Below, one piece after another: positions 1 through 64,000 of a DNA stretch of 64,000 bases. The translations under genes were made by a program, and so were the position numbers. The DNA lies in contig NZ_JAFVMH010000001.1 of NCBI RefSeq assembly GCF_017377735.1, positions 248,001 to 312,000 of the forward strand, read 5' to 3'. Each line of letters begins with the position of its first letter. The first letter of the stretch is position 1. The notes beneath the pieces are model-generated. The model saw nothing but the letters and a program-made list of their open reading frames with translations. It was not told the DNA's origin and searched no databases. This DNA comes from Acetobacter garciniae (lineage in GTDB: Bacteria > Pseudomonadota > Alphaproteobacteria > Acetobacterales > Acetobacteraceae).

Positions 1-294
1 CAGGCGGTTGGGCGGCAGGTCGATGAGCGCGCCAGACACCGCCAGGTCATGCAGCAGCGTTTTCAGCGCAGCCTTGCGGCCCACGGGCAGGCCAAGGGCG
101 CGCAGGATATCCGACAGCCCCAGGGGTGTGCCCACGGAACCACCCGCCTGGCCACCCATGGGCTTACTGGGGGGATTCCCCGCCCGCATGCCTGCGGATG
201 TCGAGGGCGGCACCCCGGGCGCGTTTTCCCCGCGCAGTACGGCCAGCACGGCCGCCGCGCAGGGCGGGGCCGTTCGTTCAGCCCCGTAAGCCAT
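1..294 (-). CDS. rnr: Probable ribonuclease R, N-terminal part (cut by window edge)
   Basis: An open frame of 98 codons starts at an ATG (292-294) five bases after the topA stop and runs off the left edge. The first ~55 residues are a low-complexity, Gly/Pro-rich leader. From about residue 58 the frame reads LSDILRALGLPVGRKAALKTLL-like sequence, which resembles the winged-helix entry domain of RNase R, where an Ala/Leu-rich helix is followed by a short 'SGALI' strand. RNase R is a processive 3'-5' exoribonuclease, and topA-rnr order is common in alphaproteobacteria. The catalytic RNB domain is outside the window, so the name rests on this weak domain match plus context. Another winged-helix protein is possible. 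Confidence 0.55.
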   Translation of the reverse strand, partial: MAYGAERTAPPCAAAVLAVLRGENAPGVPPSTSAGMRAGNPPSKPMGGQAGGSVGTPLGLSDILRALGLPVGRKAALKTLLHDLAVSGALIDLPPNRL

Positions 295-299
295 GATGC

Positions 300-3131
300 T
301 CAGTCGGCTTTCTTTGTCCGCGTGGCGGCAGGCTTGGTGGCGGCGGTCTTGCGCGCCCTGGGCTTGGCCTCGCCTTCGCCCGCAGAGGTTGCGGTCGTGG
401 CTTTGGCGGCTGTCCGGCTCGCCGTCTTGGTTCCTGCCCTGGTTGTGCCTGTCTTGGCGGTACTGGTCTTGGCAGCACCCGTCTTGGCAGCACTGGTCTT
501 GCCTGTGCTGGCCTTGCCCGTGGTGGCCTTGTCGGTGGTGGTTTTGCTGGCGGCGGTCTTGGTCGTCTTGGCGGCGGCTTTTTTCTTGGGTGCCGCCTTT
601 TTCGCCCCGGCCTTGCCTTTCAGCGGCTTGCCTTTTTCCACCAGCAGGGCCACGGCCTGATCCAGCGTGACATCGTCCATATCCGTGCCACGCGGCAGGG
701 TGGCGATCATCTGGCCGTGCTGCACATAGGGGCCGAAGCGGCCCTTGCGCACCATGACCGGCTCGCTGTCCTTGGGGTGGTTGCCCAATGTGCGGATGGA
801 GGCCAGTTTCTTGGCCAGTGCGTCCACCGCGCGGTTCAGCCCCACGGTCAGGACATCGTCATCCTTGTCCAGCGATCCGTAGACCGCGCCCATTTTCACG
901 TAGGGGCCAAAGCGGCCCAGCCCGGCTTCGATCGGTTCGCCCGTTTCGGGGTGAATGCCCACAAGCCGGGGCAGGGACAGCAGCCCCACCGCCTGGTCGA
1001 GCGTAATACTCTGCCCGTCCATGCCCTTGGGCAGGGATGCGCGGCGTGGCTTGGCCTTCTTGTCGGCGGGGTCGGGTTCGCCCTGCTGCACGTAAAGCCC
1101 CCACGGCCCCTGGCGGACGGTAATGTCCTCCCCCGTTTCGGGGTGCTGGCCCAAAAGCCGCATGCCGTCCTTGAGCGTGCCGCCGTTTTCGCCATCTTCC
1201 GCGCTGTCGACCGTCAGGCGGCGGGTGTACTGGCATTCGGGGTAGTTGGAACAGCCGATGAACGCGCCATACCGCCCGAGCTTGAGCCCCAGCCGCCCCG
1301 TCCCGCAGGAGGTGCAGTGCCGCGGGTCAGACCCATCCGCGCGGGGCGGGAAGAAGAACGGCCCCAGATCCTTGTCCAACGCGTTGAGCACGTCGGTAAT
1401 CGTCAGGTCCTTGGTGTCGGCCACGGCCTTGGAAAAATCCTGCCAGAAGGAGGACAGGACATCTTTCCACTGCGCCTGGCCGGCCGAAATATCGTCCAGC
1501 AGTTCTTCAAGATTGGCGGTAAAGCCGGTATCCACGTAGCGTTCGAAAAACGACACCAGGAACGCCGTGACCAGCCGCCCGCGCGCCTCGGGCACGAAGC
1601 GCCGGTTTTCAAGCTGCACGTAGCTGCGGTCCTGCAACACGGTCAGGATGGAGGCGTAGGTGGACGGGCGGCCAATGCCCAGCTCTTCCATTTTCTTGAC
1701 CAGCGACGCTTCGGAATAGCGCGGCGGCGGCTGCGTGAAGTGCTGGTCCGCCTCGACCTTTTCACGCTTCAGCGGGTCTTTCTCGGCCATGGGGGGCAGC
1801 ATGCGGCTGTCATCGTCGGCGGGCTTGTCCGTATCGTCACGCCCTTCGCGGTAGAGCTTGAGAAAGCCGTCGAACGTGATGATGGAGCCATTGGCGCGCA
1901 GCACGGTCTGGCCGGAAGGCCCGGAAATATCCACCGCCACCTGGTCCAGGGCCGCGGATTCCATCTGGCTGGCCATGGCGCGCTTCCAGATCAGTTCATA
2001 CAGGCGGCGCTGGTCGTGGTTGAGATGCCGGGCCACGGAATCGGGCGTGCGGGTAATGTCCGTCGGGCGGATGGCCTCATGCGCTTCCTGCGCGTTCTTG
2101 GCCTTGGACGTATACACACGCGGCTTTTCGGGCACGTACTGCATGCCGATCTGGCGGCCGATATGCTGGCGGATGGACTGTATGGCTTCCTGCGCCATGG
2201 TCACGCCATCGGTTCGCATATAGGTGATCAGCCCCACCGTCTCCCCCCCCAGGTCGATCCCTTCGTAAAGCTGCTGGGCGGTGCGCATGGTGCCCTGCGC
2301 ACTCATCCCCAGCTTGCGGGAGGCTTCCTGCTGCAAGGTGGAGGTGGTGAAGGGCGGCTGCGGGTTGCGCCGCACCTTGCGCCGCTCGATCGAGCGTACG
2401 CTGAGCGCTTCCGCCTCCACCGCTTTTTTCGCAGCTTCCGCCAGTTCCGCGTTGCCCAGGTCGAACTGGTCCAGCTTCCTGCCCGCCAGATGGGTCAGCC
2501 GGGCGGTGAAGGGCGCGTTGGTGGGGGTCAGCAGGGAAGCGGTGATGCTCCAGTATTCGCGCGGCTTGAACACCTCGATCTCGGCTTCGCGCTCGCAGAT
2601 CAGCCGCAGCGCGACGGACTGCACGCGCCCGGCACTGCGCGATCCGGGCAGCTTGCGCCACAGTACGGGGGAAAGCGTGAACCCCACCAGGTAATCCAGC
2701 GCGCGGCGGGCCAGATATGCCTCGATCAGCGGAAAATCCAGTTCGCGCGGGTGGTCCATCGCGTAGCGGATCGCGCTTTTGGTAATTTCGTTGAACGTCA
2801 CGCGCTGGACATCCACGCCTTTAAGGGCGTTGCGTTCCTCCAGCATGGCGCGGACATGCCACGAAATGGCTTCGCCCTCACGGTCCGGGTCGGTGGCGAG
2901 ATAGAGATGACGCGCGCCCTTGAGCGCCTTGATGATCGCGCTCACCTGCCGGGTGCCGCGTTCGTCCGACTGCCAGGACATGGCAAAGCCTTCGTCCGGC
3001 CGCACCGATCCGTCCTTGGGCGGCAGGTCGCGCACATGGCCGAACGACGCCAGCACCGTATATCCATCGCCCAGATATTTGTTGATCGTTTTCGCCTTGG
3101 CTGGCGACTCGACCACAACAACGTCAGTCAT
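300..3131 (-). CDS. topA: DNA topoisomerase I (type IA)
   Basis: 943-residue enzyme that relaxes negatively supercoiled DNA by cutting and rejoining one strand. The Toprim domain begins at residue 4 (VVVESPAKAKTINKYLG), with the acidic metal motif DPDREGE at residues 81-87. The catalytic tyrosine is Tyr304 in GLITYMRTDG. A four-cysteine zinc finger follows (CTSCG...CSNYPEC), then further topoisomerase C-terminal repeats with the pattern GRFGPYV. The last ~105 residues are a Lys/Ala/Thr-rich basic tail, typical of alphaproteobacterial TopA. I chose ATG 3131 because GGAG lies just upstream and the Toprim domain starts at once; the frame stays open a further 25 codons upstream. It lies 43 bp after dprA and 5 bp before the probable rnr, so these are probably cotranscribed. 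Confidence 0.97.
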   Translation of the reverse strand: MTDVVVVESPAKAKTINKYLGDGYTVLASFGHVRDLPPKDGSVRPDEGFAMSWQSDERGTRQVSAIIKALKGARHLYLATDPDREGEAISWHVRAMLEERNALKGVDVQRVTFNEITKSAIRYAMDHPRELDFPLIEAYLARRALDYLVGFTLSPVLWRKLPGSRSAGRVQSVALRLICEREAEIEVFKPREYWSITASLLTPTNAPFTARLTHLAGRKLDQFDLGNAELAEAAKKAVEAEALSVRSIERRKVRRNPQPPFTTSTLQQEASRKLGMSAQGTMRTAQQLYEGIDLGGETVGLITYMRTDGVTMAQEAIQSIRQHIGRQIGMQYVPEKPRVYTSKAKNAQEAHEAIRPTDITRTPDSVARHLNHDQRRLYELIWKRAMASQMESAALDQVAVDISGPSGQTVLRANGSIITFDGFLKLYREGRDDTDKPADDDSRMLPPMAEKDPLKREKVEADQHFTQPPPRYSEASLVKKMEELGIGRPSTYASILTVLQDRSYVQLENRRFVPEARGRLVTAFLVSFFERYVDTGFTANLEELLDDISAGQAQWKDVLSSFWQDFSKAVADTKDLTITDVLNALDKDLGPFFFPPRADGSDPRHCTSCGTGRLGLKLGRYGAFIGCSNYPECQYTRRLTVDSAEDGENGGTLKDGMRLLGQHPETGEDITVRQGPWGLYVQQGEPDPADKKAKPRRASLPKGMDGQSITLDQAVGLLSLPRLVGIHPETGEPIEAGLGRFGPYVKMGAVYGSLDKDDDVLTVGLNRAVDALAKKLASIRTLGNHPKDSEPVMVRKGRFGPYVQHGQMIATLPRGTDMDDVTLDQAVALLVEKGKPLKGKAGAKKAAPKKKAAAKTTKTAASKTTTDKATTGKASTGKTSAAKTGAAKTSTAKTGTTRAGTKTASRTAAKATTATSAGEGEAKPRARKTAATKPAATRTKKAD

Positions 3132-3174
3132 ACTCACTCCGACCTGCCCGGAGGCAGCGCACTTATCTACTCGT

Positions 3175-4509
3175 TTACGCCCGCTCGTCCGCCTGTGTGC
3201 CGGCAAGGCCTACCCGGCCGTCCGGATAGGTAATGACGCGGCCCGAAAGCTCAAGTTCGGTGAGCGCGATCAGAACGGCAGAAACCGAGAACTGGCAGCG
3301 CCTTACCAGATCGTCAACAGCTATGGGCGTAATGGAGAGAAGATCGAGCACGCAACTCTGCCGCCCGGAAGGCGAAATCGGGCCCGAAACAGGGGTGGCG
3401 GAGGGGACCTGCGCCGCACGTGCTGCCTTCTTGCCGTGTTCGGGCGTGGCCCCTGCGGCGGGTTCGGCATCGGCGGGCACGAACAGGTCTGGCATGCCTG
3501 GTGTGTGTCCCGCGCGGACAGGCCGGGCGGTGTCGGGGGCGGATGCAGCGGCGATGGCAGTCGGCGGGACGGCGATTGCGCTGGAGGGCGCAACGGAAGA
3601 CGGGGGAGGGGACAAGGTGGTTGTGCCTGTGGGCGAGGCGCCCGCCGTGCCGGTGCGGATGTCGAGCGGGGGCAGGTGCTGCACGATATCGGCTGCGATT
3701 TCGGTCAGCACCGCGCCCTTGCGCAGCAGGTCGTTACTGCCCCGGCAGCGCGGGTCCAGGGGCGAGCCGGGCACGGCAAAAACTTCGCGCCCGTAATCGG
3801 CGGCCATGCGGGCGGTGATCAGCGTGCCCGAATGCAGGGCGGCTTCCACCACCACGCAGCCGAGCGTCAGCCCTGCGATAAGGCGGTTGCGGCGCGGGAA
3901 ATGGCGGCCCAGCGGGGTGGTGCCCAAGGGGGCCTCGGTCACGACAGCGCCCTGTTCGGCAATGCGGGCCTGCAAGCCCGTATTTTCAGGCGGGTAGGGG
4001 CAGTCCAGCCCACCGGCTATGGCGGCGATTGTCAGCCCCTGGCGAAACAGCGCACCCCGATGGGCCGCCGAATCAATACCCCGCGCAAGGCCGGATACCA
4101 CCACCAGCCCCGCAGCCGCCAGTTCGGCGGCCAGGCTTTCGGCCAGCCGCAAGCCGGGGGCGGAGGCATTGCGCGCCCCCACAAGGGCTATGGCGGGCTG
4201 GCCCAGGCAGGCGATGTCACCCAGCACGCTCAGCACCGGGGGTGCGTCCGGCACCTGGGATAAAAGCGCGGGATAGGCGGGGTCCAGCAGGGTGAGAATA
4301 TGCCCGCCCAGCTTGAACGTGGCCTCTATTTCACGCGCGATGGCATCGGGTGGGGGAATGATGACAGGGCGCCGGCCCCGTGCGGCAAGCCCGGGCAGGG
4401 CGTCGAGCGCTGCCTGGGCCGAGCCATGCTGGGCTACCAGCCGCCGCCAGCTTCGCGGGCCGATCTGTTCGGTTCGGGCCAGACGCAGGCAGGCGGCAAG
4501 GCTGTTCAT
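3175..4509 (-). CDS. dprA: DNA-processing protein DprA (Smf)
   Basis: 444-residue protein. DprA binds incoming single-stranded DNA during transformation and loads RecA. An N-terminal helix-hairpin-helix-like region (LRLARTEQIGPRSWRRL) precedes the Rossmann-like DprA core. The core carries IALVGARNAS, VVSGLARGIDSAAHRGAL and the conserved SGTLITARMAADYGREVFAVPGS block. A Pro/Ala-rich linker of about 90 residues joins it to a C-terminal winged helix (VDDLVRRCQFSVSAVLIALT). The start is uncertain: ATG 4509 gives the family-typical N-terminus, while an in-frame GTG at 4578 would add 23 residues. The gene sits between plsY and topA on the minus strand, and comEC, the other transformation gene, lies 4.5 kb away. 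Confidence 0.93.
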   Translation of the reverse strand: MNSLAACLRLARTEQIGPRSWRRLVAQHGSAQAALDALPGLAARGRRPVIIPPPDAIAREIEATFKLGGHILTLLDPAYPALLSQVPDAPPVLSVLGDIACLGQPAIALVGARNASAPGLRLAESLAAELAAAGLVVVSGLARGIDSAAHRGALFRQGLTIAAIAGGLDCPYPPENTGLQARIAEQGAVVTEAPLGTTPLGRHFPRRNRLIAGLTLGCVVVEAALHSGTLITARMAADYGREVFAVPGSPLDPRCRGSNDLLRKGAVLTEIAADIVQHLPPLDIRTGTAGASPTGTTTLSPPPSSVAPSSAIAVPPTAIAAASAPDTARPVRAGHTPGMPDLFVPADAEPAAGATPEHGKKAARAAQVPSATPVSGPISPSGRQSCVLDLLSITPIAVDDLVRRCQFSVSAVLIALTELELSGRVITYPDGRVGLAGTQADERA

Positions 4510-4662
4510 GTCGATGCTCGGGAAACCAGCCTTACGCCCGGCCCCCGTTGCCGGGCTGGATTGCAGCCCGGGGTCCACCCCAAATTGCGCCCGGGATTCC
4601 GCAAGGGCCCTGCTTCAGGCCCGTAACCAGGTCCTGGCCTTGATGAGGGGCCAGGCCGTGTC

Positions 4663-5307
4663 CTAGCGTTTTTTCTCACCGACCCTGGGTTCCGTGCCGC
4701 TGAGGATACGGCCGATGTTTTCATGGTGGCGGGCCAGCACCAGCAGGCTGATCAGCACTGTGGCCAGCGGCTTGGGCGATGTCTGGAAGGAAAAGCCATA
4801 CAGCGCCAGGATGACGACAGGCATTGCGATAAAGGCCGACAGCGCTCCGGCGGATGAAATACGCGTCAGCCGCGCAACCCCAAGCCAGACGGCGCAGCCC
4901 GCAAGCCCGGTCAGGGGCGAGAGGGCAAGCATGACCCCAAGCCCGGTGGCAACGCCCTTCCCACCCCGAAAGCCCAGGAAGATCGGGTAGCAATGGCCGA
5001 TCACGGCGGCAATGGCGGCAACCGTGCTCGTATAGTCAGAAAAATCGGGCGGGGTCATGATCCAGGCCGTGACCACGGCCAGCATGCCCTTGGCGGCATC
5101 CAGGGCCAGGGTGGCGGCTGCCAGATCCTTGCGGCCGGTGCGCAGCACGTTGGTCGCACCGATATTGCCCGAACCGATCTTGCGCAGATCACCTGCCCCC
5201 GCAAGGTTGGTCAGCAGCAGGCCGAAGGGCACGCTGCCCAGCACGTAACCCAGGAAGGCCATGGCCGCGATCAGCCACAGGGCGTAGGTGGGCAGTGCGT
5301 CGGTCAT
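4663..5307 (-). CDS. plsY: Glycerol-3-phosphate acyltransferase PlsY
   Basis: 214-residue polytopic inner-membrane enzyme that transfers an acyl group from acyl-phosphate to sn-glycerol-3-phosphate, the first step of phospholipid synthesis. The three conserved loops are visible: GSVPFGLLL with GDLRKIGSGNIGATNVLR, then HCYPIFLGFRGGKGVATGLG, and a late ARHHENIGRIL. The ATG (5305-5307) overlaps the upstream pyrC-like stop as ATGA, and GGGGAA lies seven bases upstream, which fixes the start over the longer open frame. The length is normal for the family. The overlap indicates translational coupling within the gltX-pyrB-pyrC block. Confidence 0.96.
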   Translation of the reverse strand: MTDALPTYALWLIAAMAFLGYVLGSVPFGLLLTNLAGAGDLRKIGSGNIGATNVLRTGRKDLAAATLALDAAKGMLAVVTAWIMTPPDFSDYTSTVAAIAAVIGHCYPIFLGFRGGKGVATGLGVMLALSPLTGLAGCAVWLGVARLTRISSAGALSAFIAMPVVILALYGFSFQTSPKPLATVLISLLVLARHHENIGRILSGTEPRVGEKKR

Positions 5308-6596
5308 GCGTTCCCCGCTTCGTAAACGCGGCGGCCCGCTTTCCAGGTGCCCAGCACGCGCCCTTCCAGCGGGCGGCGGTCGAAGGGTGTGTTCTGGGCC
5401 CGGCCGGGCAGTTCCCCGGCACGGACAAGCCAGCTTTGTTCGGGTGCGAACAGGCACAGATCGGCCGCCGCCCCCTGTGCGAGCGTGCCCGCCGCAGCCC
5501 CCAGCAGGGCCGCCGGGCGGTGCGTAAGCAGCCCGATGGCGCGCGACAGGTCCAGTGTTGCGTCATGCACGCGTGCCAGGGTCACGCCCAGCAGGGTGAC
5601 CATGCCCGTGCCACCCGTTGCGGCCTGGGCGAAGGGCAGGCGCTTGTCATCCGCATCGCGCGGGAGATGGTCCGATGCAATGGCGTCTATCGTGCCGTCG
5701 GCCAGGGCGGCGCAGACGGCCAGGCGGTCGTCCTCGCTGCGCAGGGGGGGCGAGAACTTGGCATAGGTCCTGAAATCGCCAATGGCGTTTTCGTTCAGGT
5801 CGAAATAGGGCGGCGCCGTATCGCAGGTCACACGCAGGCCCCGCGCCTTGGCCTGGCGGATCAGTTCGATCCCTTCGGCAGTGGAAACATGGGCGAAATG
5901 CAGCCGCCCGCCCGTCAGCTCCGCCAGGCGGATATCCCGCGCGATCATGATGGCTTCAGCCGCGGTGGGTATGCCAGCAAGCCCCAGCCGCGTGGCCATC
6001 GCCCCGGATGTGGCGCAACCAGACCCTGCGAGCGAGGGTTCTTCGGGATGCTGGATGACCATGGCCCCAAAACCGCTGGCGTAGGACAGGGCGAGCCGCA
6101 TCAGGCGCGCGGGGTCCACCGCGCGGTTGCCATCGGTAAAGGCCACGGCACCCGCTTCGTGCAGCATCCCGATCTCGGCCAGTTCCTTGCCTTCGCAGCC
6201 CTTGGTCAGCGCGCCATAGGGCAGGATGGTGACGGCACCTGTTTCTTCCCCGCGCACGCGCATCATGCGCACCAGGGCAGGGTTGTCTATGGCAGGCTTG
6301 CAGGTGGGCAGGGCGGCGAGCGTCGTAATTCCGCCGGCGGAAGCGGCACGCGCGGCCGACGCTATGGTTTCGCGGTATTCAAAGCCGGGTTCGCCAATTT
6401 CGACCCGCATGTCCACAAGGCCGGGGCACAGGACCGCGCCCCTGCCGTCCAGAACCTGTGCGCCTTCGGGAACGCCCTCTCCCCCCGGCTTGCCAATTCC
6501 TGCGATCACCCCGTCCTGGACCAGCAGGCTGCCGGGCTGGTCCAGCCCTGCCGACGGATCGAGCAGGCGGACATTGTCAAAAACCATGCTGTTCAT
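5304..6596 (-). CDS. pyrC: Dihydroorotase-like PyrC, metal-binding HxH motif lost
   Basis: 430-residue amidohydrolase-fold protein in class I dihydroorotase style, downstream of pyrB with an ATGA overlap (6593-6596). Where active enzymes have a D-x-H-x-H motif near residue 60, this one reads [18 protein letters not shown], so both metal-ligand histidines are replaced (Arg and Glu). Other family landmarks remain: [25 protein letters not shown] and [10 protein letters not shown]. Similar pyrB-linked proteins without HxH occur widely in alphaproteobacteria and in the PyrB-PyrC' assemblies of pseudomonads, where the partner is structural. I infer a non-catalytic or altered scaffold role, with a true PyrC elsewhere. 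A residual activity cannot be excluded from sequence. Confidence 0.88.
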
Positions 6597-7534
6597 GCGC
6601 TGTGCCTGCCGCGGGTCAGGCGGTCGAGCACGGCCATGCGAACGGCCACACCCATTTCCACCTGTTCCTGAATGACGCTTTGCGTGGAATCCGCAACGCT
6701 GCTTTCTATTTCCACACCCCGGTTCATGGGGCCGGGATGCATGACCAGCGCGTTCGGCCGGGCCAGTTCCAGCCGCCTGCGGTCCAGGCCGAAAAAGCGG
6801 AAATATTCGCGCGCGCTGGGTACCAGGCCCGATGACATGCGCTCACGCTGCAGGCGCAGCATCATCACCACGTCCACCCCGCGCAGCCCTTCTTCCATGC
6901 TGTGGAAAATCTCGGCCCCCAGCCTGCCCAGCGCACCGGGCACAAGCGTTGGCGGTCCTACCAGGCGCACGTTGCTGCCCATGGTGGTCAGCAGGTGGAT
7001 ATTGGACCGTGCGACGCGCGAATGCGCGACATCGCCACAAATGGCGACACTCAGCCCCCCCAGCGTGCCAAGGTGGCGGCGGATGGTCAGCGCGTCCAGC
7101 AAAGCCTGGGTGGGGTGTTCGTGCATGCCGTCACCCGCATTGACCACGCAGGCTTCCACCTTGCGGGCCAGCAGGGCCGGGGCCCCCGACTGCGAATGCC
7201 GCACCACCAGAAGGTCCGTGCGCATGGCGTTCAGCGTGGCCGCCGTGTCCAGCAGGGTTTCGCCCTTGTTCACCGATGACTGGGCGACGGACATGTTGAT
7301 GACATCCGCCCCCAGCCGCTTGCCCGCCAGTTCGAAGGAGGTGCGCGTGCGCGTACTGTCTTCGAAGAACAGGTTGATCAGGGTGCGCCCGCGCAGCACG
7401 TCACGCGGGACCTTGCGCGAACGGTTGAGCAGGGCATAGCTCTCGGCCAGGTCCAGCAGGGGCTCGATCTGGTCCGGCGTCATGCCTTCCAGCCCGAGCA
7501 GGTGCCGGTTATGGCGTAAGAGGGCGCTAGCCAT
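6593..7534 (-). CDS. pyrB: Aspartate carbamoyltransferase catalytic subunit
   Basis: 313-residue enzyme that condenses carbamoyl phosphate with aspartate in de novo pyrimidine synthesis. The carbamoyl-phosphate loop [20 protein letters not shown] is intact, as are the Lys-containing [13 protein letters not shown], the [12 protein letters not shown] loop and the aspartate-binding LRLQRERM and [11 protein letters not shown] segments. The start ATG (7532-7534) lies inside the last codons of gltX (8-bp overlap) and its stop overlaps the pyrC-like gene. No regulatory pyrI is present, as expected for a class that pairs with a PyrC-type subunit. Confidence 0.97.
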
Positions 7535-8930
7535 GCAGCACGGCTCCTATGCGGGCCAGTGTTTCATCCCGCCCCAGCGCGTGCAGGGTCGCATCGATCC
7601 CCGGCGATGAGTTGGAGCCGGTCACAGCCGCGCGCAGAGGCTGTGCGACCTGGCCCAGCTTGTGGCCACCGTTTTCGGCAAAGCGGCGCAGGGCGGCGTC
7701 GATCTGTTCGGGCGTGAAGGGGCTGACCACCGCCAGATCCCGTGCAAGCTCGCCCAGCAGCGCGCGGCCTTCGGGGGTGAGCAGCTTTTCCGCCTTGGGG
7801 GTCATGGGCAGGGGCACGTGCCGACCAAGGAAAGCGGCGTTTTCCGTCAGTTCGACCAGCGTGCGCGCGCGCTCCTTCAACCCGGGCATGAGGGCGAGCA
7901 CGCGGGCACGGGTGGTTTCATCCACACTGACACCGTCCACGCTTTTCAGCCGTTCCATCACGTCATCGGTCAGGCGGGTATCGTCTGTCTGGCGCAGCCA
8001 CACGGCGTTGACGTGTTCGAGCTTGGCATAGTCCATGCGCGATGCCGCGCGGCCCACGCCGTCGATGTCGAACAGTCTGATCTGCTCCTCGCGCGAGAGG
8101 ATTTCGGCATCGCCATGCCCCCAGCCCAGGCGCAGCAGATAGTTGCACAGGGCTTCGGGCAGGTAGCCCTGGTCGCGGAATTCCACCACCGACTGCGCGC
8201 CGTGCCGCTTGGACAGTTTGGCGCCATCGGGGCCGTGGATCAGCGGCAGGTGGCCAAAGCGCGGCAGGTCCCAGCCCATGGCGCGATAGATCATGGCCTG
8301 GCGGAAGGTGTTGGTCAGGTGGTCGTCACCGCGGATGACGTGGGTAATGGCCATGTCATGGTCGTCCACCACCACGGCGTGCTGGTAGGTGGGTGTGCCG
8401 TCCGACCGCAGCAGGATCATGTCATCCAGTTCGGCATTGGCGACTCGTACCTCGCCCTGCACCAGGTCGTCGATCACGGTCTCGCCCTCACGCGGGGCCT
8501 TGATACGGATGGCATAGGGGGCACCTGCGGGGGCCTGCTGCGGGTCGCGGTCACGCCACATGCCGTTATAGCGGGGCGGCTTGCCGTTCTTTACGGCGTC
8601 CTCCCGCATCTGCTTGAGTTCCTCGGGCGTACAATAGCATTTGTACGCCAGCCCCTTTTCCAGCAGTTCAAGCGCGACCTCGCGGTGGCGGCCCTCCCGC
8701 GTGGACTGGAAGACAGGTTCCTCGTCCGGGGTAATGCCCATCCAGTCCAGGCCCTGAAAAATAACATCGACGGCCTGTTGGGTGGAACGTTCGCGATCGG
8801 TATCCTCGATACGCAGGAGGAACTTGCCGCCATGGTGACGGGCAAAGAGGAAATTGAACAGGGCTGCGCGGGCATTGCCAATATGCAGCAGGCCTGTCGG
8901 ACTCGGGGCGAAACGCGTGCGGATGGTCAT
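7527..8930 (-). CDS. gltX: Glutamyl-tRNA synthetase
   Basis: 467-residue class I aminoacyl-tRNA synthetase. The HIGH-like motif is near the N-terminus ([18 protein letters not shown]) and the KMSKS-like motif is [10 protein letters not shown]. An anticodon-binding C-terminal half follows. The start is set at ATG 8930, nine bases after AAGG; two upstream in-frame starts would add up to six residues. Many alphaproteobacteria carry two GltX paralogues and make Gln-tRNA indirectly via GatCAB. Which role this copy plays cannot be read here. It is the first gene of the minus-strand block and is divergent from comEC, with 38 bp between start codons. Confidence 0.96.
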
Positions 8931-8968
8931 GGGGCGCATCCTTATCACGCGCGGCCGCGCGGAGCCAT

Positions 8969-11446
8969 ATGCGAGGGCTGATCCCAGCCACCGTAAAGGC
9001 TGCCGCCCGCATGCTGCCGGGTGCCCGAACGCGCACGGCCGGGCGCGCGGGAACGCGGCGGGGGACGCCTGGCGGAATGCTCCGGGCGGGCGGCAGGCCG
9101 GCGCGTATCGTGGCGGGCTGGCTCGTCCTTTTGCCGATCCTGCTGTCCTCCCTTCTGGCTGCCGAGCAGCGCCGCCTTGTACTATGGGTGCCGGTGGGCG
9201 TTGCCGCGGGGGCGTGGGGGTATTTCGCCCTGCCTGTCGAACCCGGGCTGGCGGGTGGGGTGCTGGGGCCGCTGGGCATGTCCTGTGGGGCGGTCATGGC
9301 CGCATTGTGGTTTCGCCATAGGCTGGGCGTGCGCGTTATCGCGGGTGGGTGCGTAAGCCTTGCGGCAGGCTTCCTGCTGGCGGCACAAACCACGCACCGC
9401 CAGCCGCCCATGCCCGAACTGCCCCGCCGGGCGGTGGAGATATCGGGCGTGGCAAGGGCCATTACCCATGCGGCTCCAGTTGTCGCGGGCAGCCCCGATA
9501 TCCGCTGGCTGGAACTGGGTGCGCCGGTTTTTCATACCTACCTGACCGAAGACATGCAGCCTTTGCCCCGTACCCTGCGCCTGAGGCTGCGCGAGGGCGA
9601 TACCACGCCCATCACGCCCGGTGCACGCTTGCGCGTGCGGGCCGTGCTGCGCCCCCCGCCTGACCCCGCCTTGCCCGGCGGGCGCGACCCGCAGTTCGAA
9701 GCCTGGTTTTCCGGCCTGGCGGGCAGTGGCATGCTGCTTGCTCCCGTAAAGATCGAGGCCACCCAGGAAACCGGTTCCGAGGCGGAGGCCGCCGGTGGCA
9801 TCCCGTCGCCCGGGCTCGCCCCCTGGACCTTCGCCGCCCGCTGGAGCACATGGCTGGAAGGGCTGCGTACCCGCATGGATACCCGCATCCGTGCCGTGCT
9901 GCCCGGTGATAGCGGGGCTGTGGCCTCGACCCTTCTGGACGGCAAAAGCGAGAGCATCGCCCCCGCCGTGCGGGAGGATTTTGCGGCCTCGGGGCTTGCC
10001 CATCTGCTGGCGGTGGCGGGGCTGCATCTGGGGCTCGTCATGGCTGTGGTCATGGGGGTGTGCCGTTTTTTGCTGGCGGCGTGGGAATTCGCGGCCCTGC
10101 GCTGGCCCACCAAGGCGCTTTCGGCCCTGGTGGCATGGCTTGCGGGAGGGGTTTACGTGCTGCTGACCGGCGCGCACCTGCCCGCCCAGCGCGGATGGCT
10201 GATGGCGGGCGTGGTGGTGCTGGGCCTGGCCACGCAGCGGCGGCCCGTTTCCATGCGCGGCCTGGCGCTGGCGGGGTTTGCGCTGGAAGCCGTCCAGCCG
10301 CAGGTGGTGACGGGCGTTGTCTTTCAGATGTCCATGGCCGCCGTCATGGCGCTTATCGCGGGGTACGAATCCCTCCAGCCCCGGCTTGCCCCATGGCTGG
10401 GCAGGGTTACGGGTGTGTGGGGCTGGCTGCTCGGCCATGTCAGCGGGTTGGCGTTGGTCAGCCTGCTGGCGGGGTGTGCGACCTTGCCGGTCGTCATGGC
10501 GCATTTCGGGGTGGTTGAGCCGTATTTCGTGCTGGCCAATCTGGTGGCGGTCCCCCTCATGGCGGTGTGGATCATGCCGCTGGGCCTGCTGGCGGTCTGC
10601 TGCATGCCTGTGCATGCCGATGCATGGTGCCTGCGCCTGATGGGGCTTGGCCTACGCTGCGTGTTGTGGATGGCCCATACGGTGGCCCACTGGCCGGGCG
10701 CGAAGCTGGCGGTTCCGCTTATGCCGGGCTGGGGGCTTGCGATCGCATTGCTGGGGTTATGCTGGCTCTGCCTGTGGCGGCGGGGCTGGCGGTGGCTGGG
10801 TTGCGTGGGGCTGGTTCTGGGCATGTTGTCCCCCTGGCTGGCACCCCGCCCGGACCTGCTTGTCAGCCCCGACGGCGACATGCTGGGCATACGCGGGCCG
10901 GATGCCGTTCTTGTCATGGGCCAGTCGCGTGACGGAGGCGCGGTGGAAAAGGCATGGGCCCAGGCCCTCGGCCTGCCCGTCCGCACGGTATCCCCACAGA
11001 CCGCCTTCCAGACCCCCGACGGCGCGCTCACCTGCGGGGAAGACGGGGTGCCCGGTATCTGCCTGCTGATCCGTCATGGGCATGAGATCGTGCTGGTGCT
11101 GCATCCACCCCCGCCCAGCGAAGGGACAGGGGCGCAGGCGGATGAAATGGCACCCGGCAATACCGAGGGCGGAAATGCGGGGAACACAGGCGCGGATGGC
11201 GGCCCGCTGGCCGCTCTCTGCGCGGGGGCGGACGGGGTTGTCAGCACCGCGCGGTTCGGCCTGATCTGCCCCACCGCGCCCCTGCGGCTGGACCGCACGG
11301 CCACATGGTGGCAGGGCGCGCAGGCGGTGTTCCTGTCCGGCCAGGTGCGCGTGCTGGCGGCTCGGCCCTATGGCGCAAGCCGCCCGTGGATGCTTCGGCC
11401 CGGCGGACACGCTACCCCCCTGCTGCCACTCGCCCAGGCGGAATAG
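8969..11446 (+). CDS. comEC: ComEC/Rec2-family DNA uptake channel protein
   Basis: 825-residue polytopic membrane protein. ComEC forms the inner-membrane channel that takes up single-stranded DNA in natural transformation. After a basic leader and two or three membrane segments comes a soluble DUF4131/OB-like region (about residues 130-300). The competence domain follows, with the family hallmark LAHLLAVAGLHLGLVMAV near residue 340 and a long run of hydrophobic helices. The C-terminal ~200 residues are soluble. I do not see an HxHxDH metallo-beta-lactamase motif there, so the nuclease-like domain of some ComEC proteins appears absent or degenerate. The gene starts 38 bp from the divergent gltX start, so the two share a very short promoter region. 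Confidence 0.92.
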   Translation: MRGLIPATVKAAARMLPGARTRTAGRAGTRRGTPGGMLRAGGRPARIVAGWLVLLPILLSSLLAAEQRRLVLWVPVGVAAGAWGYFALPVEPGLAGGVLGPLGMSCGAVMAALWFRHRLGVRVIAGGCVSLAAGFLLAAQTTHRQPPMPELPRRAVEISGVARAITHAAPVVAGSPDIRWLELGAPVFHTYLTEDMQPLPRTLRLRLREGDTTPITPGARLRVRAVLRPPPDPALPGGRDPQFEAWFSGLAGSGMLLAPVKIEATQETGSEAEAAGGIPSPGLAPWTFAARWSTWLEGLRTRMDTRIRAVLPGDSGAVASTLLDGKSESIAPAVREDFAASGLAHLLAVAGLHLGLVMAVVMGVCRFLLAAWEFAALRWPTKALSALVAWLAGGVYVLLTGAHLPAQRGWLMAGVVVLGLATQRRPVSMRGLALAGFALEAVQPQVVTGVVFQMSMAAVMALIAGYESLQPRLAPWLGRVTGVWGWLLGHVSGLALVSLLAGCATLPVVMAHFGVVEPYFVLANLVAVPLMAVWIMPLGLLAVCCMPVHADAWCLRLMGLGLRCVLWMAHTVAHWPGAKLAVPLMPGWGLAIALLGLCWLCLWRRGWRWLGCVGLVLGMLSPWLAPRPDLLVSPDGDMLGIRGPDAVLVMGQSRDGGAVEKAWAQALGLPVRTVSPQTAFQTPDGALTCGEDGVPGICLLIRHGHEIVLVLHPPPPSEGTGAQADEMAPGNTEGGNAGNTGADGGPLAALCAGADGVVSTARFGLICPTAPLRLDRTATWWQGAQAVFLSGQVRVLAARPYGASRPWMLRPGGHATPLLPLAQAE

Positions 11447-11499
11447 CCTCTTCACACCCGGCTTATGTCACGCGCCGGGTAAGCCCGTGGCGGGGGCTT

Positions 11500-11838
11500 T
11501 CAGTCGGCCACGCTTTCGAATGCGGCCATCACCCGGCTGGAATAGACAAGGGCGGCCCCCGCGTTCAGGGCCACGGCAACGCCCAGCGCTTCGGCAATTT
11601 CTTCCTTGCTGGCGCCGACCTTCTTGGCGGCTGCGGAATGCACGGCAATGCAGCCGTCGCAGCGGGTGGTGACGGCAACCGCCAGGGCGATCAGTTCGCG
11701 CGTCTTGGCGTCCAGGTGCTTGGTTTCGGGCAACGGGGTTTCCAGAGTCTGGAGTCCGCTCAGCGTGTTGGGGGTCAGCTTTGCCAGCGTCTTCACGTTC
11801 TTTTGCATATCGGCGCGGTAGGCGTTCCAATCGGTCAT
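11500..11838 (-). CDS. Carboxymuconolactone decarboxylase/AhpD-like protein
   Basis: 112-residue single-domain protein of the CMD/AhpD fold. It has the redox CxxC and following histidine of the AhpD-like branch (VTTRCDGCIAVHSAAAKK), so a peroxidase or disulfide-reductase role is likelier than a ring-cleavage decarboxylase. The start ATG 11838 was preferred over an in-frame TTG 15 bp upstream. It converges with comEC and is divergent from zapE. The natural substrate cannot be told from sequence. Confidence 0.88.
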   Translation of the reverse strand: MTDWNAYRADMQKNVKTLAKLTPNTLSGLQTLETPLPETKHLDAKTRELIALAVAVTTRCDGCIAVHSAAAKKVGASKEEIAEALGVAVALNAGAALVYSSRVMAAFESVAD

Positions 11839-11965
11839 GATCTGAGCTTTCAAAGCGGTTTGCGGGTAGAATAAGTGCAGCAGAGGCGCTTCTTCCTGTC
11901 ACGACACGGTTAGGAGAGGTCAGGACGCTTGCGAAAGGCGCTCTCCTGCCGGTATCGGGCAAGTT

Positions 11966-13186
11966 ATGATACAGACAGACATGAGCGCGCCTGCCGCCAG
12001 CACACGGCAGGGGCCATTGGCGGTTTACCGGCAGCGTGTGGCGGCGGGTGAACTCAATAGCGATCCGGACCAGGCCCGTGTGATCGAACGGCTCGACCAG
12101 TTGTGGCGCGAACTTGCCACCATGCCGGACCAGCCCCCCCCACCCCCGGCGGAAACCGGGGCACGCGGCCTGTTCTCGGGGCTGGTCAACCGGCTGCGCC
12201 CGCAGGCGGCAACGTCCCAGCCCGCCCGCCCACGCGGGCTGTATATCGTCGGCCGGGTGGGGCGCGGCAAGACCATGGTCATGGACCTGTTCTATGCCTG
12301 CGCGCCGGTGCGCCAGAAGGAACGCCTGCATTTCCTGCGCTTCATGCAGGACGTGCACCAGAGGCTGTTCGAACTCAAGCGCGACAACCCCAACATGGCC
12401 GACCCCATCCCGCCGCTGGCCAAAAGCATTGCCTCCCGCGCGCGGCTCCTGTGCTTTGACGAATTCCAGGTGAACGACATTGCCGACGCGATGATCCTGG
12501 GCCGCCTGTTCGAAGCCCTGTTCGCCTGCGGGGTGGTCATTGTCGCCACATCCAACACCGAGCCGTCACAACTGTTCCAGAACCGCCCCGGGGCGGATGC
12601 GTTCAAGCCGTTCATCGCCATCATCCGGCGCGAGCTTGATACGATCGAACTGGATTCGCCGCGCGATTACCGCCGTGGGCGCGAGCAGGACCAGGAAACC
12701 TGGGTGGTCCCGGCGGATTCCCGTGCGCACCAGCAACTCCAGCGCGTGTTCCAGCGTTATGCGGCCGGGCAGAAGATCGCGCCGGTCACGCTGCAATACA
12801 GCGGGCGCAGCTTCGAGATCGAACAGGCGGCGGGGCCCGTGTGCCAGTTCGATTTCAACTCTTTGTGTGGCAAGCCACTTGGACCGAACGATTATCTCGC
12901 CCTCGCCAGGCGCTTTCCGGTTGTCGTGATCGAGAACATTCCCTGCATGGGCCAGGACGATGCCAATCTGGCCCGGCGCTTCATTACCCTGATCGATGCC
13001 TTGTACGACAACGGAAATCTGCTGTTTGCGTCAGCGGAAGCCCCGCCCGACAAGCTGTTTACGCAGGGCGAAGGTTCCGATGCATTCGCCCGTACCGCAT
13101 CACGTCTGGCGGAAATGGGAAGCGAAAGCTGGCTCGAACATGGCGCCCAGGCAGCCCAGGCAGCCCATAGCCTCTCTAGAGCGTGA
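11966..13186 (+). CDS. zapE: Cell division protein ZapE (AFG1-like ATPase)
   Basis: 406-residue P-loop ATPase of the AFG1/ZapE family, which acts at the inner membrane on the Z-ring. Walker A is GRVGRGKTMVMDLF, Walker B is RLLCFDEFQVNDIADAM, and the sensor region reads VVIVATSNTEPSQLFQN. The early PLAVYRQRVAAGELNSDPDQ segment is family-typical. The central DYRRGREQDQETW and late VVVIENIPCMG segments complete the family pattern. An internal ATG at 11981 is an alternative start. The gene lies directly upstream of the sucA leader, an arrangement frequent near the alphaproteobacterial 2-oxoglutarate dehydrogenase genes. Confidence 0.94.
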   Translation: MIQTDMSAPAASTRQGPLAVYRQRVAAGELNSDPDQARVIERLDQLWRELATMPDQPPPPPAETGARGLFSGLVNRLRPQAATSQPARPRGLYIVGRVGRGKTMVMDLFYACAPVRQKERLHFLRFMQDVHQRLFELKRDNPNMADPIPPLAKSIASRARLLCFDEFQVNDIADAMILGRLFEALFACGVVIVATSNTEPSQLFQNRPGADAFKPFIAIIRRELDTIELDSPRDYRRGREQDQETWVVPADSRAHQQLQRVFQRYAAGQKIAPVTLQYSGRSFEIEQAAGPVCQFDFNSLCGKPLGPNDYLALARRFPVVVIENIPCMGQDDANLARRFITLIDALYDNGNLLFASAEAPPDKLFTQGEGSDAFARTASRLAEMGSESWLEHGAQAAQAAHSLSRA

Positions 13187-13310
13187 CAGAAGCCGATCTT
13201 GTTCCCGCGACAGGGCGGGTCTAGCTCTTTGGAACACAGCGGCCGGGCCAGCAGGGTCCGGCGCAGGATTTCAAGGGCGCTCGGGGTTCCGGCCCGGAGC
13301 GGGAGTAAAG

Positions 13311-13388
13311 ATGGTCTGCCTTACCTTGGCGTGTGACAAACTATCTGGTCAGCAGCGCGGACAGGATCCGCAGCAAAGAGGAATGTAA
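13311..13388 (+). CDS. 25-codon leader ORF coupled to sucA
   Basis: A short ORF begins at ATG 13311, five bases after a strong GGGAG ribosome site (13301-13305). It ends at TAA 13386-13388, one base before the sucA ATG at 13390. The peptide begins MVCLTLACDKLSGQQ and ends QQRGM. Its last codons contain the AGAGGA that serves sucA, so ribosomes leaving the leader would land on the sucA start. This geometry suggests translational coupling or a regulatory upstream ORF. No amino-acid run typical of attenuators is present. It could also be a chance ORF; conservation would decide. Confidence 0.45.
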   Translation: MVCLTLACDKLSGQQRGQDPQQRGM

Positions 13389-13389
13389 G

Positions 13390-16257
13390 ATGGCGGTCAC
13401 GGACATGCTGGCAACCGCATTGAACGGTGCCAATATCGCTTACCTTGCGGATCTGTACGCCCAGTGGGTCAAGGACCCCGCCAGCGTTGATCCGTCGTTC
13501 GATATTCTCTTCAGTTCGCTGGGGGATGACGAAGCCGCCGTGCTGCAGGACGCGATCGGTGCATCCTGGGCGCCCCGGGCGTCCATCATCACGGGGGACG
13601 AACCCGCACCCGCACCCAAGGGTGCTGCCGTGGGCGGGCTTTCCGCGCAGGACAGCCTGGCCGTCGCGCGCCTGATCCGCGCCTATCGCGAATACGGCAG
13701 CTTTGAAGCGAGCCTGGACCCGCTGGGCCTGAAAGTTCCCGCCAAGCACGAGGAACTGGACCCCGCCAGCTACGGTTTTGGCGAAAAGGACCTGGACCGC
13801 GAAGTGTTCATGGGCTCGCTGATGGAGCCTTTGCTGTCGGGCAAGACGACGGCGAAGGTCAAGGACATCATCGCGGCGCTGCGCGGCGTGTATTGCGGCA
13901 CGATCGGTGCGGAATACATGCAGGCCCCTACGCATGAACAGCGCGAATGGTTCCGCCAGCGGCTCGAGGGCGATAACTGGCAGGCCAATGTCTCGGTCGC
14001 GGAACGCAAGAGCATTCTCAAGAACCTGACGGAAGCCGAAGGGTTCGAAGCCTTCTGCCAGAAGCGCTATGTGGGCGCGAAGCGCTTTGGTCTTGAAGGC
14101 GGCGAAATTTCCATTCCCTCGCTGCATGCCATCATCGACCAGGCCGCCAGCCAGGGCGTGACCTCGGTTGCCATCGGCATGGCCCATCGCGGCCGCCTGA
14201 ACACGCTCGTCAACGTCGTGCGCAAGCCCTATGTGGCGATTTTCAACGAATTCGCGGGCGGCTCCTTCAAGCCTGACAATGTCGATGGTTCGGGCGACGT
14301 CAAATACCATCTGGGTTCCTCGACCGATGTGGAAGTGGGCGGCAAGCCGGTCCATATCTCGCTCCAGCCCAACCCCTCGCATCTCGAGGCGGTGGATACG
14401 GTCGTGTGCGGCAAGGTGCGCGCCATCCAGGATGATTCGGGCGATACCGAAGGCCGTCACAATTCCATGGCCATCGTCATTCATGGTGACGCCGCCTTCG
14501 CAGGCCAGGGAATCGTGTATGAAACCTTCGCCATGTCGCAACTGCCCGGTTACCGGACGGGTGGCAGCATCCATATCGTGGTGAACAACCAGGTCGGCTT
14601 CACCACCAACCCGGAATGCGGGCATTCGGGCCTGCGTGGCACCGATATTGCCAAGTCCATCAACGCGCCCGTCCTGCACGTGAATGGCGACGACGCCGAA
14701 GCCGTGATCTACGCATCGCGCCTGGTGGCGGATTATCGCCAGAAATTCGCTTCGGACATCGTGCTCGATATCGTCTGCTATCGTCGCCACGGCCATAACG
14801 AGACGGATGAGCCGGTCTTCACCCAGCCGGTGATGTACAAGGCCATTGCCAGCCACGAAACGCCGCATGCCCTGTATGCCAAGCGCATTGTCCAGGTCGG
14901 GGCCGCGACCGAAGCCGAAGTGCAGGCCCAGTGGGATGCGTTCCAGGAAAAGCTGGACGAAGACTACAAGGCCGCCCAGTCCTACAAGGTCAACAAGGCA
15001 GACTGGCTGGAAGGTGGCTGGAAGGGCATGACCGCCCCGGGCCACAAGTCCGAGAAGGCTTTCCCCGAAACCGGCGTGTCCGAGGACGTGCTGCGCAAGA
15101 TCGGTGTCGCCATCACCACGGTTCCGGCGGACTTCAACCTGAACTCCAAGATCGCGCGTCAGCTCAAGGCCAAGGCCGCCATGTTCAGCTCGGGCGAAGG
15201 CTTCGACTGGGCCACGGGCGAGGCACTGGGCTTTGGCTCGCTGCTGGTCGAAGGCCACCGCGTGCGCCTGTCGGGTGAGGACTGCCAGCGCGGCACGTTC
15301 AGCCAGCGTCATGCGACCTGGACCGACCAGGTCAACCAGACGCAGTTCACGCCGCTGAATTCCATCGAAGGCAGCAAGGCGAAGATCGAGATCTGGAACT
15401 CGCTCCTGTCCGAATATGGCGTGCTGGGTTTCGAATACGGCTATTCGCTGCGCAACCCGCAGAACCTCGTCCTGTGGGAAGCCCAGTTCGGTGACTTCGC
15501 GAACTGCGCGCAGGTGATCATCGACCAGTTCGTCGCCTCGGGCGAAACCAAGTGGCTGCGCATGTCCGGCCTGGTCATGCTGCTGCCCCATGGCTACGAA
15601 GGGCAGGGGCCTGAACACTCCTCCGCCCGGCTTGAGCGGTATCTGCAACTCTGTGCTGAAGACAACATGTTTGTCTGCAACATCACCACGCCGGCCAACT
15701 ACTTCCACGCCCTGCGCCGGCAGTTGAAGCTGGATTACCGCAAGCCGCTGATCCTGATGGAGCCGAAATCCCTGCTCCGTCACAAGCTTGCCGTTTCCGC
15801 CCTGGCGGATTTCGGTCCGGGCACGCGCTTTACGCCGGTCCTGCCCGAAATCGACACGCTGGACCCCGATGCCAAGATCCGTCGCGTCGTGCTGTGCTCG
15901 GGCAAGGTCTATTACGACCTACTGGCCGAACGCCGCGAAAAAGGGATCAAGGATGTCGCCATCCTGCGTCTGGAACAACTCTACCCCTTCCCCGAAGAGG
16001 CTCTCGCAGCGGAGCTGAAGCGCTATCCTGAAGCAGATATCATCTGGTGTCAGGAAGAAACGGAGAACGGGGGTGCCTGGTATTTTGTCGATCGGCGGAT
16101 CGAGGGCGCTCTGCTCAAGGCCGGGCACAAGGCGGGGCGGCCCAGCTATATCGGGCGTGCGGCTGCCGCCAGCCCCGCGACCGGCCTTGCCAGCATTCAT
16201 GCGGCCGAGCAGGCCGATCTGGTTGCACGGGCACTCGGGCTGAAAACCACGGCCTGA
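13390..16257 (+). CDS. sucA: 2-oxoglutarate dehydrogenase E1 component
   Basis: 955-residue thiamine-diphosphate enzyme that decarboxylates 2-oxoglutarate and passes the succinyl group to the SucB lipoyl arm. The N-terminal LADLYAQWVKDPASVDPSF segment matches the E2-binding region. The ThDP/Mg pocket shows in GDAAFAGQGIVYE and NNQVGFTTNPE, with active-site stretches such as GMAHRGRLNTLVNV and CYRRHGHNETDEP. The start is ATG 13390, preceded by AGAGGA; an in-frame GTG at 13333 has no ribosome site. About 200 bp separate it from zapE, and that spacer holds the leader ORF. It is first in sucA-sucB-lpd. Confidence 0.97.
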   Translation: MAVTDMLATALNGANIAYLADLYAQWVKDPASVDPSFDILFSSLGDDEAAVLQDAIGASWAPRASIITGDEPAPAPKGAAVGGLSAQDSLAVARLIRAYREYGSFEASLDPLGLKVPAKHEELDPASYGFGEKDLDREVFMGSLMEPLLSGKTTAKVKDIIAALRGVYCGTIGAEYMQAPTHEQREWFRQRLEGDNWQANVSVAERKSILKNLTEAEGFEAFCQKRYVGAKRFGLEGGEISIPSLHAIIDQAASQGVTSVAIGMAHRGRLNTLVNVVRKPYVAIFNEFAGGSFKPDNVDGSGDVKYHLGSSTDVEVGGKPVHISLQPNPSHLEAVDTVVCGKVRAIQDDSGDTEGRHNSMAIVIHGDAAFAGQGIVYETFAMSQLPGYRTGGSIHIVVNNQVGFTTNPECGHSGLRGTDIAKSINAPVLHVNGDDAEAVIYASRLVADYRQKFASDIVLDIVCYRRHGHNETDEPVFTQPVMYKAIASHETPHALYAKRIVQVGAATEAEVQAQWDAFQEKLDEDYKAAQSYKVNKADWLEGGWKGMTAPGHKSEKAFPETGVSEDVLRKIGVAITTVPADFNLNSKIARQLKAKAAMFSSGEGFDWATGEALGFGSLLVEGHRVRLSGEDCQRGTFSQRHATWTDQVNQTQFTPLNSIEGSKAKIEIWNSLLSEYGVLGFEYGYSLRNPQNLVLWEAQFGDFANCAQVIIDQFVASGETKWLRMSGLVMLLPHGYEGQGPEHSSARLERYLQLCAEDNMFVCNITTPANYFHALRRQLKLDYRKPLILMEPKSLLRHKLAVSALADFGPGTRFTPVLPEIDTLDPDAKIRRVVLCSGKVYYDLLAERREKGIKDVAILRLEQLYPFPEEALAAELKRYPEADIIWCQEETENGGAWYFVDRRIEGALLKAGHKAGRPSYIGRAAAASPATGLASIHAAEQADLVARALGLKTTA

Positions 16258-16325
16258 GACCGGGTCTGAAACACCGGCCCGTGCAAGGCTAAAGCGCGGG
16301 TCGGAGAATACGTCAATTCATGGGC

Positions 16326-16380
16326 CACCCGTGCCCAGCACGGGTGACAGGACTGGTGCGGCGCGAAAAAATGGCGCGCC
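16326..16380 (+). promoter_or_regulatory. Two hairpins in the sucA-sucB spacer
   Basis: A perfect 9-bp stem (16326-16334 with 16338-16346, loop CCA) is followed by a 6-bp stem (GGCGCG 16360-16365 with 16375-16380). Neither has a following U-run, so they do not look like intrinsic terminators. They may act as RNase-processing or mRNA-stability elements that set the E1:E2 ratio. The role is inferred. Confidence 0.4.
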
Positions 16381-16415
16381 GTGTCAGGGATTTCTGAAAA
16401 GAAATGGGGAACAGG

Positions 16416-17630
16416 ATGTCAGTCGAGATCAAGGTGCCGACACTGGGTGAGAGCGTGACAACCGCGACAGTCGCCAAATGGCTGAAGCAGCCTGGTGAAG
16501 CGGTGAAGGAAGACGAACCGATTGTCGAACTTGAAACCGATAAGGTCAGTGTGGAAGTGTCCGCGCCGCAGGCCGGAGCACTCGGCCCGCAGGCCGCCAA
16601 GGAAGGTGACGAAGTGGAAGTGGGTGCGCTGCTGACCACGCTCGAACCCGGTGCCGCGGGCACCACAGCCCCCAAGGCTGCTGCTCCCGAGAAAAAGGCG
16701 GCTCCGGCACCCGCGCCAGCCCCCGCCCCCAAGGCGGCCCCCGCGGTCGATGCCGCGGCTGCTTTGCCTGCCGCCCGCAAGCTGATGGCCGAAAACGGCC
16801 TGAATGCCCAGCAGCTTGGCCAGGGCACGGGCCTTGGCGGCCGCGTGACCAAGGGCGACGTGCTGGGCTTTCTGGCGCAGCCGCAGGCCACGGCCCCCGC
16901 AGCAGCACCCAAGCCGCCGCGCAATGACGACCCGCGCGAAGAACGCGTGAAAATGACGCGCCTGCGCCGCACCATCGCCCGCCGCCTGAAGGAAGCGCAG
17001 AACACGGCGGCCATGCTGACGACGTTCAACGAGATCGACATGTCGGGCGCGATGGCGCTGCGTGCCGAATATCAGGAAAGCTTCGTGAAGAAGCATGGCG
17101 TGAAGCTGGGCTTCATGTCCATTTTCTCGCGCGCTGTCATTGCGGCCCTCAAGGAATTCCCCGCCATCAATGCCGAAATCGATGGGGAAGACGTGATCTA
17201 TCGCGACTTCGTCAATCTTGGCATTGCGGTCGGTGGCCCCAACGGGCTGGTTGTTCCCGTCATCCGTGACGCGGACAAGATGGGTTACGCCCAGATCGAG
17301 AAAACCATTGCGGGGTTCGGCAAGGCCGCGCGTGAAGGCACGCTCAAGCTTGATGAACTTTCGGGTGGCACCTTCTCCATCACCAATGGCGGGATCTACG
17401 GCTCCCTGCTGTCCACCCCGATCCTGAATGCGCCGCAGTCCGGTATCCTGGGCATGCACTCCATCCAGGAACGCCCGGTGGCGGTGAACGGGCAGGTTGT
17501 CATCCGCCCGATGATGTATGTGGCCCTTTCCTATGACCATCGTATTGTGGATGGCAAGGAAGCTGTCAGCTTCCTGGTAAGGCTGAAGCAGAATGTGGAA
17601 GACCCGCGCCGCCTGCTGATTGTGGTCTGA
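16416..17630 (+). CDS. sucB: 2-oxoglutarate dehydrogenase E2, dihydrolipoyl succinyltransferase
   Basis: 404-residue core of the 2-oxoglutarate dehydrogenase complex. The lipoyl domain occupies residues 1-80, with the lipoylated Lys in [11 protein letters not shown]. An Ala/Pro hinge leads to the peripheral-subunit-binding domain ([18 protein letters not shown]), a second hinge and the catalytic domain, which ends with the active-site [14 protein letters not shown] chose ATG 16416 with GGGGA seven bases upstream; ATG 16404 is four codons earlier. The spacer to lpd (17631-17710) has a GC-rich inverted repeat. Confidence 0.97.
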
Positions 17631-17710
17631 GGCCGGCCCGGCCGGGTGGCGCACCAGACGCGCGCCCGGCCTGTTCCTTTCTGCCCCCAAACGTGAGCGA
17701 GACAAGATCC

Positions 17711-19429
17711 ATGCCGACTGAAATCAAAGTACCCACCCTTGGCGAAAGTGTTACCACTGCCACGGTGGGGAAGTGGCTCAAGCAGCCGGGTGACGCCGTC
17801 AAGGAAGACGAACCGATTGTAGAACTCGAGACCGACAAGGTCAGTGTCGAGGTTCCCGCCCCTGCCTCCGGTCGGCTGGTCAGCCACGCCGTGAAGGAAG
17901 GCGACGAGGTTGAAGTGGGTGCCGTGCTGGCAACGCTCGAAGCGGGTGCCGCAGGTGCTGCGCCGGCAGCCCCCGCCCCCAAGGCCGAAGCGCCCAAGGC
18001 CGCTGCCCCCGCACCGGCTGCCGCAACACCGGCCCCTGCCGAAACCGATTACGACGTGGTCGTGATCGGGGCCGGGCCGGGCGGGTATGTGTGCGCCATT
18101 CGCGCAGCGCAGCTTGGTTTCAAGGTGGCCTGCGTCGAACAGCGCGCGACGCTGGGCGGCACGTGCCTGAATGTCGGGTGCATTCCGTCCAAGGCGCTGT
18201 TGCAGTCTTCCGAAAACTATCACGCGGCGGGGCATGATTTCGCGACCCATGGCGTGGTGATCGACAGCGTGAAGCTCGACCTGGCCCGCATGCAGGCCCG
18301 CAAGGCGGAAATTGTCGGCGCCAACGTGAAGGGTGTCGAATTCCTGTTCAAGAAAAACGGCATTACCTGGCTGAAAGGCCACGGCAAGGTCGAAGGCACG
18401 GGCCGCCTGAGCGTGGACGGCAAGCCGGTGACCGCCAAGCACATCATCATCGCCAGCGGCAGCGACAGTGCGAACCTGCCGGGGATCGAGGTGGATGAGA
18501 AGGTTATCGTCACCTCCACGGGTGCGCTGGAACTGTCCGAAGTGCCCAAGCGCATGGTGGTGATCGGCGGCGGCGTGATCGGGCTTGAGCTTGGCAGTGT
18601 CTGGAGCCGCCTGGGTGCGGATGTGACGGTTGTGGAATTCCTCGACCGTCTGGTGCCCGGCACGGATAACGAGATCGCCACCCAGTTCCAGAAGCTGCTG
18701 GTCAAGCAGGGCTTCAAGATGAAGCTGGGCCACAAGGTGACAAAGGCCGAAAAAACCAAGAAAGGTGTGGTGCTGAGCATCGAACCTTCCGCCGGTGGCA
18801 CGGTTGAAACGCTTGAAGCCGATGTGGTTCTGGTGGCCGTGGGCCGGACCGCGGCCAGCAAGAACATGGGGCTGGAAGAAGCCGGCATTGCGCTGGACAA
18901 GCGTGGCCGTGTGGAAGTGGATGCCCATTTCGCCACCAGTGTTCCGGGCATTTACGCCATTGGCGACGTGATCGCGGGCCCCATGCTCGCCCACAAAGCC
19001 GAGGAAGAAGGCGTGGCCCTGGCCGAAATTCTGGCCGGGCAGGCGGGGCATGTGAATTACGACGCCATTCCCGGCGTGATCTACACCTGGCCTGAAGTGG
19101 CGTCCGTCGGCTTTACGGAAGAGCAGCTCAAGGAAAAATCCGTGGCCTACAAGGTCGGGAAGTTTCCGTTCCTGGCCAATGGCCGCGCCCGCGCCCTGGG
19201 CATGACGGACGGCTTTGTCAAAGTGCTGGCTGACAAGCAGACCGATCGCGTTCTGGGTGTGCACATCATCGGCCCGGCGGCGGGTGAGCTGATTGCCGAG
19301 GCAACCATGGCGATCGAATTCGGCGCGTCCGCCGAAGATATCGGCCGTGTCTGCCACGCGCATCCGACACTGAGCGAAGCCGTGAAGGAAGCTGCCCTGG
19401 CTGCCGATAATCGTGCATTGAATATGTGA
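17711..19429 (+). CDS. lpd: Dihydrolipoyl dehydrogenase with N-terminal lipoyl domain
   Basis: 572-residue fusion. Residues 1-80 are a lipoyl domain almost identical in protein sequence to that of SucB ([20 protein letters not shown], then [11 protein letters not shown]). An Ala/Pro linker leads to the flavoprotein at about residue 116. That part has the FAD fingerprint [15 protein letters not shown], the redox pair [13 protein letters not shown], the NAD fingerprint [13 protein letters not shown] and the C-terminal [11 protein letters not shown] catalytic His-Glu. It reoxidises dihydrolipoyl groups of the complex. Tethered E3 lipoyl domains are known in some proteobacteria. The start is ATG 17711; a GTG six codons earlier has no ribosome site. 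Confidence 0.97.
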
Positions 19430-19495
19430 TTGTTTTTCTCCTGTTAGAAGAAATGGCGTAGTCTCTGCTGACTGGATTGCGGGAGAGACTACGGC

Positions 19496-21097
19496 ATGAA
19501 TACGCTGAAATGTCTGGCGGTTGGCGGCCTGCTGGCCGTGCAGGCCATGCCGGCGGTAGCACAGACCGCGACCGCGCCCGCCCTTTCAAGCCCCGCCCCG
19601 GCAAACGGGGTGGCCAGCCGCCCCAAAACCGATTCCGGGCAGCCCCCGCCTGCGTTTTTCCCCGATGGGGATGTGGGGGCAGGCTGGTCGGCGCCGGTGG
19701 GCGGGGCGGCATCTGCTCCGGCGGCTTTGTCACATCCGACCTCGCCAGCCAGCCCTTCCACGTTACCGCTGACACCCCGGCCGGTTCCGCCTTCGGTGCC
19801 CTTGCCACCGCTGCCGTCCCCTTCTCGCCCGGTCATACCGGCTTCGGGTTCGGAGGTCGCGCATGCCGCATTGCCTTCCCCTACGCTGACAGCCACGCCA
19901 CAGCCGGGGCTGGCCACTCCGCCCGCAGCGTCATTGGCGCAGGCATCCGCACAGGCATCCACGTCGGCGCAGGCTCAGCCGGAGTCCCGGTTTGGGCTGC
20001 CGTCTCCGTCCGCCTATGCGGCTCAGTCCCCGGCTCCGGTGTCGCAGCCCGTATATGGCGCGGTTCAGGCTCCCTCAGCGTCCCGTTCGGTTCAGGCTCA
20101 GCCTTTGCCGCCGCTGCCGCCGGTTCAGGCCCAGTCGGGTCAGACCCCACCAGCCCAGACCCCATCAGCCCAGACCCCGCCGCCCCAAGCCGCGCCGGGT
20201 CTGGATCAGTCGGCCCCGCTCCTGCCACCGCCGGCATCCGCGTTGCCACCTTCGGATGTGGCCGCCGGTTCTCCCGCGCCAGGGGCGGAGGTTCCTCTTC
20301 CCCCCATTCCCATGCTGGATGAGGGCCAGGCGTTCGAAGAAGCCATGCGGCTGCGTGCGGATTTTCACAGGGAAGTTCCCGTGGCGCTGCATCTGACGGC
20401 GGAGCAGCAGGCACAGTGGATCGCACTGGCGCGCCAGCAGGTCGAGCAGGCCGGTTACGTGATAGACCGGCCCCAGGTCATGATCGTGGTTGACCGCAAC
20501 CCGGCCGTGCAGCGCCTGTGCCTGTTGCTGGTCATGCCCGGCCAGGCGGACTGGCAGGTCATTGGCGGCACGCGTGTTTCAACCGGCACGACGGGACGCA
20601 AATATTACTACATCACCCCGACCGGGATTTTCACCAACACGGCGGATCGGCTGGGCTATCGCGCTTTGGGTACCAAGAACGAGAACGGGATCAGGGGCAT
20701 TGGTGCGAAGGGCATGCGCGTGTGGGATTTCGGGTGGCAATGGGCGGAAAAAGGCTGGCTGCCCAGCCGCGAAAAAGGGCAGATCCGGCTTGAAATGCAC
20801 GCGACCGACCCCGATTTTCTGGAACGCCGTTTAGGCCGCACCGCATCCGAAGGGTGTATTCGCATTCCCGCAACGCTGAATGTCTTTCTGGACCGGCACG
20901 GCCTGCTGGATGTCGCCTACGAACAGAAGGCGGCGGTGGACCGGCGTTTTCGCGCCCTGCTGCGGCCTGACAGAACGCCCTCGCCCTTGGCGGGGCTGGC
21001 CGTGCTGGTGCTGGATACCGCCCCACCCCCTGCGGACGCCAGAAAAACGGCGGGCCTGCGGGATGAGGCAGCGCACAGGGCACCGGCCAACGGGTAA
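19496..21097 (+). CDS. Exported L,D-transpeptidase (YkuD fold)
   Basis: 533 residues with a signal peptide (MNTLKCLAVGGLLAVQAMPA, predicted cut after AVA). About 240 residues of Pro/Ser/Gln-rich linker follow, then a C-terminal YkuD domain. The catalytic motif is H at ~436 in LEMHATDP and Cys454 in TASEGCIRIP, matching the His...Ser-x-Gly-Cys pattern. Such enzymes cross-link peptidoglycan or anchor proteins to it; the long disordered linker could span the periplasm. It follows lpd by 66 bp, probably with its own promoter. An L-Ala-mDAP (1,3) cross-linking class has been described in acetic acid bacteria; membership cannot be settled here. Confidence 0.85.
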   Translation: MNTLKCLAVGGLLAVQAMPAVAQTATAPALSSPAPANGVASRPKTDSGQPPPAFFPDGDVGAGWSAPVGGAASAPAALSHPTSPASPSTLPLTPRPVPPSVPLPPLPSPSRPVIPASGSEVAHAALPSPTLTATPQPGLATPPAASLAQASAQASTSAQAQPESRFGLPSPSAYAAQSPAPVSQPVYGAVQAPSASRSVQAQPLPPLPPVQAQSGQTPPAQTPSAQTPPPQAAPGLDQSAPLLPPPASALPPSDVAAGSPAPGAEVPLPPIPMLDEGQAFEEAMRLRADFHREVPVALHLTAEQQAQWIALARQQVEQAGYVIDRPQVMIVVDRNPAVQRLCLLLVMPGQADWQVIGGTRVSTGTTGRKYYYITPTGIFTNTADRLGYRALGTKNENGIRGIGAKGMRVWDFGWQWAEKGWLPSREKGQIRLEMHATDPDFLERRLGRTASEGCIRIPATLNVFLDRHGLLDVAYEQKAAVDRRFRALLRPDRTPSPLAGLAVLVLDTAPPPADARKTAGLRDEAAHRAPANG

Positions 21098-21536
21098 GGG
21101 AACGGTATCGGAAACCGCCCCTGCCCGGTGTGGCGGCCCGGGTCAGGCGTGAAAAATCACTTGCCGGTTCCGCGCTGCTGATTTTTGCACCAGCCACCAG
21201 CCACCAGCCACCAGCCACCAGCCACCAGCCACCAGCCACCAGCCACCAGCCACCAGCCACCAGCCACCAGCCACCAGCCACCAGCCACCAGCCACCAGCC
21301 CGCCGGATCGGCTCATGCATCGGGGTGGCAGGTGGTTCGAACCGTGCTGGCACGGCCCTGCCGGGCGGCTGGCGGTTTCCACAGCACCGATCCGCGAAAG
21401 TGGTGGGCCTCCAATATGAATCCCTCACAGCCGTGGCCTCCCTGCTGCCCCGTGGTCGTAACACCGCCTGGGGGCGGCATGACCTCGTGACGGAGCGTCC
21501 AGCGAATGGCGTAGAAAGATTTGCGGGTTTTGAAAT
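21098..21536. other. Spacer between convergent genes, mostly filled by a minisatellite
   Basis: 439 bp between the L,D-transpeptidase stop and the stop of the convergent PepSY gene. It holds the 7-bp tandem repeat at 21188-21300. The remainder (21301-21536) has short open frames on both strands. One 88-codon minus-strand frame (21313-21579) overlaps the end of the PepSY gene and is not convincing. No terminator hairpin with a T-run was seen. Confidence 0.6.
21188..21300. repeat. 7-bp tandem repeat, about 16 perfect copies
   Basis: The unit CAGCCAC repeats without a mismatch from about 21188 to 21300 (113 bp). On the minus strand it reads GTGGCTG. All three frames stay open because 21 bp make seven codons (Ser-His-Gln-Pro-Pro-Ala-Thr on plus; Trp/Leu/Val/Ala/Gly on minus). 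The perfect array implies recent expansion or ongoing slippage. It lies between two 3' ends, so copy-number change would not shift a recognised gene. Confidence 0.97.
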
Positions 21537-22733
21537 TCAGCGTGGGTGCCGCGTTCTTGCGGGTTTGCGCTTGCGCCACCAGATCATGACGCCCGTAACC
21601 GTAAGCACGCAGACCGCAAGGCCTGATGTGCAGATGACGATTCGCCCGAAAAGCCCGGCAATTTCCCCGCTATGCCAGGGGAACTGCATCTGAAGAACCA
21701 GATTGCCGAGCCTGCCCTGGCCGGGAATCTCCGCTTCGGTGACTCGGCCTGTTTTCAGGTCCACGCTCAGCCGCGCACTGCCCAGGCCGGGTGGCGGGGC
21801 GCCGTTATGGCTGAAAAGATAGAACGTAGCGCTCGATCCGTCGGGGGCCAGCAGCACTGCGGCGGGTGGTTCCCGATCGCCATGGGTGCGGGTAAACGCC
21901 GCGGCTATGGCTTCGGCCTCATCAAGCGTGACGGCGCGTGGCGGTGGTGTGTCGGCCTGTACTGCCGCGATCGGTGGGGTTGTGGGCAGGACGGCCCGCA
22001 CGACGGGATTGAAAATTTCATCACCCAAAGCCAGCGCCACACCGCTGATAGCCACACCCAGCAGGACGATCAGCAGCCACAGGGAGATGGCCCGATGCAG
22101 GTCGAAGGCGAGCCTGATCGATGACCGCCCCATGGCAATCTTCCAGCTTTTGCCCCACCGGCGCCAGAACCCTGCCGGGCGCAGAGGCGCAGGGCGGGGG
22201 GGCAGTGTCAGGATCAGCCCGACAACGCAGTCGACCGACCACAGGATCGCACTCAGCCCCATGATCCATGTGCCGGTCCTGCCCAGGTCGAGCGAATAAT
22301 GAACCCGGTATAAAAACGGCATCAGGGCCCGGCGGTTGAGGCAGCAGCCTTCCGTCGCGCGCATTCCCTGGATTGTGCCATCGGACGGATCTAGGAAAAT
22401 TTCGGTCTCGAGCGGGGCTGGCTGGCCGGGCCTGTCTTCGGTGGCGAAGGCCTCGATCGCGTGGCCGGGTGCGGGCCGGTAGAGCAGGGCGGTAATTTGT
22501 GCGGCCGGGCGTTGCGCGTTCAGGCGCGACACCACGTGGGAGAGTGCCAGATGCCCGTCAGGGTGGGCGGCCCTGAACAGATCGGGATTGAGTGCGGCGT
22601 CGATCTCGCCCTGGAAAGCGCACAGGCTTCCCGTCAGGCCAGCCGTGAACAGGATGGCGGCCAGGAGCAGGCCCGTATAGCGGTGCATCCGCACAAGGGT
22701 GGGGCGAATGGTTTTCAGGGTCAGGACAGCCAT
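21537..22733 (-). CDS. PepSY-domain membrane protein, iron-uptake associated
   Basis: 398-residue inner-membrane protein of the PepSY-associated TM helix family (PiuB/FoxB-like). It has a TM helix after VRMHRYTGLLLAAILFTAGL and a periplasmic PepSY-type stretch. TM segments follow around WIMGLSAILWSVDCVVGLIL and LHRAISLWLLIVLLGVAISG, then a second PepSY region and a final TM helix with a basic tail. Conserved histidines near the helices (MHRYTG, LHRAIS, FPWHSGE) are typical. Members are linked to reductive release of iron from siderophores. It is divergent from the fecI-fecR-receptor genes, with about 165 bp of shared promoter DNA. ATG 22733 is preferred over an upstream TTG. Confidence 0.88.
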   Translation of the reverse strand: MAVLTLKTIRPTLVRMHRYTGLLLAAILFTAGLTGSLCAFQGEIDAALNPDLFRAAHPDGHLALSHVVSRLNAQRPAAQITALLYRPAPGHAIEAFATEDRPGQPAPLETEIFLDPSDGTIQGMRATEGCCLNRRALMPFLYRVHYSLDLGRTGTWIMGLSAILWSVDCVVGLILTLPPRPAPLRPAGFWRRWGKSWKIAMGRSSIRLAFDLHRAISLWLLIVLLGVAISGVALALGDEIFNPVVRAVLPTTPPIAAVQADTPPPRAVTLDEAEAIAAAFTRTHGDREPPAAVLLAPDGSSATFYLFSHNGAPPPGLGSARLSVDLKTGRVTEAEIPGQGRLGNLVLQMQFPWHSGEIAGLFGRIVICTSGLAVCVLTVTGVMIWWRKRKPARTRHPR

Positions 22734-22779
22734 TCCCCACGGCTTGCCATGTCGGGCAAAAAGGGGCAATAGAAGCAAC

Positions 22780-22794
22780 TAAGAATAAATCGCA
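22780..22794. promoter_or_regulatory. Possible iron-regulator (Fur-type) box, PepSY/fecI promoter region
   Basis: The minus strand reads TGCGATTTATTCTTA within an AT-rich island between the divergent PepSY and fecI genes. It partly matches the alphaproteobacterial Fur-like pattern TGCGAAT-N-ATTCGCA, mainly in the left arm. The position fits control of both genes. The match is imperfect and the assignment tentative. Confidence 0.3.
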
Positions 22795-22897
22795 TATAAA
22801 AGACGTGCCTGCTCCCGCTTCGGGCACCCCGCACAGGCGGAGCCCAGGGGCGGCACAGCGCTGCTGGAGTACTCTGTCAGGGAAACTTCAGGCCGTG

Positions 22898-23407
22898 GTG
22901 TCCACCGATCGCCTTCTGGAAGCCTATCTTGCCAACCGCCCGCGTTTTGTCTCGCTTGCGGCCTCGATGGTCGGGTGCACCGCCCATGCGGAGGACATCG
23001 TCCAGGACGCCTTTATCCAGCTTGCCTCGGCCAGAAAGCAGGGCGTGGTCGTTTTCAGCCCGCTTGCCTACCTGACAACCATCGTTCGTCGCCTGGCATT
23101 CGATCATATGCGGGCGGCCCGCAGGCAGGTTCCCACCCCGATCGACCACGCCATGCTGGCGGTCAGCGGTGCAAGCACCCCCTGCCCGGAAACGCAACTG
23201 GCACACAGGCAGGAGCTGGACACTGTCGCACAGGCGCTGGCGGCATTGCCCCCCCGCACGCGCCGTGCTTTCGAGATGTACCGTATCGGCGGCTACACCT
23301 TGCACGAAATCGCCTGCGTTCTGGACGTATCCACCCCGCGTGTTCACAAGATGATCCAGATCGCGCTGGTCGCCTGTGCCGCTGCCCTGCCGGATGCGGA
23401 ACCATGA
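22898..23407 (+). CDS. fecI: FecI-like ECF RNA polymerase sigma factor
   Basis: 169-residue ECF sigma factor. Region 2 holds the conserved AEDIVQDAFIQLA and the -10-reading ATIVRRLAFDHMRA-like helix. Region 4 holds LPPRTRRAFEMYRIGGYTLHEIA and a helix-turn-helix (VLDVSTPRVHKM). It would direct transcription of the receptor when FecR relays a siderophore signal. The start is a choice among GTG codons at 22895/22898 (typical N-terminus STDRLLEAYLANRP) and GTG 22805 with 31 extra residues; no ATG is available. It is followed after 67 bp by fecR. Confidence 0.9.
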   Translation: MSTDRLLEAYLANRPRFVSLAASMVGCTAHAEDIVQDAFIQLASARKQGVVVFSPLAYLTTIVRRLAFDHMRAARRQVPTPIDHAMLAVSGASTPCPETQLAHRQELDTVAQALAALPPRTRRAFEMYRIGGYTLHEIACVLDVSTPRVHKMIQIALVACAAALPDAEP

Positions 23408-23474
23408 TGCATCAGCCCCCCTTGCGGGGAAACAGTCTGCGCCTGAACGTGCGGGTTAGCGGGAGTGCCCGTGC

Positions 23475-24467
23475 ATGAGCACACAGAACCGCAAGGCCGA
23501 TAGTGCGATGCTGGAGGCGGCCACCTGGAAAATCCGCCTGCACGAGAACCCGCATGACGCGGGCCTGGCAGCGGAATTCGAAGCCTGGCGCGGGCTGGAT
23601 GCGCGTCATGATCGGGCCTGGCGCAAGATGGAGCAGGTCTGGGGCGCCACGGCCATGCTGGCGGATAATACGGCACCCCCCGATTACCCAGTCGGGCCGT
23701 TACCCGCGCCACCGCCCCACACGGTCGGGGGGCGGGCCCTGCGGCTTGCGGCCTGTGCGATCGTGCCCGTCCTGGCCTGTCTCCTGGCTTTTGCCCCGCC
23801 GGATTTTCTGCTGCGTTGGCAAGCCGATTACTACACGACAACGGGCGAGACCCGCACCATCGTCCTGGCCGACGGCTCATCCGTCGTTCTGGCGGCGCGA
23901 TCGGCCATCGCGTTACGGTATTCCGCCAAAGAGCGTGGCGTGGCCCTTCTGGCGGGGGAAGCCTTTTTCAGGGTCGCGCATGACGGGGCACGCGGTTTTG
24001 CCGTCACGGCGGGGGGTGTCACCACCCGCGATATCGGCACGGCTTTCGATGTGCGCATGGCGGGGCCGCACGTGGCCGTTGCTGTTCGCGAAGGGGTTGT
24101 CAGTGTCTCCCGCACGGCTGCGGACATCCCCCGCCGCCTGAATGCCGGCCAGCAATGGACGCTGGACCGGCAGACAGGCCGGGTCGGCAGCAGCCAGGTC
24201 GATCCCGACAGCGTGGGGTCATGGCAGTCGGGCCATCTGGTGCTGGACGGGCTTACATTGTCCGAAGCGGTGGATGTGCTGGGGCGCTATTACCCTGGAA
24301 CGGTCCTGACACACGGGCTGGGCCGGGACAGGACGCCGATCGGCGGTGTTTATGACCTTCACCGCCCGCTGGAGGCGCTGCAAGCGCTTTGCGCAGTGCA
24401 TGGGGGGCGGCTTGTCTCGCTGCCCGCGGGCTTTGTCTTGGCTTTGCCGGGGCCTGCAAAACCCTGA
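23475..24467 (+). CDS. fecR: FecR-family anti-sigma regulator
   Basis: 330-residue single-pass membrane protein. The cytoplasmic N-terminal part (to about residue 85) has the DUF4880-type ATWKIRLHENPHDAGLAAEF and the W-rich ARHDRAWRKMEQVW motif that binds sigma. A TM helix follows (ALRLAACAIVPVLACLLAFA). The periplasmic FecR domain begins at YYTTTGETRTIVLADGSSV and has the RGFAVTAGGVTTRDIGTAFD core. It sits between fecI and the STN-type receptor, so it is expected to connect the receptor's N-terminal domain to the sigma factor. Confidence 0.93.
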   Translation: MSTQNRKADSAMLEAATWKIRLHENPHDAGLAAEFEAWRGLDARHDRAWRKMEQVWGATAMLADNTAPPDYPVGPLPAPPPHTVGGRALRLAACAIVPVLACLLAFAPPDFLLRWQADYYTTTGETRTIVLADGSSVVLAARSAIALRYSAKERGVALLAGEAFFRVAHDGARGFAVTAGGVTTRDIGTAFDVRMAGPHVAVAVREGVVSVSRTAADIPRRLNAGQQWTLDRQTGRVGSSQVDPDSVGSWQSGHLVLDGLTLSEAVDVLGRYYPGTVLTHGLGRDRTPIGGVYDLHRPLEALQALCAVHGGRLVSLPAGFVLALPGPAKP

Positions 24468-24555
24468 TCCATCTGCCCGGCCATGCGGCCGCGTGAAAAA
24501 AAATCACCCACCCCCGTTAAAAAACAGACGCCCCAACGGACATGGATATACGCGA

Positions 24556-24572
24556 ATGCAATTCGTTTGCAT
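24556..24572. promoter_or_regulatory. Putative Fur-type operator upstream of the TonB receptor
   Basis: A 6-5-6 inverted repeat (ATGCAA, TTCGT, TTGCAT) sits 33 bp before the receptor start in an AT-rich stretch. TGCAA/TTGCA arms resemble alphaproteobacterial Fur or Mur boxes. With the FecI/FecR pair next door, double control by iron and siderophore is likely. Confidence 0.45.
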
Positions 24573-24605
24573 CTTTTGATAACCGTTCGTCCGTGGGACC
24601 AAACC

Positions 24606-27131
24606 ATGCTGTGTGTTTTTCCGCCCTCCCACCGCAAGGCTGTGCGGCATTCCCCGCGCGTTCTGCTTTGCGGATCTTCCCTGCTGCTGGCCGTTGCCTG
24701 CCCCCTTGCCACGCGTCAGGCAGTGGCGGCCAGCGGGATATCAGGTGGGGTATCGGGTGGGGCGGGGGCGTCGTCACAATCGGTGTATTTCAACATTCCG
24801 GCCCAGTCGCTGCCGCGCGCGCTTGCGGCATTTGGTGAACAGAGCGGCATGCAGATCGCCTTCGACAGTGCGACCGTGTCGGGCGTGACATCGGGGGCCG
24901 TTGCCGGGCGCATGACCGGTGAACAGGCCTTGTCCCAGCTATTGGGTGGAACGGGCATTGCCTACCAGAAAACCGGGGCCCGTTCGGTGGTGCTGACCCG
25001 GCCGAGTTCGGCCATCGCCCTGGCACCCGTGCGGGTGGAAGGCCAGGCGCGTTCGAAGAAGGATCTGGCGGATGAACAATGGGCGGAGCGGATTTCGGTT
25101 TTCGGCCTGTCGCGCCGCGCCGGGCTGGTGCCCAAGAATTCCAGCGCCGCCACCAAGACCGACACGCCGCTGATCGAGACGCCGGAATCCGTCTCGGTCG
25201 TGACCCGCGCGCAGCTTGATCAGCAGAATGCCCGCACCATAGCCGAGGCGCTGCGCTACAATGCCGGTGTTTCGGGCGATGTCGCGTCAGGCTATACGAC
25301 CCGTTTCGATATGGTCGAAATTCGCGGTTTCCAGGGTGCCGCGGGGGCTGACGAATTTGTCGACAACCTGCGCCTGTTCAACGGCGCGTATTACGCAACC
25401 CAGCAGATCGATCCGTATCTGCTCGACCGGATCGATATTCTCAAGGGTCCGCCTTCCGTCCTGTATGGCCAGTCCAATCCGGGAGGTGCCATTGTGCTGA
25501 CCACAAAGCAGCCGGTGGCAACGCCTGTTCATTCCGTCTCGGTCGAAGGGGGAACGTACGGCTATGTGCGCGGTACTGCCGATTTTGGCGGCCCCATCGA
25601 CAGGGAGGGCAAGTGGCTCTACCGAATCGCGGCAACAGCCACGACGTCGGGCACGCAGGACCTGCATACCCGGAACGAGCGGGTGGGTGTTCTGCCCTCG
25701 CTGACATGGACGCCCAATGAGCGGCTGAGCATGACGCTTTCCGCCTTCTGGCAACGCGACCCGCGTGGTGGCAATTTCGATACCGCGCCGTTGCAGGGCA
25801 CCATCCTGCCCAACCCGAACGGCCGGATTTCAACGCATTTCTACCCGGGCGATCCGAATTTCGAGACCTATAGCCGCACCCAGACGGCCGTCAATTACCA
25901 TCTGGACTACCGGTTCGCCCCCAACTGGACGTTCCGTTCGCTGGCCCGCTACGCGAATGTGGGCGCATTTTTCCGGCAGGTGTCCTCGGGCGGCATGCTC
26001 GATGACGATAACCGCACGCTTGAGCGCGAGGCCTATGCATCGGAAGAGCATTTCGACACGGTGACGGTCGAGGAGCAGATCCTGGGCCATTTCCACACTG
26101 GGGCGGTGAAGCATGACGTCATCATCGGTGGCAACTGGCAGAACATCCGCGATTCGGCCAATCTTTACGCAGGCGATGCCCCGGCACTGGATGTGTTCTC
26201 ACCCAGTTACGGGGTGGCGGTGGACGGGCTGTCCGAAATCACGGCCCAGGGCATTACCACGAACCAGGAAGGCATTTACGCCGAAGACCAGATGAGCTGG
26301 GGCAGGCTGCATGTTCAGGGCGGCGTGCGGCATGACTGGTCGCGCATCGACACGCGGGATGTGATGGATGATGGCAGCTTCAACCAGACGGACCAGGCCA
26401 CGACGTGGCGCGGCGGCATACTTTATGCGTTCGACATGGGGCTTTCTCCCTATTTCCATTATGCCGAATCCTTCCAGCCAACCAATTCCCTGTCGTTCGA
26501 CGGCACGCCCTTCCGGCCCACGCGGGGGCGGCAGTTCGAAGTCGGGCTGAAATACCAGCCGCATGGTTTCAACGGCTTTTTCACCCTGGCCCTGTACGAT
26601 CTCAAGCAGACCCATGTGCTGACCACCGACCCCGAGCATCTGGACTTCAATATCCAGACCGGGGGCATTCGCTCACGCGGGGTGGAGGTGGAAGCCCATG
26701 TCGACCTGACCCGCAACCTCAATGTCATTGCGGCCTATACGTACCAGGACGTGGCCTACACAAGGGGAAGCGGCGACCTGACAGGGGAGCGCCCGACATC
26801 CGTTCCCAAGCAGACATTCTCCATCTGGGGGCATTATGACCTGCATAACGGCCCGTTGCGCGGGCTCGGCTTTGGCGCGGGTGTGCGCTACAACGGCAAT
26901 ACGCTGGTGGACAACACGCTGGAATATGTCACCCCCAGCTATACGCTGGTGGATGCACAGGCTCAGTACGCGCTCGATTCCATAGCACCACGGCTGAAGG
27001 GCATGCTCTTTCAGGTCACGGCCCAGAACCTGCTGAACAAGCGCTATTATCCCGGTTGCGCATCGGCGGATACGGGTTGCTATATCGGTGCCAACCGCAA
27101 TGTCATCGGCAAGGTGACCTACACCTGGTAG
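24606..27131 (+). CDS. TonB-dependent siderophore receptor with STN signalling domain
   Basis: 841-residue outer-membrane receptor for a ferric siderophore. A signal sequence (to about residue 42) is followed by an STN domain (about 61-131, FNIPAQSLPRALAAFGEQSG). The plug contains TPESVSVVTRAQLDQQN, VEIRGFQG and LDRIDILKGPPSVLYGQSNP. A 22-strand barrel follows and ends in an aromatic residue (VTYTW). The STN domain and the adjacent fecI-fecR make it a transducer that signals its own induction. The ligand is not readable; the siderophore-receptor family includes ferrichrome-, ferrioxamine- and pyoverdine-type transporters. The frame is open upstream to 24483, but ATG 24606 gives a proper signal peptide. 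Confidence 0.93.
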   Translation: MLCVFPPSHRKAVRHSPRVLLCGSSLLLAVACPLATRQAVAASGISGGVSGGAGASSQSVYFNIPAQSLPRALAAFGEQSGMQIAFDSATVSGVTSGAVAGRMTGEQALSQLLGGTGIAYQKTGARSVVLTRPSSAIALAPVRVEGQARSKKDLADEQWAERISVFGLSRRAGLVPKNSSAATKTDTPLIETPESVSVVTRAQLDQQNARTIAEALRYNAGVSGDVASGYTTRFDMVEIRGFQGAAGADEFVDNLRLFNGAYYATQQIDPYLLDRIDILKGPPSVLYGQSNPGGAIVLTTKQPVATPVHSVSVEGGTYGYVRGTADFGGPIDREGKWLYRIAATATTSGTQDLHTRNERVGVLPSLTWTPNERLSMTLSAFWQRDPRGGNFDTAPLQGTILPNPNGRISTHFYPGDPNFETYSRTQTAVNYHLDYRFAPNWTFRSLARYANVGAFFRQVSSGGMLDDDNRTLEREAYASEEHFDTVTVEEQILGHFHTGAVKHDVIIGGNWQNIRDSANLYAGDAPALDVFSPSYGVAVDGLSEITAQGITTNQEGIYAEDQMSWGRLHVQGGVRHDWSRIDTRDVMDDGSFNQTDQATTWRGGILYAFDMGLSPYFHYAESFQPTNSLSFDGTPFRPTRGRQFEVGLKYQPHGFNGFFTLALYDLKQTHVLTTDPEHLDFNIQTGGIRSRGVEVEAHVDLTRNLNVIAAYTYQDVAYTRGSGDLTGERPTSVPKQTFSIWGHYDLHNGPLRGLGFGAGVRYNGNTLVDNTLEYVTPSYTLVDAQAQYALDSIAPRLKGMLFQVTAQNLLNKRYYPGCASADTGCYIGANRNVIGKVTYTW

Positions 27132-27161
27132 GCTTCTGATCTTTTCGGAACGGGCACAAAA

Positions 27162-27191
27162 AAACCGCTCCATAAGGAGCGGTTTTTTTTT
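27162..27191. terminator. Bidirectional intrinsic terminator, receptor/ahcY
   Basis: A 10-bp stem (27162-27171 with 27176-27185, loop ATAA) is flanked by an A-run on the left and nine T's on the right. It serves the receptor on plus and ahcY on minus. Confidence 0.93.
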
Positions 27192-27290
27192 ATCGTCTAT
27201 CGGACCCGCGCGGGGGCAAAGGTGTGTGCCCTTAAAGCCCCTGCCGAACTATGCGTGCCGGTTAGGCCCGGGCACGCACAGCCAGGGCGA

Positions 27291-28580
27291 TCAGTAGCGG
27301 TATTCTTCGTGCTTGAACGGGCCGTTGACCGGCACGTCGATATAGTCGGCCTGTTTTTCGCTCAGCTTGCTCAGATGCGCACCCACCTTGGCCAGGTGCA
27401 GGGAGGCCACTTTTTCGTCCAGCTTCTTGGGCAGGGTATAGACCTTGACCTCGTATTTGCCTTCCGGTGCGGTCCACAGTTCGATCTGGGCCAGCGTCTG
27501 GTTTGTGAACGACGCGGACATGACGAAGGACGGATGGCCCGTGGCGTTGCCCAGATTGACCAGCCGGCCTTCGGACAGGACGATCAGGCGCTTGCCATCG
27601 GGGAACACGACCTCATCCACCTGCGGCTTGATGTTGTCCCACGTGAAGTTGCGCAGCGCGTCGATCTGGATTTCGGAGTCGAAATGCCCGATGTTGCACA
27701 CGATGGCGCGGTTCTTCATGGCGCGCATGTGATCAAGGGTGATCACATCCACGTTGCCGGTCGCGGTCACGAAAATATCGCCACGCGGTGCGGCGTCTTC
27801 CATGGTGACGACTTCATAGCCTTCCATGGCGGCCTGCAGGGCGCAGATCGGGTCGACCTCGGTCACCAGCACGCGGCAGCCCGCGTTGCGCAGGGACGCG
27901 GCGGAACCCTTGCCCACATCGCCATACCCGGCCACGACGGCGACCTTGCCGGCCATCATCACGTCCGTGCCACGGCGGATGGCGTCCACCAGGCTTTCGC
28001 GGCAGCCATACAGGTTGTCGAACTTGGACTTGGTCACGCTGTCGTTCACGTTGATGGCGGGAACCTTGAGCGTGCCTTTTTTCTGCATTTCCCACAGGCG
28101 GTGCACACCCGTGGTGGTTTCTTCCGACAGGCCGCGCACGTGGTCGAGCAGTTCGGGGTATTTGTCGTGCATCAGCACGGTCAGGTCACCGCCGTCGTCC
28201 AGGATCATGTTGGGCGTCCAGCCGTCGGGGCCTTTCACGGTCGCTTCGATACACCACCAGAAATCTTCTTCCGACAGGCCTTTCCAGGCAAAGACCGGAA
28301 TGCCCGCGGCAGCGATGGCGGCTGCGGCATGGTCCTGGGTGGAGAAGATATTGCAAGACGACCAGCGCACCGTGGCCCCCAGCGCGATCAGTGTTTCGAT
28401 CAGCACCGCGGTCTGGATGGTCATGTGCAGGCAACCGGCGATCCGCGCACCCTTGAGCGGCTGGCTCTTGCCGAATTCCTCACGCAGCGCCATCAGGCCG
28501 GGCATTTCGCCTTCGGCGATGGAAATTTCCTTGCGGCCCCATTCGGCGAGCGAGAGGTCCTTTACCTTGTAGTCGGTCAT
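27291..28580 (-). CDS. ahcY: Adenosylhomocysteinase
   Basis: 429-residue cytoplasmic NAD-dependent enzyme that hydrolyses S-adenosylhomocysteine to adenosine and homocysteine, closing the methylation cycle. Substrate-binding segments include [16 protein letters not shown] and [15 protein letters not shown]. The NAD-binding loop is [16 protein letters not shown], with [11 protein letters not shown] and the C-terminal KHEEYRY expected for the family. The start ATG is preceded by AGGA-rich DNA. The leader contains an 8-bp inverted repeat. It is divergent from plsC. Confidence 0.98.
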
Positions 28581-28606
28581 CTTGTCCTGTCTTCCTGTGC
28601 AGATCG

Positions 28607-28652
28607 TCGGTTTCTATACAGGCTGCGGCGTTTGCTGGCCAGATGAAACCGA
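28607..28652 (-). promoter_or_regulatory. Inverted repeat in the ahcY leader
   Basis: Arms TCGGTTTC (28607-28614) and GAAACCGA (28645-28652) can form a perfect 8-bp stem about 27 bases before the ahcY ATG. The 30-nt interior can fold further through a short GGC/GCC stem. It lies where an mRNA sensor or operator would act. It does not match the SAH or SAM-II riboswitch consensus as I know them. Confidence 0.35.
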
Positions 28653-28838
28653 TGCGCCCGGGGTATGTCCGGGCGGGCCATGGGGCCATGGCCAGAGGGA
28701 AGGCTAAGGGCAGGCCAGGGGCAGGCGGAGGGGGCAGGCCGCAGGGCAATACGGGCCAAGCCTTGCCAGAATGGTTTTTTTCTGGTGTCCAAGCCGGACC
28801 TGCTTGGGTTGAATTCTGGCAATACCGGGTTGCATGTC

Positions 28839-29549
28839 ATGGTTGTGCTTCGTTCCATCCTGTTCAATGTTGTCGCGTTCGTGCTGACCGGGGTCATGGG
28901 GGTGGGGGCTTTTCCCATCCGCTGGTTCATGCGCGCGAAGGCTTTGGCCTATGCCAAGCTGTGGTCGCGCGCGGTGCTGTGGCTGTTTCGCACCCTGTGC
29001 GGGGTGCAGGTGCGCGTGACCGGGCTTGAGAACCTGCCCGCATCCGGCCCGGCCCTGATCGCATCGCAACACCAGTCCGCCTTCGACACATTGGTCTGGA
29101 TGCTGCTTCTGCCCCGGCCGTGCTATGTCATGAAAGGGGAGTTGCGGCGCATTCCGCTGCTGGGCCCCATGCTGGTGCTGGCGGGCATGATGCCGATCGA
29201 GCGCGCGGCGGGGGCCAAGGCCCTGCGCCTTTTGCTGCATGGCACGGACAGGGCCATCAAGGCCGGGCGCCAGATCGTGATCTTTCCCGAAGGCACGCGC
29301 ACCCTCCCGGGCGAGCATGTGGCGCTCAAGCCCGGCATTGCCGCCATGTCCAGCCATGTGGGGCTGCCGGTTATTCCCGTGGCCACCAATTCGGGCCTGT
29401 TCTGGGGGCGCAACGCCTTTTTCAAACGCCCCGGCGTGTTGCAGGTGGCCATCGGCCCGGCCGTGGGACCAGCCCGCCGGGCGGACCTTCTGGGCCAGAT
29501 CGAACAAAGCTGGCGCGGCCTGGAACAGCGTTTTGGCGTTGCGGGATAG
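28839..29549 (+). CDS. plsC: 1-acyl-sn-glycerol-3-phosphate acyltransferase (PlsC family)
   Basis: 236-residue membrane-anchored acyltransferase that makes phosphatidic acid from lysophosphatidic acid. An N-terminal TM helix (LFNVVAFVLTGVMGVGAF) precedes the HX4D motif in ASQHQSAFDTLVW, the MKGELRRIPLLGPML loop, FPEGTRT and the late VIPVATNSGLFWG segment. ATG 28839 matches the family start; an open frame reaches upstream to 28665 without support. It acts after PlsY in the same pathway, though the two are far apart here. Confidence 0.92.
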   Translation: MVVLRSILFNVVAFVLTGVMGVGAFPIRWFMRAKALAYAKLWSRAVLWLFRTLCGVQVRVTGLENLPASGPALIASQHQSAFDTLVWMLLLPRPCYVMKGELRRIPLLGPMLVLAGMMPIERAAGAKALRLLLHGTDRAIKAGRQIVIFPEGTRTLPGEHVALKPGIAAMSSHVGLPVIPVATNSGLFWGRNAFFKRPGVLQVAIGPAVGPARRADLLGQIEQSWRGLEQRFGVAG

Positions 29550-29924
29550 GGCGCGGATTGTCGTATGCGCGGGCCCCACAGGGCCGTGCGGATGTCATGT
29601 GGACTCTGTGGATGACTTTGTGGATGAATGGTGCTCTGCCCTGATCCGCGCAGGCAGGACAGGCCCTGTGCATAAAAACCGGGACAGGACCATTTATCCT
29701 TATAACGCATGGCGAATATGGAATTATTCGCTTTCTGCACGGCAGGAGCGGCAATTTTTTCAATATTTTCGCAAGCCTTCCGCCACGGGACGGCACCGCG
29801 CCTACCTTCACGACCCAGGGCGAGAGGTTTGCTGGCGCAATGTGGATATCTTGCCCGGGCTGGGGAAAAACGCTGACCCGCCACAGCTTTCCGGCCGTGT
29901 GGCCCGCCCGATGAGACAGCGCGC
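29550..29924. other. Non-coding, AT-richer spacer with DnaA-box-like words (possible origin-like region)
   Basis: 375 bp without a credible gene. It contains TGTGGATGA twice, 12 bp apart (29607-29615, 29619-29627), TGTGCATAA (29667-29675), TTATCCTTA (29694-29702) and TGTGGATAT (29841-29849). Each is within one to three mismatches of the DnaA box TGTGGATAA or its complement. Between them, about 29690-29780 is clearly AT-richer than the surroundings. This could be a DnaA-titrating or origin region, or simply the promoter of the downstream gene. No dnaA, hemE, parAB or gidA lies nearby in this window. Confidence 0.35.
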
Positions 29925-31082
29925 ATGAAGGCGGCCAGCAGCCTGTTCGCCGGGCTTATGGCATCAAGGACCGCCCGGTGGGTAGTGGTGCTGGGTGTTG
30001 TAGCCATGACAGGCCTTGTCGGTGCGAATGCCCTGTTCGACAGGCTGGCCACCACGCGGCTTGAACGGCTGGCAACCCGCCCCCCCGCCGGCTGCCGCCT
30101 GACCCATGACGGCAGCACCATACTCCGTGGCATGGGGCGGGTCAGGCTCGTTCTGGACCATCCGGCACTGTCCTGCGCCCTGCTCGCGGGGCAGGACAGG
30201 GCGGGCAAGCTGATCTACGCGGCCAGCCGGGCGGAACTGACGCTCAGCCCCTGGGCGCCGTCGGGGGTGGCCCTGCGTGTGTACGGAATGCAGATCCTTC
30301 AGTCTGGTCCGCCCCAGCCCAACGCGTTCCAGTCGGGGCCGCCGCCCGCCCTGCGCAGCCTGTTGCGCCTTGAGGGCGAGCCGATCGACGTGGTCCTGCC
30401 GCATCTGACAACAGGGGCGGGGCAGGGTGTCGTGCAAGCCGCTTTTGTGCATGTGCTGCCCTTTGGCGTTATCCTGCGCGGGCTGGACGGACATGTCCTG
30501 TGGAATACCGACGCCACGCCACAGGCCAGCGCCGTGGGGCTCGCCCTTTCAGCGCGGCAGGTCATTATTCCTGCCGGGCAGATGCCATCGGGGCAGGTCG
30601 CATTCGAACATGTGCAGGCAGCGTTTTCCATGCCCGGGCCTTTTGTTGTGCCACAGGCCCCCAACGCGGGGGAGGAAAGGCCGCCAATCGCCCAATCCGG
30701 TCGGCCACTGGTTTGGCCGCCGCTGCTGGTGCAGCACCTGTCCGGGCAATGGCGGGGCGTTCCCCTTGCGCTGACGGGCCATTTCCTTGGTGGTGACGTT
30801 GCAGCCCCCACGGGCGATTTCTGGCTGACCCTGCGTGACTGGAAGCCTTTGGCCCACCTGCTGCGACAGCAGAGCGTGGTGCCGGAACCGCAGATGGACC
30901 GGTTTGAGGGCGCACTGGACAGGCTCGCCAGCCAGAGCGGCATGAAGGCGGGGGCGGTCACCGTGCCGCTTATGCTGCGCGCGGGCGAAGTGCGGCTGGG
31001 CACGCTGCCGCTTGACGCCGTGCTGCCAGCCCTGCGGGCCGCGAGTAATGCCGCGGTGGGCAATAACTCAACGGGACACTGA
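29925..31082 (+). CDS. Membrane-anchored periplasmic protein, DUF2125-like
   Basis: 385-residue protein of unknown function. One N-terminal TM helix (ARWVVVLGVVAMTGLVGANA) is followed by an all-soluble region rich in short beta-strands. It includes GRVRLVLDHPALSCALLAG near residue 65 and repeated 'L-x-G-x-V-x-W' patterns. The arrangement resembles DUF2125 proteins of alphaproteobacteria, which are periplasmic and uncharacterised. It follows a 375-bp spacer after plsC and converges with gloB. The family call is by layout and weak similarity only. Confidence 0.6.
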   Translation: MKAASSLFAGLMASRTARWVVVLGVVAMTGLVGANALFDRLATTRLERLATRPPAGCRLTHDGSTILRGMGRVRLVLDHPALSCALLAGQDRAGKLIYAASRAELTLSPWAPSGVALRVYGMQILQSGPPQPNAFQSGPPPALRSLLRLEGEPIDVVLPHLTTGAGQGVVQAAFVHVLPFGVILRGLDGHVLWNTDATPQASAVGLALSARQVIIPAGQMPSGQVAFEHVQAAFSMPGPFVVPQAPNAGEERPPIAQSGRPLVWPPLLVQHLSGQWRGVPLALTGHFLGGDVAAPTGDFWLTLRDWKPLAHLLRQQSVVPEPQMDRFEGALDRLASQSGMKAGAVTVPLMLRAGEVRLGTLPLDAVLPALRAASNAAVGNNSTGH

Positions 31083-31181
31083 TCCAGCAGGATAATGATC
31101 CGGTGGCGGATAACCTGGGGCATAATCCGCCGACACAATCATGCAGCGGGGGGCGTCAGCCGGCGGGTTGGGGCCGGTCGT

Positions 31182-31226
31182 GTCAGAATCCGGCGCGTCA
31201 AAATCAGGCGCGTCAGAATCCCGCTT
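31182..31226. repeat. Three tandem 15-bp imperfect repeats after gloB
   Basis: Units at 31182-31196, 31197-31211 and 31212-31226 share GTCAgAATCcggCGC with a few changes. They lie directly beyond the gloB stop. Read in another minus-strand frame, they would encode (D-S/F-D-A-P) repeats. A frameshift at the gloB end would append them as an acidic tail. Confidence 0.7.
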
Positions 31227-31227
31227 C

Positions 31228-31953
31228 TCAGAAATTGTCCTTTTCCGCCCGCAGCCGGGCGAAGGTCTGGATATCGGGGGCGCGCAGGAAGGGGTTGGTG
31301 GCGCGTTCGATCTCCAATGTGCTGGGCACGGTGGGCTGGCCGTCATGGCGCAGGCGGCGCACGGTTTCGATCCGGCTGCGCAGGGCTGCGTTATCGGGGT
31401 CCACATGCCGGGCGAAGGCGCTGTTGCTCAGCGTATATTCATGCCCGCAGCACACCAGTGTTTCGGGCGGCAGGGTGTCCAGCCTGTGCAGGCTGTCGAA
31501 CATCTGGGCGGCCGTGCCTTCGAACAGGCGGCCACAGCCCAGGCTGAACAGCGTATCGCCGCAGAAAAGGACCGGCGGGTCCGAAAAATAATAGCACACA
31601 TGACCCAGCGTGTGCCCCGGGGTTGCGATAACGCGGCCCATGCTTGCCCCCACGGCCACGCTGTCCCCATCCCTTACGGCTTCATCCAGCCGGGGCATGC
31701 GGTCCTGTTCGCTGGCCGGGCCTATCACCCGCGCCCCGTAGCGTTCGCGCAGGGCCTGGGTGCCGCCCGTATGGTCGTGGTGGTGGTGGGTCAGCAGGAT
31801 CAGGTCCAGCCTGCCACCCCGCAGTTCGATCGCCCGTTCCACAGGCCCTGCCTCTCCGGGGTCGACAATGGCGGTGGTGCCTTCCGTGCTGTCGTGCAGC
31901 AACCATGCGTAATTGTCGGACAGAACGGGAATGGCGTGGATTTGCAGGGTCAC
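31228..31953 (-). CDS. gloB: Hydroxyacylglutathione hydrolase (glyoxalase II)
   Basis: 241-residue metallo-beta-lactamase-fold enzyme that hydrolyses S-lactoylglutathione in methylglyoxal detoxification. The binuclear metal motif THHHHDHTGG is intact. Further ligands lie in ATPGHTLGHVCYY, LFCGDTLFSLGCGRLFEG and CCGHEYTLSN. I chose GTG 31953, which has GGGAGAACC just upstream and gives the normal length and N-terminus (LQIHAIPVLSDNYAWLL). An ATG 102 bp upstream gives an unsupported extension. It is divergent from a methyltransferase gene, a frequent alphaproteobacterial arrangement. Confidence 0.95.
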   Translation of the reverse strand: MTLQIHAIPVLSDNYAWLLHDSTEGTTAIVDPGEAGPVERAIELRGGRLDLILLTHHHHDHTGGTQALRERYGARVIGPASEQDRMPRLDEAVRDGDSVAVGASMGRVIATPGHTLGHVCYYFSDPPVLFCGDTLFSLGCGRLFEGTAAQMFDSLHRLDTLPPETLVCCGHEYTLSNSAFARHVDPDNAALRSRIETVRRLRHDGQPTVPSTLEIERATNPFLRAPDIQTFARLRAEKDNF

Positions 31954-32078
31954 GGCGGTTCTCCCGGAAATGCGGCGTGCGAAGTGGAGGGGGCCAGGTG
32001 GAGCGTGCCATCCGGTGCGCACCATCTGGAGCGGCAGGGTCATGGCTTTGGGCACGGGCCTTATGGTAGGCAGGCACC

Positions 32079-32987
32079 ATGCCCGATGTCACGCAGTCGC
32101 CACAGAGTTTTTACACAACCCCGCAAGGGCTTGCCAGCGTCAGCCAGGTGGCGGACGCGATGGTGCGGATCTGGCCGGGTCTGGGCGGGCTGTCCGTCCT
32201 GGGGGTGGGGAATGCGGCACCCTACCTGTTCCGTCTGGGTGATTCCGGCACGCGCCGCATTGCCGCATGGACCGCCTGGGATGCGAACACGGACATGCCG
32301 CCGGCTTGCCCCGTTCCGGCCTGCATTGCCGATGAATGCGGCCTGCCCTTCCAGGATGGGGAATTCGACCGGCTTGTGCTGGTGCATGCGTTGGGCGCCA
32401 GGGCCAATCCGCTGCCCGTCCTGCGGGAGGCCAGCCGGGTCATGAAGGATGACGGGCGGCTGCTTCTTGTCATCCCCAGTCGCCTTGCGGGGCGGGCCAG
32501 GCTGCGCAAAACCCCTTTCGGGGCGGATGCGGCATTTACGCGCGGCGGGGTCAGGCAGGTGCTGGCCGCCGCCATGCTGCGCCCCGAACGCTGGGATGAA
32601 GCCCTGTTCCTGCCCGTCAGGCCGGGTGCCGGCGCTGGGCGGGGTGGCGTTCTGCCATCCCTGATGGCGCGGCTGGGGGGTGGGTCGTCCACGCATCGTC
32701 GCCTGTCGGTCGATCGGATCGGCAGGATCGTGTGTCCCGGGGCGGGAAGCCTGATTCTGGTCGAAGCCGTGCGCGATGTCTATTTCGCACAGCCCGTAAC
32801 ATCGGGCAGGCGCGGGCGGCGCTGGTTCTCCCGCGTTGTGCTGCCCGCAGCGGGTACCGCGCGGCAGGGAGCGCAGGATGATCTGGCACACGGGCCCAGA
32901 CGGCTTGGGCCCACACGGCTTGGCCTTGAACGGCATGGGCTCGCGCAGCATGGGGCTGAACAGATTGCCATGAACCCCCACGCATGA
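32079..32987 (+). CDS. Class I SAM-dependent methyltransferase, function unknown
   Basis: 302-residue protein with a Rossmann methyltransferase fold. The SAM-binding glycine motif is SVLGVGNAAPYLF. The post-II region is LPFQDGEFDRLVLVHALG, as in type 11 methyltransferases, followed by VMKDDGRLLLVIPSR. The C-terminal third is basic and low in predicted structure. It is divergent from gloB. Its TGA (32985-32987) overlaps an ATG at 32987 in the frame of the downstream hydrogenase-like gene (TGATG), suggesting that coupling once existed. The substrate cannot be inferred. Confidence 0.82.
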   Translation: MPDVTQSPQSFYTTPQGLASVSQVADAMVRIWPGLGGLSVLGVGNAAPYLFRLGDSGTRRIAAWTAWDANTDMPPACPVPACIADECGLPFQDGEFDRLVLVHALGARANPLPVLREASRVMKDDGRLLLVIPSRLAGRARLRKTPFGADAAFTRGGVRQVLAAAMLRPERWDEALFLPVRPGAGAGRGGVLPSLMARLGGGSSTHRRLSVDRIGRIVCPGAGSLILVEAVRDVYFAQPVTSGRRGRRWFSRVVLPAAGTARQGAQDDLAHGPRRLGPTRLGLERHGLAQHGAEQIAMNPHA

Positions 32988-33076
32988 TGTTATCGAAGGG
33001 CATGTGGCGGTTTTTTGTGTTGGCAGGGTAGGGCGGTTTCATTCTGGTTTCTTTTGTCACATGTGGTCTGCTGCTT

Positions 33077-35107
33077 GTGCTGGGCGCGCTGGGTATCCTG
33101 TGCGTGCTGCCGCCATCCCTTGCAGGCACGACGCGCCCCTGGCTTGCCGTCTTGCTGCGGCCCGGACTGGCGGGCGGCCTGTGGGGGCTTGCGGGCATAG
33201 GCGCCCTGGCGGGTGCCGTGTTCGGGCTTGCGGGCGCGCCGGACTGGTTCCCCGTCTTCGGGCTGGATGGTCCGGCACTTCCCATGCTGGTGCTGCTGGC
33301 CTTTATTGGTATCTGCGCCGGGGGCCTGCAAGGCGGAATGCGACCCCGGCAGCATGGAATAATTCAGCCGGCGGGGCAGTTTTCGGGCCAATCCCTGGCG
33401 CAGCCCCTGGAACAAGCAACGCATCACGCGCCGGGCGACGGGCCGGTTCAGCAGGGGGACCAGCCATGGAGCGACTCTGTGGCCCAGGCCCGGCCCATGG
33501 TGCAGCCATATGGCCAGCCACAGGAAGGCGTGCCATCCACGGGACCGGGGCAAGGCGGGGCGCATGGCCTGGCCTGCGTGCTGGCCGGGTTCGCCTTTCT
33601 TGCTTTATCGCCACTTGTGTTCGGTCTTTTCGCCGCCATGGCGCTGGCCCTGCTGGACGGGCGGGGCAGGCGCGCGCTGTGGCTGCCTTTTGCCGTGCTG
33701 CCGGTCTGCATTTCGGCCGATAATATCCTTTCCGTCCCGCTGCTGTGCCTCAGCCTTGTGCAGACCGGCTGGGCGGTGTCGGTCCAGAAGGGGCCCGTGG
33801 CCCTGCTGCCCGCCTGTATCGGGCTGTTCCTGCTGGGGCGTATCCTGGCGGAAATGGGGATGTTGCCGGTGGGGGAGACGGCGGTGCTCCTGGCGTGCGG
33901 GGCGTGGGTGGCCCTGCGCGGCTGCCTGCGGGCGCTGGGTGAACGTTCGGTGCAGGCCATGCTCGGCGGCTTTGCCGCGGCCTGGTATGGCGGGCTGGTG
34001 ATCGACCTTGTGCTGGCCCTGACATCCGCCCTGGACGGCGCGGATGCCTTTCGCATGGCGGTGGAACTGGGTATGGGCGCACCCCTTCTGGCGTTGCTGG
34101 CTGTGCAGTTTCTGGCCGCCCGGCTGGCAGGCGGGTCTTTCGCGGCAGGCGGGGCGGGCGCGGTCGGTATGGCGGGGCGCGGTGGGCGTGTCTTGGCCGG
34201 GCTGTGCCTTTGCCAGCTTTCGGCGGCCCCGCCCTTTGGCATTTTTGCAGTTTTGTGGAGCCTGCTGCTGGCGGGGGATTATTCCGTGCAGGGGGCCAGG
34301 CCCGTGGTGGCGGTGGGCGTGGTTGTGCTCCTTGCCTTCCAGGCCGGGGTGATCGTGCTGGCAAGCCTCGGCCTGCTGCGGGCCGGGCTGCAACTGGTCC
34401 TGCCCCCCGCCGACACATCGGCCGCGCGCGAAACACTGTCTTTTACCCCTGTCCGGGCTGGCCCGGCCGGGGCGTTCGCATGGCCTGGCTGGATCTGTGC
34501 CGGGGCGGCGGGCCTTGTCTCGGCCTTTCCGGGTGTGTGGCTGTTCGTCGCGGGCCCCATGGTCGCCCCCACCGCCATGGGGGATGAGCCACTTCCCCTG
34601 ACAGTGGGGAGCAGTTTTGTCGTGCGTCTGGCCCAGGGGGAAAGCCAGCTTACGCCGCTGCTGGTGCTGGCCGCCATGCTGGGCGCGGTCGCCGTGGCGG
34701 CTGTGCTGGTGCGGGCGTTGGGGTTTGTTCCGTTCGGGCAGGGTGTCGTACGCGTGCCGTTCTGGCGGCAGGGGGCCCCCCTTTCTTCCGACGGGCCCGG
34801 CGAAGGCCAGGGCGCATCCGTCATGCCGCTATGGCCCGCGGTCATGGGGTTGAGCGGCATGGATACGGGCCGTGGCACGATTGCAGTTACTATGCCGGGC
34901 ATGATTGCGGGTACGGTTTCAGGCAGGGGCGGGCGGCATGCGCGCAGGGCCCCCGCGCGCGATGTCGCCCGGCGGGGCAGGGTGATGGCGCGCTCCCTGC
35001 GGCGCCTGGTTTTTCGTTATACGCAATGGTGCGAAAGCCAGGGCATGGTGCTGGTCGTGCTGCTGCTGGGGCTGGGTTTGCTGGTGGGGCTGTTTGTGGG
35101 AACATGA
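33077..35107 (+). CDS. HyfB/HycC-like antiporter subunit of an Ehr-type complex
   Basis: 676 residues if started at GTG 33077, with about 14 predicted TM helices. It resembles the NuoL/HyfB proton-translocating family. The start is abnormal. An ATG at 32987 overlaps the upstream stop (TGATG), but its frame meets TAG at 33029-33031 and then continues through hydrophobic codons into this ORF. GTG 33077 has no ribosome site. The signature after TM7, normally with a lysine, reads RALGERSVQAMLGGFAAAWY, so the channel Lys is not seen. Two hydrophilic insertions stand out: Gln/Pro-rich (about residues 85-160) and Gly/Arg-rich near the C-terminus. It is the first gene of a six-gene cluster. Confidence 0.78.
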   Translation: MLGALGILCVLPPSLAGTTRPWLAVLLRPGLAGGLWGLAGIGALAGAVFGLAGAPDWFPVFGLDGPALPMLVLLAFIGICAGGLQGGMRPRQHGIIQPAGQFSGQSLAQPLEQATHHAPGDGPVQQGDQPWSDSVAQARPMVQPYGQPQEGVPSTGPGQGGAHGLACVLAGFAFLALSPLVFGLFAAMALALLDGRGRRALWLPFAVLPVCISADNILSVPLLCLSLVQTGWAVSVQKGPVALLPACIGLFLLGRILAEMGMLPVGETAVLLACGAWVALRGCLRALGERSVQAMLGGFAAAWYGGLVIDLVLALTSALDGADAFRMAVELGMGAPLLALLAVQFLAARLAGGSFAAGGAGAVGMAGRGGRVLAGLCLCQLSAAPPFGIFAVLWSLLLAGDYSVQGARPVVAVGVVVLLAFQAGVIVLASLGLLRAGLQLVLPPADTSAARETLSFTPVRAGPAGAFAWPGWICAGAAGLVSAFPGVWLFVAGPMVAPTAMGDEPLPLTVGSSFVVRLAQGESQLTPLLVLAAMLGAVAVAAVLVRALGFVPFGQGVVRVPFWRQGAPLSSDGPGEGQGASVMPLWPAVMGLSGMDTGRGTIAVTMPGMIAGTVSGRGGRHARRAPARDVARRGRVMARSLRRLVFRYTQWCESQGMVLVVLLLGLGLLVGLFVGT

Positions 35108-35153
35108 GAGAGGAACCGCAAGGGCGCCACCAGGGTGCCGACAGGATAAAGAC

Positions 35154-36188
35154 ATGGCGCTGAAGGCAGGCTGGATCGTGGCCTGGCTGTTCGCATTGGC
35201 CGTGCAGGCGGGGCTTATGGTGGTGCTGGCCCCCTGGTTCGCCGGGCTGTGCGAACGCCTGGCAGGGCGTGTCAGCGGGCGGCAGCGCTTCCATGCAGGG
35301 GCAGGCTGGCCCGAAATCCACCATCAGGCCCGCAGGCCGGTCCTGCGCGGCCCGGCCGATGCGCTGAATGGCGTGTTCTGTTTTTCCGCACTGGTCCTGG
35401 CGGTCCTGGCCTGCGGGCTGGTGCCGGTGTTTGCCCTGACACCCCCGGGTTTTCCCGCCCCCGGCCTGCTGCTGGTGTGCTGCGTGCTGGTTGTGGCCAT
35501 GCTGCTGCTTGACCTGCCGCTGGCCGTGCAGGGCGGGTTGGGGGCCTATCCCGGCAGTGCCGCCCTGCTGGGCAATGCGCTGCTGCTGCCCGTTCTTTGC
35601 CCGGTCATGCTGCTGGCGGGCACGCAGGACCTGTCCACCTTTCTGGCGGGTCTTGCCCCGCTTTCCCCCCTGCGGGACGGCGCACCCTACGTGCTGGCGG
35701 GTGTCGCCCTGTTCGTGGTGACAGCCCTGTCCGCCCAGGGGGCGGAGCGCGAAGCCGTGGCAGCACCCCTGGCGGGGCCGGACAGGGCCATGTGGCTGCT
35801 GGCGGCGGATTGCGTTCAGCTTTGCTGGGTCAGCCTGGCAGCGGATGTGGCGTGGTCGGCAAGCCTGGCCGGTGTGCCGGGGCAGAATGGGGGGGGCGCC
35901 GGCGGGCAGGGCGTGGGGCCGTGGCTGCTGCAATGTGCCGAAGGGGCCGGTCTGTGGCTGGGCAAGCTGGTGGTGGCCGCAGTCATTCTCGCACTCGGGC
36001 GGCTGGTTGTGCTGCCGGCCCTGCGCCGCATACGAATCAGGCTTGGGGTGGTTTTTCTCCTGGGTGCGTTGGCCTGGCAGGTGACATGGGCGCTGGCCCC
36101 CCAGCCCGTCATGCAGGAAAGCGAGGGCGCCGCACCCGTTCCCGCAGCATCGGACCGCGTGCCCGACGGCCAGGGGGGCCTGTCATGA
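35154..36188 (+). CDS. HyfC/HycD-like (NuoH-like) membrane subunit
   Basis: 344-residue membrane protein of the NuoH/HycD family. In these complexes it forms the membrane anchor next to the Fe-S small subunit. The family landmark GPADALNG follows a loop with GAGWPEIHHQARRPVLRG. About eight TM helices are predicted. A Gly-rich insertion (GQNGGGAGGQG) interrupts a late loop. The start ATG 35154 has AGGA upstream, 46 bp after the preceding stop. Its own TGA overlaps the next ATG (36185-36188). The acidic residues in TM loops seen in classical HycD are sparse. Confidence 0.82.
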   Translation: MALKAGWIVAWLFALAVQAGLMVVLAPWFAGLCERLAGRVSGRQRFHAGAGWPEIHHQARRPVLRGPADALNGVFCFSALVLAVLACGLVPVFALTPPGFPAPGLLLVCCVLVVAMLLLDLPLAVQGGLGAYPGSAALLGNALLLPVLCPVMLLAGTQDLSTFLAGLAPLSPLRDGAPYVLAGVALFVVTALSAQGAEREAVAAPLAGPDRAMWLLAADCVQLCWVSLAADVAWSASLAGVPGQNGGGAGGQGVGPWLLQCAEGAGLWLGKLVVAAVILALGRLVVLPALRRIRIRLGVVFLLGALAWQVTWALAPQPVMQESEGAAPVPAASDRVPDGQGGLS

Positions 36189-37492
36189 CGCTTGCTGCCA
36201 TGATCGCGCAGTTGCTTGCCCTGGGCATGGTGGTGTGGGGCATGGGTTTCCTGCCCGCCCTGGGTGTCGCCAGTGCCGCAGCAATGCTTCTGGGCAACCC
36301 CGATCCCGTGTGTGAGGCAGCATCCGGCCTGGCCGTGCTGATCGGCGTTCTGCCGCTGGTGTTTCTGAGCCGCTACCAGCCCGATCTCTCGCGCGAAAGC
36401 CCGCGGCCCGCGGTGCCGTTCGTGGCCCTTGGGCTGATGGTGCTGTTGCAGTTCACCACCATGCGCGCGGGCGTTGCGGGTTTTCCGGCCGGGCTGTGCA
36501 TGGCCCTGGCCGGTCTTGTGGCAGTCGCCTGCCGCCAGACACTGGTATGGCAATGGGCGGGGGTGCTGACCTGTGGTGAAGGGGTGCTGCTGTTCGCAAC
36601 CCAGACCCGGCAGGCCGAGGTTATGGGCGTGGCGGCCCTGGCCTGCGTGATCGTGCTGGTATTTGGCGGGTTCTGCGCGCACCGTACGTTACTGCGCAAG
36701 GTCGCAAGCCCGGACACCCGTCCCCCGCCCATGCCCCCGCCGCGCACCGGCACGCCCCACCCGGATGCCGCGCCCTACCATGCGCCCGACCTATCTGCGC
36801 GCGCCGAACAGGGCAGCAACCAGCCCATGAACCCGTCCGCGCCCGGCTGGAGGAACTCACAGCCCCCCGAAGGACGGGTCGAGGACGAGCAGGCCTCCGT
36901 CCCACTCGCCAGCCAGGACAGGGCGAGTGGTGAGGAAGACTTTTCGCCGCCGGAAGAGTGGACGAAGGGCGAGTCCAACCCGGTCTCATCCGCCAGCCCG
37001 GATATGGCAGGTGGTGACGATGAGTTTTCCGGACTGAGAGGATGGACGCGGGGCGAACATGACCCCATCCCACCCGTCAGCCCGGATAGGGCGAGTAGTG
37101 ACGAAGAATTTTCCCGGCCGGAAGGATGGGCGCAAGGTGAATACGACCCTGCCTCGCCCTCCCGCCTGGATAGGGCGGATGGTAACGAAAGCCGGCCGGG
37201 GCCGAAAGAACAGGCGCAGGGCGATGCTGCCACGGCCCAGCCCTGGCATGGTGCGCAAAGCCCGGCCCCGAACCCGGCCCCGGCAGAGGCTGCGCGCGCT
37301 GAACCGGCACAGGGCAACCCATGGGGCCATCCCCATGACATATCCGGCGATACGGCTCGTGAGACATCTCCGGGGGCATCCCCAGCAGCACCCCCGCAAG
37401 CACCCCCACAGGCATCCCATCACGCAGCGCGCAATCAAGCATGGGATTCCACGCGGGATGAACCATCGGCCGGGGCGGGGGAGCACGCATGA
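36185..37492 (+). CDS. HyfE-like (NuoK-like) subunit with a long repeat-bearing tail
   Basis: 435 residues. Residues 1-170 have about six TM helices, matching HyfE of hydrogenase-4. From about 175 the protein becomes hydrophilic for 260 residues, a tail E. coli HyfE lacks. Residues 223-334 form four 28-residue repeats, with EDFSPPEEW (251), DEFSGLRGW (279) and EEFSRPEGW (307) in step; a partial fifth follows. The last ~90 residues are Pro/Ala/His-rich. It overlaps both neighbours by ATGA. The tail is predicted disordered and acidic; its role is unknown. Confidence 0.8.
   Translation: MTLAAMIAQLLALGMVVWGMGFLPALGVASAAAMLLGNPDPVCEAASGLAVLIGVLPLVFLSRYQPDLSRESPRPAVPFVALGLMVLLQFTTMRAGVAGFPAGLCMALAGLVAVACRQTLVWQWAGVLTCGEGVLLFATQTRQAEVMGVAALACVIVLVFGGFCAHRTLLRKVASPDTRPPPMPPPRTGTPHPDAAPYHAPDLSARAEQGSNQPMNPSAPGWRNSQPPEGRVEDEQASVPLASQDRASGEEDFSPPEEWTKGESNPVSSASPDMAGGDDEFSGLRGWTRGEHDPIPPVSPDRASSDEEFSRPEGWAQGEYDPASPSRLDRADGNESRPGPKEQAQGDAATAQPWHGAQSPAPNPAPAEAARAEPAQGNPWGHPHDISGDTARETSPGASPAAPPQAPPQASHHAARNQAWDSTRDEPSAGAGEHA
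36851..37186 (+). repeat. Four 84-bp tandem repeats inside the hyfE-like gene
   Basis: The repeats encode the 28-residue units described for the HyfE-like tail. The 84-bp period keeps the frame. Copies 2-4 are the most alike; the first and the partial fifth are more diverged, consistent with an older expansion. Confidence 0.85.
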
Positions 37493-38712
37493 TCGCGGGT
37501 TTGCAGATAACCGTTTTCCTGGCCGCGCTGGCGTTTGTCTGGCCCTTTGTCGGGGCGGTTATCGTATGCGTGGTTACGGCCCCGCGCGCGCGGGATGTCG
37601 CCTTGTGGATGGCGGGCATAGGCTGTGCGCTGGCCATGGCGGTTTTCGTCTTTCCCGCCAGCGGGGGGGCATCCGCCGGGTGGGACGATGATCCGGTGCA
37701 GCGGGCGGGGCGGGTAATGCTGGCCTTCGGGCTGTTGCTGAATGTGCTGGACTACGCCCCGGCACTGGCACAGGACCGGCTTTTGCGCACCTTGCCCCAT
37801 ATCTCCACCGCCTTGGCGGGGCTGGCCTGCGTTGCCGCCAACCCCGCGATCGGGCTTGGAATCGTCCAGGTGGCGCTGGCCTGGGGGGTGTTCGTGCTGG
37901 CCCGCAGGCCGGGGCAGGCCATGGCGGGCTGGGCGCTTGTTCGCGCGGGTTCGGTGGGCACGTTCCTTGCCCTGTCGGGGCTGATGCTGCCGGCAGGCAC
38001 GCTGGGGGGCGGGCTGATGATGGCCTGCGGCCTGTCGGTCCTGGCTGGGCTTGCGTTTTTCGGTCCTTCCTGGCGGGATGCGAACAGTCCGCTGCTGTTC
38101 GTGCCGCTGGCCGGGGCGGCCCTGTTGCTGGCCATGCGCATGCGCACCCATGGCGGCATGGCGTTCGAAGCCGCATTGGTTGCGGCGGGCCTGCTGTGTC
38201 TGTGGCTTACGGCCTGCTCGTCCCGCCTGGCGCAGCGGTGGCACCTGCTGCGCAGTTTCCCGCTGGCGCTGGGGGTCATGGCCGTGGGTGTCGGGGCCGA
38301 TGTCGCGGCCCTGCTCTTTCTGTGCGGCTGGTGCCTGGCGGGCGGCGGCCGGGCGGGGCAGGGCTGGGCGGTTCGCGCCGTGACGTGTTTTCCACCCGGC
38401 GCACCCTTTGTGGGCTGCCTGCTTCTGCTTTCGGTCATGGCGGACTGGTCCTGGCTGGTGGCGGTGCTGAGCGTGGCGGGTGTCCTGATTTGTCTCGCAC
38501 GGGCCATGCCGGCCCATGTGGGAAAGGAACGGAGGACCGGGCCGATGGATGGTTCATCCTTCCGTGGTGATTCCAATGCCCCCGTCAATGCATCGGGCAA
38601 CGGGCTGGGCTATCGGTTCTGGCCCGATGATCCGGCGGGGCGGCTGGCCTGCGCGGTGCTGACCGCCATGGGGCTTGTCGCCCCGCTGGCCATGATGCTG
38701 GGGGCGTTCTGA
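37489..38712 (+). CDS. HyfF-like antiporter subunit, shortened
   Basis: 407-residue membrane protein in the HyfF (NuoM/N-like) position and with similar hydrophobicity. Classical HyfF has about 520 residues, so this copy is short. The usual D-x-K-x-x-LAYS motif with channel lysine is replaced by SRLAQRWHLLRSFPLALGVM. A hydrophilic insertion (about residues 345-385, with GKERRTGPMDGSSF) precedes the last TM helix. The start overlaps the HyfE-like stop (37489-37492) and its TGA overlaps the next ATG (38710-38712). The assignment depends on gene order as much as on sequence. Confidence 0.72.
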   Translation: MIAGLQITVFLAALAFVWPFVGAVIVCVVTAPRARDVALWMAGIGCALAMAVFVFPASGGASAGWDDDPVQRAGRVMLAFGLLLNVLDYAPALAQDRLLRTLPHISTALAGLACVAANPAIGLGIVQVALAWGVFVLARRPGQAMAGWALVRAGSVGTFLALSGLMLPAGTLGGGLMMACGLSVLAGLAFFGPSWRDANSPLLFVPLAGAALLLAMRMRTHGGMAFEAALVAAGLLCLWLTACSSRLAQRWHLLRSFPLALGVMAVGVGADVAALLFLCGWCLAGGGRAGQGWAVRAVTCFPPGAPFVGCLLLLSVMADWSWLVAVLSVAGVLICLARAMPAHVGKERRTGPMDGSSFRGDSNAPVNASGNGLGYRFWPDDPAGRLACAVLTAMGLVAPLAMMLGAF

Positions 38713-40211
38713 TGACTGCGGCCTCCCTGATCCGCGCGGGCGCGCAAACGGCCACGCCCTGGCGCTTCGAACTGGACGAACTGGGCTGGCGCGACATGGT
38801 GGCAGCCCTTGCCCATGATCACGACAGCCTGCCCTTTGCCGGGCTGTGGTGCGACGGTGTATGTGTCCATGCCCTGTTCCTGCCCCATGGCCAGCCTCTG
38901 GCCGCGACCCTGGCGCTGGACGACGGGCGCTATCCCGCCCTGTCGCCCGCCCGGCCGGTCTCCGCCTTTTACGAACGGGCGATTTACGACCTGTACGGCG
39001 CCGAGGCCATGTGGGCGGTCGATGTCCGCCCCCTGCTGGACCATGACGTGTGGCTGAACACCGCCCCACTTTCCCCCACACCCGGCATGGCGGGCACGCA
39101 TAAGGGGCTGGTGCGCTTCCAGCCTGCCGAGGGCCTGCATGCGGATGGGGCGCAAAGGGATGGTTGGGGGCCTGCCACGGGTGGCATGGGCTCGCCCTTT
39201 CATGTGGGGCTGGCGGTATCCGGAGGGCGCGTGCTGGGTGCGCAAAGCCAGACCGGCTATGCGCATCGGGGCCTGGCCCTGCGCTGGCGCGGCAGCACGG
39301 TGGAGCAGGCCGCCCGCCTGAGCAGCCGCGTGGCCGCGCGGTGTTCCCTGGCGCACCAGGTGGCGTTTTCCTGGGCGGTGGAAGCAGCCTGCGGGCACGC
39401 GGCCGGAGTGCCGGCCGAGCATGCACGCGTGGCGTTGCTGGAGATCGAACGGATCGGCCACCATCTTTACACATTGGCCGATGTCGCGGGGCTGGCGGGG
39501 GCGGATTTGCCCGCATCGCGCTGCATGATGCTGCGTGAGCGCATTCTGGCCGACGTGGCCCCCATTGTCGGCTCGCGCCTGCTGATGGACACCTGCGTGC
39601 CCGGCGGGGTCAGGGTGAAACAGATGGCGCAGATGGCGGAATTATGCAGCCTTGTGCCCGATATCGCCCGGCCCGGCCTTGCCGAACTGAACCAGCTCTG
39701 GCGGGACTACCCCGGTCTTGCCACGCGCCTGGCGGGGCTTGGTACCCCTGCGGCCGAGGTCCTGGACCGCACGGGGCTGGATGGTCCCGTCGCCCGGGCG
39801 GCAGGGCGGGATTGCGACGTACGGCGCGGCCTTCCCGCTTATGAGGGGCTGTGGCGCTATACGGCGGGCCCGCAGCACGGCACGGCGCAGGACCGGGCCC
39901 TGCTGCTGCTCGATGAGATCGCGGAAAGTCTTGGCATGCTGGACAGGCTGGCGGGGCGGATGGGGCCCATAAGCGGGCCCGGTACGCTGAGCCTGCGCGA
40001 CGGGGAAGGCACGGCCCGGGTAGAAGGACCATGGGGCAGTATTGCGTATTGGGTGCGCCTGCATGAAGGCCGCGTGGCGCAGGTTTTTTACCACACCCCC
40101 GAACCGGCCACGCTGATGCTGTTCGAAGATACGCTGCGCGGATGTGCGGCGGACGATATTGCCCTGCTGGCAAGCTCGCTCGGGGTGGAGGTTGCGGCAC
40201 AGGATGGCTAG
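38712..40211 (+). CDS. HyfG/NuoCD-like large subunit without nickel-site cysteines
   Basis: 499 residues. The first ~130 resemble the NuoC (30 kDa) part (FYERAIYDLYGAEAMW) and the rest the NuoD/hydrogenase large-subunit part. The HRG motif is present (GYAHRGLALRW, 185-187). Where group 4 hydrogenases have a CxxC, this reads SSRVAARCSLAHQ: only Cys211 remains. The C-terminal DPCxxC motif is missing and the protein ends in EVAAQDG. It therefore cannot bind a normal NiFe centre. This is the defining trait of Ehr complexes and complex I. It is coupled to the HyfF-like gene by TGATG overlap. Confidence 0.85.
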   Translation: MTAASLIRAGAQTATPWRFELDELGWRDMVAALAHDHDSLPFAGLWCDGVCVHALFLPHGQPLAATLALDDGRYPALSPARPVSAFYERAIYDLYGAEAMWAVDVRPLLDHDVWLNTAPLSPTPGMAGTHKGLVRFQPAEGLHADGAQRDGWGPATGGMGSPFHVGLAVSGGRVLGAQSQTGYAHRGLALRWRGSTVEQAARLSSRVAARCSLAHQVAFSWAVEAACGHAAGVPAEHARVALLEIERIGHHLYTLADVAGLAGADLPASRCMMLRERILADVAPIVGSRLLMDTCVPGGVRVKQMAQMAELCSLVPDIARPGLAELNQLWRDYPGLATRLAGLGTPAAEVLDRTGLDGPVARAAGRDCDVRRGLPAYEGLWRYTAGPQHGTAQDRALLLLDEIAESLGMLDRLAGRMGPISGPGTLSLRDGEGTARVEGPWGSIAYWVRLHEGRVAQVFYHTPEPATLMLFEDTLRGCAADDIALLASSLGVEVAAQDG

Positions 40212-40298
40212 GCAGGAAAAAATGGTGGCCGGCAGGATGACAGGGCAACTGGCGGGGGCGCCACCCGATCGGGCGTGTTCCTGCGGGGGAGGTTGGGC

Positions 40299-40820
40299 AT
40301 GGGGTTGATGCGCGCGGTCTTCGACATGGCCTTTCGCCCCGGTATGCAGCGCATGAAACCGCAGGGGCCGGGCTGGCCGGTCAGGCTGTTCCATATCGAT
40401 ACGGGCGGGTGCGGCGGCTGCGGGATGGAGCTTCAGGCCCTGTCCTGCGCACCGTTTGACATGCAGGGGGCGGGTTTCGGCTTTGTACACAGCCCCCGCA
40501 ATGCCGACATGCTGGTCGTGACCGGCCCGCTGACCCGCGCCATGGCCCCGGTCGTGCAAGCCGCGTGGGAGGCCATGCCAGCCCCCAGGGGCCTTGTCTG
40601 CGTGGGGGCCTGCGCGCTCGATGGCGGGATGTTCGGTGAAAACTATGCCGTCATGGGCGGGCTTGAGCGCCGCGTGTCCATCGACCTGGCAATTCCGGGC
40701 TGCCCGCCCACACCGATGGATGTGCTGGACGGCCTGCGCAGCCTGTTCCGCCCGCCCGTTCCAGCCCCGGATACACAGGGCGGTGTGGCCGCAGGCGGTG
40801 CGGATGGCGCAGGGGGCTAG
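40299..40820 (+). CDS. HyfI/NuoB-like Fe-S small subunit
   Basis: 173-residue small subunit. The [4Fe-4S] ligands of the N2-type cluster are present: Cys38 and Cys41 in DTGGCGGCGMELQ, Cys105 in CVGACALDGG and Cys135 in IPGCPPTP. It can therefore still carry electrons even though the large subunit lacks nickel ligands. GGGGGAGG precedes ATG 40299; an upstream GTG (40275) is less likely. It ends the cluster, 16 bp before the convergent pssA stop. No ferredoxin-like HyfA/HyfH partner is in the window. Confidence 0.87.
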   Translation: MGLMRAVFDMAFRPGMQRMKPQGPGWPVRLFHIDTGGCGGCGMELQALSCAPFDMQGAGFGFVHSPRNADMLVVTGPLTRAMAPVVQAAWEAMPAPRGLVCVGACALDGGMFGENYAVMGGLERRVSIDLAIPGCPPTPMDVLDGLRSLFRPPVPAPDTQGGVAAGGADGAGG

Positions 40821-40836
40821 GCCCGCGCGTGACCAT

Positions 40837-41733
40837 TCAGGCGTGGGTGGGTGTTTCGGGCTCTTCGTCGTCCTGCAGGGCTTCTGCCGCCCTTTTCAGC
40901 TTCAGGAAGCTGCGGCGGCTGACAGGCAGCATCAGCGTATAGATCACGCCTGCCGCCGCCAGTGCGCCCCAGGGGTCGGCAATCAGGATCACGGCGTAAA
41001 TGCCCGTACCCAGCATCAGCGGCAGTACGAACTGCACCGGCACCTTGAAGTTCTTGAACGACCAGACCGGCAGGGTCGAAACCAGCAGGAAGGCCGTGCC
41101 CGTCAGTGTCAGCCACGGGAGCAGGGGCTGGCGTGTGAATTCGTACAGCCAGTCCAGATTGAGCTTCTGCGCTTCCAGCCCCAGAAAAAGCGGGAACAGG
41201 GCAAGCCCCGCCCCGGCAGGCGCGGGCACGCCGGTAAAGAAGTTGGAAGCGTATTTGGGCTTGTGCTCCTCACCATCCAGGCTGGCGTTGAAGCGGGCAA
41301 GCCGCAGCGCCATGCAGACCGTAAACAGCATGCACGGCAGGAAGGCGTAGCGGTTGCTGTCCCGCAGCGCCCAGAAATACAGCAGGAAGGATGGCGCCAC
41401 CCCAAAGCACACGAAGTCCGACAGGCTGTCGAACTCCGCCCCGAACCGGGTGGACCCGCGCAGCAGCCGGGCAATGCGCCCGTCCAGCCCGTCGATAAAG
41501 GCTGAAAGCAGCAGGGCGGCGGCCGCGGCCTGGAAACGGCCGTCAACGGCAAAGCGCATGCCGTTCAGCCCGGCGCACAGCCCCAGCATGGTCAGGATAT
41601 TGGGGATAAGGCGGTTAAAGGACGGCCCCCGGCTTTTCGTGCGGATGCGCCGCTTCAACTTGCGGCGGCGGGGCGCGGTTTTCCCGTCGGGGGAAAGGGG
41701 GGCGGGCTGCGGAGCGGGGGCGGGAAGAGACAC
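40837..41733 (-). CDS. pssA: CDP-diacylglycerol-serine O-phosphatidyltransferase
   Basis: 298-residue integral membrane enzyme that makes phosphatidylserine from CDP-diacylglycerol and serine. The CDP-alcohol phosphotransferase signature is complete (DGLDGRIARLLRGSTRFGAE, then FDSLSD). It starts with a basic cytosolic leader (RRRKLKRRIRTK) and has about eight TM helices. It lies 8 bp downstream of psd, so the two steps to phosphatidylethanolamine are made together. Confidence 0.95.
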   Translation of the reverse strand: MSLPAPAPQPAPLSPDGKTAPRRRKLKRRIRTKSRGPSFNRLIPNILTMLGLCAGLNGMRFAVDGRFQAAAAALLLSAFIDGLDGRIARLLRGSTRFGAEFDSLSDFVCFGVAPSFLLYFWALRDSNRYAFLPCMLFTVCMALRLARFNASLDGEEHKPKYASNFFTGVPAPAGAGLALFPLFLGLEAQKLNLDWLYEFTRQPLLPWLTLTGTAFLLVSTLPVWSFKNFKVPVQFVLPLMLGTGIYAVILIADPWGALAAAGVIYTLMLPVSRRSFLKLKRAAEALQDDEEPETPTHA

Positions 41734-41741
41734 GGCGGTTT

Positions 41742-42431
41742 TCAGAGACGGGCCATAACGGTTTCGCCGCCGACCATGGTCTGGCCTACGCTGACCAGCG
41801 GTTCAACCCCCGGCGGCAGGTACAGGTCGGTGCGCGAGCCAAAGCGGATCAGCCCGAAGCGTTCGCCCGCTTCCACCTTCATGCCCTCGGTCACGGAACA
41901 GACAATGCGCCGCGCGACCAGGCCCGCGATCTGGACAACCGCCATCATGCGGCCATCGGGCAGGGTCAGGCTGAGCGCATTACGTTCGTTCTGCTCGGAC
42001 GCCTTGTCCAGGCTTGCGTTCAGGAACAGGCCGGGGTGGTAGGCAATGGCCGTGACGGTGCCCGCGGCCGGCATGCGGTTGACATGCACGTCCAGCACCG
42101 AAAGGAAGGTGGCAATGCGCCAGACAGGCGTCGTGCCCATGTTCAGTTCCCTGGGCGGGGCTATTTTTTCAACCGAGACGATATGCCCGTCGGCTGGGGC
42201 CACGGCAATATCGGCCCGCGCGGGTGTCACGCGTTCGGGGTCACGGAAGAAATACAGGCAGAAGCCGAAAAATCCCATGCTGGCATGTCCGGCGCGGCGC
42301 AGCATGGGGCAGGACAGCTTGCGGCCCGCCCAATAGGTGACAAGGGCGGATGCCGCGGATGCCAGCAGAAAAGGCCGGGCTTCCGGGTGGGGACGCGCGA
42401 CGACAAGCTTGAGAGATTGGAGCAGAGACAT
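41742..42431 (-). CDS. psd: Phosphatidylserine decarboxylase proenzyme
   Basis: 229-residue short-form (PSD-A type) enzyme that converts phosphatidylserine to phosphatidylethanolamine. Two hydrophobic segments anchor the N-terminus ([24 protein letters not shown]). The self-cleavage site is RFGSRTD, where Ser becomes the pyruvoyl group. Conserved [11 protein letters not shown] and [12 protein letters not shown] segments are seen. It is transcribed with pssA. Confidence 0.96.
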
Positions 42432-42530
42432 GGTTCAATCCTTACCCGAAGGCCCTGAATGGCAAAAAGCCCGAATGAAGCGAAAAGGTGGAAAGGAACG
42501 CGCGGTTCCCCTCCGACCCGGGCCGACCGG

Positions 42531-45176
42531 TCAGGCCAGTTCCTTCAGTGTTTCGCGCACGGCGGCAAAAGCGGCATCCGCGGCCTGGCCGTCCGGCCCG
42601 CCCGCCTGGGCCATGTCGCGCCGACCGCCACCGCCCTTGCCGCCCATGGCCACACTGGCCGCGCGCACCAGGGCCACGGCATCGGCCTTGTCGGCAAAAG
42701 CGGGGGCCACGGCCGCGACAACGCTGCCCTTGCCCTCGGCGGTGGAAATCAGCACCACCACATCCGCGTTGCCCTGCTTGAGAATGGTCTCGGCCAAGCC
42801 CTTGAGTTCACGCGGCGGGGTTTCACCCACATTGCGGGTGGCAAGCCGTATGGCGCCGATCTGCTCCACCCCGGCAGCCGCCACCGTGCCGGTGGCCAAC
42901 TGGCGTTGCAGGTTGGCGATCTGGCGTTCCATGGCGCGGCGTTCATCCAGCAGGCTGGCAAGCCGTTCGGGGGCTTCGGCCAGGCCCACCTTCATCATGG
43001 CGGCCATCTGGGCCAGGCGCTGTTCGTTGGCAGCGGTCAGGGCTTCGGCCGCCTTGCCCGCCACGGCTTCGATCCGGCGCACCCCGGCCGAAACCCCGCT
43101 TTCGGAGACGATACGGAACTGCCCGATATCCCCCGTGCGGCCGACATGCGTGCCGCCGCACAGTTCCATGGACCACGCGCTGCGTGTGTCATCGCCCGGG
43201 CCCATGGCGACCACGCGCACCTCGTCCCCGTATTTTTCACCGAACAGGGCTGTCGCCCCTTCGGCCACCGCTTCCTCCGGCGTCATGGAGCGGGTGGAAA
43301 CCTGCGCGTTCTCGCGAATGCGGTGGTTCACCTCGGCTTCGATATCGGCCAGTTCGGCAGCATCGATCGGGCGCGGCTGGCTGACATCGAACCGCAGGCG
43401 ATCGGGCGTGTTCAGGCTGCCTTTCTGGGCCACATGCTGGCCTAAGCGGCGGCGCAGGGCTTCATGCAGCAGGTGGGTGGCCGAATGGTGGGCGCGAATG
43501 GCCGCGCGCCGGTCATGGTCGATCGTGGCGGTTACCGCAACACCCGGGCGCAGCGTGCCTTCCACCACCGTGCCGATATGCACGATCAGGTCGCCCGCTT
43601 TCTTCTGGGTGTCGGTCACGGCCATTTTCAGCCCGGGGGCCGTCAGAAAACCGGTATCGCCCGCCTGGCCGCCGCTTTCGCCGTAAAAGGGTGTCTGGTT
43701 GAGCAGAACCGCGACCTGCGACCCCACCGGGGCTTCGGGCAGGAAGGCATTGCCCGCGATCACGGCCAGGACCTCACCATCCGCCTGTTCGGTGGAATAG
43801 CCCAGGAATTCGGACGCGCCGAACTTGTCACGCGCTTCGAACCAGACAGTCTCGACCGCCGCATCGCCCGAGCCGGCCCAGGCGGCGCGCGCACGCTGGC
43901 GCTGGACGGCCATGGCGTCTTCAAAGCCCTGAACGTCCACCTCATGCCCGCTTCCACGCAGGGCGTCCTGCGTCAGGTCGAGCGGGAAGCCGAACGTGTC
44001 GTACAGGCGGAAGGCGACCTCACCGGGCAAGGCCGCGCCGGGCACAAGCCGGGTCTTTTCCTCGTCCAGCAGGTGCAGGCCGCGTTCGAGCATGGCCTTG
44101 AAGCGTTCTTCCTCCCCGCGCATGGTCTCGCGGATCAGGGCTTCGCCATGCACCAGTTCAGGGTAGGCGCCACCCATCTGCTGCACCAGGGAGGGCAGCA
44201 GGCGGTAGAAAACAGGCTCCTTCGTGCCCATCATGTGCAGGTGGCGCATGGCCCGGCGCATGATGCGGCGCAGCACATAGCCGCGCCCGTCCTTGGCGGG
44301 CAGCACACCATCGGCAATCAGGAACGCGCTGGAGCGCAGGTGGTCGGCCACCACGCGGTGGCTGGCCTTGAACGGGCCGTCCACCGCCTGATGCGTCACA
44401 TCGGCGGAAGCCTGCGTAAGGGCCACGAACGTGTCCGTGTCGTAGTTGTCGCGCTTGCCCTGCATGATGGCGGCAAAGCGTTCCAGCCCCATGCCCGTGT
44501 CGATGGACGGGCGGGGCAGGGGGGAGCGCACGCCCGGCGGGTCCTCGAAATACTGCATGAACACGAGGTTCCAGATTTCGACGAACCGGTCGCCATCCTC
44601 ATCGGGGGAGCCGGGGGGGCCGCCGGGCACGTCCGGGCCGTGGTCGTAGAAGATTTCCGAACAGGGGCCGCAGGGGCCGGTATCGCCCATGCGCCAGAAA
44701 TTGTCCGATGTGGCGATGCGGATGATACGGCTGTCGTCCAGCCCGGCGATGGAACGCCACAGGCCGGCGGCTTCCTCGTCATCCGCGAAGACCGTGACCA
44801 GCAGTTTTTCAGGCGGCAGGCCGAAATTTTGGGTGACCAGCTTCCAGGCGAATTCGATCGCTTCGGCCTTGAAATAGTCGCCGAAGGAGAAGTTGCCCAT
44901 CATTTCGAAAAACGTGTGGTGCCGCGCGGTGTAGCCCACGTTATCGAGGTCGTTGTGCTTGCCGCCTGCGCGCACCACCTTCTGGGCCGTGGTGGCGCGG
45001 GAATAGGGGCGGGTTTCCTGCCCGGTAAAGACGTTCTTGAACTGTACCATGCCCGCATTGGTGAAAAGCAGGGTCGGGTCGTTCCTGGGGACGAGGGACG
45101 ACGAAGGTACGATCTGGTGCCCGTTGCTGGCAAAATACTCCAGGAAAGCGGTGCGGATTTCATTTGTTGTCAGCAT
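42531..45176 (-). CDS. alaS: Alanyl-tRNA synthetase
   Basis: 881-residue class II synthetase. The catalytic core includes [14 protein letters not shown] and a motif-2 region [19 protein letters not shown]. The editing domain has the zinc-binding [12 protein letters not shown] and the distal [13 protein letters not shown]. The C-terminal domain ends with [16 protein letters not shown] 45176 is the family start; an open frame reaches 25 codons upstream without support. A separate transcription unit from psd is likely (99-bp gap). Confidence 0.98.
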
Positions 45177-45323
45177 GGCGTGGGGCGGAAAGTCCTGCAA
45201 CGGGGTTGGGCATGTGATGGCTGAAAGACGGAAATCCGCTCTCACGGCCATTGAAAGTGACGGGCACGTTCTAATTCGGCCCGAAATGTAGCGCAGCCAG
45301 CGCTTCTCCGAAAGAGGGCAGCG

Positions 45324-45824
45324 TTACGGAGCCACGCGGCGCACGGGTTCGGGGGCGGGGGGCTGGGGGTTTGCGGTGGGTTGTTCAGGGCAGTTGGCGG
45401 CTGGATGTTCACGAAAAACCATTTTCTGGCAGATGTGAAAATTGCTGAACAGGCCAGCCAGTGCACCGGCTGCCAGGGCCACGACCGGATAGTGCCGGCA
45501 AAGCGGAAAAAGAAGGAACAGCGTATAGACAGTGCCGCGATTGAGCAGGAATCCCAGGCTGTTGGTGGTCAGAAAACGCAGCCACTGGACCAGGATATGC
45601 TGGTGCAGACCGACCCCCCTGAAGGTCCATAGCCGGTTTAAAAACCAGTTCGCGGTCGCGGCAATGAAATAGGCCGCAAGTGTGGCAAGCGTCAGACCCA
45701 GCAGCGGGCGCAACGCATAAACCGATCCCGTATCCCAAACGAGGCCCAGGGTGCCCACCACCCCGAACTTGAACAGGCGCAGGGCTTTTTGCTTGTCGGG
45801 GATTTGGCGCAGGAGTGAGGTCAT
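45324..45824 (-). CDS. GtrA-family membrane protein
   Basis: 166-residue protein with four TM helices in the GtrA layout. FKFGVVGTLGLVWDTGSVYA begins helix 1, and ATANWFLNRLWTF lies between helices 2 and 3. GtrA proteins are thought to help flip polyprenyl-linked sugars or polysaccharide precursors across the inner membrane. No glycosyltransferase partner is adjacent. The last ~25 residues are a Pro-rich tail. Confidence 0.88.
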   Translation of the reverse strand: MTSLLRQIPDKQKALRLFKFGVVGTLGLVWDTGSVYALRPLLGLTLATLAAYFIAATANWFLNRLWTFRGVGLHQHILVQWLRFLTTNSLGFLLNRGTVYTLFLLFPLCRHYPVVALAAGALAGLFSNFHICQKMVFREHPAANCPEQPTANPQPPAPEPVRRVAP

Positions 45825-45883
45825 GATCCATCGAAAACGCTGGGGGGCGCGGAAAGGCTACAGGATGACGAAGCGTTTTCCAT

Positions 45884-45914
45884 AAAAAAAGAGGTGCGCG
45901 AACGCACCTCTTTT
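45884..45914 (-). terminator. Intrinsic terminator of the OmpA-family gene
   Basis: An 8-bp stem (GAGGTGCG 45891-45898 with 45903-45910) has a TTCG loop on the minus strand. A run of seven T's follows on that strand (A's at 45884-45890). Confidence 0.9.
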
Positions 45915-45941
45915 CTCTGTAACAAACCGGAGACAGACCGA

Positions 45942-47066
45942 TTAGTGGAGGATGATTTCCACGCGACGGTTCTGGGGCTCACGGGTGTTCGGGCCGGTCG
46001 GCACCAGCGGGTGGGCTTCACCGTAGCCGTGGATGTCGATGGCGGAAGCCGGGACACCGTCACGGATCAGTTCGGCCTTCACGCTGTTGGCGCGACGCAC
46101 GGACAGATCAAGGTTATACTTCTCACCACGCGGGCCGGGATGGGCCGAGGAGTTGTCGGTATAGCCGTTGACTTCGATGCGGGTCGTCTGGACGTGGGTG
46201 GAAGCCTGGGCGGCTTCTGCCACGATCTGACGGGCGCGAGCGGTCAGGTCAGACTTGTCCCAATCGAAGAACACCAGGTACGAACGGGCCGGCAGGGGAG
46301 CCGGAGCCGCAACGACCGGAGCCGGCGGGGGCGGCGGGGGAGCCGTGTCGAACGCATAGCGCAGACCCAGGATGAACTGGTGGTTGAAGCGCTGGTCGAA
46401 GTTCACGTGCCCGGAAGAACGCGCACCCGTCGCGGAAACGGCGGAATACTGATAGGCGCCGTCCATGAAGGAGCCCGGCTGGCCGATCATGCGGTATTCC
46501 GTGGTGATCTGGAAGCCCGGGATGCCTGTGTCATACGCAGCACCGACAATACCCTGGTAGGCGAAGCCACCGTTCGTGCCGCCGATATGCGTGTAACCGC
46601 CGCCCTGGAAGTTCGTCTGGACGGGGTTGTAGTGCTGCCACAGGTAGCCCGCGCCGACACCGACAAACGGCGTGACAGGTGCGTCGATACCGAACTGCTT
46701 CAGGTCGATGTCATACAGCACGTTCACGAAACCGCCATACGCCTGGTCGGAGCTGCGGGTATGACCCGGAATGCTCGTGCCGGGGCGATGGTCGATGTTG
46801 GAGTAGTTGTAGGCCCCTTCGATTTCAGCGCGCAGACCGTTGCCGAAGCCCCAGCCGAAAGCACCGAAACCGGTGAAACCGGTGTTGTGGCGGAACTGGG
46901 AAGACCCGCCGCCGGGCGGATCGCCGGCGAGGTGAGCGTGCTGGTTCTGAACAAGGTTGTAACCACCGCCCACGTTGACATACGGGCCTGTAATCGTGGT
47001 GGCGAATGCGGCCGCAGGAGCCGCTGCCATCAATGTCGTTGCAAGTAACGCCGTGCGGAGACGCAT
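45942..47066 (-). CDS. OmpA-family outer-membrane protein
   Basis: 374 residues. A signal peptide (MRLRTALLATTLMAAAPAAA) precedes an 8-stranded beta-barrel domain (GPYVNVGGGYNLVQN to LRYAFDT). A Pro/Ala hinge (PPPPPPAPVVAAPAP) leads to a C-terminal OmpA domain that binds peptidoglycan. That domain has VFFDWDKSDLTARARQIV, TRIEVNGYTDNS and LSVRRANSVKAEL, ending NRRVEIILH. The start ATG 47066 has GAGGA upstream. It is probably an abundant structural protein linking outer membrane to wall. It has its own terminator and a long leader. Confidence 0.95.
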   Translation of the reverse strand: MRLRTALLATTLMAAAPAAAFATTITGPYVNVGGGYNLVQNQHAHLAGDPPGGGSSQFRHNTGFTGFGAFGWGFGNGLRAEIEGAYNYSNIDHRPGTSIPGHTRSSDQAYGGFVNVLYDIDLKQFGIDAPVTPFVGVGAGYLWQHYNPVQTNFQGGGYTHIGGTNGGFAYQGIVGAAYDTGIPGFQITTEYRMIGQPGSFMDGAYQYSAVSATGARSSGHVNFDQRFNHQFILGLRYAFDTAPPPPPPAPVVAAPAPLPARSYLVFFDWDKSDLTARARQIVAEAAQASTHVQTTRIEVNGYTDNSSAHPGPRGEKYNLDLSVRRANSVKAELIRDGVPASAIDIHGYGEAHPLVPTGPNTREPQNRRVEIILH

Positions 47067-47413
47067 TTTTTCGTCCTCAATATTTTCATCTGTTTGACCT
47101 GCCCCCAACCATTTGGTTGGCAAATCCAGCAAGATGCTTAAAGCCGTTATAAAACGATCAGTTCCCTGATAGGAACCCGAAGTTTCACGCTATGCCGCAT
47201 AACAAGTCATAAGCGTGCTTTATCTGCAACAGTTCATTCCGAGGTTCGAATATGTTGTCACTGCATGCAGCTTACCACAGGTCTAGCGGAAACAGCCTAA
47301 CATATTGCAAACGCAACTGTTGAAGTCTCTCTCGTGCGAGATTGAGGCGGAATTGAGGCGGGGTGACACTTTTACAACGACCGCCCCGCCCAATGGCGGT
47401 TTTCCGCCATGAT
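47067..47413 (-). promoter_or_regulatory. Long AT-richer promoter and leader of the OmpA gene, plus aroKB end hairpin
   Basis: 347 bp without a gene. About 38 bases before the OmpA ATG is a hairpin CCAACC/GGTTGG (47105-47110, 47115-47120) that would lie in the mRNA leader, perhaps for stability. A TTATAACGG-type -10 candidate lies near 47146. At the other end, ATGGCGG/CCGCCAT (47393-47399, 47404-47410) forms a stem right after the aroKB stop, without a U-run. A duplicated ATTGAGGCGG word lies at about 47341-47360. Confidence 0.45.
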
Positions 47414-49147
47414 TCAGGCAGTTGCGCCATCTGCCAGAAGAACCTCGCGCACCTGCTCGGCCGGTACGTCGCGCGTGGTGAAGGCACGTGCGATTCCACG
47501 CACCAGCACGAAGGACAGTTTTCCGTCCTGCATTTTCTTGTCTCTCTGCATATGGGCCATCAGGTCCGTTATGCGAAAACTGTATGGTAGGTCACGAATA
47601 TGCGCGGGCATGCCCAGCGATTCCAGATGCGTGACCACGCGGTCCAGATCGGCCTTGGGGCACAGCCCCAGCCGGACGGACAGGCTGAAGGCCAGGGTCA
47701 GCCCGATGGACACGGCCTCCCCATGCAGAAGGCGTCCGTCATACCCAAGCTCCGCCTCCAGAGCGTGACCGAAGGTATGGCCCAGATTCAGCAGGGCGCG
47801 ACCGTCGGATTTCTGTTCTTCCCGTTCGTCGGCGGCGACCACGCGGGCCTTGAAGGCGCAGGCCTGCCTTACGGCCTCGGCCAGGCATTCGGGGTCCTGG
47901 GCCAGAACGGCGGCACCGTTCTTTTCGCACCATTCGAACAGGGATTCGTCACCGATCAGGCCTGATTTCACAATTTCGGCATAACCTGCGACCAGCTCCC
48001 GGCGGGGCAGGGTGGCCAGGGCCGAAACATCGGCCAGCACGCAAAGCGGCTGGTGAAACGCCCCGATCAGATTCTTGCCCCAGCGCGAGTTGATTCCGGT
48101 CTTCCCGCCCACGGACGAATCGACCTGTGAAAGCAGCGTGGTGGGAATTTGCACAAAGGGCAGGCCGCGCAGCGTGGTGGCCGCAACAAAGCCCGCAAGA
48201 TCCCCCACGACCCCGCCACCCAGGGCGATGACGGTGGTCCGGCGTTCCACCCCGTGTTCGAGAATCGCATCGGTCAGGCGCTGGTATGTCGCAAGGCTTT
48301 TGCTGTGTTCGCCCGGGGCGATCGTCAGGGCGCGCGAGGCAATGCCCGTCTCGCCCAGGGCTGACTGCAGCTTGTCCAGGTAAAGGGCGCCGACGGTCTC
48401 GTCGGTGATGATGATCGTATCCTTGCGCGGCAGCACGGGGGCCAGCAGGGCACCCGCCCGGCTGATGAGATCGCTGCCGATCACCACGTCATAGGTGTTG
48501 CGCGCCAGGGCCACGGGCAGGCGCAGCGGGCGGCGTGACAGGGCAAGCGCTTCCATCACGCGGGTGGTGGTGTAGTCCACGTTGTTATCTCCGCAATCAA
48601 CGGTAATGTCGGCTTCGGCATAGACAGGGTGGCGGATGGTCATGAGCCGGTCCAGCACATCGCGCGGGGAAGCGGTATTGAGCAGCGGACGGTGCGTACG
48701 CCCGGCCACCCGGCGCAGCAGCACCGGCAGGGGGCAGCGCAGCCAGACGGAAACGGCCTTCTCCCGCACCAAAGCCCGCGTGCTTTCGGTCATGAACGCA
48801 CCACCGCCCGTGGCCAGCACCATGGGCGGGCCTTCGAGCAGGCGACGGATGACGCGCCTTTCGCCGTCGCGGAACGCGGCTTCGCCATACAGGCGGAACA
48901 CGTCGGCAATGGAACAGCCCGCAGCGCGCTCGATTTCGATATCCGCATCGACAAAAGGCAGGCCAAGGCGGGTGGCCAGGTGGCGGCCGATCGTGGTCTT
49001 GCCCGCACCCATCAGGCCGACCAGCACGATACTGCGCCCTGACGGCAGGACGCTGTGGGCGTGGTCACGGACGATGCGTTCCAGGTCGAGCGGGACGGGC
49101 GGCGGGTCCACGGTTTCGGGGGGAGGGAGAGAGATACGTGATGACAT
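47414..49147 (-). CDS. aroKB: Bifunctional shikimate kinase / 3-dehydroquinate synthase
   Basis: 577-residue fusion for two steps of the shikimate pathway. Residues about 30-200 are shikimate kinase, with Walker [15 protein letters not shown], the shikimate-binding [11 protein letters not shown] and ATGGGAFM, and the lid [11 protein letters not shown]. From about 205 on is dehydroquinate synthase, with [35 protein letters not shown], and metal-ligand segments such as [11 protein letters not shown] and LHGEAVSIG. In most alphaproteobacteria aroK and aroB are adjacent but separate. ATG 49147 was chosen over GTG 49180. Confidence 0.96.
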
Positions 49148-49212
49148 GATACGCAGCTTAACATAGAGCAGGAGGAACACACCTATATCTGTTATCAGGG
49201 GAGCCTGCCTTT

Positions 49213-49590
49213 ATGAACCGCGCGGTTCTGATCGTTTTTACCGTTGTGATCGTCGGCCTGCTTGGTGGTTTCGTGGCATTGGGCCTGACAGGTCGCCCCC
49301 CGGTGCCCCAGCCTGTGCACCACGCCGTGGCCCTGCCCCCCGCCCCGGCCGAGAGCCTGCCCGCGGCAAGCCTGCCGGTGGTGCCCGCAGCCCCTGCGAC
49401 AGTTCCCGTCATGGCCCCCGTGGTGCCGACGGCCCCTGCCCAGCCGGCTCTGACCCAGCCGAATCTGACCCAGTCGCCTGCCCAGATTCCCGCAGGTCAG
49501 ATTCCGTCTGGCCCGGCAGCCCAGCCCGTCCAGTCGGCCCCTGCGCAATCGTCTCTTCCCGCTGCGGCCCCGGCCCCCGCCCATCCGTGA
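49213..49590 (+). CDS. Small membrane-anchored Pro/Ala/Gln-rich protein
   Basis: 125 residues: one N-terminal TM helix (AVLIVFTVVIVGLLGGFVAL) followed by about 95 residues of Pro/Ala/Gln-rich, predicted disordered sequence with TQPNLTQSPAQIPAG-like repeats. GGGGAG nine bases before ATG 49213 supports translation. It is divergent from aroKB and about 60 bp upstream of xerD. No family was recognised; the layout resembles periplasmic spacer proteins. Confidence 0.55.
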   Translation: MNRAVLIVFTVVIVGLLGGFVALGLTGRPPVPQPVHHAVALPPAPAESLPAASLPVVPAAPATVPVMAPVVPTAPAQPALTQPNLTQSPAQIPAGQIPSGPAAQPVQSAPAQSSLPAAAPAPAHP

Positions 49591-49648
49591 TGGGGAAGGG
49601 GCAGGTGCCTGACCGGTGGGGCCCGCCCGTGCCGAGGCTGCCGAGTCC

Positions 49649-50782
49649 ATGACCGCCAAGCCCCTGACGACCGGCCCCGGGAGCGCCAGCGCCCGTGCCA
49701 AAAGTGCTCGTCCCCGTCCCACCCATGGCCACCCCGCCCGGGCCGGTTCCGGGGACGACGGTTCCAGGCGGGCTGACGCGGCGGCGGAGTCTGCGGGTCC
49801 TGCTCAGGCACCGGCTGCCACGCGGGCTTCTGCCGAGTCCGTGCGGGGGGTGGATCTTTTTCTGGAAATGCTGGCAGCCGAACGGGCTGCCGCCCCCAAC
49901 ACGCTGGCCGCCTATGGGCGGGATATGACGTCCTGCGCGCAAAGCCTGGCCGCACAGGGGCAAAGCCTGCTTGGTGCGACGGCGGATGGGCTGCGCGCCT
50001 GGCTGGCCGATCTGGCGGGGGCGGGCCAGTCCAGCCGTACGGTGGCGCGCAGGCTTTCGTGCATCAAGCAGTTCTACCTGTTCGCGCTGCGTGAAGGCCT
50101 GCGGGCGGATAACCCCGCCGCCAATCTCGACAGCCCCCGGGCGGGCACGACCCTGCCGCGCTTTCTCTCCGAATCGGAGGTGCTGGCCCTGCTGGATGCG
50201 TGCGATGCAGCCCCCGATGCCTCACCCGCCAAGCACCGGCGCGGGCTGGTGGCCCGGGCGGCACTGGAACTGCTGTACGCGTCGGGCCTGCGAATCTCCG
50301 AACTGCTGGGCCTGCCACGCCAGGCAGTGGCGGGGGACGGGCGCATGATGATGGTGCGGGGCAAGGGCGGGCGGGAACGCCTTGTCCCGCTTTCGGAAAC
50401 TGCGCGGGATGCGGCAAAGGCCCTTCTTGCGGCGGACGCCCCCCTGCACAGCCCCTACCTGTTCCCCGGCCGGGTTCCCACGCAGCCGCTGACCCGCCAG
50501 GCCTTCGACCGGATCCTGCACGATGTGGCCCTGCGCGCCGGCTTGGACCCTTCACGCCTGTCGCCCCATGTGCTGCGGCATTCCTTTGCCACGCATATGC
50601 TCAACCATGGGGCCGACCTGCGGGCGTTGCAGGTGCTGCTGGGCCATGCGGATATCGCCACGACCCAGATCTATACCCATGTGCAGGCCGAACGGCTGAA
50701 ACAGGCTGTGGCGGCACACCACCCCCTCGCCCGGCAGGGGCCGGAAGCGGGGGCGGGGGTAAAAAACCGCCCTGATCGCTAG
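49649..50782 (+). CDS. xerD: Tyrosine recombinase XerD
   Basis: 377-residue site-specific recombinase that resolves chromosome dimers at dif with XerC. The SAM-like core-binding domain is at about 75-165 (VDLFLEMLAAERAAAPNTLAA). The catalytic set is complete: Arg in YASGLRISELLGL, Lys in RGKGGRERLVPL, His-x-x-Arg in LSPHVLRHSFATHM, His in VLLGHADIATTQ and Tyr in IYTHVQ. The first ~70 residues are an Ala/Arg/Ser-rich extension, longer than usual; a GTG at 49616 would add 11 more. Position next to accA fits XerD better than XerC. Confidence 0.9.
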   Translation: MTAKPLTTGPGSASARAKSARPRPTHGHPARAGSGDDGSRRADAAAESAGPAQAPAATRASAESVRGVDLFLEMLAAERAAAPNTLAAYGRDMTSCAQSLAAQGQSLLGATADGLRAWLADLAGAGQSSRTVARRLSCIKQFYLFALREGLRADNPAANLDSPRAGTTLPRFLSESEVLALLDACDAAPDASPAKHRRGLVARAALELLYASGLRISELLGLPRQAVAGDGRMMMVRGKGGRERLVPLSETARDAAKALLAADAPLHSPYLFPGRVPTQPLTRQAFDRILHDVALRAGLDPSRLSPHVLRHSFATHMLNHGADLRALQVLLGHADIATTQIYTHVQAERLKQAVAAHHPLARQGPEAGAGVKNRPDR

Positions 50783-50866
50783 TTTTCGCTAAAAAAGCGC
50801 ATGAACGACATGTTTGGACGCATGAAGTGACTTGGTTTTCAACCGCGTTGTGCTAATCGGCATTGC

Positions 50867-51823
50867 ATGCGTCAGTTCCTTGATTTTGAAAAGCCCGTCG
50901 CCGAACTTGAGAACAAGATCGACGAACTCCGGCAGATGACCGACCCCGAAGGGGTCAATATCGAAGAAGAAACAGCCCGCCTTTCCGACAAGGCGGAAAA
51001 GCATCTGCGTACCATCTATGCCAAGCTTACGCCGTGGCAGAAGGTGCAGGTGGCCCGCCACGCGCAACGCCCGCACACGCAGGATTACATCGATGCGCTG
51101 GTAAGCGACTTCACGCCCCTGGCGGGGGACCGGCTGTTTGGTGACGACAAGGCCATTATCGGCGGCATGGGTCGGTTCGACGGCATGCCGGTAATGGTGA
51201 TCGGCACCGAACGCGGTTCGGACCTGGAAACCAGGCTGCGCCATAATTTCGGCATGGCCCGGCCCGAAGGGTACCGCAAGGCCCAACGCCTGATGGCGCT
51301 GGCCGGGCGGTTCGGCCTGCCGATTCTGACCTTTATCGACACAGCCGGTGCATGGCCGGGAATCGATGCCGAACAGCGCGGCCAGGCAGAGGCCATTGCC
51401 CGCTCCATCGCCGCATGTTTCGATGCCCCCGTGCCGCTGGTGGCGACCGTGATCGGTGAAGGCGGGTCGGGCGGTGCGGTGGCCCTGGGTGCGGGGGACA
51501 GGGTGTTCATGCTCGAACACGCCATCTATTCCGTGATCTCGCCCGAAGCCTGTGCCTCCATCCTGTGGCGCGACCCCAAGCAGGCCAGCACGGCGGCGGA
51601 AACGCTGCGCCTGACTGCACAGGACCTTCAGCGGCTGGGGCTGATTGATCAGATCATTCCCGAACCCGTTGGCGGTGCCCAGCGCGACCCCCAGGTGACC
51701 ATGGCTGCCGTGGGCCAGGCGGTGGCGGGTGCGCTCAAGGAACTGGTGCCGCTTGCCCCCCAGCGCCTGAAGGAATTGCGGCGCGAAAAATTCCTGGCCA
51801 TGGGGCGCGAAGCCCTGCACTGA
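50867..51823 (+). CDS. accA: Acetyl-CoA carboxylase carboxyltransferase subunit alpha
   Basis: 318-residue subunit which, with AccD, transfers the carboxyl group to acetyl-CoA to make malonyl-CoA for fatty acid synthesis. Typical blocks are FLDFEKPVAELENKIDELR, RHNFGMARPEGYRKAQRLM, TFIDTAGAWPGIDAEQRGQ and VIGEGGSGGAVALG. It follows xerD by 84 bp and ends in an intrinsic terminator. Confidence 0.97.
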   Translation: MRQFLDFEKPVAELENKIDELRQMTDPEGVNIEEETARLSDKAEKHLRTIYAKLTPWQKVQVARHAQRPHTQDYIDALVSDFTPLAGDRLFGDDKAIIGGMGRFDGMPVMVIGTERGSDLETRLRHNFGMARPEGYRKAQRLMALAGRFGLPILTFIDTAGAWPGIDAEQRGQAEAIARSIAACFDAPVPLVATVIGEGGSGGAVALGAGDRVFMLEHAIYSVISPEACASILWRDPKQASTAAETLRLTAQDLQRLGLIDQIIPEPVGGAQRDPQVTMAAVGQAVAGALKELVPLAPQRLKELRREKFLAMGREALH

Positions 51824-51850
51824 ACGGCCTTGCGATCGCGTTCATGATCG

Positions 51851-51886
51851 ACCCCGCCTGGTGCTGACCGGGCGGGGTTTTTTTTA
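51851..51886 (+). terminator. Intrinsic terminator after accA
   Basis: An 8-bp stem (ACCCCGCC 51851-51858 with GGCGGGGT 51871-51878) with a 12-base loop is followed by eight or nine T's. Confidence 0.92.
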
Positions 51887-51943
51887 TAAGCGGTAATCGA
51901 TAAAACCGGCGGGGCGGGGCCGCTGGGGCCCTGCGCATTTTTT

Positions 51944-52699
51944 TCAGGGCGGCGGCTCTCCCTGCTGGGGGGTGCCGCCCTTTTTTTCGATCAGGTCGTG
52001 GATATGGGCCGCCGCCTGGGTCACGGCGTCCCTGTCCTGTCCCTTGGCCACCAGGGCCACGCCGTACCGTCCATCGCCCCGGTGGAACGGGTAGGAGCCG
52101 ATATCCAGGTCCGGGTATTGGGCCTGGATGGCCTCCAGCCCTTCGGCCAGGGCCCCTTCATACAGCGAGGTTACATGCCAGGTGAGGGAGAACACCGGCT
52201 CACCCGGGCGCAGGGTGGGGGCCAGTTCCTCGAACATGGCGCGCATGATGCGGGGCACGCCCGCCAGCACATGCACATTGCCGATGGTAAATCCCGGTGC
52301 AAGGGAGACCGGGTTGCGGATGGGGGTCGCGCCGCGGGGCAGCTTGGCCATGCGCTGGCGGGCGGCGTTGAACTCGGTCTTGCGGAAATAGTCTTCCAGC
52401 AGCGCGAAGGTGGGGGGGTGGATTTCCCACGGCACGCCAAAGGCTTCGGCCACGCAGGGGGCGGTGATGTCGTCATGCGTGGGGCCGATCCCCCCGGTCG
52501 TGAACACCTCGTCATAGGCGGCGCGGATTTCGGTGACCGTTTTGATGATGGTCTCCCGCACGTCGGGAATGACCCTTACCTCGCGCAGGGGAATGCCCAG
52601 TTCCCCCAGGTTCTTGGCCAGGAACTGGATATTTTCATCGCGCGTGCGGCCGGACAGGATTTCATTGCCTATCAGGATAAGGGCGGAGGTGCGGCGCAT
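51944..52699 (-). CDS. CinA-like molybdopterin-binding domain protein
   Basis: 251 residues made of one MoCF-biosynthesis (MoaB/MogA-like) domain, as in the N-terminal half of CinA. It shows ALILIGNEILSGRTRDENIQ and EVFTTGGIGPTHDDIT. A CinA-type middle region follows (RNPVSLAPGFTIGNVHVLAG). The C-terminal nicotinamide-nucleotide amidase domain of full CinA is absent, so this is the stand-alone form common in alphaproteobacteria. Its substrate is unknown; despite the name, a role in competence is not established. The open frame extends 153 codons upstream of ATG 52699 without support. Confidence 0.9.
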   Translation of the reverse strand: MRRTSALILIGNEILSGRTRDENIQFLAKNLGELGIPLREVRVIPDVRETIIKTVTEIRAAYDEVFTTGGIGPTHDDITAPCVAEAFGVPWEIHPPTFALLEDYFRKTEFNAARQRMAKLPRGATPIRNPVSLAPGFTIGNVHVLAGVPRIMRAMFEELAPTLRPGEPVFSLTWHVTSLYEGALAEGLEAIQAQYPDLDIGSYPFHRGDGRYGVALVAKGQDRDAVTQAAAHIHDLIEKKGGTPQQGEPPP

Positions 52700-52881
52700 G
52701 ATCGGGGAAAATCCTTTCCTGGACGCTGGGGGAGTGAGAGACAAGGCAGAGCCGGGCATAATTTCGCCCAGAGGATGAAACGGCAGGCGGGCGCGGTCAA
52801 TGGTGGTAAAAAATGGGAGCCATCCGCCCGTGATCGCGTTTTTGGATTGACCCGGGGCAGAGCAGTTCATAGCTTCCGCCC

Positions 52882-54507
52882 ATGTCTGAAAGCCAAACAG
52901 CTCCCGTGTCCGACCTTCCACGCGCCTGGCCTTTCGAGGAAGCGCGCAAACTGGCTGACCATGTCGCGCAGCGCGACACGGCAAGTGCCGGGGGCGATGC
53001 CCGCCCCGCATTGCTCGAAACCGGTTACGGCCCGTCGGGCCTGCCCCATATCGGCACGTTTGGCGAGGTCGCCCGCACGTCCTGGGTGCGGCAGGCCTAT
53101 ACGGCGCTGACAGGCCGGCCTTCGCGCCTGCTGGCTTTTTCCGATGACATGGACGCATTGCGCAAGGTGCCCGACAACGTGCCCCAGCGCGAGATGCTGG
53201 AAAAATTCATAGGCCAGCCCCTGTCCCGCGTGCCCGACCCGTTCGGCACGCACGACTCGTTCGCGGCCCATAACAACGCCCGGCTGCGCGCCTTTCTGGA
53301 CGGCTTCGGCTTCGAATACGAATTCGCCTCCTCCACCGATTATTACACATCCGGCCGGTTCGACGCGGCACTCAAGCGCGTGCTGGAAGTGCATGACGAG
53401 ATTCTGGCCGTCATCCTGCCCACATTGGGGCCGGACCGCCGGGCCACCTATTCGCCCGTCCTGCCGCTGCATCCGCGCACGGGTGAGGTCATGCAGGTGA
53501 AGATGGACGCCATCGACCCGGTGGCGGGAACAGTGCGCTGGACCGATCCCGCCAGTGGTGAGGTGTTCGAAACACCCGTGACCGGCGGCCATGCCAAGAT
53601 GCAGTGGAAGGCCGACTGGGCCATGCGCTGGTACGCGCTGGGCGTGGATTATGAAATGTCGGGCAAGGATCTGATCGACAGCGTGCGCCTGTCGGGCCGG
53701 ATCTGCAAGATTCTGGGTGGCACCGCACCTGCGGGCCTGACGTACGAACTGTTCCTGGACGACAAGGGCCAGAAGATTTCCAAGTCCAAGGGCAACGGCC
53801 TGTCGGTGGAGGAATGGCTGCGCTACGCCCCGCCCGAAAGCCTGGGCCAGTTCATGTTCAACCAGCCCCAGCGCGCCAAGCGGCTGTATTTCGACGTTAT
53901 TCCCAAAACGGCCGATGACTATCTGGCCCATGCCGAGAAAGCCTGCACCCAGCAGGCGCAAAACCCTACGGGGGCCGAACTGCGCGCCAACCCGGCCTGG
54001 TTCATCCTTAAAGGGCAGGTGGGGCCCCAGGCATGCAGCCCGGTGCCGTTCGGCATGCTGCTGAACCTGGCCAGTGTCGCCAATGCGGACACGCCCGAGG
54101 TGCTGTGGGGCTTCATTCGCCGGTACGATGCTGCGGTCTCGCCCGAGACACACCCCATGCTGGCCTGCCTGGTCAAACACGCGGTGGCCTATTACGCGGA
54201 TTTCGTGCGCCCGGCCAAGACCTTCCGCGCGCCCACGGACATGGAACGTGCGGCCCTGGCAGACCTGGCGGAATGCCTGCGCGGTTACGAGGGAGATGCG
54301 CCCGATGCCGCCGCCTTGCAGAACCTTGTATTCGAGGTGGGCAAGCGGCACGGTTTCGAGCCCCTGCGGGCCTGGTTCGGCTGTCTTTACGAAGTGTTGC
54401 TGGGGCAGAAGGAAGGCCCGCGTTTTGGCGGCTTCGTGGCCCTGTACGGCGTGGGTGAGACAATCGCCCTGATCGATGCCGCGTTGCTGCGCGACAGGCA
54501 GGACTAA
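52882..54507 (+). CDS. lysK: Lysyl-tRNA synthetase, class I
   Basis: 541-residue class I (archaeal-type) LysRS, the form typical of alphaproteobacteria. The HIGH-like motif is YGPSGLPHIGTFGE and the KMSKS-like motif is KGQKISKSKGNGLSVEE. It charges tRNA-Lys for protein synthesis, and Lys-tRNA is also the donor for lysyl-phosphatidylglycerol, which the next gene's family makes. Its stop is 19 bp before the MprF-like start. Confidence 0.97.
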   Translation: MSESQTAPVSDLPRAWPFEEARKLADHVAQRDTASAGGDARPALLETGYGPSGLPHIGTFGEVARTSWVRQAYTALTGRPSRLLAFSDDMDALRKVPDNVPQREMLEKFIGQPLSRVPDPFGTHDSFAAHNNARLRAFLDGFGFEYEFASSTDYYTSGRFDAALKRVLEVHDEILAVILPTLGPDRRATYSPVLPLHPRTGEVMQVKMDAIDPVAGTVRWTDPASGEVFETPVTGGHAKMQWKADWAMRWYALGVDYEMSGKDLIDSVRLSGRICKILGGTAPAGLTYELFLDDKGQKISKSKGNGLSVEEWLRYAPPESLGQFMFNQPQRAKRLYFDVIPKTADDYLAHAEKACTQQAQNPTGAELRANPAWFILKGQVGPQACSPVPFGMLLNLASVANADTPEVLWGFIRRYDAAVSPETHPMLACLVKHAVAYYADFVRPAKTFRAPTDMERAALADLAECLRGYEGDAPDAAALQNLVFEVGKRHGFEPLRAWFGCLYEVLLGQKEGPRFGGFVALYGVGETIALIDAALLRDRQD

Positions 54508-54526
54508 GGGCGGGGTTTTCGCCACC

Positions 54527-56602
54527 ATGGCCCAGCCCCAAACGCCGTCGGACCCCACACCCGATCTGCATGGCGGGGAAACCGGGTGGAAAAAATGGCG
54601 CAAGCACCTGCCGCATGTGCTGGGGCTGGTGCTGATGGTGGCGGCGATCGGCGTGGTGCAGCACGAGGTGCGGCACCTGCGCCTGTCCGATATCCGCCAG
54701 GCCACGGCGGCCATACCCGCACCGCGCATCATGCTGGCGGTGGGCTGCACGCTGCTGTCCTATTTCGTGCTGTCCTTTTACGACCGGCTGGCCGTCATCC
54801 AGGTCGGCTATCGCAACGTGCCGTTCCGCCGGGCGGCATTTGCGGCGTTCTGTTCCTATGTCCTGTCCCATAATCTGGGGTTTTCGGCCATTTCGGGGGC
54901 CGCTGTGCGGTATCGGCTCTACCGGAACTGGGGGGTGGATTCCTTTGCCATAACCCAGATCATCGCCTTTTGTTCGGCCACCTACCTGCTGGGTGCGGCC
55001 GTGCTGATCGGCGGCGTGCTGATCTGGGAACCTGCGGTGCTGCCTGGGGTGGGTGCGCATGTGCCCGCAGCCGTGCTGGCGGTGATCGGCGCGCTGCTGT
55101 GGCTGGCGGTGGCCGCCTATATCGGGGTTGCGTTCAGGGTGCGGGAAGTGCGCTGGCGTACATGGGTGGTGGCGCTGCCATCCCCCGCCATGGCGGTCAT
55201 GCAGACGGTCGTGGCCACGGCGGAGGTCGCGGCCACCGCCAGCATCGCCTTCGTGCTGCTGCCTGAAAATTCGGGCGTGGATTTCGGGTCGTTCCTAGCC
55301 ATCTATATCGCGTCCTACACGGCGGGGCTGGTGGCCAGCGTGCCCGGCGGGCTGGGCGTGTTCGATGGCGCCATGCTGCTGGCCCTGGCCCCTTACATGA
55401 AGGCGCCGGCCATCCTGGGCATGGTGCTGACCTTCCGCCTGCTTTACTACATTATTCCGCTGTTCCTGGCGGGGCTGATGTTCGCGGGGCACGAACTGTT
55501 CCTGCGTGGCGATGCAGCGCTGGCGAAAAAGAAGGCGGCTGGCCTGTCCGGCCCCGCTTCCACGGTCCAGCGCAGGCCCAGCCAGGTCGTGCGCGAAAGC
55601 GAAGCGGCGTTTTCGGTCGCCGTGGCCACGGGCACGGTCTCGCTGTGCGGCTTGCTGCTGGTCTGCCTCGTGCTCATGGACCCGGTGCCCAAATTCGCCA
55701 TCCTGCCCGACAGCCTGGCCTGGTTCGCCCAGGTCAGCGGCAACTACCTGCTCTCTCTCATGGGGGTGGCGCTGATCGGCATGGCGATCGGCCTGTCGCA
55801 GCGGGTGACATTGGCATGGCGCGGAGCCCTGGTGCTGCTGCTGGTGGCAACGGTGCTGACCTTCCTGCGCGGCAATACGGTGTTCGTGCCGATCATGCTC
55901 GGGCTTTCCACCCTGTTCATCGCGCCCTATCGCACCAGCTACTATCGCCATGCGCGATTGCTGAGCGAACCTCTGGCGGCATCCACATTGCTCAGCCTGC
56001 TGCTGCTGTTCGGCTGTGTCGTCACGCTGGCCACGCGCAACGGCGTGGGGGGAAGCTGGTGGCAACTGGTGCTGGCCGCGCAGCAGCACGGGGCGGCGCG
56101 CTGGACGGTGGCCCTGTCGGTGCTGCTGGCGCTGGTGGTGGTGGTGCGGCTGATGTGGCCGGGCAGGATCGCGGTCCGCCTCTGGACCGATGAAGCATAT
56201 GAACAGTACCGTGCGCTGGCCCATGCCATGCCGGATGTGCTGGCCCTGCAACCCGAAGGGTTTGTCATGGGCGAGGCGGGGGAGGCGATGATCCCCTTTT
56301 TCGTGCGCGACGGCTTTCTGATCGGGCTGGGCGACCCCGCGGGGGGGGAAGATGACAGCATCTCCGCCATCTGGCGCCTGCGCGATCTGGCCTTGCAGGA
56401 GGGGCTGAAGATCGGCTTCTGGCGCGTGGGCGAGACATTTTTGCGCATTTACGATGACATTGGGTTGAGTGTATGGCCGCTGGAGGATGGAAGCGGGCAG
56501 AATTTCTGCTATCCCTCAAGCGATATTGCGCTGGCATCGCGCCTGGCGAAACTTTATGAGCAGCGGCCGGGGCCGGCAGGCGTGCCACCCGCCCACCTGT
56601 AA
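54527..56602 (+). CDS. mprF: MprF-like flippase with incomplete lysyl-PG synthase domain
   Basis: 691 residues. The N-terminal part is a full MprF-type membrane module with about 13 TM helices, including SHNLGFSAISGAAVRYRLY and ASVPGGLGVFDGAMLLALAP-like segments of the flippase. From about residue 545 the cytosolic DUF2156 synthase begins (FVRDGFLIGLGDPAGGEDD, RIYDDIGLSVWPL). It stops after ~147 residues, where complete enzymes continue for another ~170. The second GNAT lobe, which holds most of the active site, is missing. Lipid flipping may remain while aminoacylation is doubtful. No leftover coding follows the stop before marC. Confidence 0.85.
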   Translation: MAQPQTPSDPTPDLHGGETGWKKWRKHLPHVLGLVLMVAAIGVVQHEVRHLRLSDIRQATAAIPAPRIMLAVGCTLLSYFVLSFYDRLAVIQVGYRNVPFRRAAFAAFCSYVLSHNLGFSAISGAAVRYRLYRNWGVDSFAITQIIAFCSATYLLGAAVLIGGVLIWEPAVLPGVGAHVPAAVLAVIGALLWLAVAAYIGVAFRVREVRWRTWVVALPSPAMAVMQTVVATAEVAATASIAFVLLPENSGVDFGSFLAIYIASYTAGLVASVPGGLGVFDGAMLLALAPYMKAPAILGMVLTFRLLYYIIPLFLAGLMFAGHELFLRGDAALAKKKAAGLSGPASTVQRRPSQVVRESEAAFSVAVATGTVSLCGLLLVCLVLMDPVPKFAILPDSLAWFAQVSGNYLLSLMGVALIGMAIGLSQRVTLAWRGALVLLLVATVLTFLRGNTVFVPIMLGLSTLFIAPYRTSYYRHARLLSEPLAASTLLSLLLLFGCVVTLATRNGVGGSWWQLVLAAQQHGAARWTVALSVLLALVVVVRLMWPGRIAVRLWTDEAYEQYRALAHAMPDVLALQPEGFVMGEAGEAMIPFFVRDGFLIGLGDPAGGEDDSISAIWRLRDLALQEGLKIGFWRVGETFLRIYDDIGLSVWPLEDGSGQNFCYPSSDIALASRLAKLYEQRPGPAGVPPAHL

Positions 56603-56656
56603 TCAGGCGGCGGTCGGGTAAGGCCCGCTTTCAGGAATAGGGTTCGTGGCAGGTCC

Positions 56657-57397
56657 ATGACGATGCATTTTCTCGATTTTTCCCTGAACGGCCTTGCGTT
56701 CCGCTCGGCGGCATCGTCTTTCCTGCTTGCCTTTCCCGCCCTGTTTTCCATCGTCAATCCGCTTGGCGCATCGCTGATCTTCGCCCAGGCCACGGCCGGC
56801 CGATCCCCGCGTGAAATTTTGGCGCTGGCACGGCTGGTGTCGTTCTATTCCTTCGTGCTGGTCATGGCCTCGGTCTGGCTGGGCAGCATCGTGCTTGCGT
56901 TTTTCGGCATTACGGTCAACGCGCTGCGCGTGGCGGGCGGGCTGGTCGTGGCGGTGCGGGCCTGGGCCCTGCTGCACAGCCCCGAAAGTGTGGAGGCGCA
57001 GAAGGAAAAACAGGCCCTGCAAGGGGGGCGCACGGTCATGGCACCCAACTGGGCGGATTCGGCGTTCTTTCCATTGGCCATGCCGTTTACCGTGGGGCCG
57101 GGCACCATAGCCGTGGCCATTGCCCTGGGGTCGGGCTGCCCGGCGGAAGACCCGTTCCTCGCATACGGCCTGGGGGTAAGCCTTGCTGCCATTGCCGTGG
57201 TGCTGATTGTCTGGGCTGCCTATTCCAGTTCCGAAAAACTGGTGTCCATGCTGGGGATCACCGGCACACGCATTGTCAGCCGGCTGGCGGCACTGGTGCT
57301 GCTGTGCATCGGCGTGCAGATCATGGCCGGCGGCGTGCAGGGCTTCGTGACCGATATCTGGTTGCATTTGTCCAAGGCGGGGACGGCGCGGAGCTAG
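56657..57397 (+). CDS. MarC-family inner-membrane protein
   Basis: 246-residue protein with six predicted TM helices in the MarC (UPF0056) layout. FSIVNPLGASLIFAQATAG lies near the N-terminus and PFTVGPGTIAVAIALGSG in the middle. The function is unknown; older claims of multidrug resistance were not upheld. It follows the MprF-like gene by 54 bp on the same strand. Confidence 0.9.
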   Translation: MTMHFLDFSLNGLAFRSAASSFLLAFPALFSIVNPLGASLIFAQATAGRSPREILALARLVSFYSFVLVMASVWLGSIVLAFFGITVNALRVAGGLVVAVRAWALLHSPESVEAQKEKQALQGGRTVMAPNWADSAFFPLAMPFTVGPGTIAVAIALGSGCPAEDPFLAYGLGVSLAAIAVVLIVWAAYSSSEKLVSMLGITGTRIVSRLAALVLLCIGVQIMAGGVQGFVTDIWLHLSKAGTARS

Positions 57398-57483
57398 AAC
57401 AGCCCGGCCCGGGCGCGCGGTTTTATTCGCCCCGATGTCAGCCGTCCGCGTTAGGCAGGTACGCCGCACAATCCGGATACGCG

Positions 57484-58305
57484 CTATTCCGGCACAAGGG
57501 TCTCGACCAGATAGTCCTGCGCGCCCAGCACGGTTTGCAGCCTTGCCAGTATGGCCCGGGCCTGTTCGGCAAAACCGAAAGGCGGGTTGATGACCAGCAG
57601 CCCCGCGCCATTCAGCCGGTCCGGGTCATGCGGGGGGCGCATGAGCAGTTCGGCCACGATAATATTGCGCTGCCCCGTCCCCACCACGGCTGCATGAAAG
57701 GCGCGCACGGGGGTTCTGTGCTTGATGGGGTACCACATGGCCACGACCGCATTGGCAAAACGGGCCTGAATGGTCTGTAGCCCCTGGGCAAGGCGGGTGA
57801 ATTCGTCGGGTTCCTCAAAGGGCGGGTCCAGCAGGATCAGCCCGCGCCGGGCGACCTTGGGGGGCAGCAGGGCGCGTAGCGCCTCATACGCGTCGCGCTC
57901 ATGCACCGACACGTTGGGTGTCTGGGCAAACAGGCGGTACAGGGCGCGTTTGTCCTCGGGGTGTTTTTCGCAGCAGATCAACTGGTCCTGCGGGCGCAGC
58001 ATGAACGACGCCAGAAGGGGCGAGCCCGGGTAGAAACGTGGCCCGCCCGCCTTTTTCACCAGCGCCAGCCACGGGGCCAGCGGGCTGGAAGGCCCTTCTT
58101 CGCCCAGCCTGCCGATTCCATCGTGCCATTCGCCCGTTTTTTCGGCTTCCTCGCGGTCAAGGTCGTAACGGCCGATCCCCGCATGCGTGTCCAGCACCAT
58201 GAAGGGGGAGGGCTTGCGCCCGAAGGACTGCAACAGGCTGACAAGCAGGGCATGCTTCATGCAGTCGGCAAAATTCCCGGCGTGGTAGATATGTCTGTAA
58301 TTCAT
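57484..58305 (-). CDS. rlmJ: 23S rRNA adenine-2030 N6-methyltransferase
   Basis: 273-residue SAM-dependent methyltransferase. The N-terminus MNYRHIYHAGNFADCMKHAL is diagnostic for RlmJ. The catalytic motif is DPPFE in GLILLDPPFEEPDEF, and the SAM site includes LDTHAGIGRYDL. Its ATG overlaps the tsaD stop (58302-58305), so the two are translationally coupled. It converges with marC. Confidence 0.95.
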   Translation of the reverse strand: MNYRHIYHAGNFADCMKHALLVSLLQSFGRKPSPFMVLDTHAGIGRYDLDREEAEKTGEWHDGIGRLGEEGPSSPLAPWLALVKKAGGPRFYPGSPLLASFMLRPQDQLICCEKHPEDKRALYRLFAQTPNVSVHERDAYEALRALLPPKVARRGLILLDPPFEEPDEFTRLAQGLQTIQARFANAVVAMWYPIKHRTPVRAFHAAVVGTGQRNIIVAELLMRPPHDPDRLNGAGLLVINPPFGFAEQARAILARLQTVLGAQDYLVETLVPE

Positions 58306-59408
58306 GGGGTGGGGGCTACTGTTTCAAATCGGGTGGCCATGTCTTCAAGCGGCCAGCGGGGGCGGGGGCGCATGGCGCGGTCATCGGGCACAGGCAGGTG
58401 GCGTCGTGCGGCCTCCCGCCAGGTTTCAAGTGCGGCCCAGCCGACCATGACGGCGTTGTCCGTGCACAGGCGCAGGGGTGGGGCTGCAAAACGCACGCCT
58501 GCGCGGGCGGCACAGTCTTCCAGCCTTGCGCGCAGCACCGTATTGGCGGCCACCCCCCCGGCCGCGACCAGCAGGCGGGCCTGGGGCATCATGTCCAGCG
58601 CGTGTTCGATCCGGTCCGCCACCACATCGGCCACCGCCTGCTGGAAGGATGCCGCAAGGTCGGCTGCAAAACGGCGGGGAAGGGCGTCCTGCCCGTAGGG
58701 GGCCAGTTTCTGGGCGATGGCGGTCTTGAGCCCCGAGAACGAGAAATCGCATCCCGGCCTGCGCCACAGCGGGCGGGGCAGGGGAATGGCGGTGGGGTCG
58801 CCCTCGCGCGCCAGCTTTTCCAGTGCGGGGCCGCCGGGCCAGCCCAGGCCGAGCATTTTGGCCACCTTGTCAAAGGCTTCCCCCGCCGCGTCGTCTATCG
58901 TGCCGCCCAGCTTGCGGTACTGGCCCACGCCTTCCACCGCCACGCACTGGCAATGCCCGCCCGAAACCAGCAGCAACAGATAGGGAAAGGGAGCCCCGCC
59001 TTCCACCAGGCCCGGCAGGCGGGCCGTCAGGGCATGGGCCTCCACATGGTTGACCGCGACAAAGGGCACGTCCAGCGCCAGTGCTAGCCCCTTGGCAAAG
59101 CCGCTGCCCACGATCAGCCCGCCGATCAGCCCCGGGCCCGTGCTGGCCGCGACAAGGCCGATATCGGCGGGGTGCAGCCCGGCCTCGTCCAACGTCGCGC
59201 GCACCACGCCGGGCAGGAGGGCAAGATGCGCGCGCGCGGCGATTTCAGGCACCACGCCGCCAAAATGGGCATGCCCGTCCTGGGACACCACATGCTGGGC
59301 CAGGCAGGCGCCGTCGGGGGCCAGAATGGCGCAGGCCGTCTCGTCGCAGGAGGATTCGATGGCCAGAACAGGGCCGGGTGGTGCAACAGTCATGTCCGAG
59401 TGGCTCAT
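58302..59408 (-). CDS. tsaD: tRNA threonylcarbamoyladenosine transferase TsaD
   Basis: 368-residue ASKHA-fold enzyme that transfers the threonylcarbamoyl group to A37 of ANN-decoding tRNAs with TsaB/TsaE. It begins VLAIESSCDETACAIL. The metal motif is HVEAHALTARL, and LLLVSGGHCQCVAVEGVGQY and the C-terminal CTDNAVMVGWAAL are typical. The start is uncertain among TTG 59423, ATG 59408 and ATG 59393. It is coupled to rlmJ and divergent from hemC. Confidence 0.95.
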   Translation of the reverse strand: MSHSDMTVAPPGPVLAIESSCDETACAILAPDGACLAQHVVSQDGHAHFGGVVPEIAARAHLALLPGVVRATLDEAGLHPADIGLVAASTGPGLIGGLIVGSGFAKGLALALDVPFVAVNHVEAHALTARLPGLVEGGAPFPYLLLLVSGGHCQCVAVEGVGQYRKLGGTIDDAAGEAFDKVAKMLGLGWPGGPALEKLAREGDPTAIPLPRPLWRRPGCDFSFSGLKTAIAQKLAPYGQDALPRRFAADLAASFQQAVADVVADRIEHALDMMPQARLLVAAGGVAANTVLRARLEDCAARAGVRFAAPPLRLCTDNAVMVGWAALETWREAARRHLPVPDDRAMRPRPRWPLEDMATRFETVAPTP

Positions 59409-59555
59409 GGACGCACCGGGCAAAAGCCTGTATCGTCAAGCCTGCAAAACAGGGGGAGAAGGTCGGAATGTCTTTCCGGTCGTGTAAGTTTGTCAGACCA
59501 GCCGGGCATGATCGCGTCTTGTCCTTTCGTGCTTGCCGGTAAATAGACACATCTT

Positions 59556-60638
59556 ATGGAGCAAGCCCACCCCTCTGCCATGCCCGTGTCTTCCGCCTTG
59601 CAGGAAATCGCGGCCGAAGCCCTTACCCGCCAGAAAAAGCCGGGGGGCCATTCCGGCCGTCATTCCCTGCCGTTACGCGTGGGCACGCGCGGTTCCCCCC
59701 TCGCACTGGTGCAGACCCGCGCGTTCCTGACCACGCTGACCCGGTTCTGCCCGGTCCTGCGCGATATGGGTGCGTTCCAGGAACACCAGATCAACACCAC
59801 CGGCGACCAGGTGCAGAATCGCCGTCTGGCGGAAATTGGCGGCAAGGGCCTGTTCGCCAAGGAAATTCATGAAGCGCTGGCCGATGGCCGCATCGATTTC
59901 GCGGTCCATAGCCTCAAGGATCTCGAAACCACGCTCCCGCCCGGCCTGGTGCTGGCCTGCACCCTCAAGCGCGAGGATGCGCGTGACGCGTTGATCCTGG
60001 GCCCGGGCCTGACCCCGACCGACCCGGACGATCCCTATTCCGCCCTGCCGCAGGGTGCGCTTGTGGGCTGTGCGTCGGTCCGGCGGCAGGCGCAGATGCT
60101 GCATGTGCGCCCGGACCTGCAATTCGGCCTTCTGCGCGGCAACGTGCAGACGCGACTCGACAAGCTGGCGGCCCGCCAGTGTGATGCCACCCTGCTGGCG
60201 CTGGCCGGGCTCAAGCGCCTGGGCATGGCCGAACGGGCCAGCGTGGTGCTTGCCCCCACCCTTATGGTGCCCGCCGCAGGCCAGGGTATTGTCGGCGTTA
60301 CGGTGCGTGAGGACGATATCGAACTGCGCGAACTGCTGGCCGCCATCGAGGATTACGAAGCCCGCGCCGTGGCCACGGCCGAGCGCGCCCTGCTGGCGGA
60401 ACTCGATGGCTCCTGCCGCACGCCCATCGGCGGTTACGCGCAGCTTATTCCCGTCGTGGCGGGGGATGCGCCTGAACTGCACCTGACAGGACTTGTCGCG
60501 CGTGAGGACGGGTCTTTCCTGCTCAAGCGCACCATCAGCGGCGCGCCGGAAGATGCGCAGCGGCTGGGGCGTGCACTGGGTGAAAGCCTGCGCAAGGACA
60601 GCCCGGCCGATATTTTCGAGGATTCCGGGCAAGCCTGA
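59556..60638 (+). CDS. hemC: Hydroxymethylbilane synthase (porphobilinogen deaminase)
   Basis: 360 residues, about 45 longer than usual because of a basic N-terminal extension; the core starts at LRVGTRGSPLALVQTRAF. The enzyme joins four porphobilinogens into hydroxymethylbilane for haem and corrin synthesis. KGLFAKEIHEALADGRIDFA and SLKDLETTLPPG hold active-site residues, and the dipyrromethane cofactor cysteine is in ELDGSCRTPIGGYA. The stop is three bases before hemD. Confidence 0.96.
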   Translation: MEQAHPSAMPVSSALQEIAAEALTRQKKPGGHSGRHSLPLRVGTRGSPLALVQTRAFLTTLTRFCPVLRDMGAFQEHQINTTGDQVQNRRLAEIGGKGLFAKEIHEALADGRIDFAVHSLKDLETTLPPGLVLACTLKREDARDALILGPGLTPTDPDDPYSALPQGALVGCASVRRQAQMLHVRPDLQFGLLRGNVQTRLDKLAARQCDATLLALAGLKRLGMAERASVVLAPTLMVPAAGQGIVGVTVREDDIELRELLAAIEDYEARAVATAERALLAELDGSCRTPIGGYAQLIPVVAGDAPELHLTGLVAREDGSFLLKRTISGAPEDAQRLGRALGESLRKDSPADIFEDSGQA

Positions 60639-60641
60639 CGC

Positions 60642-61526
60642 ATGCCCCGGCCAACCAAGCCCGGTCGCCCTTCGGGTGGCCAAACTGGCCGCCAGCCCCA
60701 GGCTTCACCGCGCCCACGCCAACCCGGCCCGAACGCTCCTTCCCCCCGCACGCCTTCGCCCGATCGAACCCCGGTCTTGCACGGGGGGCAGGCCGCTCAG
60801 AACCCCGTGCTGGGCGTTCTTGTCACGCGGCCGGAGCCGGGGTTGAGCGAAACCATTGCCGCCGTTGCCGCTGCGGGGTGGCAGCCTTATGCCTCACCCG
60901 CGCTGGTCGTGCGGCCTCGCCTGCTGCCGCCTTTGCCATGCCCGCCTTGTGCCGTGGTGCTGACAAGCGGGCAGGCCGTGCCATGTGCTGCTGCCTGCCT
61001 GCCACTGGAAACCCCGCTCTTTGCCGTGGGGGCAAGGACCGCCGCGCGCGCCAGGCAGGCTGGCTTTTCGCAGGTCCATAGCGCCGATGGGGACGCCACG
61101 GCGCTGGCAACGCTGGTGATGCGCCAGCGAACACCGGCGGATGGCGCGTTGCTGCTGCTCTGCGGGGCGGCGCAGGGGCAGGATCTTGCCAGCCAGTTGC
61201 GCAAGGCGGGGTTTCGTGTCCTGCGGCGTATCGCTTACGAGGCACGGCCTGCGCAAAGCGTTGGGCCGCAGGCCGAGCAGGCGCTGGAACAGGCAGACGT
61301 TGCGGCTGTGCTGTTTTTTTCCGCACTCAGCGCGAAAAGCTGGCTGGCCGCCCTGCCGCCCGGGCAGGTCAGAAGCACGGCCCTGGCGGCGCGGGCCGTG
61401 GTGATATCCGCCAATGTTGCCACGGTCCTGCACGCGGCGGGCTGGGCCGGGCCTGTGGCGGTGGCAAGCCACCCCGACGCCCCGTCAATGATCGCGGCCC
61501 TGGGCCGGGTGGCGCCCTGCGCATAG
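60642..61526 (+). CDS. hemD: Uroporphyrinogen-III synthase
   Basis: 294 residues. The fold of this family is poorly conserved in sequence; here the call rests on GVLVTRPEPGLSETIAAVAA-like start, the VVLTSGQAVPCAA and FFSALSAKSWLAAL segments and tight coupling to hemC. The enzyme cyclises hydroxymethylbilane with D-ring inversion. The first ~50 residues are a Pro/Arg/Gly-rich extension of unknown use; an internal GTG at LGVLVTRP could be an alternative start. Confidence 0.9.
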   Translation: MPRPTKPGRPSGGQTGRQPQASPRPRQPGPNAPSPRTPSPDRTPVLHGGQAAQNPVLGVLVTRPEPGLSETIAAVAAAGWQPYASPALVVRPRLLPPLPCPPCAVVLTSGQAVPCAAACLPLETPLFAVGARTAARARQAGFSQVHSADGDATALATLVMRQRTPADGALLLLCGAAQGQDLASQLRKAGFRVLRRIAYEARPAQSVGPQAEQALEQADVAAVLFFSALSAKSWLAALPPGQVRSTALAARAVVISANVATVLHAAGWAGPVAVASHPDAPSMIAALGRVAPCA

Positions 61527-61539
61527 GCCGCGCCTGTCA

Positions 61540-61701
61540 GAGGTTGTTTCGAAAGTCGGCGGCTGAGGGCTGGCGAGGGATTTTTTGGCCTGAATAAGGC
61601 GAATTCGAAGCCACGATGCGGGGCATCGGGGCAGGAAGCCAACGCATTCAGGCCGGAAAAGACCCGCTCAGACCGACCCGACTGACTTTTGAAACAGTCT
61701 C
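61540..61701. mobile_element. MITE-like element with IS5-type terminal repeats
   Basis: About 162 bp bounded by imperfect inverted repeats. The left end is GAGGTTGTTTCGAAAGTC and the right end, read outward-in, is GAGACTGTTTCAAAAGTC (15 of 18 identical). Inside, GGCCTGAAT (61587-61595) is inverted at 61646-61654. There is no transposase frame. GAGACTGTTTCAAAA termini are typical of IS5-group elements frequent in acetic acid bacteria. Flanking trinucleotides TCA and TAA both fit a TNA target but differ, so an exact duplication is not kept. Confidence 0.75.
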
Positions 61702-61792
61702 TAAGGATGGTGGGGTGCCAATGATAGTCGCCGTGGCAACCTGGCCCGCGGGATGGCTACCGTAATGGCCACAAGCCGCAGGGCATAAAAAA

Positions 61793-61827
61793 AACCTCCG
61801 CACCGCGATGGCCGGAGGTTTTTTTTA
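61793..61827. terminator. Bidirectional intrinsic terminator at the secB end
   Basis: An 8-bp stem (AACCTCCG 61793-61800 with CGGAGGTT 61813-61820) has a 12-base loop. An A-run precedes it and a T-run follows, so it works for secB on minus and for any readthrough on plus. Confidence 0.9.
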
Positions 61828-61845
61828 AGGCGATAAAGCCTGGGG

Positions 61846-62343
61846 TCAGGCGTTGCCGGCAGCCTGCGGGAAGTCGGCGCGGCGGGCCTGCCACAGGGCC
61901 ACAAAATCGATCGGCTGCAGCACGATGGGGGGGAAACCGCCGTCACGCGTGACATCGCTGATAATGTTGCGGGCATAGGGGAAAATAAGCCGGGGCACTT
62001 CAACCAGCAGGATCGGCTCGACCAGTTCCTGGGGCGGATTGGTCAGCGTGACGACTGCGGCATAGACCAGTTCGGCAATGAACACCGTGCGGCCAGCCGG
62101 GCCATCTTCATTTTCCGGCGCTTCCTTCGCTTCGGTCTTGATGCTCAGGATGACCTCGTAAATCATCTGGTCGTCCTGCAGGCGGTTGGCCTGGACATCG
62201 ATATTCACGCCGATCTGGGGCTGGCTGCGCAGCGTGGCGAAAATCTCGGCGCCTCCGGGCACCTCGAAGGAGAGATCGCGCGTATACTGCAGATTGATGG
62301 TCAAGGGCAGCGCGGGCGGGGTGGACTGGGCAGTTTCAGACAT
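61846..62343 (-). CDS. secB: Protein-export chaperone SecB
   Basis: 165-residue cytoplasmic chaperone that keeps precursors unfolded and delivers them to SecA. Family segments are INLQYTRDLSFEVPGGAEIF, VFIAELVYAAVVTL and LIFPYARNIISDVTRDGGFP. Its position close to a divergent Tim44-like gene is conserved in alphaproteobacteria. Confidence 0.96.
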   Translation of the reverse strand: MSETAQSTPPALPLTINLQYTRDLSFEVPGGAEIFATLRSQPQIGVNIDVQANRLQDDQMIYEVILSIKTEAKEAPENEDGPAGRTVFIAELVYAAVVTLTNPPQELVEPILLVEVPRLIFPYARNIISDVTRDGGFPPIVLQPIDFVALWQARRADFPQAAGNA

Positions 62344-62698
62344 GGATGACGGTTTTCCTGCTGTCGGCTTTCATAACCCTTTCGCGGTAGCATGCCCGGG
62401 GAACTTCGCCAATAACCCATCCGCGCGGCAGGGGCGTCTGGGGCGGACAATGCGGCACGCAGCGGGGCGGTGGAAGAGCCTGTTGGCATGCCCTGACCGC
62501 CTGCAGGCGTATCATGTGCGGCCGGGGCTGGTGGCTTGACCGGCAGCGCCGCATAATCGGGGTGGTACTGCCGGGCCGCAGAGCACGACGCGCACAGCGG
62601 GTTTATGCAAGGGTGCGGCCAGGATGGGCTGGAACATGCGGAATGCCCTGCGAGAGCGCGCGTTCAAGAGCGTGTTCACGGAGCGTTCAGATGCGCGA
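62344..62698. other. Spacer with no recognised gene
   Basis: 355 bp upstream of secB and downstream of the histidine-phosphatase gene, both on the minus strand. Only short overlapping open frames are present on either strand, none with a ribosome site or recognisable product. I see no tRNA, 4.5S-type RNA or strong hairpin. It presumably contains the secB promoter. Confidence 0.5.
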
Positions 62699-63217
62699 TC
62701 ACGGGCGGTGGTGCATCCAGTCGCCATTTTCCATGCTGCGCCCGCTCAGTGCGAGCAGGAACCACCAGTGCGAGATCACCAGAATCCGATCGTGCTCGCG
62801 TTCGCGGGTCATGCGCTGGTTGAAGGTCTGGGCCCGCTCATGCAGGATACGATCCGGCTCGGGCGGGGGGGACCACCAGTCCTCGCTCAGGGTGCTGAAA
62901 TCCAGCTTCGGCCAGGTTCGGGCAAGGACCGATGCCGGCGTGCCCTTGTCGCATGAATACATGCCGCGTTCGCGGATGATGGGCGTAATCTCGGGCGTGA
63001 TCCCCAGCGTTGCCGCAATGGGGGCTGCCGTCTGGAGCGTGCGCGTATAGGGTGAAACCAGGATGCGCGTAATGCCCAGACCGTGCATCTGCCGGGCAAG
63101 CTGGGTGGCGTGGGCCTGCCCCTGGGGCGAAAGGGCGGGGTCGGGCGTACCCGGGTCGCGGCCTTGAAGATCGTAGAGCCGGTTGAATTCGCTTTCGCAA
63201 TGTCGCAGGATAATCAT
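62699..63217 (-). CDS. Histidine phosphatase family protein
   Basis: 172-residue member of the phosphoglycerate-mutase-like superfamily. The N-terminal catalytic motif is IILRHCESEFN, with Cys in place of the usual Gly of RHG. The second arginine is in ILVSPYTRTLQTA, the acid in IRERGMYSCD and the second catalytic His in ILVISHWWFLLAL. The phospho-substrate is unknown. It is 192 bp divergent from the Tim44-like gene. Confidence 0.88.
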   Translation of the reverse strand: MIILRHCESEFNRLYDLQGRDPGTPDPALSPQGQAHATQLARQMHGLGITRILVSPYTRTLQTAAPIAATLGITPEITPIIRERGMYSCDKGTPASVLARTWPKLDFSTLSEDWWSPPPEPDRILHERAQTFNQRMTREREHDRILVISHWWFLLALSGRSMENGDWMHHRP

Positions 63218-63409
63218 GGATAGAGTCTGTTCATGGTATTATGACCGTATCGTGACACGATCGGATACTCTGCCTCTGGTGCGCAGCGAACGCGCACCAT
63301 TGTATCGGGTTTGCCGCATGACTATGTGGTAAGGACACAAAAAGGGAAAGCGGTTTCCCGCAGGGTGGGCCAGAACGGCCCGCGCGCAGATAGGGTAGGC
63401 GTAAGACAG

Positions 63410-64000
63410 ATGGATTTTTCTCTCGGCCATTTTCCGGTCGACCTGGTTTTGCTGGCTCTGGTGGCGGCGTTCCTGGCGCTCCGCCTGCGCGGCGTGCTGG
63501 GCAAGCGGGTGGGCATGCAGCCCCAGCCCATGCCGGTGCCCCCCCGCGCGGATGCGGCGGTGCGCGCGGTGGAAAGCATGACCGCCCAGCCCGAAGCCAG
63601 CGCCACCACCTTCGATATTCCGGCCCCGGGCACGCGGGTGGGGCAGTTGCTGGTTGAAATCCGCCAGTTCGACCCGGCCTTTGCCGCCCAGCCGTTCCTG
63701 ATGAATGTGCAGACCGTCTTTGCGCAGGTGGTCAAGGCCTATGCCGATGGCAACCGCGATACGCTGAAAACCTATCTTATTCCTGCCGTTTACGCCTCGT
63801 TCGATTCCGCCATGACGGCGCGTGAGCAGGCGGGCGAAAAACAGCGCACCGAAATCAAGGCCGTGCGTTCGCTCAGCATCGAGGATGTGCGGCTGACCCC
63901 CCTGGCCACGGCGGGCGTGGGCAGCATGGCGGCGATTGATGTGCGCATTGTCTCCGATCAGGTCAGCCTGGTGGTGGATGCCCAGGGCCAGCCCGTGACC
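63410..64000 (+). CDS. Tim44/TimA-like domain protein, 5' part (cut by window edge)
   Basis: 197 codons are visible from ATG 63410, open to the right edge. An N-terminal TM helix (DLVLLALVAAFLALRLRGVL) follows a short leader. After a Pro-rich hinge comes a Tim44-like domain starting near residue 72 (TRVGQLLVEIRQFDPAFAAQ) with FAQVVKAYADGNRDTLKTYL. Bacterial TimA proteins are membrane-anchored relatives of the mitochondrial import factor; their role is not settled. It is divergent from the phosphatase gene and near secB, as in other alphaproteobacteria. Confidence 0.88.
   Translation, partial: MDFSLGHFPVDLVLLALVAAFLALRLRGVLGKRVGMQPQPMPVPPRADAAVRAVESMTAQPEASATTFDIPAPGTRVGQLLVEIRQFDPAFAAQPFLMNVQTVFAQVVKAYADGNRDTLKTYLIPAVYASFDSAMTAREQAGEKQRTEIKAVRSLSIEDVRLTPLATAGVGSMAAIDVRIVSDQVSLVVDAQGQPVT

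Follow-up and report, generated by a model that had tools for sequence, protein, structure and literature searches.

Organization of the operon

Six consecutive reading frames are found on the plus strand within positions 32,079-40,820 of the window (the whole 64,000-nucleotide stretch of DNA that was analysed). They follow the order B-C-E-F-G-I, span approximately 33041-40820 and form a real and intact six-gene operon. The first gene, on the plus strand like all features described below, encodes a HyfB/HyqB-like membrane subunit (33041..35107) that appears antiporter-like by profile and predicted fold. Its start is uncertain: the first listed one is a GTG at 33077, and a rarer codon near 33041 may be used. 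An earlier note on this DNA had put the operon start at 32987. The upstream methyltransferase gene (Pfam) ends at that position, leaving ~50 nt to the HyfB frame, and the proposed start is ruled out by an in-frame TAG (33029-33031) that closes the frame. The alignment also reveals a window-specific hydrophilic insert of ~75 residues in the HyfB-like protein (33320..33555, approximately residues 82-160), which is absent in nine other aligned Acetobacter proteins.

The HyfC/HyqC (NuoH)-like membrane subunit is encoded at 35154..36188, with an alternative TTG start at 35094, and the HyfE/HyqE-like membrane subunit at 36185..37492. The membrane part of the latter comprises the first ~175 residues and is followed by a hydrophilic C-terminal tail of ~260 residues, inside which lies an 84-bp tandem repeat in 3.5 copies (36900..37189). 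Next come the HyfF/HyqF-like membrane subunit (37489..38712), also antiporter-like by profile and predicted fold, the HyfG/HyqG-like large subunit, a NuoC-NuoD fusion (38712..40211), and the HyfI/HyqI (NuoB)-like small subunit (40275..40820; Oxidored_q6, 8.6e-25), which begins with GTG at 40275, other starts being possible.

The junctions from which a single operon had been proposed (ATGA at 36185 and 37489, TGATG at 38710) were confirmed; a 63-nt gap precedes HyfI. Overlaps of 4 nt are common elsewhere in the genus, at 25/29 (C/E) and 23/29 (E/F) of the Acetobacter loci with both genes. Third-position GC of the six genes is 0.72-0.82, and in HyfE it is not above first-position GC. The earlier statement that a ferredoxin-type subunit is missing also holds, as in our reading of the operon's frames no NuoI/HyfH-type gene was seen. 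NuoE, NuoF, NuoG and NuoI are absent from the operon, as is any electron donor or acceptor gene, and no regulator gene lies between the methyltransferase and HyfB.

Identity of the membrane subunits

None of the window's B, C, E and F proteins matched Pfam or NCBIfam at E<=1 (both databases were queried with the window's proteins only). The HyfB, HyfC, HyfE and HyfF labels of the earlier note are therefore not backed by direct family matches, and the putative identities rest on gene order, on profile comparison through intermediates and, for B and F, on predicted fold. Through intermediates, B matches outside HyqB-like proteins at 99.67%, C reaches 99.75% and E 95.65% over 90 columns. When Acetobacter F was compared directly with outside HyfF there was no signal (5%); via intermediates the match is 98%. 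The AlphaFold models of B and F are weak (mean pLDDT 55 and 56); the nearest fold to the low-confidence model of B is HycC of the E. coli FHL (E 1.5e-3).

Sequence sets

By AAB branch we mean those members of the family that fall together with Acetobacter in the tree. Acetobacter is represented by at most 31 rows (30 for B, C and E), approximately 26 of them independent because five genomes, recognised as repeats from the length of the contig and the position on it, are counted twice (L001/L183, L003/L186, L005/L188, L006/L190 and L008/L191). The other AAB rows number 34 for F and G, 33 for B and I, and 26 for C and E. The outside set (n=30) combines 20 class-level loci from 19 genomes with 10 of the 18 non-AAB family loci, picked for clean frames ahead of the tallies. 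Genes were called with a custom script, and some calls are wrong.

The large and small subunits

Neither nickel-binding CxxC pair is kept in any of the 85 Hyq-like large subunits, which bears out the earlier observation for the window. At least one cysteine at one of the four nickel positions is present in 10 of the 85, the window protein (C211) among them. Three cysteines are conserved in the HyqG family (Cys-258, 491 and 497 in A. caulinodans; PMC3357923). The corresponding columns, matched by spacing and without the Azorhizobium sequence itself, contain cysteine in 23, 24 and 25 of the 30 outside rows and in 0/55 AAB rows (0/21 Acetobacter, 0/34 other).

The canopy has also changed. Arg478→Trp is seen in 21/21 Acetobacter rows (Trp441 in the window) and Asp529→Gly in 19/21 (Gly491), with Asp surviving in two; among the other AAB rows the Arg survives in 10/34. 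The His of the GPxH motif is kept in 0/21 Acetobacter rows. Positions equivalent to E. coli NuoCD Tyr273 and His224, which we take to be quinone-site residues of complex I, are not conserved either. In complex I, according to PMC9474812, mutation of the canopy Arg/Asp impairs quinone reduction. With these two residues and the GPxH His lost, a quinone site of any known type is less plausible. The core residues that active enzymes share (His251, Arg362 and Glu402 in the window) are kept in 21/21 Acetobacter rows.

In a quick tree, made without bootstrap, all 85 Hyq-like large subunits form one clade (support 100). The active NiFe enzymes in the tree, three in number (HyfG, HycE and G029), fall in a separate clade (support 99). 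The large subunit is thus not placed inside active NiFe enzymes, in line with what the earlier note had proposed. The 55 AAB-branch rows hold together (SH-aLRT 92). Only 21 of the 31 Acetobacter rows entered the tree, ten having been dropped as duplicates, near-copies or for other reasons; NuoCD, L063, L072 and L065 sit on long branches and their placement is unsure. An active NiFe enzyme was rejected on the tree, the missing ligands and the lack of a HypD match in the window genome.

The four [4Fe-4S] cysteines that had been noticed in the window HyfI are present (C46, C49, C113 and C143), and all four occur in 31/31 Acetobacter and 32/33 other AAB rows. HyfI is retained even at loci where it is separated from the operon. 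At the branch base, G100 (L065) retains the genes and has lost three of the four HyfI Fe-S cysteines.

Loss of proton-pathway residues

Of 30 outside relatives, 28-30 keep the canopy Arg, the antiporter Lys/Glu/His that were scored and four scored positions of the E-channel. Residues were mapped by profile alignments at ~20% identity, and by this mapping most of them are gone from Acetobacter. In F, TM7 K229→L/M, TM11 H348→W and TM12 E407→C are each found in 31/31 rows, and in B K245, H336, H340, K344 and E399 are each kept in 0/30; at these positions of F and B, 29-30 of the 30 outside rows retain the residue. In C, none of 30 rows has Glu/Asp at the positions of HycD E130, E138 and E189 or Arg at that of R108, and the E206 position is acidic in 14/30, the window among them. 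The TM5 Glu of F survives in 23/31 Acetobacter rows (Gln in the window). The TM5 Glu and TM7 Lys of B and the TM11 Lys of F fall outside the profile alignment and are hence unscored; outside relatives themselves lack the equivalents of HycD Y102 and E201 and mostly that of E199. The E-channel, TM8, TM11 and TM12 positions are gone together across C, B and F. The median number of lysines in F is 0 in Acetobacter (range 0-9) vs 7.5 in outside relatives, and the window F has one in the entire protein.

These alignments suggest that the loss of pump residues, which is new here, is confined to the AAB branch and that the remainder of the clade keeps them. Five cysteines of F are invariant in 31/31 Acetobacter rows; each is shared by at most 4/34 other AAB rows, and a metal site made of them was rejected. 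The earlier note had missed the loss of most membrane-arm pump residues, and likewise that of the canopy residues and HyqG-family cysteines of the large subunit.

Selection and retention

All six genes have dN/dS far under 1, mostly 0.02-0.25, across 20 pairs, of which one repeats another (L188/L004). F is among the slowest-evolving subunits, with 0.026-0.076 in the three pairs that had flanking controls (species pairs already among the 20). By this measure the cluster is not decaying; the earlier note had named decay in all relatives as grounds for refutation. The large subunit is found in 48/49 genus genomes and in all 46 of those with good completeness. All six frames are present at 29 of the 30 Acetobacter loci read, the remaining one being cut by a contig end; L010 and L011, with frames broken in draft contigs, were omitted from the sets. 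At the other AAB loci, by our count, four hydrophobic frames lie in order upstream of HyfG at 28/34, three at five and two at one.

Some genomes, G066 among them, gave no match. In eight branch genomes HyfG and HyfI matched, the single NuoB-family match was HyfI itself, and no NuoD was found. Gluconobacter is not known to have complex I. Selection preserves the complex despite the lost site and pump residues, so the Acetobacter complex I relative probably does some job in the cell.

Genome context

HypD, the Hyp maturation gene that was searched, and NifD have no match in the window genome (G000, 99.5% complete), nor in 41/46 and 43/46 of the genomes examined, respectively. Within the branch, HypD occurs in G123, G471 and G472, and NifD in G123 and G060. 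For the window genome these absences make hydrogenase or H2-recycling roles very unlikely, and H2 recycling was rejected there for lack of NifD.

Recurrent neighbours of the operon in the branch read as PssA, Psd, an aminopeptidase, an aldo/keto reductase, GloB and a methyltransferase. For the last two, the window genes were compared with Pfam; the remaining neighbour names, AlaRS included, come from our reading of the sequence. No donor or acceptor candidate was recognised as recurrent beside the operon, and a conserved neighbour as electron partner was rejected. In outside loci a small HTH gene is a recurrent flanking cluster, called in 6/20 class-level loci, and on pRL11 it precedes B; this gene upstream of B is presumably HyqR. 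Further small gene clusters are common to a few outside loci.

Interpretation

The favoured reading, to which we give a probability of roughly 45%, is that the operon encodes a decoupled, non-pumping, membrane-anchored Fe-S module of a derived Hyq/Ehr branch. HyfG and HyfI would form the peripheral arm, HyfG acting as the scaffold and HyfI carrying a single N2-like [4Fe-4S] cluster. The four membrane subunits, whose order is kept and whose fold probably is, would serve as a membrane anchor and would have lost proton translocation by the standard antiporter/E-channel route. Electrons may pass between the HyfI cluster and a partner (a soluble protein, a quinone or a small molecule) at the HyfG/HyfI/HyfC interface, presumably without energy conservation. 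Stated more broadly, the odds are about even that Acetobacter and its nearest relatives possess a selected, non-pumping complex I-superfamily assembly that has dispensed with metal site, canopy and proton pathways, kept its [4Fe-4S] cluster and taken on a new function.

A non-redox role is somewhat unlikely. The assembly would be a scaffold, sensor or regulator, its Fe-S cluster serving folding or O2/iron/redox sensing with no turnover. The complete loss in Acetobacter of the nickel pairs, HyqG cysteines, GPxH His and canopy Arg, with Asp left in 2/21, speaks for such a role, as do the lack of a recognised recurrent donor or acceptor gene next to the operon and the persistence of the G100 genes with three Fe-S cysteines gone. 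However, all four Fe-S cysteines are retained in 63/64 AAB rows, and His251, Arg362 and Glu402 are invariant in Acetobacter. Redox chemistry still coupled to ion transport, through a pathway rebuilt from different residues, is quite unlikely: the near absence of lysine from Acetobacter F and the coincident losses in C, B and F speak against it, although the hydrophobic frames persist in order, F evolves slowly and often keeps its TM5 Glu, and E. coli HycC, as described in PMC9474812, lacks some standard pathway residues and uses another route.

A nickel-free or unusual hydrogenase that recycles H2, as in Azorhizobium Hyq, is very improbable. The gene set and order are those of hyq, deletion of which alters H2 evolution in Azorhizobium (PMC2650096, PMC3357923), and a few branch genomes carry HypD or NifD; against this, the window genome and most others have neither, and the HyqG-family cysteines are absent from all 55 AAB rows. 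More improbable still is a decaying, functionless relic. The membrane subunits are heavily diverged, a stop lies in frame upstream of the window HyfB, and genomes such as G066 have no match, but dN/dS is low in all six genes, the large subunit is present in every well-completed genus genome and the six frames are nearly always intact, the two broken sets being those left out as draft contigs.

Members of the complex I superfamily are usually seen as machines that link redox reactions to ion pumping. In the AAB branch scaffold and pump appear to have come apart, which provides a natural experiment on what a peripheral Fe-S module does alone; if the decoupled module is real, it would not pump, in a superfamily whose other members are described as energy-converting. 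The results also correct the annotation of the hydrogenase-4-like genes of Acetobacter and sharpen the open problem of what nickel-free Hyq/Ehr complexes do.

Comparison with known systems

The operon had been put forward as an undescribed system, unusual for an obligate aerobe. Neither description is supported: hyqRBCEFGI, encoding the Hyq "endo-hydrogenase", has been known from Azorhizobium since 2009 and has orthologues among further alphaproteobacteria that are obligately oxidative, and the missing CxxC motifs of Hyq were noted in 2012. A search of open-access full texts returned no paper on the AAB variant, which is not proof of absence. Like Hyq of Azorhizobium caulinodans (AZC_4360-AZC_4355), the window has six structural genes in identical order, a fused NuoC-NuoD large subunit of ~500 residues from the same clade that lacks nickel CxxC pairs, a four-Cys small subunit and no ferredoxin subunit. 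The hyq-like locus of Rhizobium johnstonii 3841 pRL11 (L215) shares the gene set and order, and common ancestry with Hyq was judged from a class-level relative, L134, that shares 67.6% identity with the large subunit of pRL11. Unlike Hyq, the window has no HyqR-type regulator directly upstream of B, Acetobacter lost the three HyqG cysteines, canopy Arg/Asp, E-channel and most antiporter residues, and the nif regulon and H2 recycling have no counterpart in a genome without NifD and HypD.

The earlier view of the complex as related to group 4 hydrogenases and of the Ehr (energy-converting hydrogenase-related) type, with no donor or acceptor gene, is upheld. Ehr of Margulisbacteria/Saganbacteria, as described in PMC6349859, is likewise a group 4 relative without Ni/Fe ligands and has membrane subunits of antiporter type, to which those of the window correspond by ancestry and predicted fold; Ehr is suspected there of ion translocation, whereas most pump residues are gone here. 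E. coli Hyf and Hyc are homologous and share the relative order of B, C, E, F, G and I, and HycC is nearest to the predicted fold of B. They differ in that the window lacks nickel ligands and HyfA/HyfD/HyfH and has its large subunit in a separate clade. From group 4 NiFe hydrogenases in general it differs by the absence of the four nickel cysteines and HypD, with a large subunit outside the active clade. NuoB, NuoC/D, NuoH and NuoL/M-type homologues are shared with complex I, unlike NuoE/F/G/I and the NuoCD quinone-site positions discussed above; the lack of NuoI and of the quinone-site Tyr/His also sets the operon apart from a headless complex I. A similar subunit set is found in M. tuberculosis Rv0082-Rv0087.

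Pyrococcus MBS, a sulfane reductase, is related to complex I and has a reduced set of nickel ligands (PMC7684303). It has a shortened loop with three of four cysteines and ion-pumping modules, unlike the operon described here, whose HyfI keeps the hydrogenase-type CxxC and all four cysteines. The proximal [4Fe-4S] cluster of MBS does the chemistry, and in this respect MBS is a possible analogy for a cluster-based reaction in Acetobacter.

Locus layout and descent from Hyq

The locus was initially put forward as the best candidate for an undescribed system. Its gene set and order, however, equal those of hyqRBCEFGI, the Azorhizobium "endo-hydrogenase" (Hyq), as set out in passages of PMC2650096 and PMC3357923. 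Nor is it unusual for an obligate aerobe, as had been supposed: according to parts of the same papers and of PMC2930871, Hyq is a NifA-controlled, six-subunit core of complex I found in obligately oxidative bacteria. The six window frames lie on the + strand from about 33041 to 40820 and encode HyfB-, HyfC-, HyfE- and HyfF-like membrane subunits (B, C, E, F), a HyfG-like large subunit (G) and a HyfI-like small subunit (I). The single operon proposed in the earlier note stands, with ATGA overlaps at C/E and E/F and TGATG at F/G followed by a 63-nt gap between G and I, and the nested overlaps are conserved in relatives' loci.

The B start placed at 32987 is impossible because an in-frame TAG (33029-33031) closes the B frame. 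In our reading of the alignment, similarity to the N-termini of other Acetobacter B proteins sets in directly past this codon, which puts the true start at GTG 33077 or at a rarer codon before it. Upstream ATG codons are cut off from the conserved frame by the TAG, and the gene must have a non-ATG start or a changed N-terminus. An 84-bp tandem repeat (36900-37189; 3.5 copies, 71% matches) encodes the acidic repeat tail of the HyfE-like protein; long HyfE frames (about 400 residues) also occur in A. malorum and near relatives. In genome G471, a stretch of some 1.5 kb (4354-5850 of locus L193) that holds small unrelated frames splits HyfC from HyfE. The operon neighbours recognised, named mostly by our own reading, are housekeeping-type genes and an aldo/keto reductase only. 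The aldo/keto reductase gene, again so named by our reading, is a neighbour of HyfB in 13 loci (L045, L046, L047, L055, L063, L068-L071, L073, L078-L080), either close by or immediately upstream; two of these loci are outside the AAB branch, our label for family members grouping with Acetobacter in the tree.

In an 89-row tree, 85 Hyq-like large subunits formed one clade (support 100, starred). The three active enzymes included, HyfG, HycE and a NiFe-type enzyme from G029, stood apart (99, starred), so that the window's large subunit lies outside them, in keeping with the Ehr reading of the earlier note. The enzyme of G029, a 1.9-Mb Acetobacteraceae genome, is a group 4 hydrogenase (L210, 1402-7531) with the nickel-ligand motifs RVCGIC and DPCYSC, accompanied by HypD. 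The 30 outside rows (20 class-level and 10 non-AAB family loci) made up one side of a branch (97, starred), the 55 AAB rows grouped with a support of 92, unstarred, and the Acetobacter main rows formed one group (100, starred). The large subunit of one class-level locus, L134, shares 67.6% identity with that on pRL11 of Rhizobium johnstonii 3841, where the cluster reads HTH-B-C-E-F-G-I. We take strain 3841 to have been named R. leguminosarum bv. viciae. The latter is among the hyq carriers mentioned in a passage of PMC3357923.

The large subunit was matched at E≤1e-20 in 121 of 150 Acetobacteraceae genomes searched, the weakest of these possibly being other group 4 relatives; 23 genomes had weaker matches only, as expected from NuoD and other relatives, and 6 had none. 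Within the window's genus it was matched in 48/49 genomes and in 46/46 of the well-completed ones, and at class level in 26/289 at E≤1e-100 (next best 1.5e-62). The closest named relatives are Acetobacter loci, with best segments 53-62% identical; another genus member reaches 63%. The window's genome has one Hyq-like large subunit. Its two further matches fall at NuoD genes (C39:161135 and C40:41697), by which the genome is judged to have two complex I gene sets; one of these NuoD genes sits in a 616-residue frame and is probably NuoCD.

Divergence of the membrane subunits

Pfam and NCBIfam searches identified the large subunit as Complex1_49kDa (1.2e-16) and the small subunit as Oxidored_q6 (8.6e-25), with no match for B, C, E or F at E≤1. 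Taken alone, Acetobacter F gave no profile match to HyfF of the outside rows (5%), while the outside HyfF matched E. coli HyfF at 100%; with 34 AAB intermediates added the match of Acetobacter F rose to 98%. B reached 99.67% with 33 intermediates, and C and E 99.75% and 95.65% with intermediates. AlphaFold models built from ten sequences were of low confidence, with a mean pLDDT of 54.9 (F) and 56.3 (B), and Foldseek returned nothing at E≤0.001 for either. The best 50 of 328 matches to F, the first at E 8.9e-3, belonged without exception to complex I/NDH; among the best 50 of 215 to B, formate hydrogenlyase HycC came first (1.5e-3) and an unrelated cytochrome bd chain ranked 43.

Pump residues are widely replaced. 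In all 31 Acetobacter F rows, TM7 Lys is Leu or Met, TM11 His348 is Trp and TM12 Glu is Cys; TM5 Glu is present in 23/31 (Gln in the window) and in 0/34 other AAB rows. In B, none of 30 Acetobacter rows has the Lys of TM8, either of the two His or the Lys of TM11, or the Glu of TM12; B TM5 Glu, B TM7 Lys and F TM11 Lys, outside the alignment, were left out of the scoring. Window B has a single Lys in all, which our alignment reading places in another conserved stretch. In C, the HycD positions E130, E138 and E189 are Glu or Asp in 0/30 Acetobacter rows, R108 is Arg in 0/30 (14/26 in other AAB), and E206 is acidic in 14/30, the window among them; the outside rows also deviate from HycD, at Y102, E201 and mostly E199. 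Independently of alignment, the median Lys count of F is 0 (0-9) in Acetobacter versus 7.5 (5-11) outside, with 0-15 in other AAB. F is also richer in Cys, with a median content of 2.68% in the AAB branch against 0.56% outside. Cysteine enrichment extends over AAB HyfB, C, E and F, and five Cys are invariant in Acetobacter F.

Reaction site and Fe-S ligands

The absence of both nickel CxxC pairs is confirmed across the family, as 0/85 Hyq-like rows keep either. In HyqG, according to part of the 2012 paper (PMC3357923), both CxxC motifs are missing and three other Cys are kept. The corresponding columns, assigned by spacing without the Azorhizobium sequence itself in the alignment, hold Cys in 23, 24 and 25 of 30 outside rows and in 0/55 AAB rows. 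The GPxH His is present in 30/30 outside, 0/21 Acetobacter and 1/34 other AAB rows. At the canopy position Arg478 of HycE, 30/30 outside rows have Arg, 21/21 Acetobacter rows have Trp and 10/34 other AAB rows still have Arg; the Asp529 position is already Asn in 30/30 outside rows, and is Gly in 19/21 and Asp in 2/21 Acetobacter rows and Gly in 31/34 other AAB. Mutating either canopy residue of complex I impairs quinone reduction, as a passage of PMC9474812 reports. The His284, Arg395 and Glu437 positions are retained in 21/21 Acetobacter rows.

The four Fe-S Cys of HyfI, noticed earlier in the window, are kept in 31/31 Acetobacter, 32/33 other AAB and 29/30 outside rows, and in all three HyfI proteins read away from the operon. 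Several genera carry a HyfI-like gene apart from the other operon genes (loci L211, L212, L214; genomes G022, G149, G037, G085, G008, G001). In G100, a basal genome of the AAB branch, the HyfI-like protein (L065, 13084-13704) lacks three of the four Cys, yet it remains an open frame and adjoins the other operon genes.

Selection and metabolic context

Across 20 pairs, one a repeat, dN/dS was 0.01-0.37 for the genes compared, and 0.01-0.26 inside the Acetobacter main set; the top values came from one pair with a dS of 0.05-0.12 and another with a dS near 1.8. In the three pairs for which flanking genes served as controls, F gave 0.026-0.076, G 0.084-0.118, I 0.045-0.067 and B, C and E 0.105-0.238. 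The controls gave 0.057-0.134 (PssA), 0.023-0.059 (Psd), 0.096-0.170 (GloB), 0.079-0.186 (methyltransferase) and 0.042-0.066 (AlaRS, one pair with a dS of only 0.07). In 2/3 pairs the evolution of B, C and E is thus faster than that of PssA, Psd and AlaRS, but still far under neutrality.

In the window's organism, a role for the complex as a nickel hydrogenase or in recycling H2 is very unlikely, since neither HypD nor NifD had a match in its genome; of the genomes examined, 41/46 gave no HypD match and 43/46 no NifD match. Two genomes of the window's genus, G471 and G472 (1.5-1.7 Mb), do carry HypD. Eight branch genomes carry the large subunit and HyfI without a second NuoB-family match and without NuoD at 1e-90. 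Outside the branch, the 0.9 Mb alphaproteobacterial genome G317, with no NuoD match, has Hyq-type E, F, G and I and, where a contig ends, a fragment of C (L128, locus GC 0.34).

Interpretation and comparison with known systems

Coupling machinery and reaction chamber are both hit by the losses, whereas the Fe-S ligands, the scaffold and the gene order are preserved and selection continues. On these sequence patterns, the simplest reading is that the operon encodes a putative decoupled, membrane-anchored Fe-S module; the main rival is a scaffold or sensor with no redox role. By ancestry the complex belongs to Hyq and the energy-converting hydrogenase-related (Ehr) complexes, but several of the features that define that family are missing from it, and we therefore class it as a divergent variant rather than a working Hyq.
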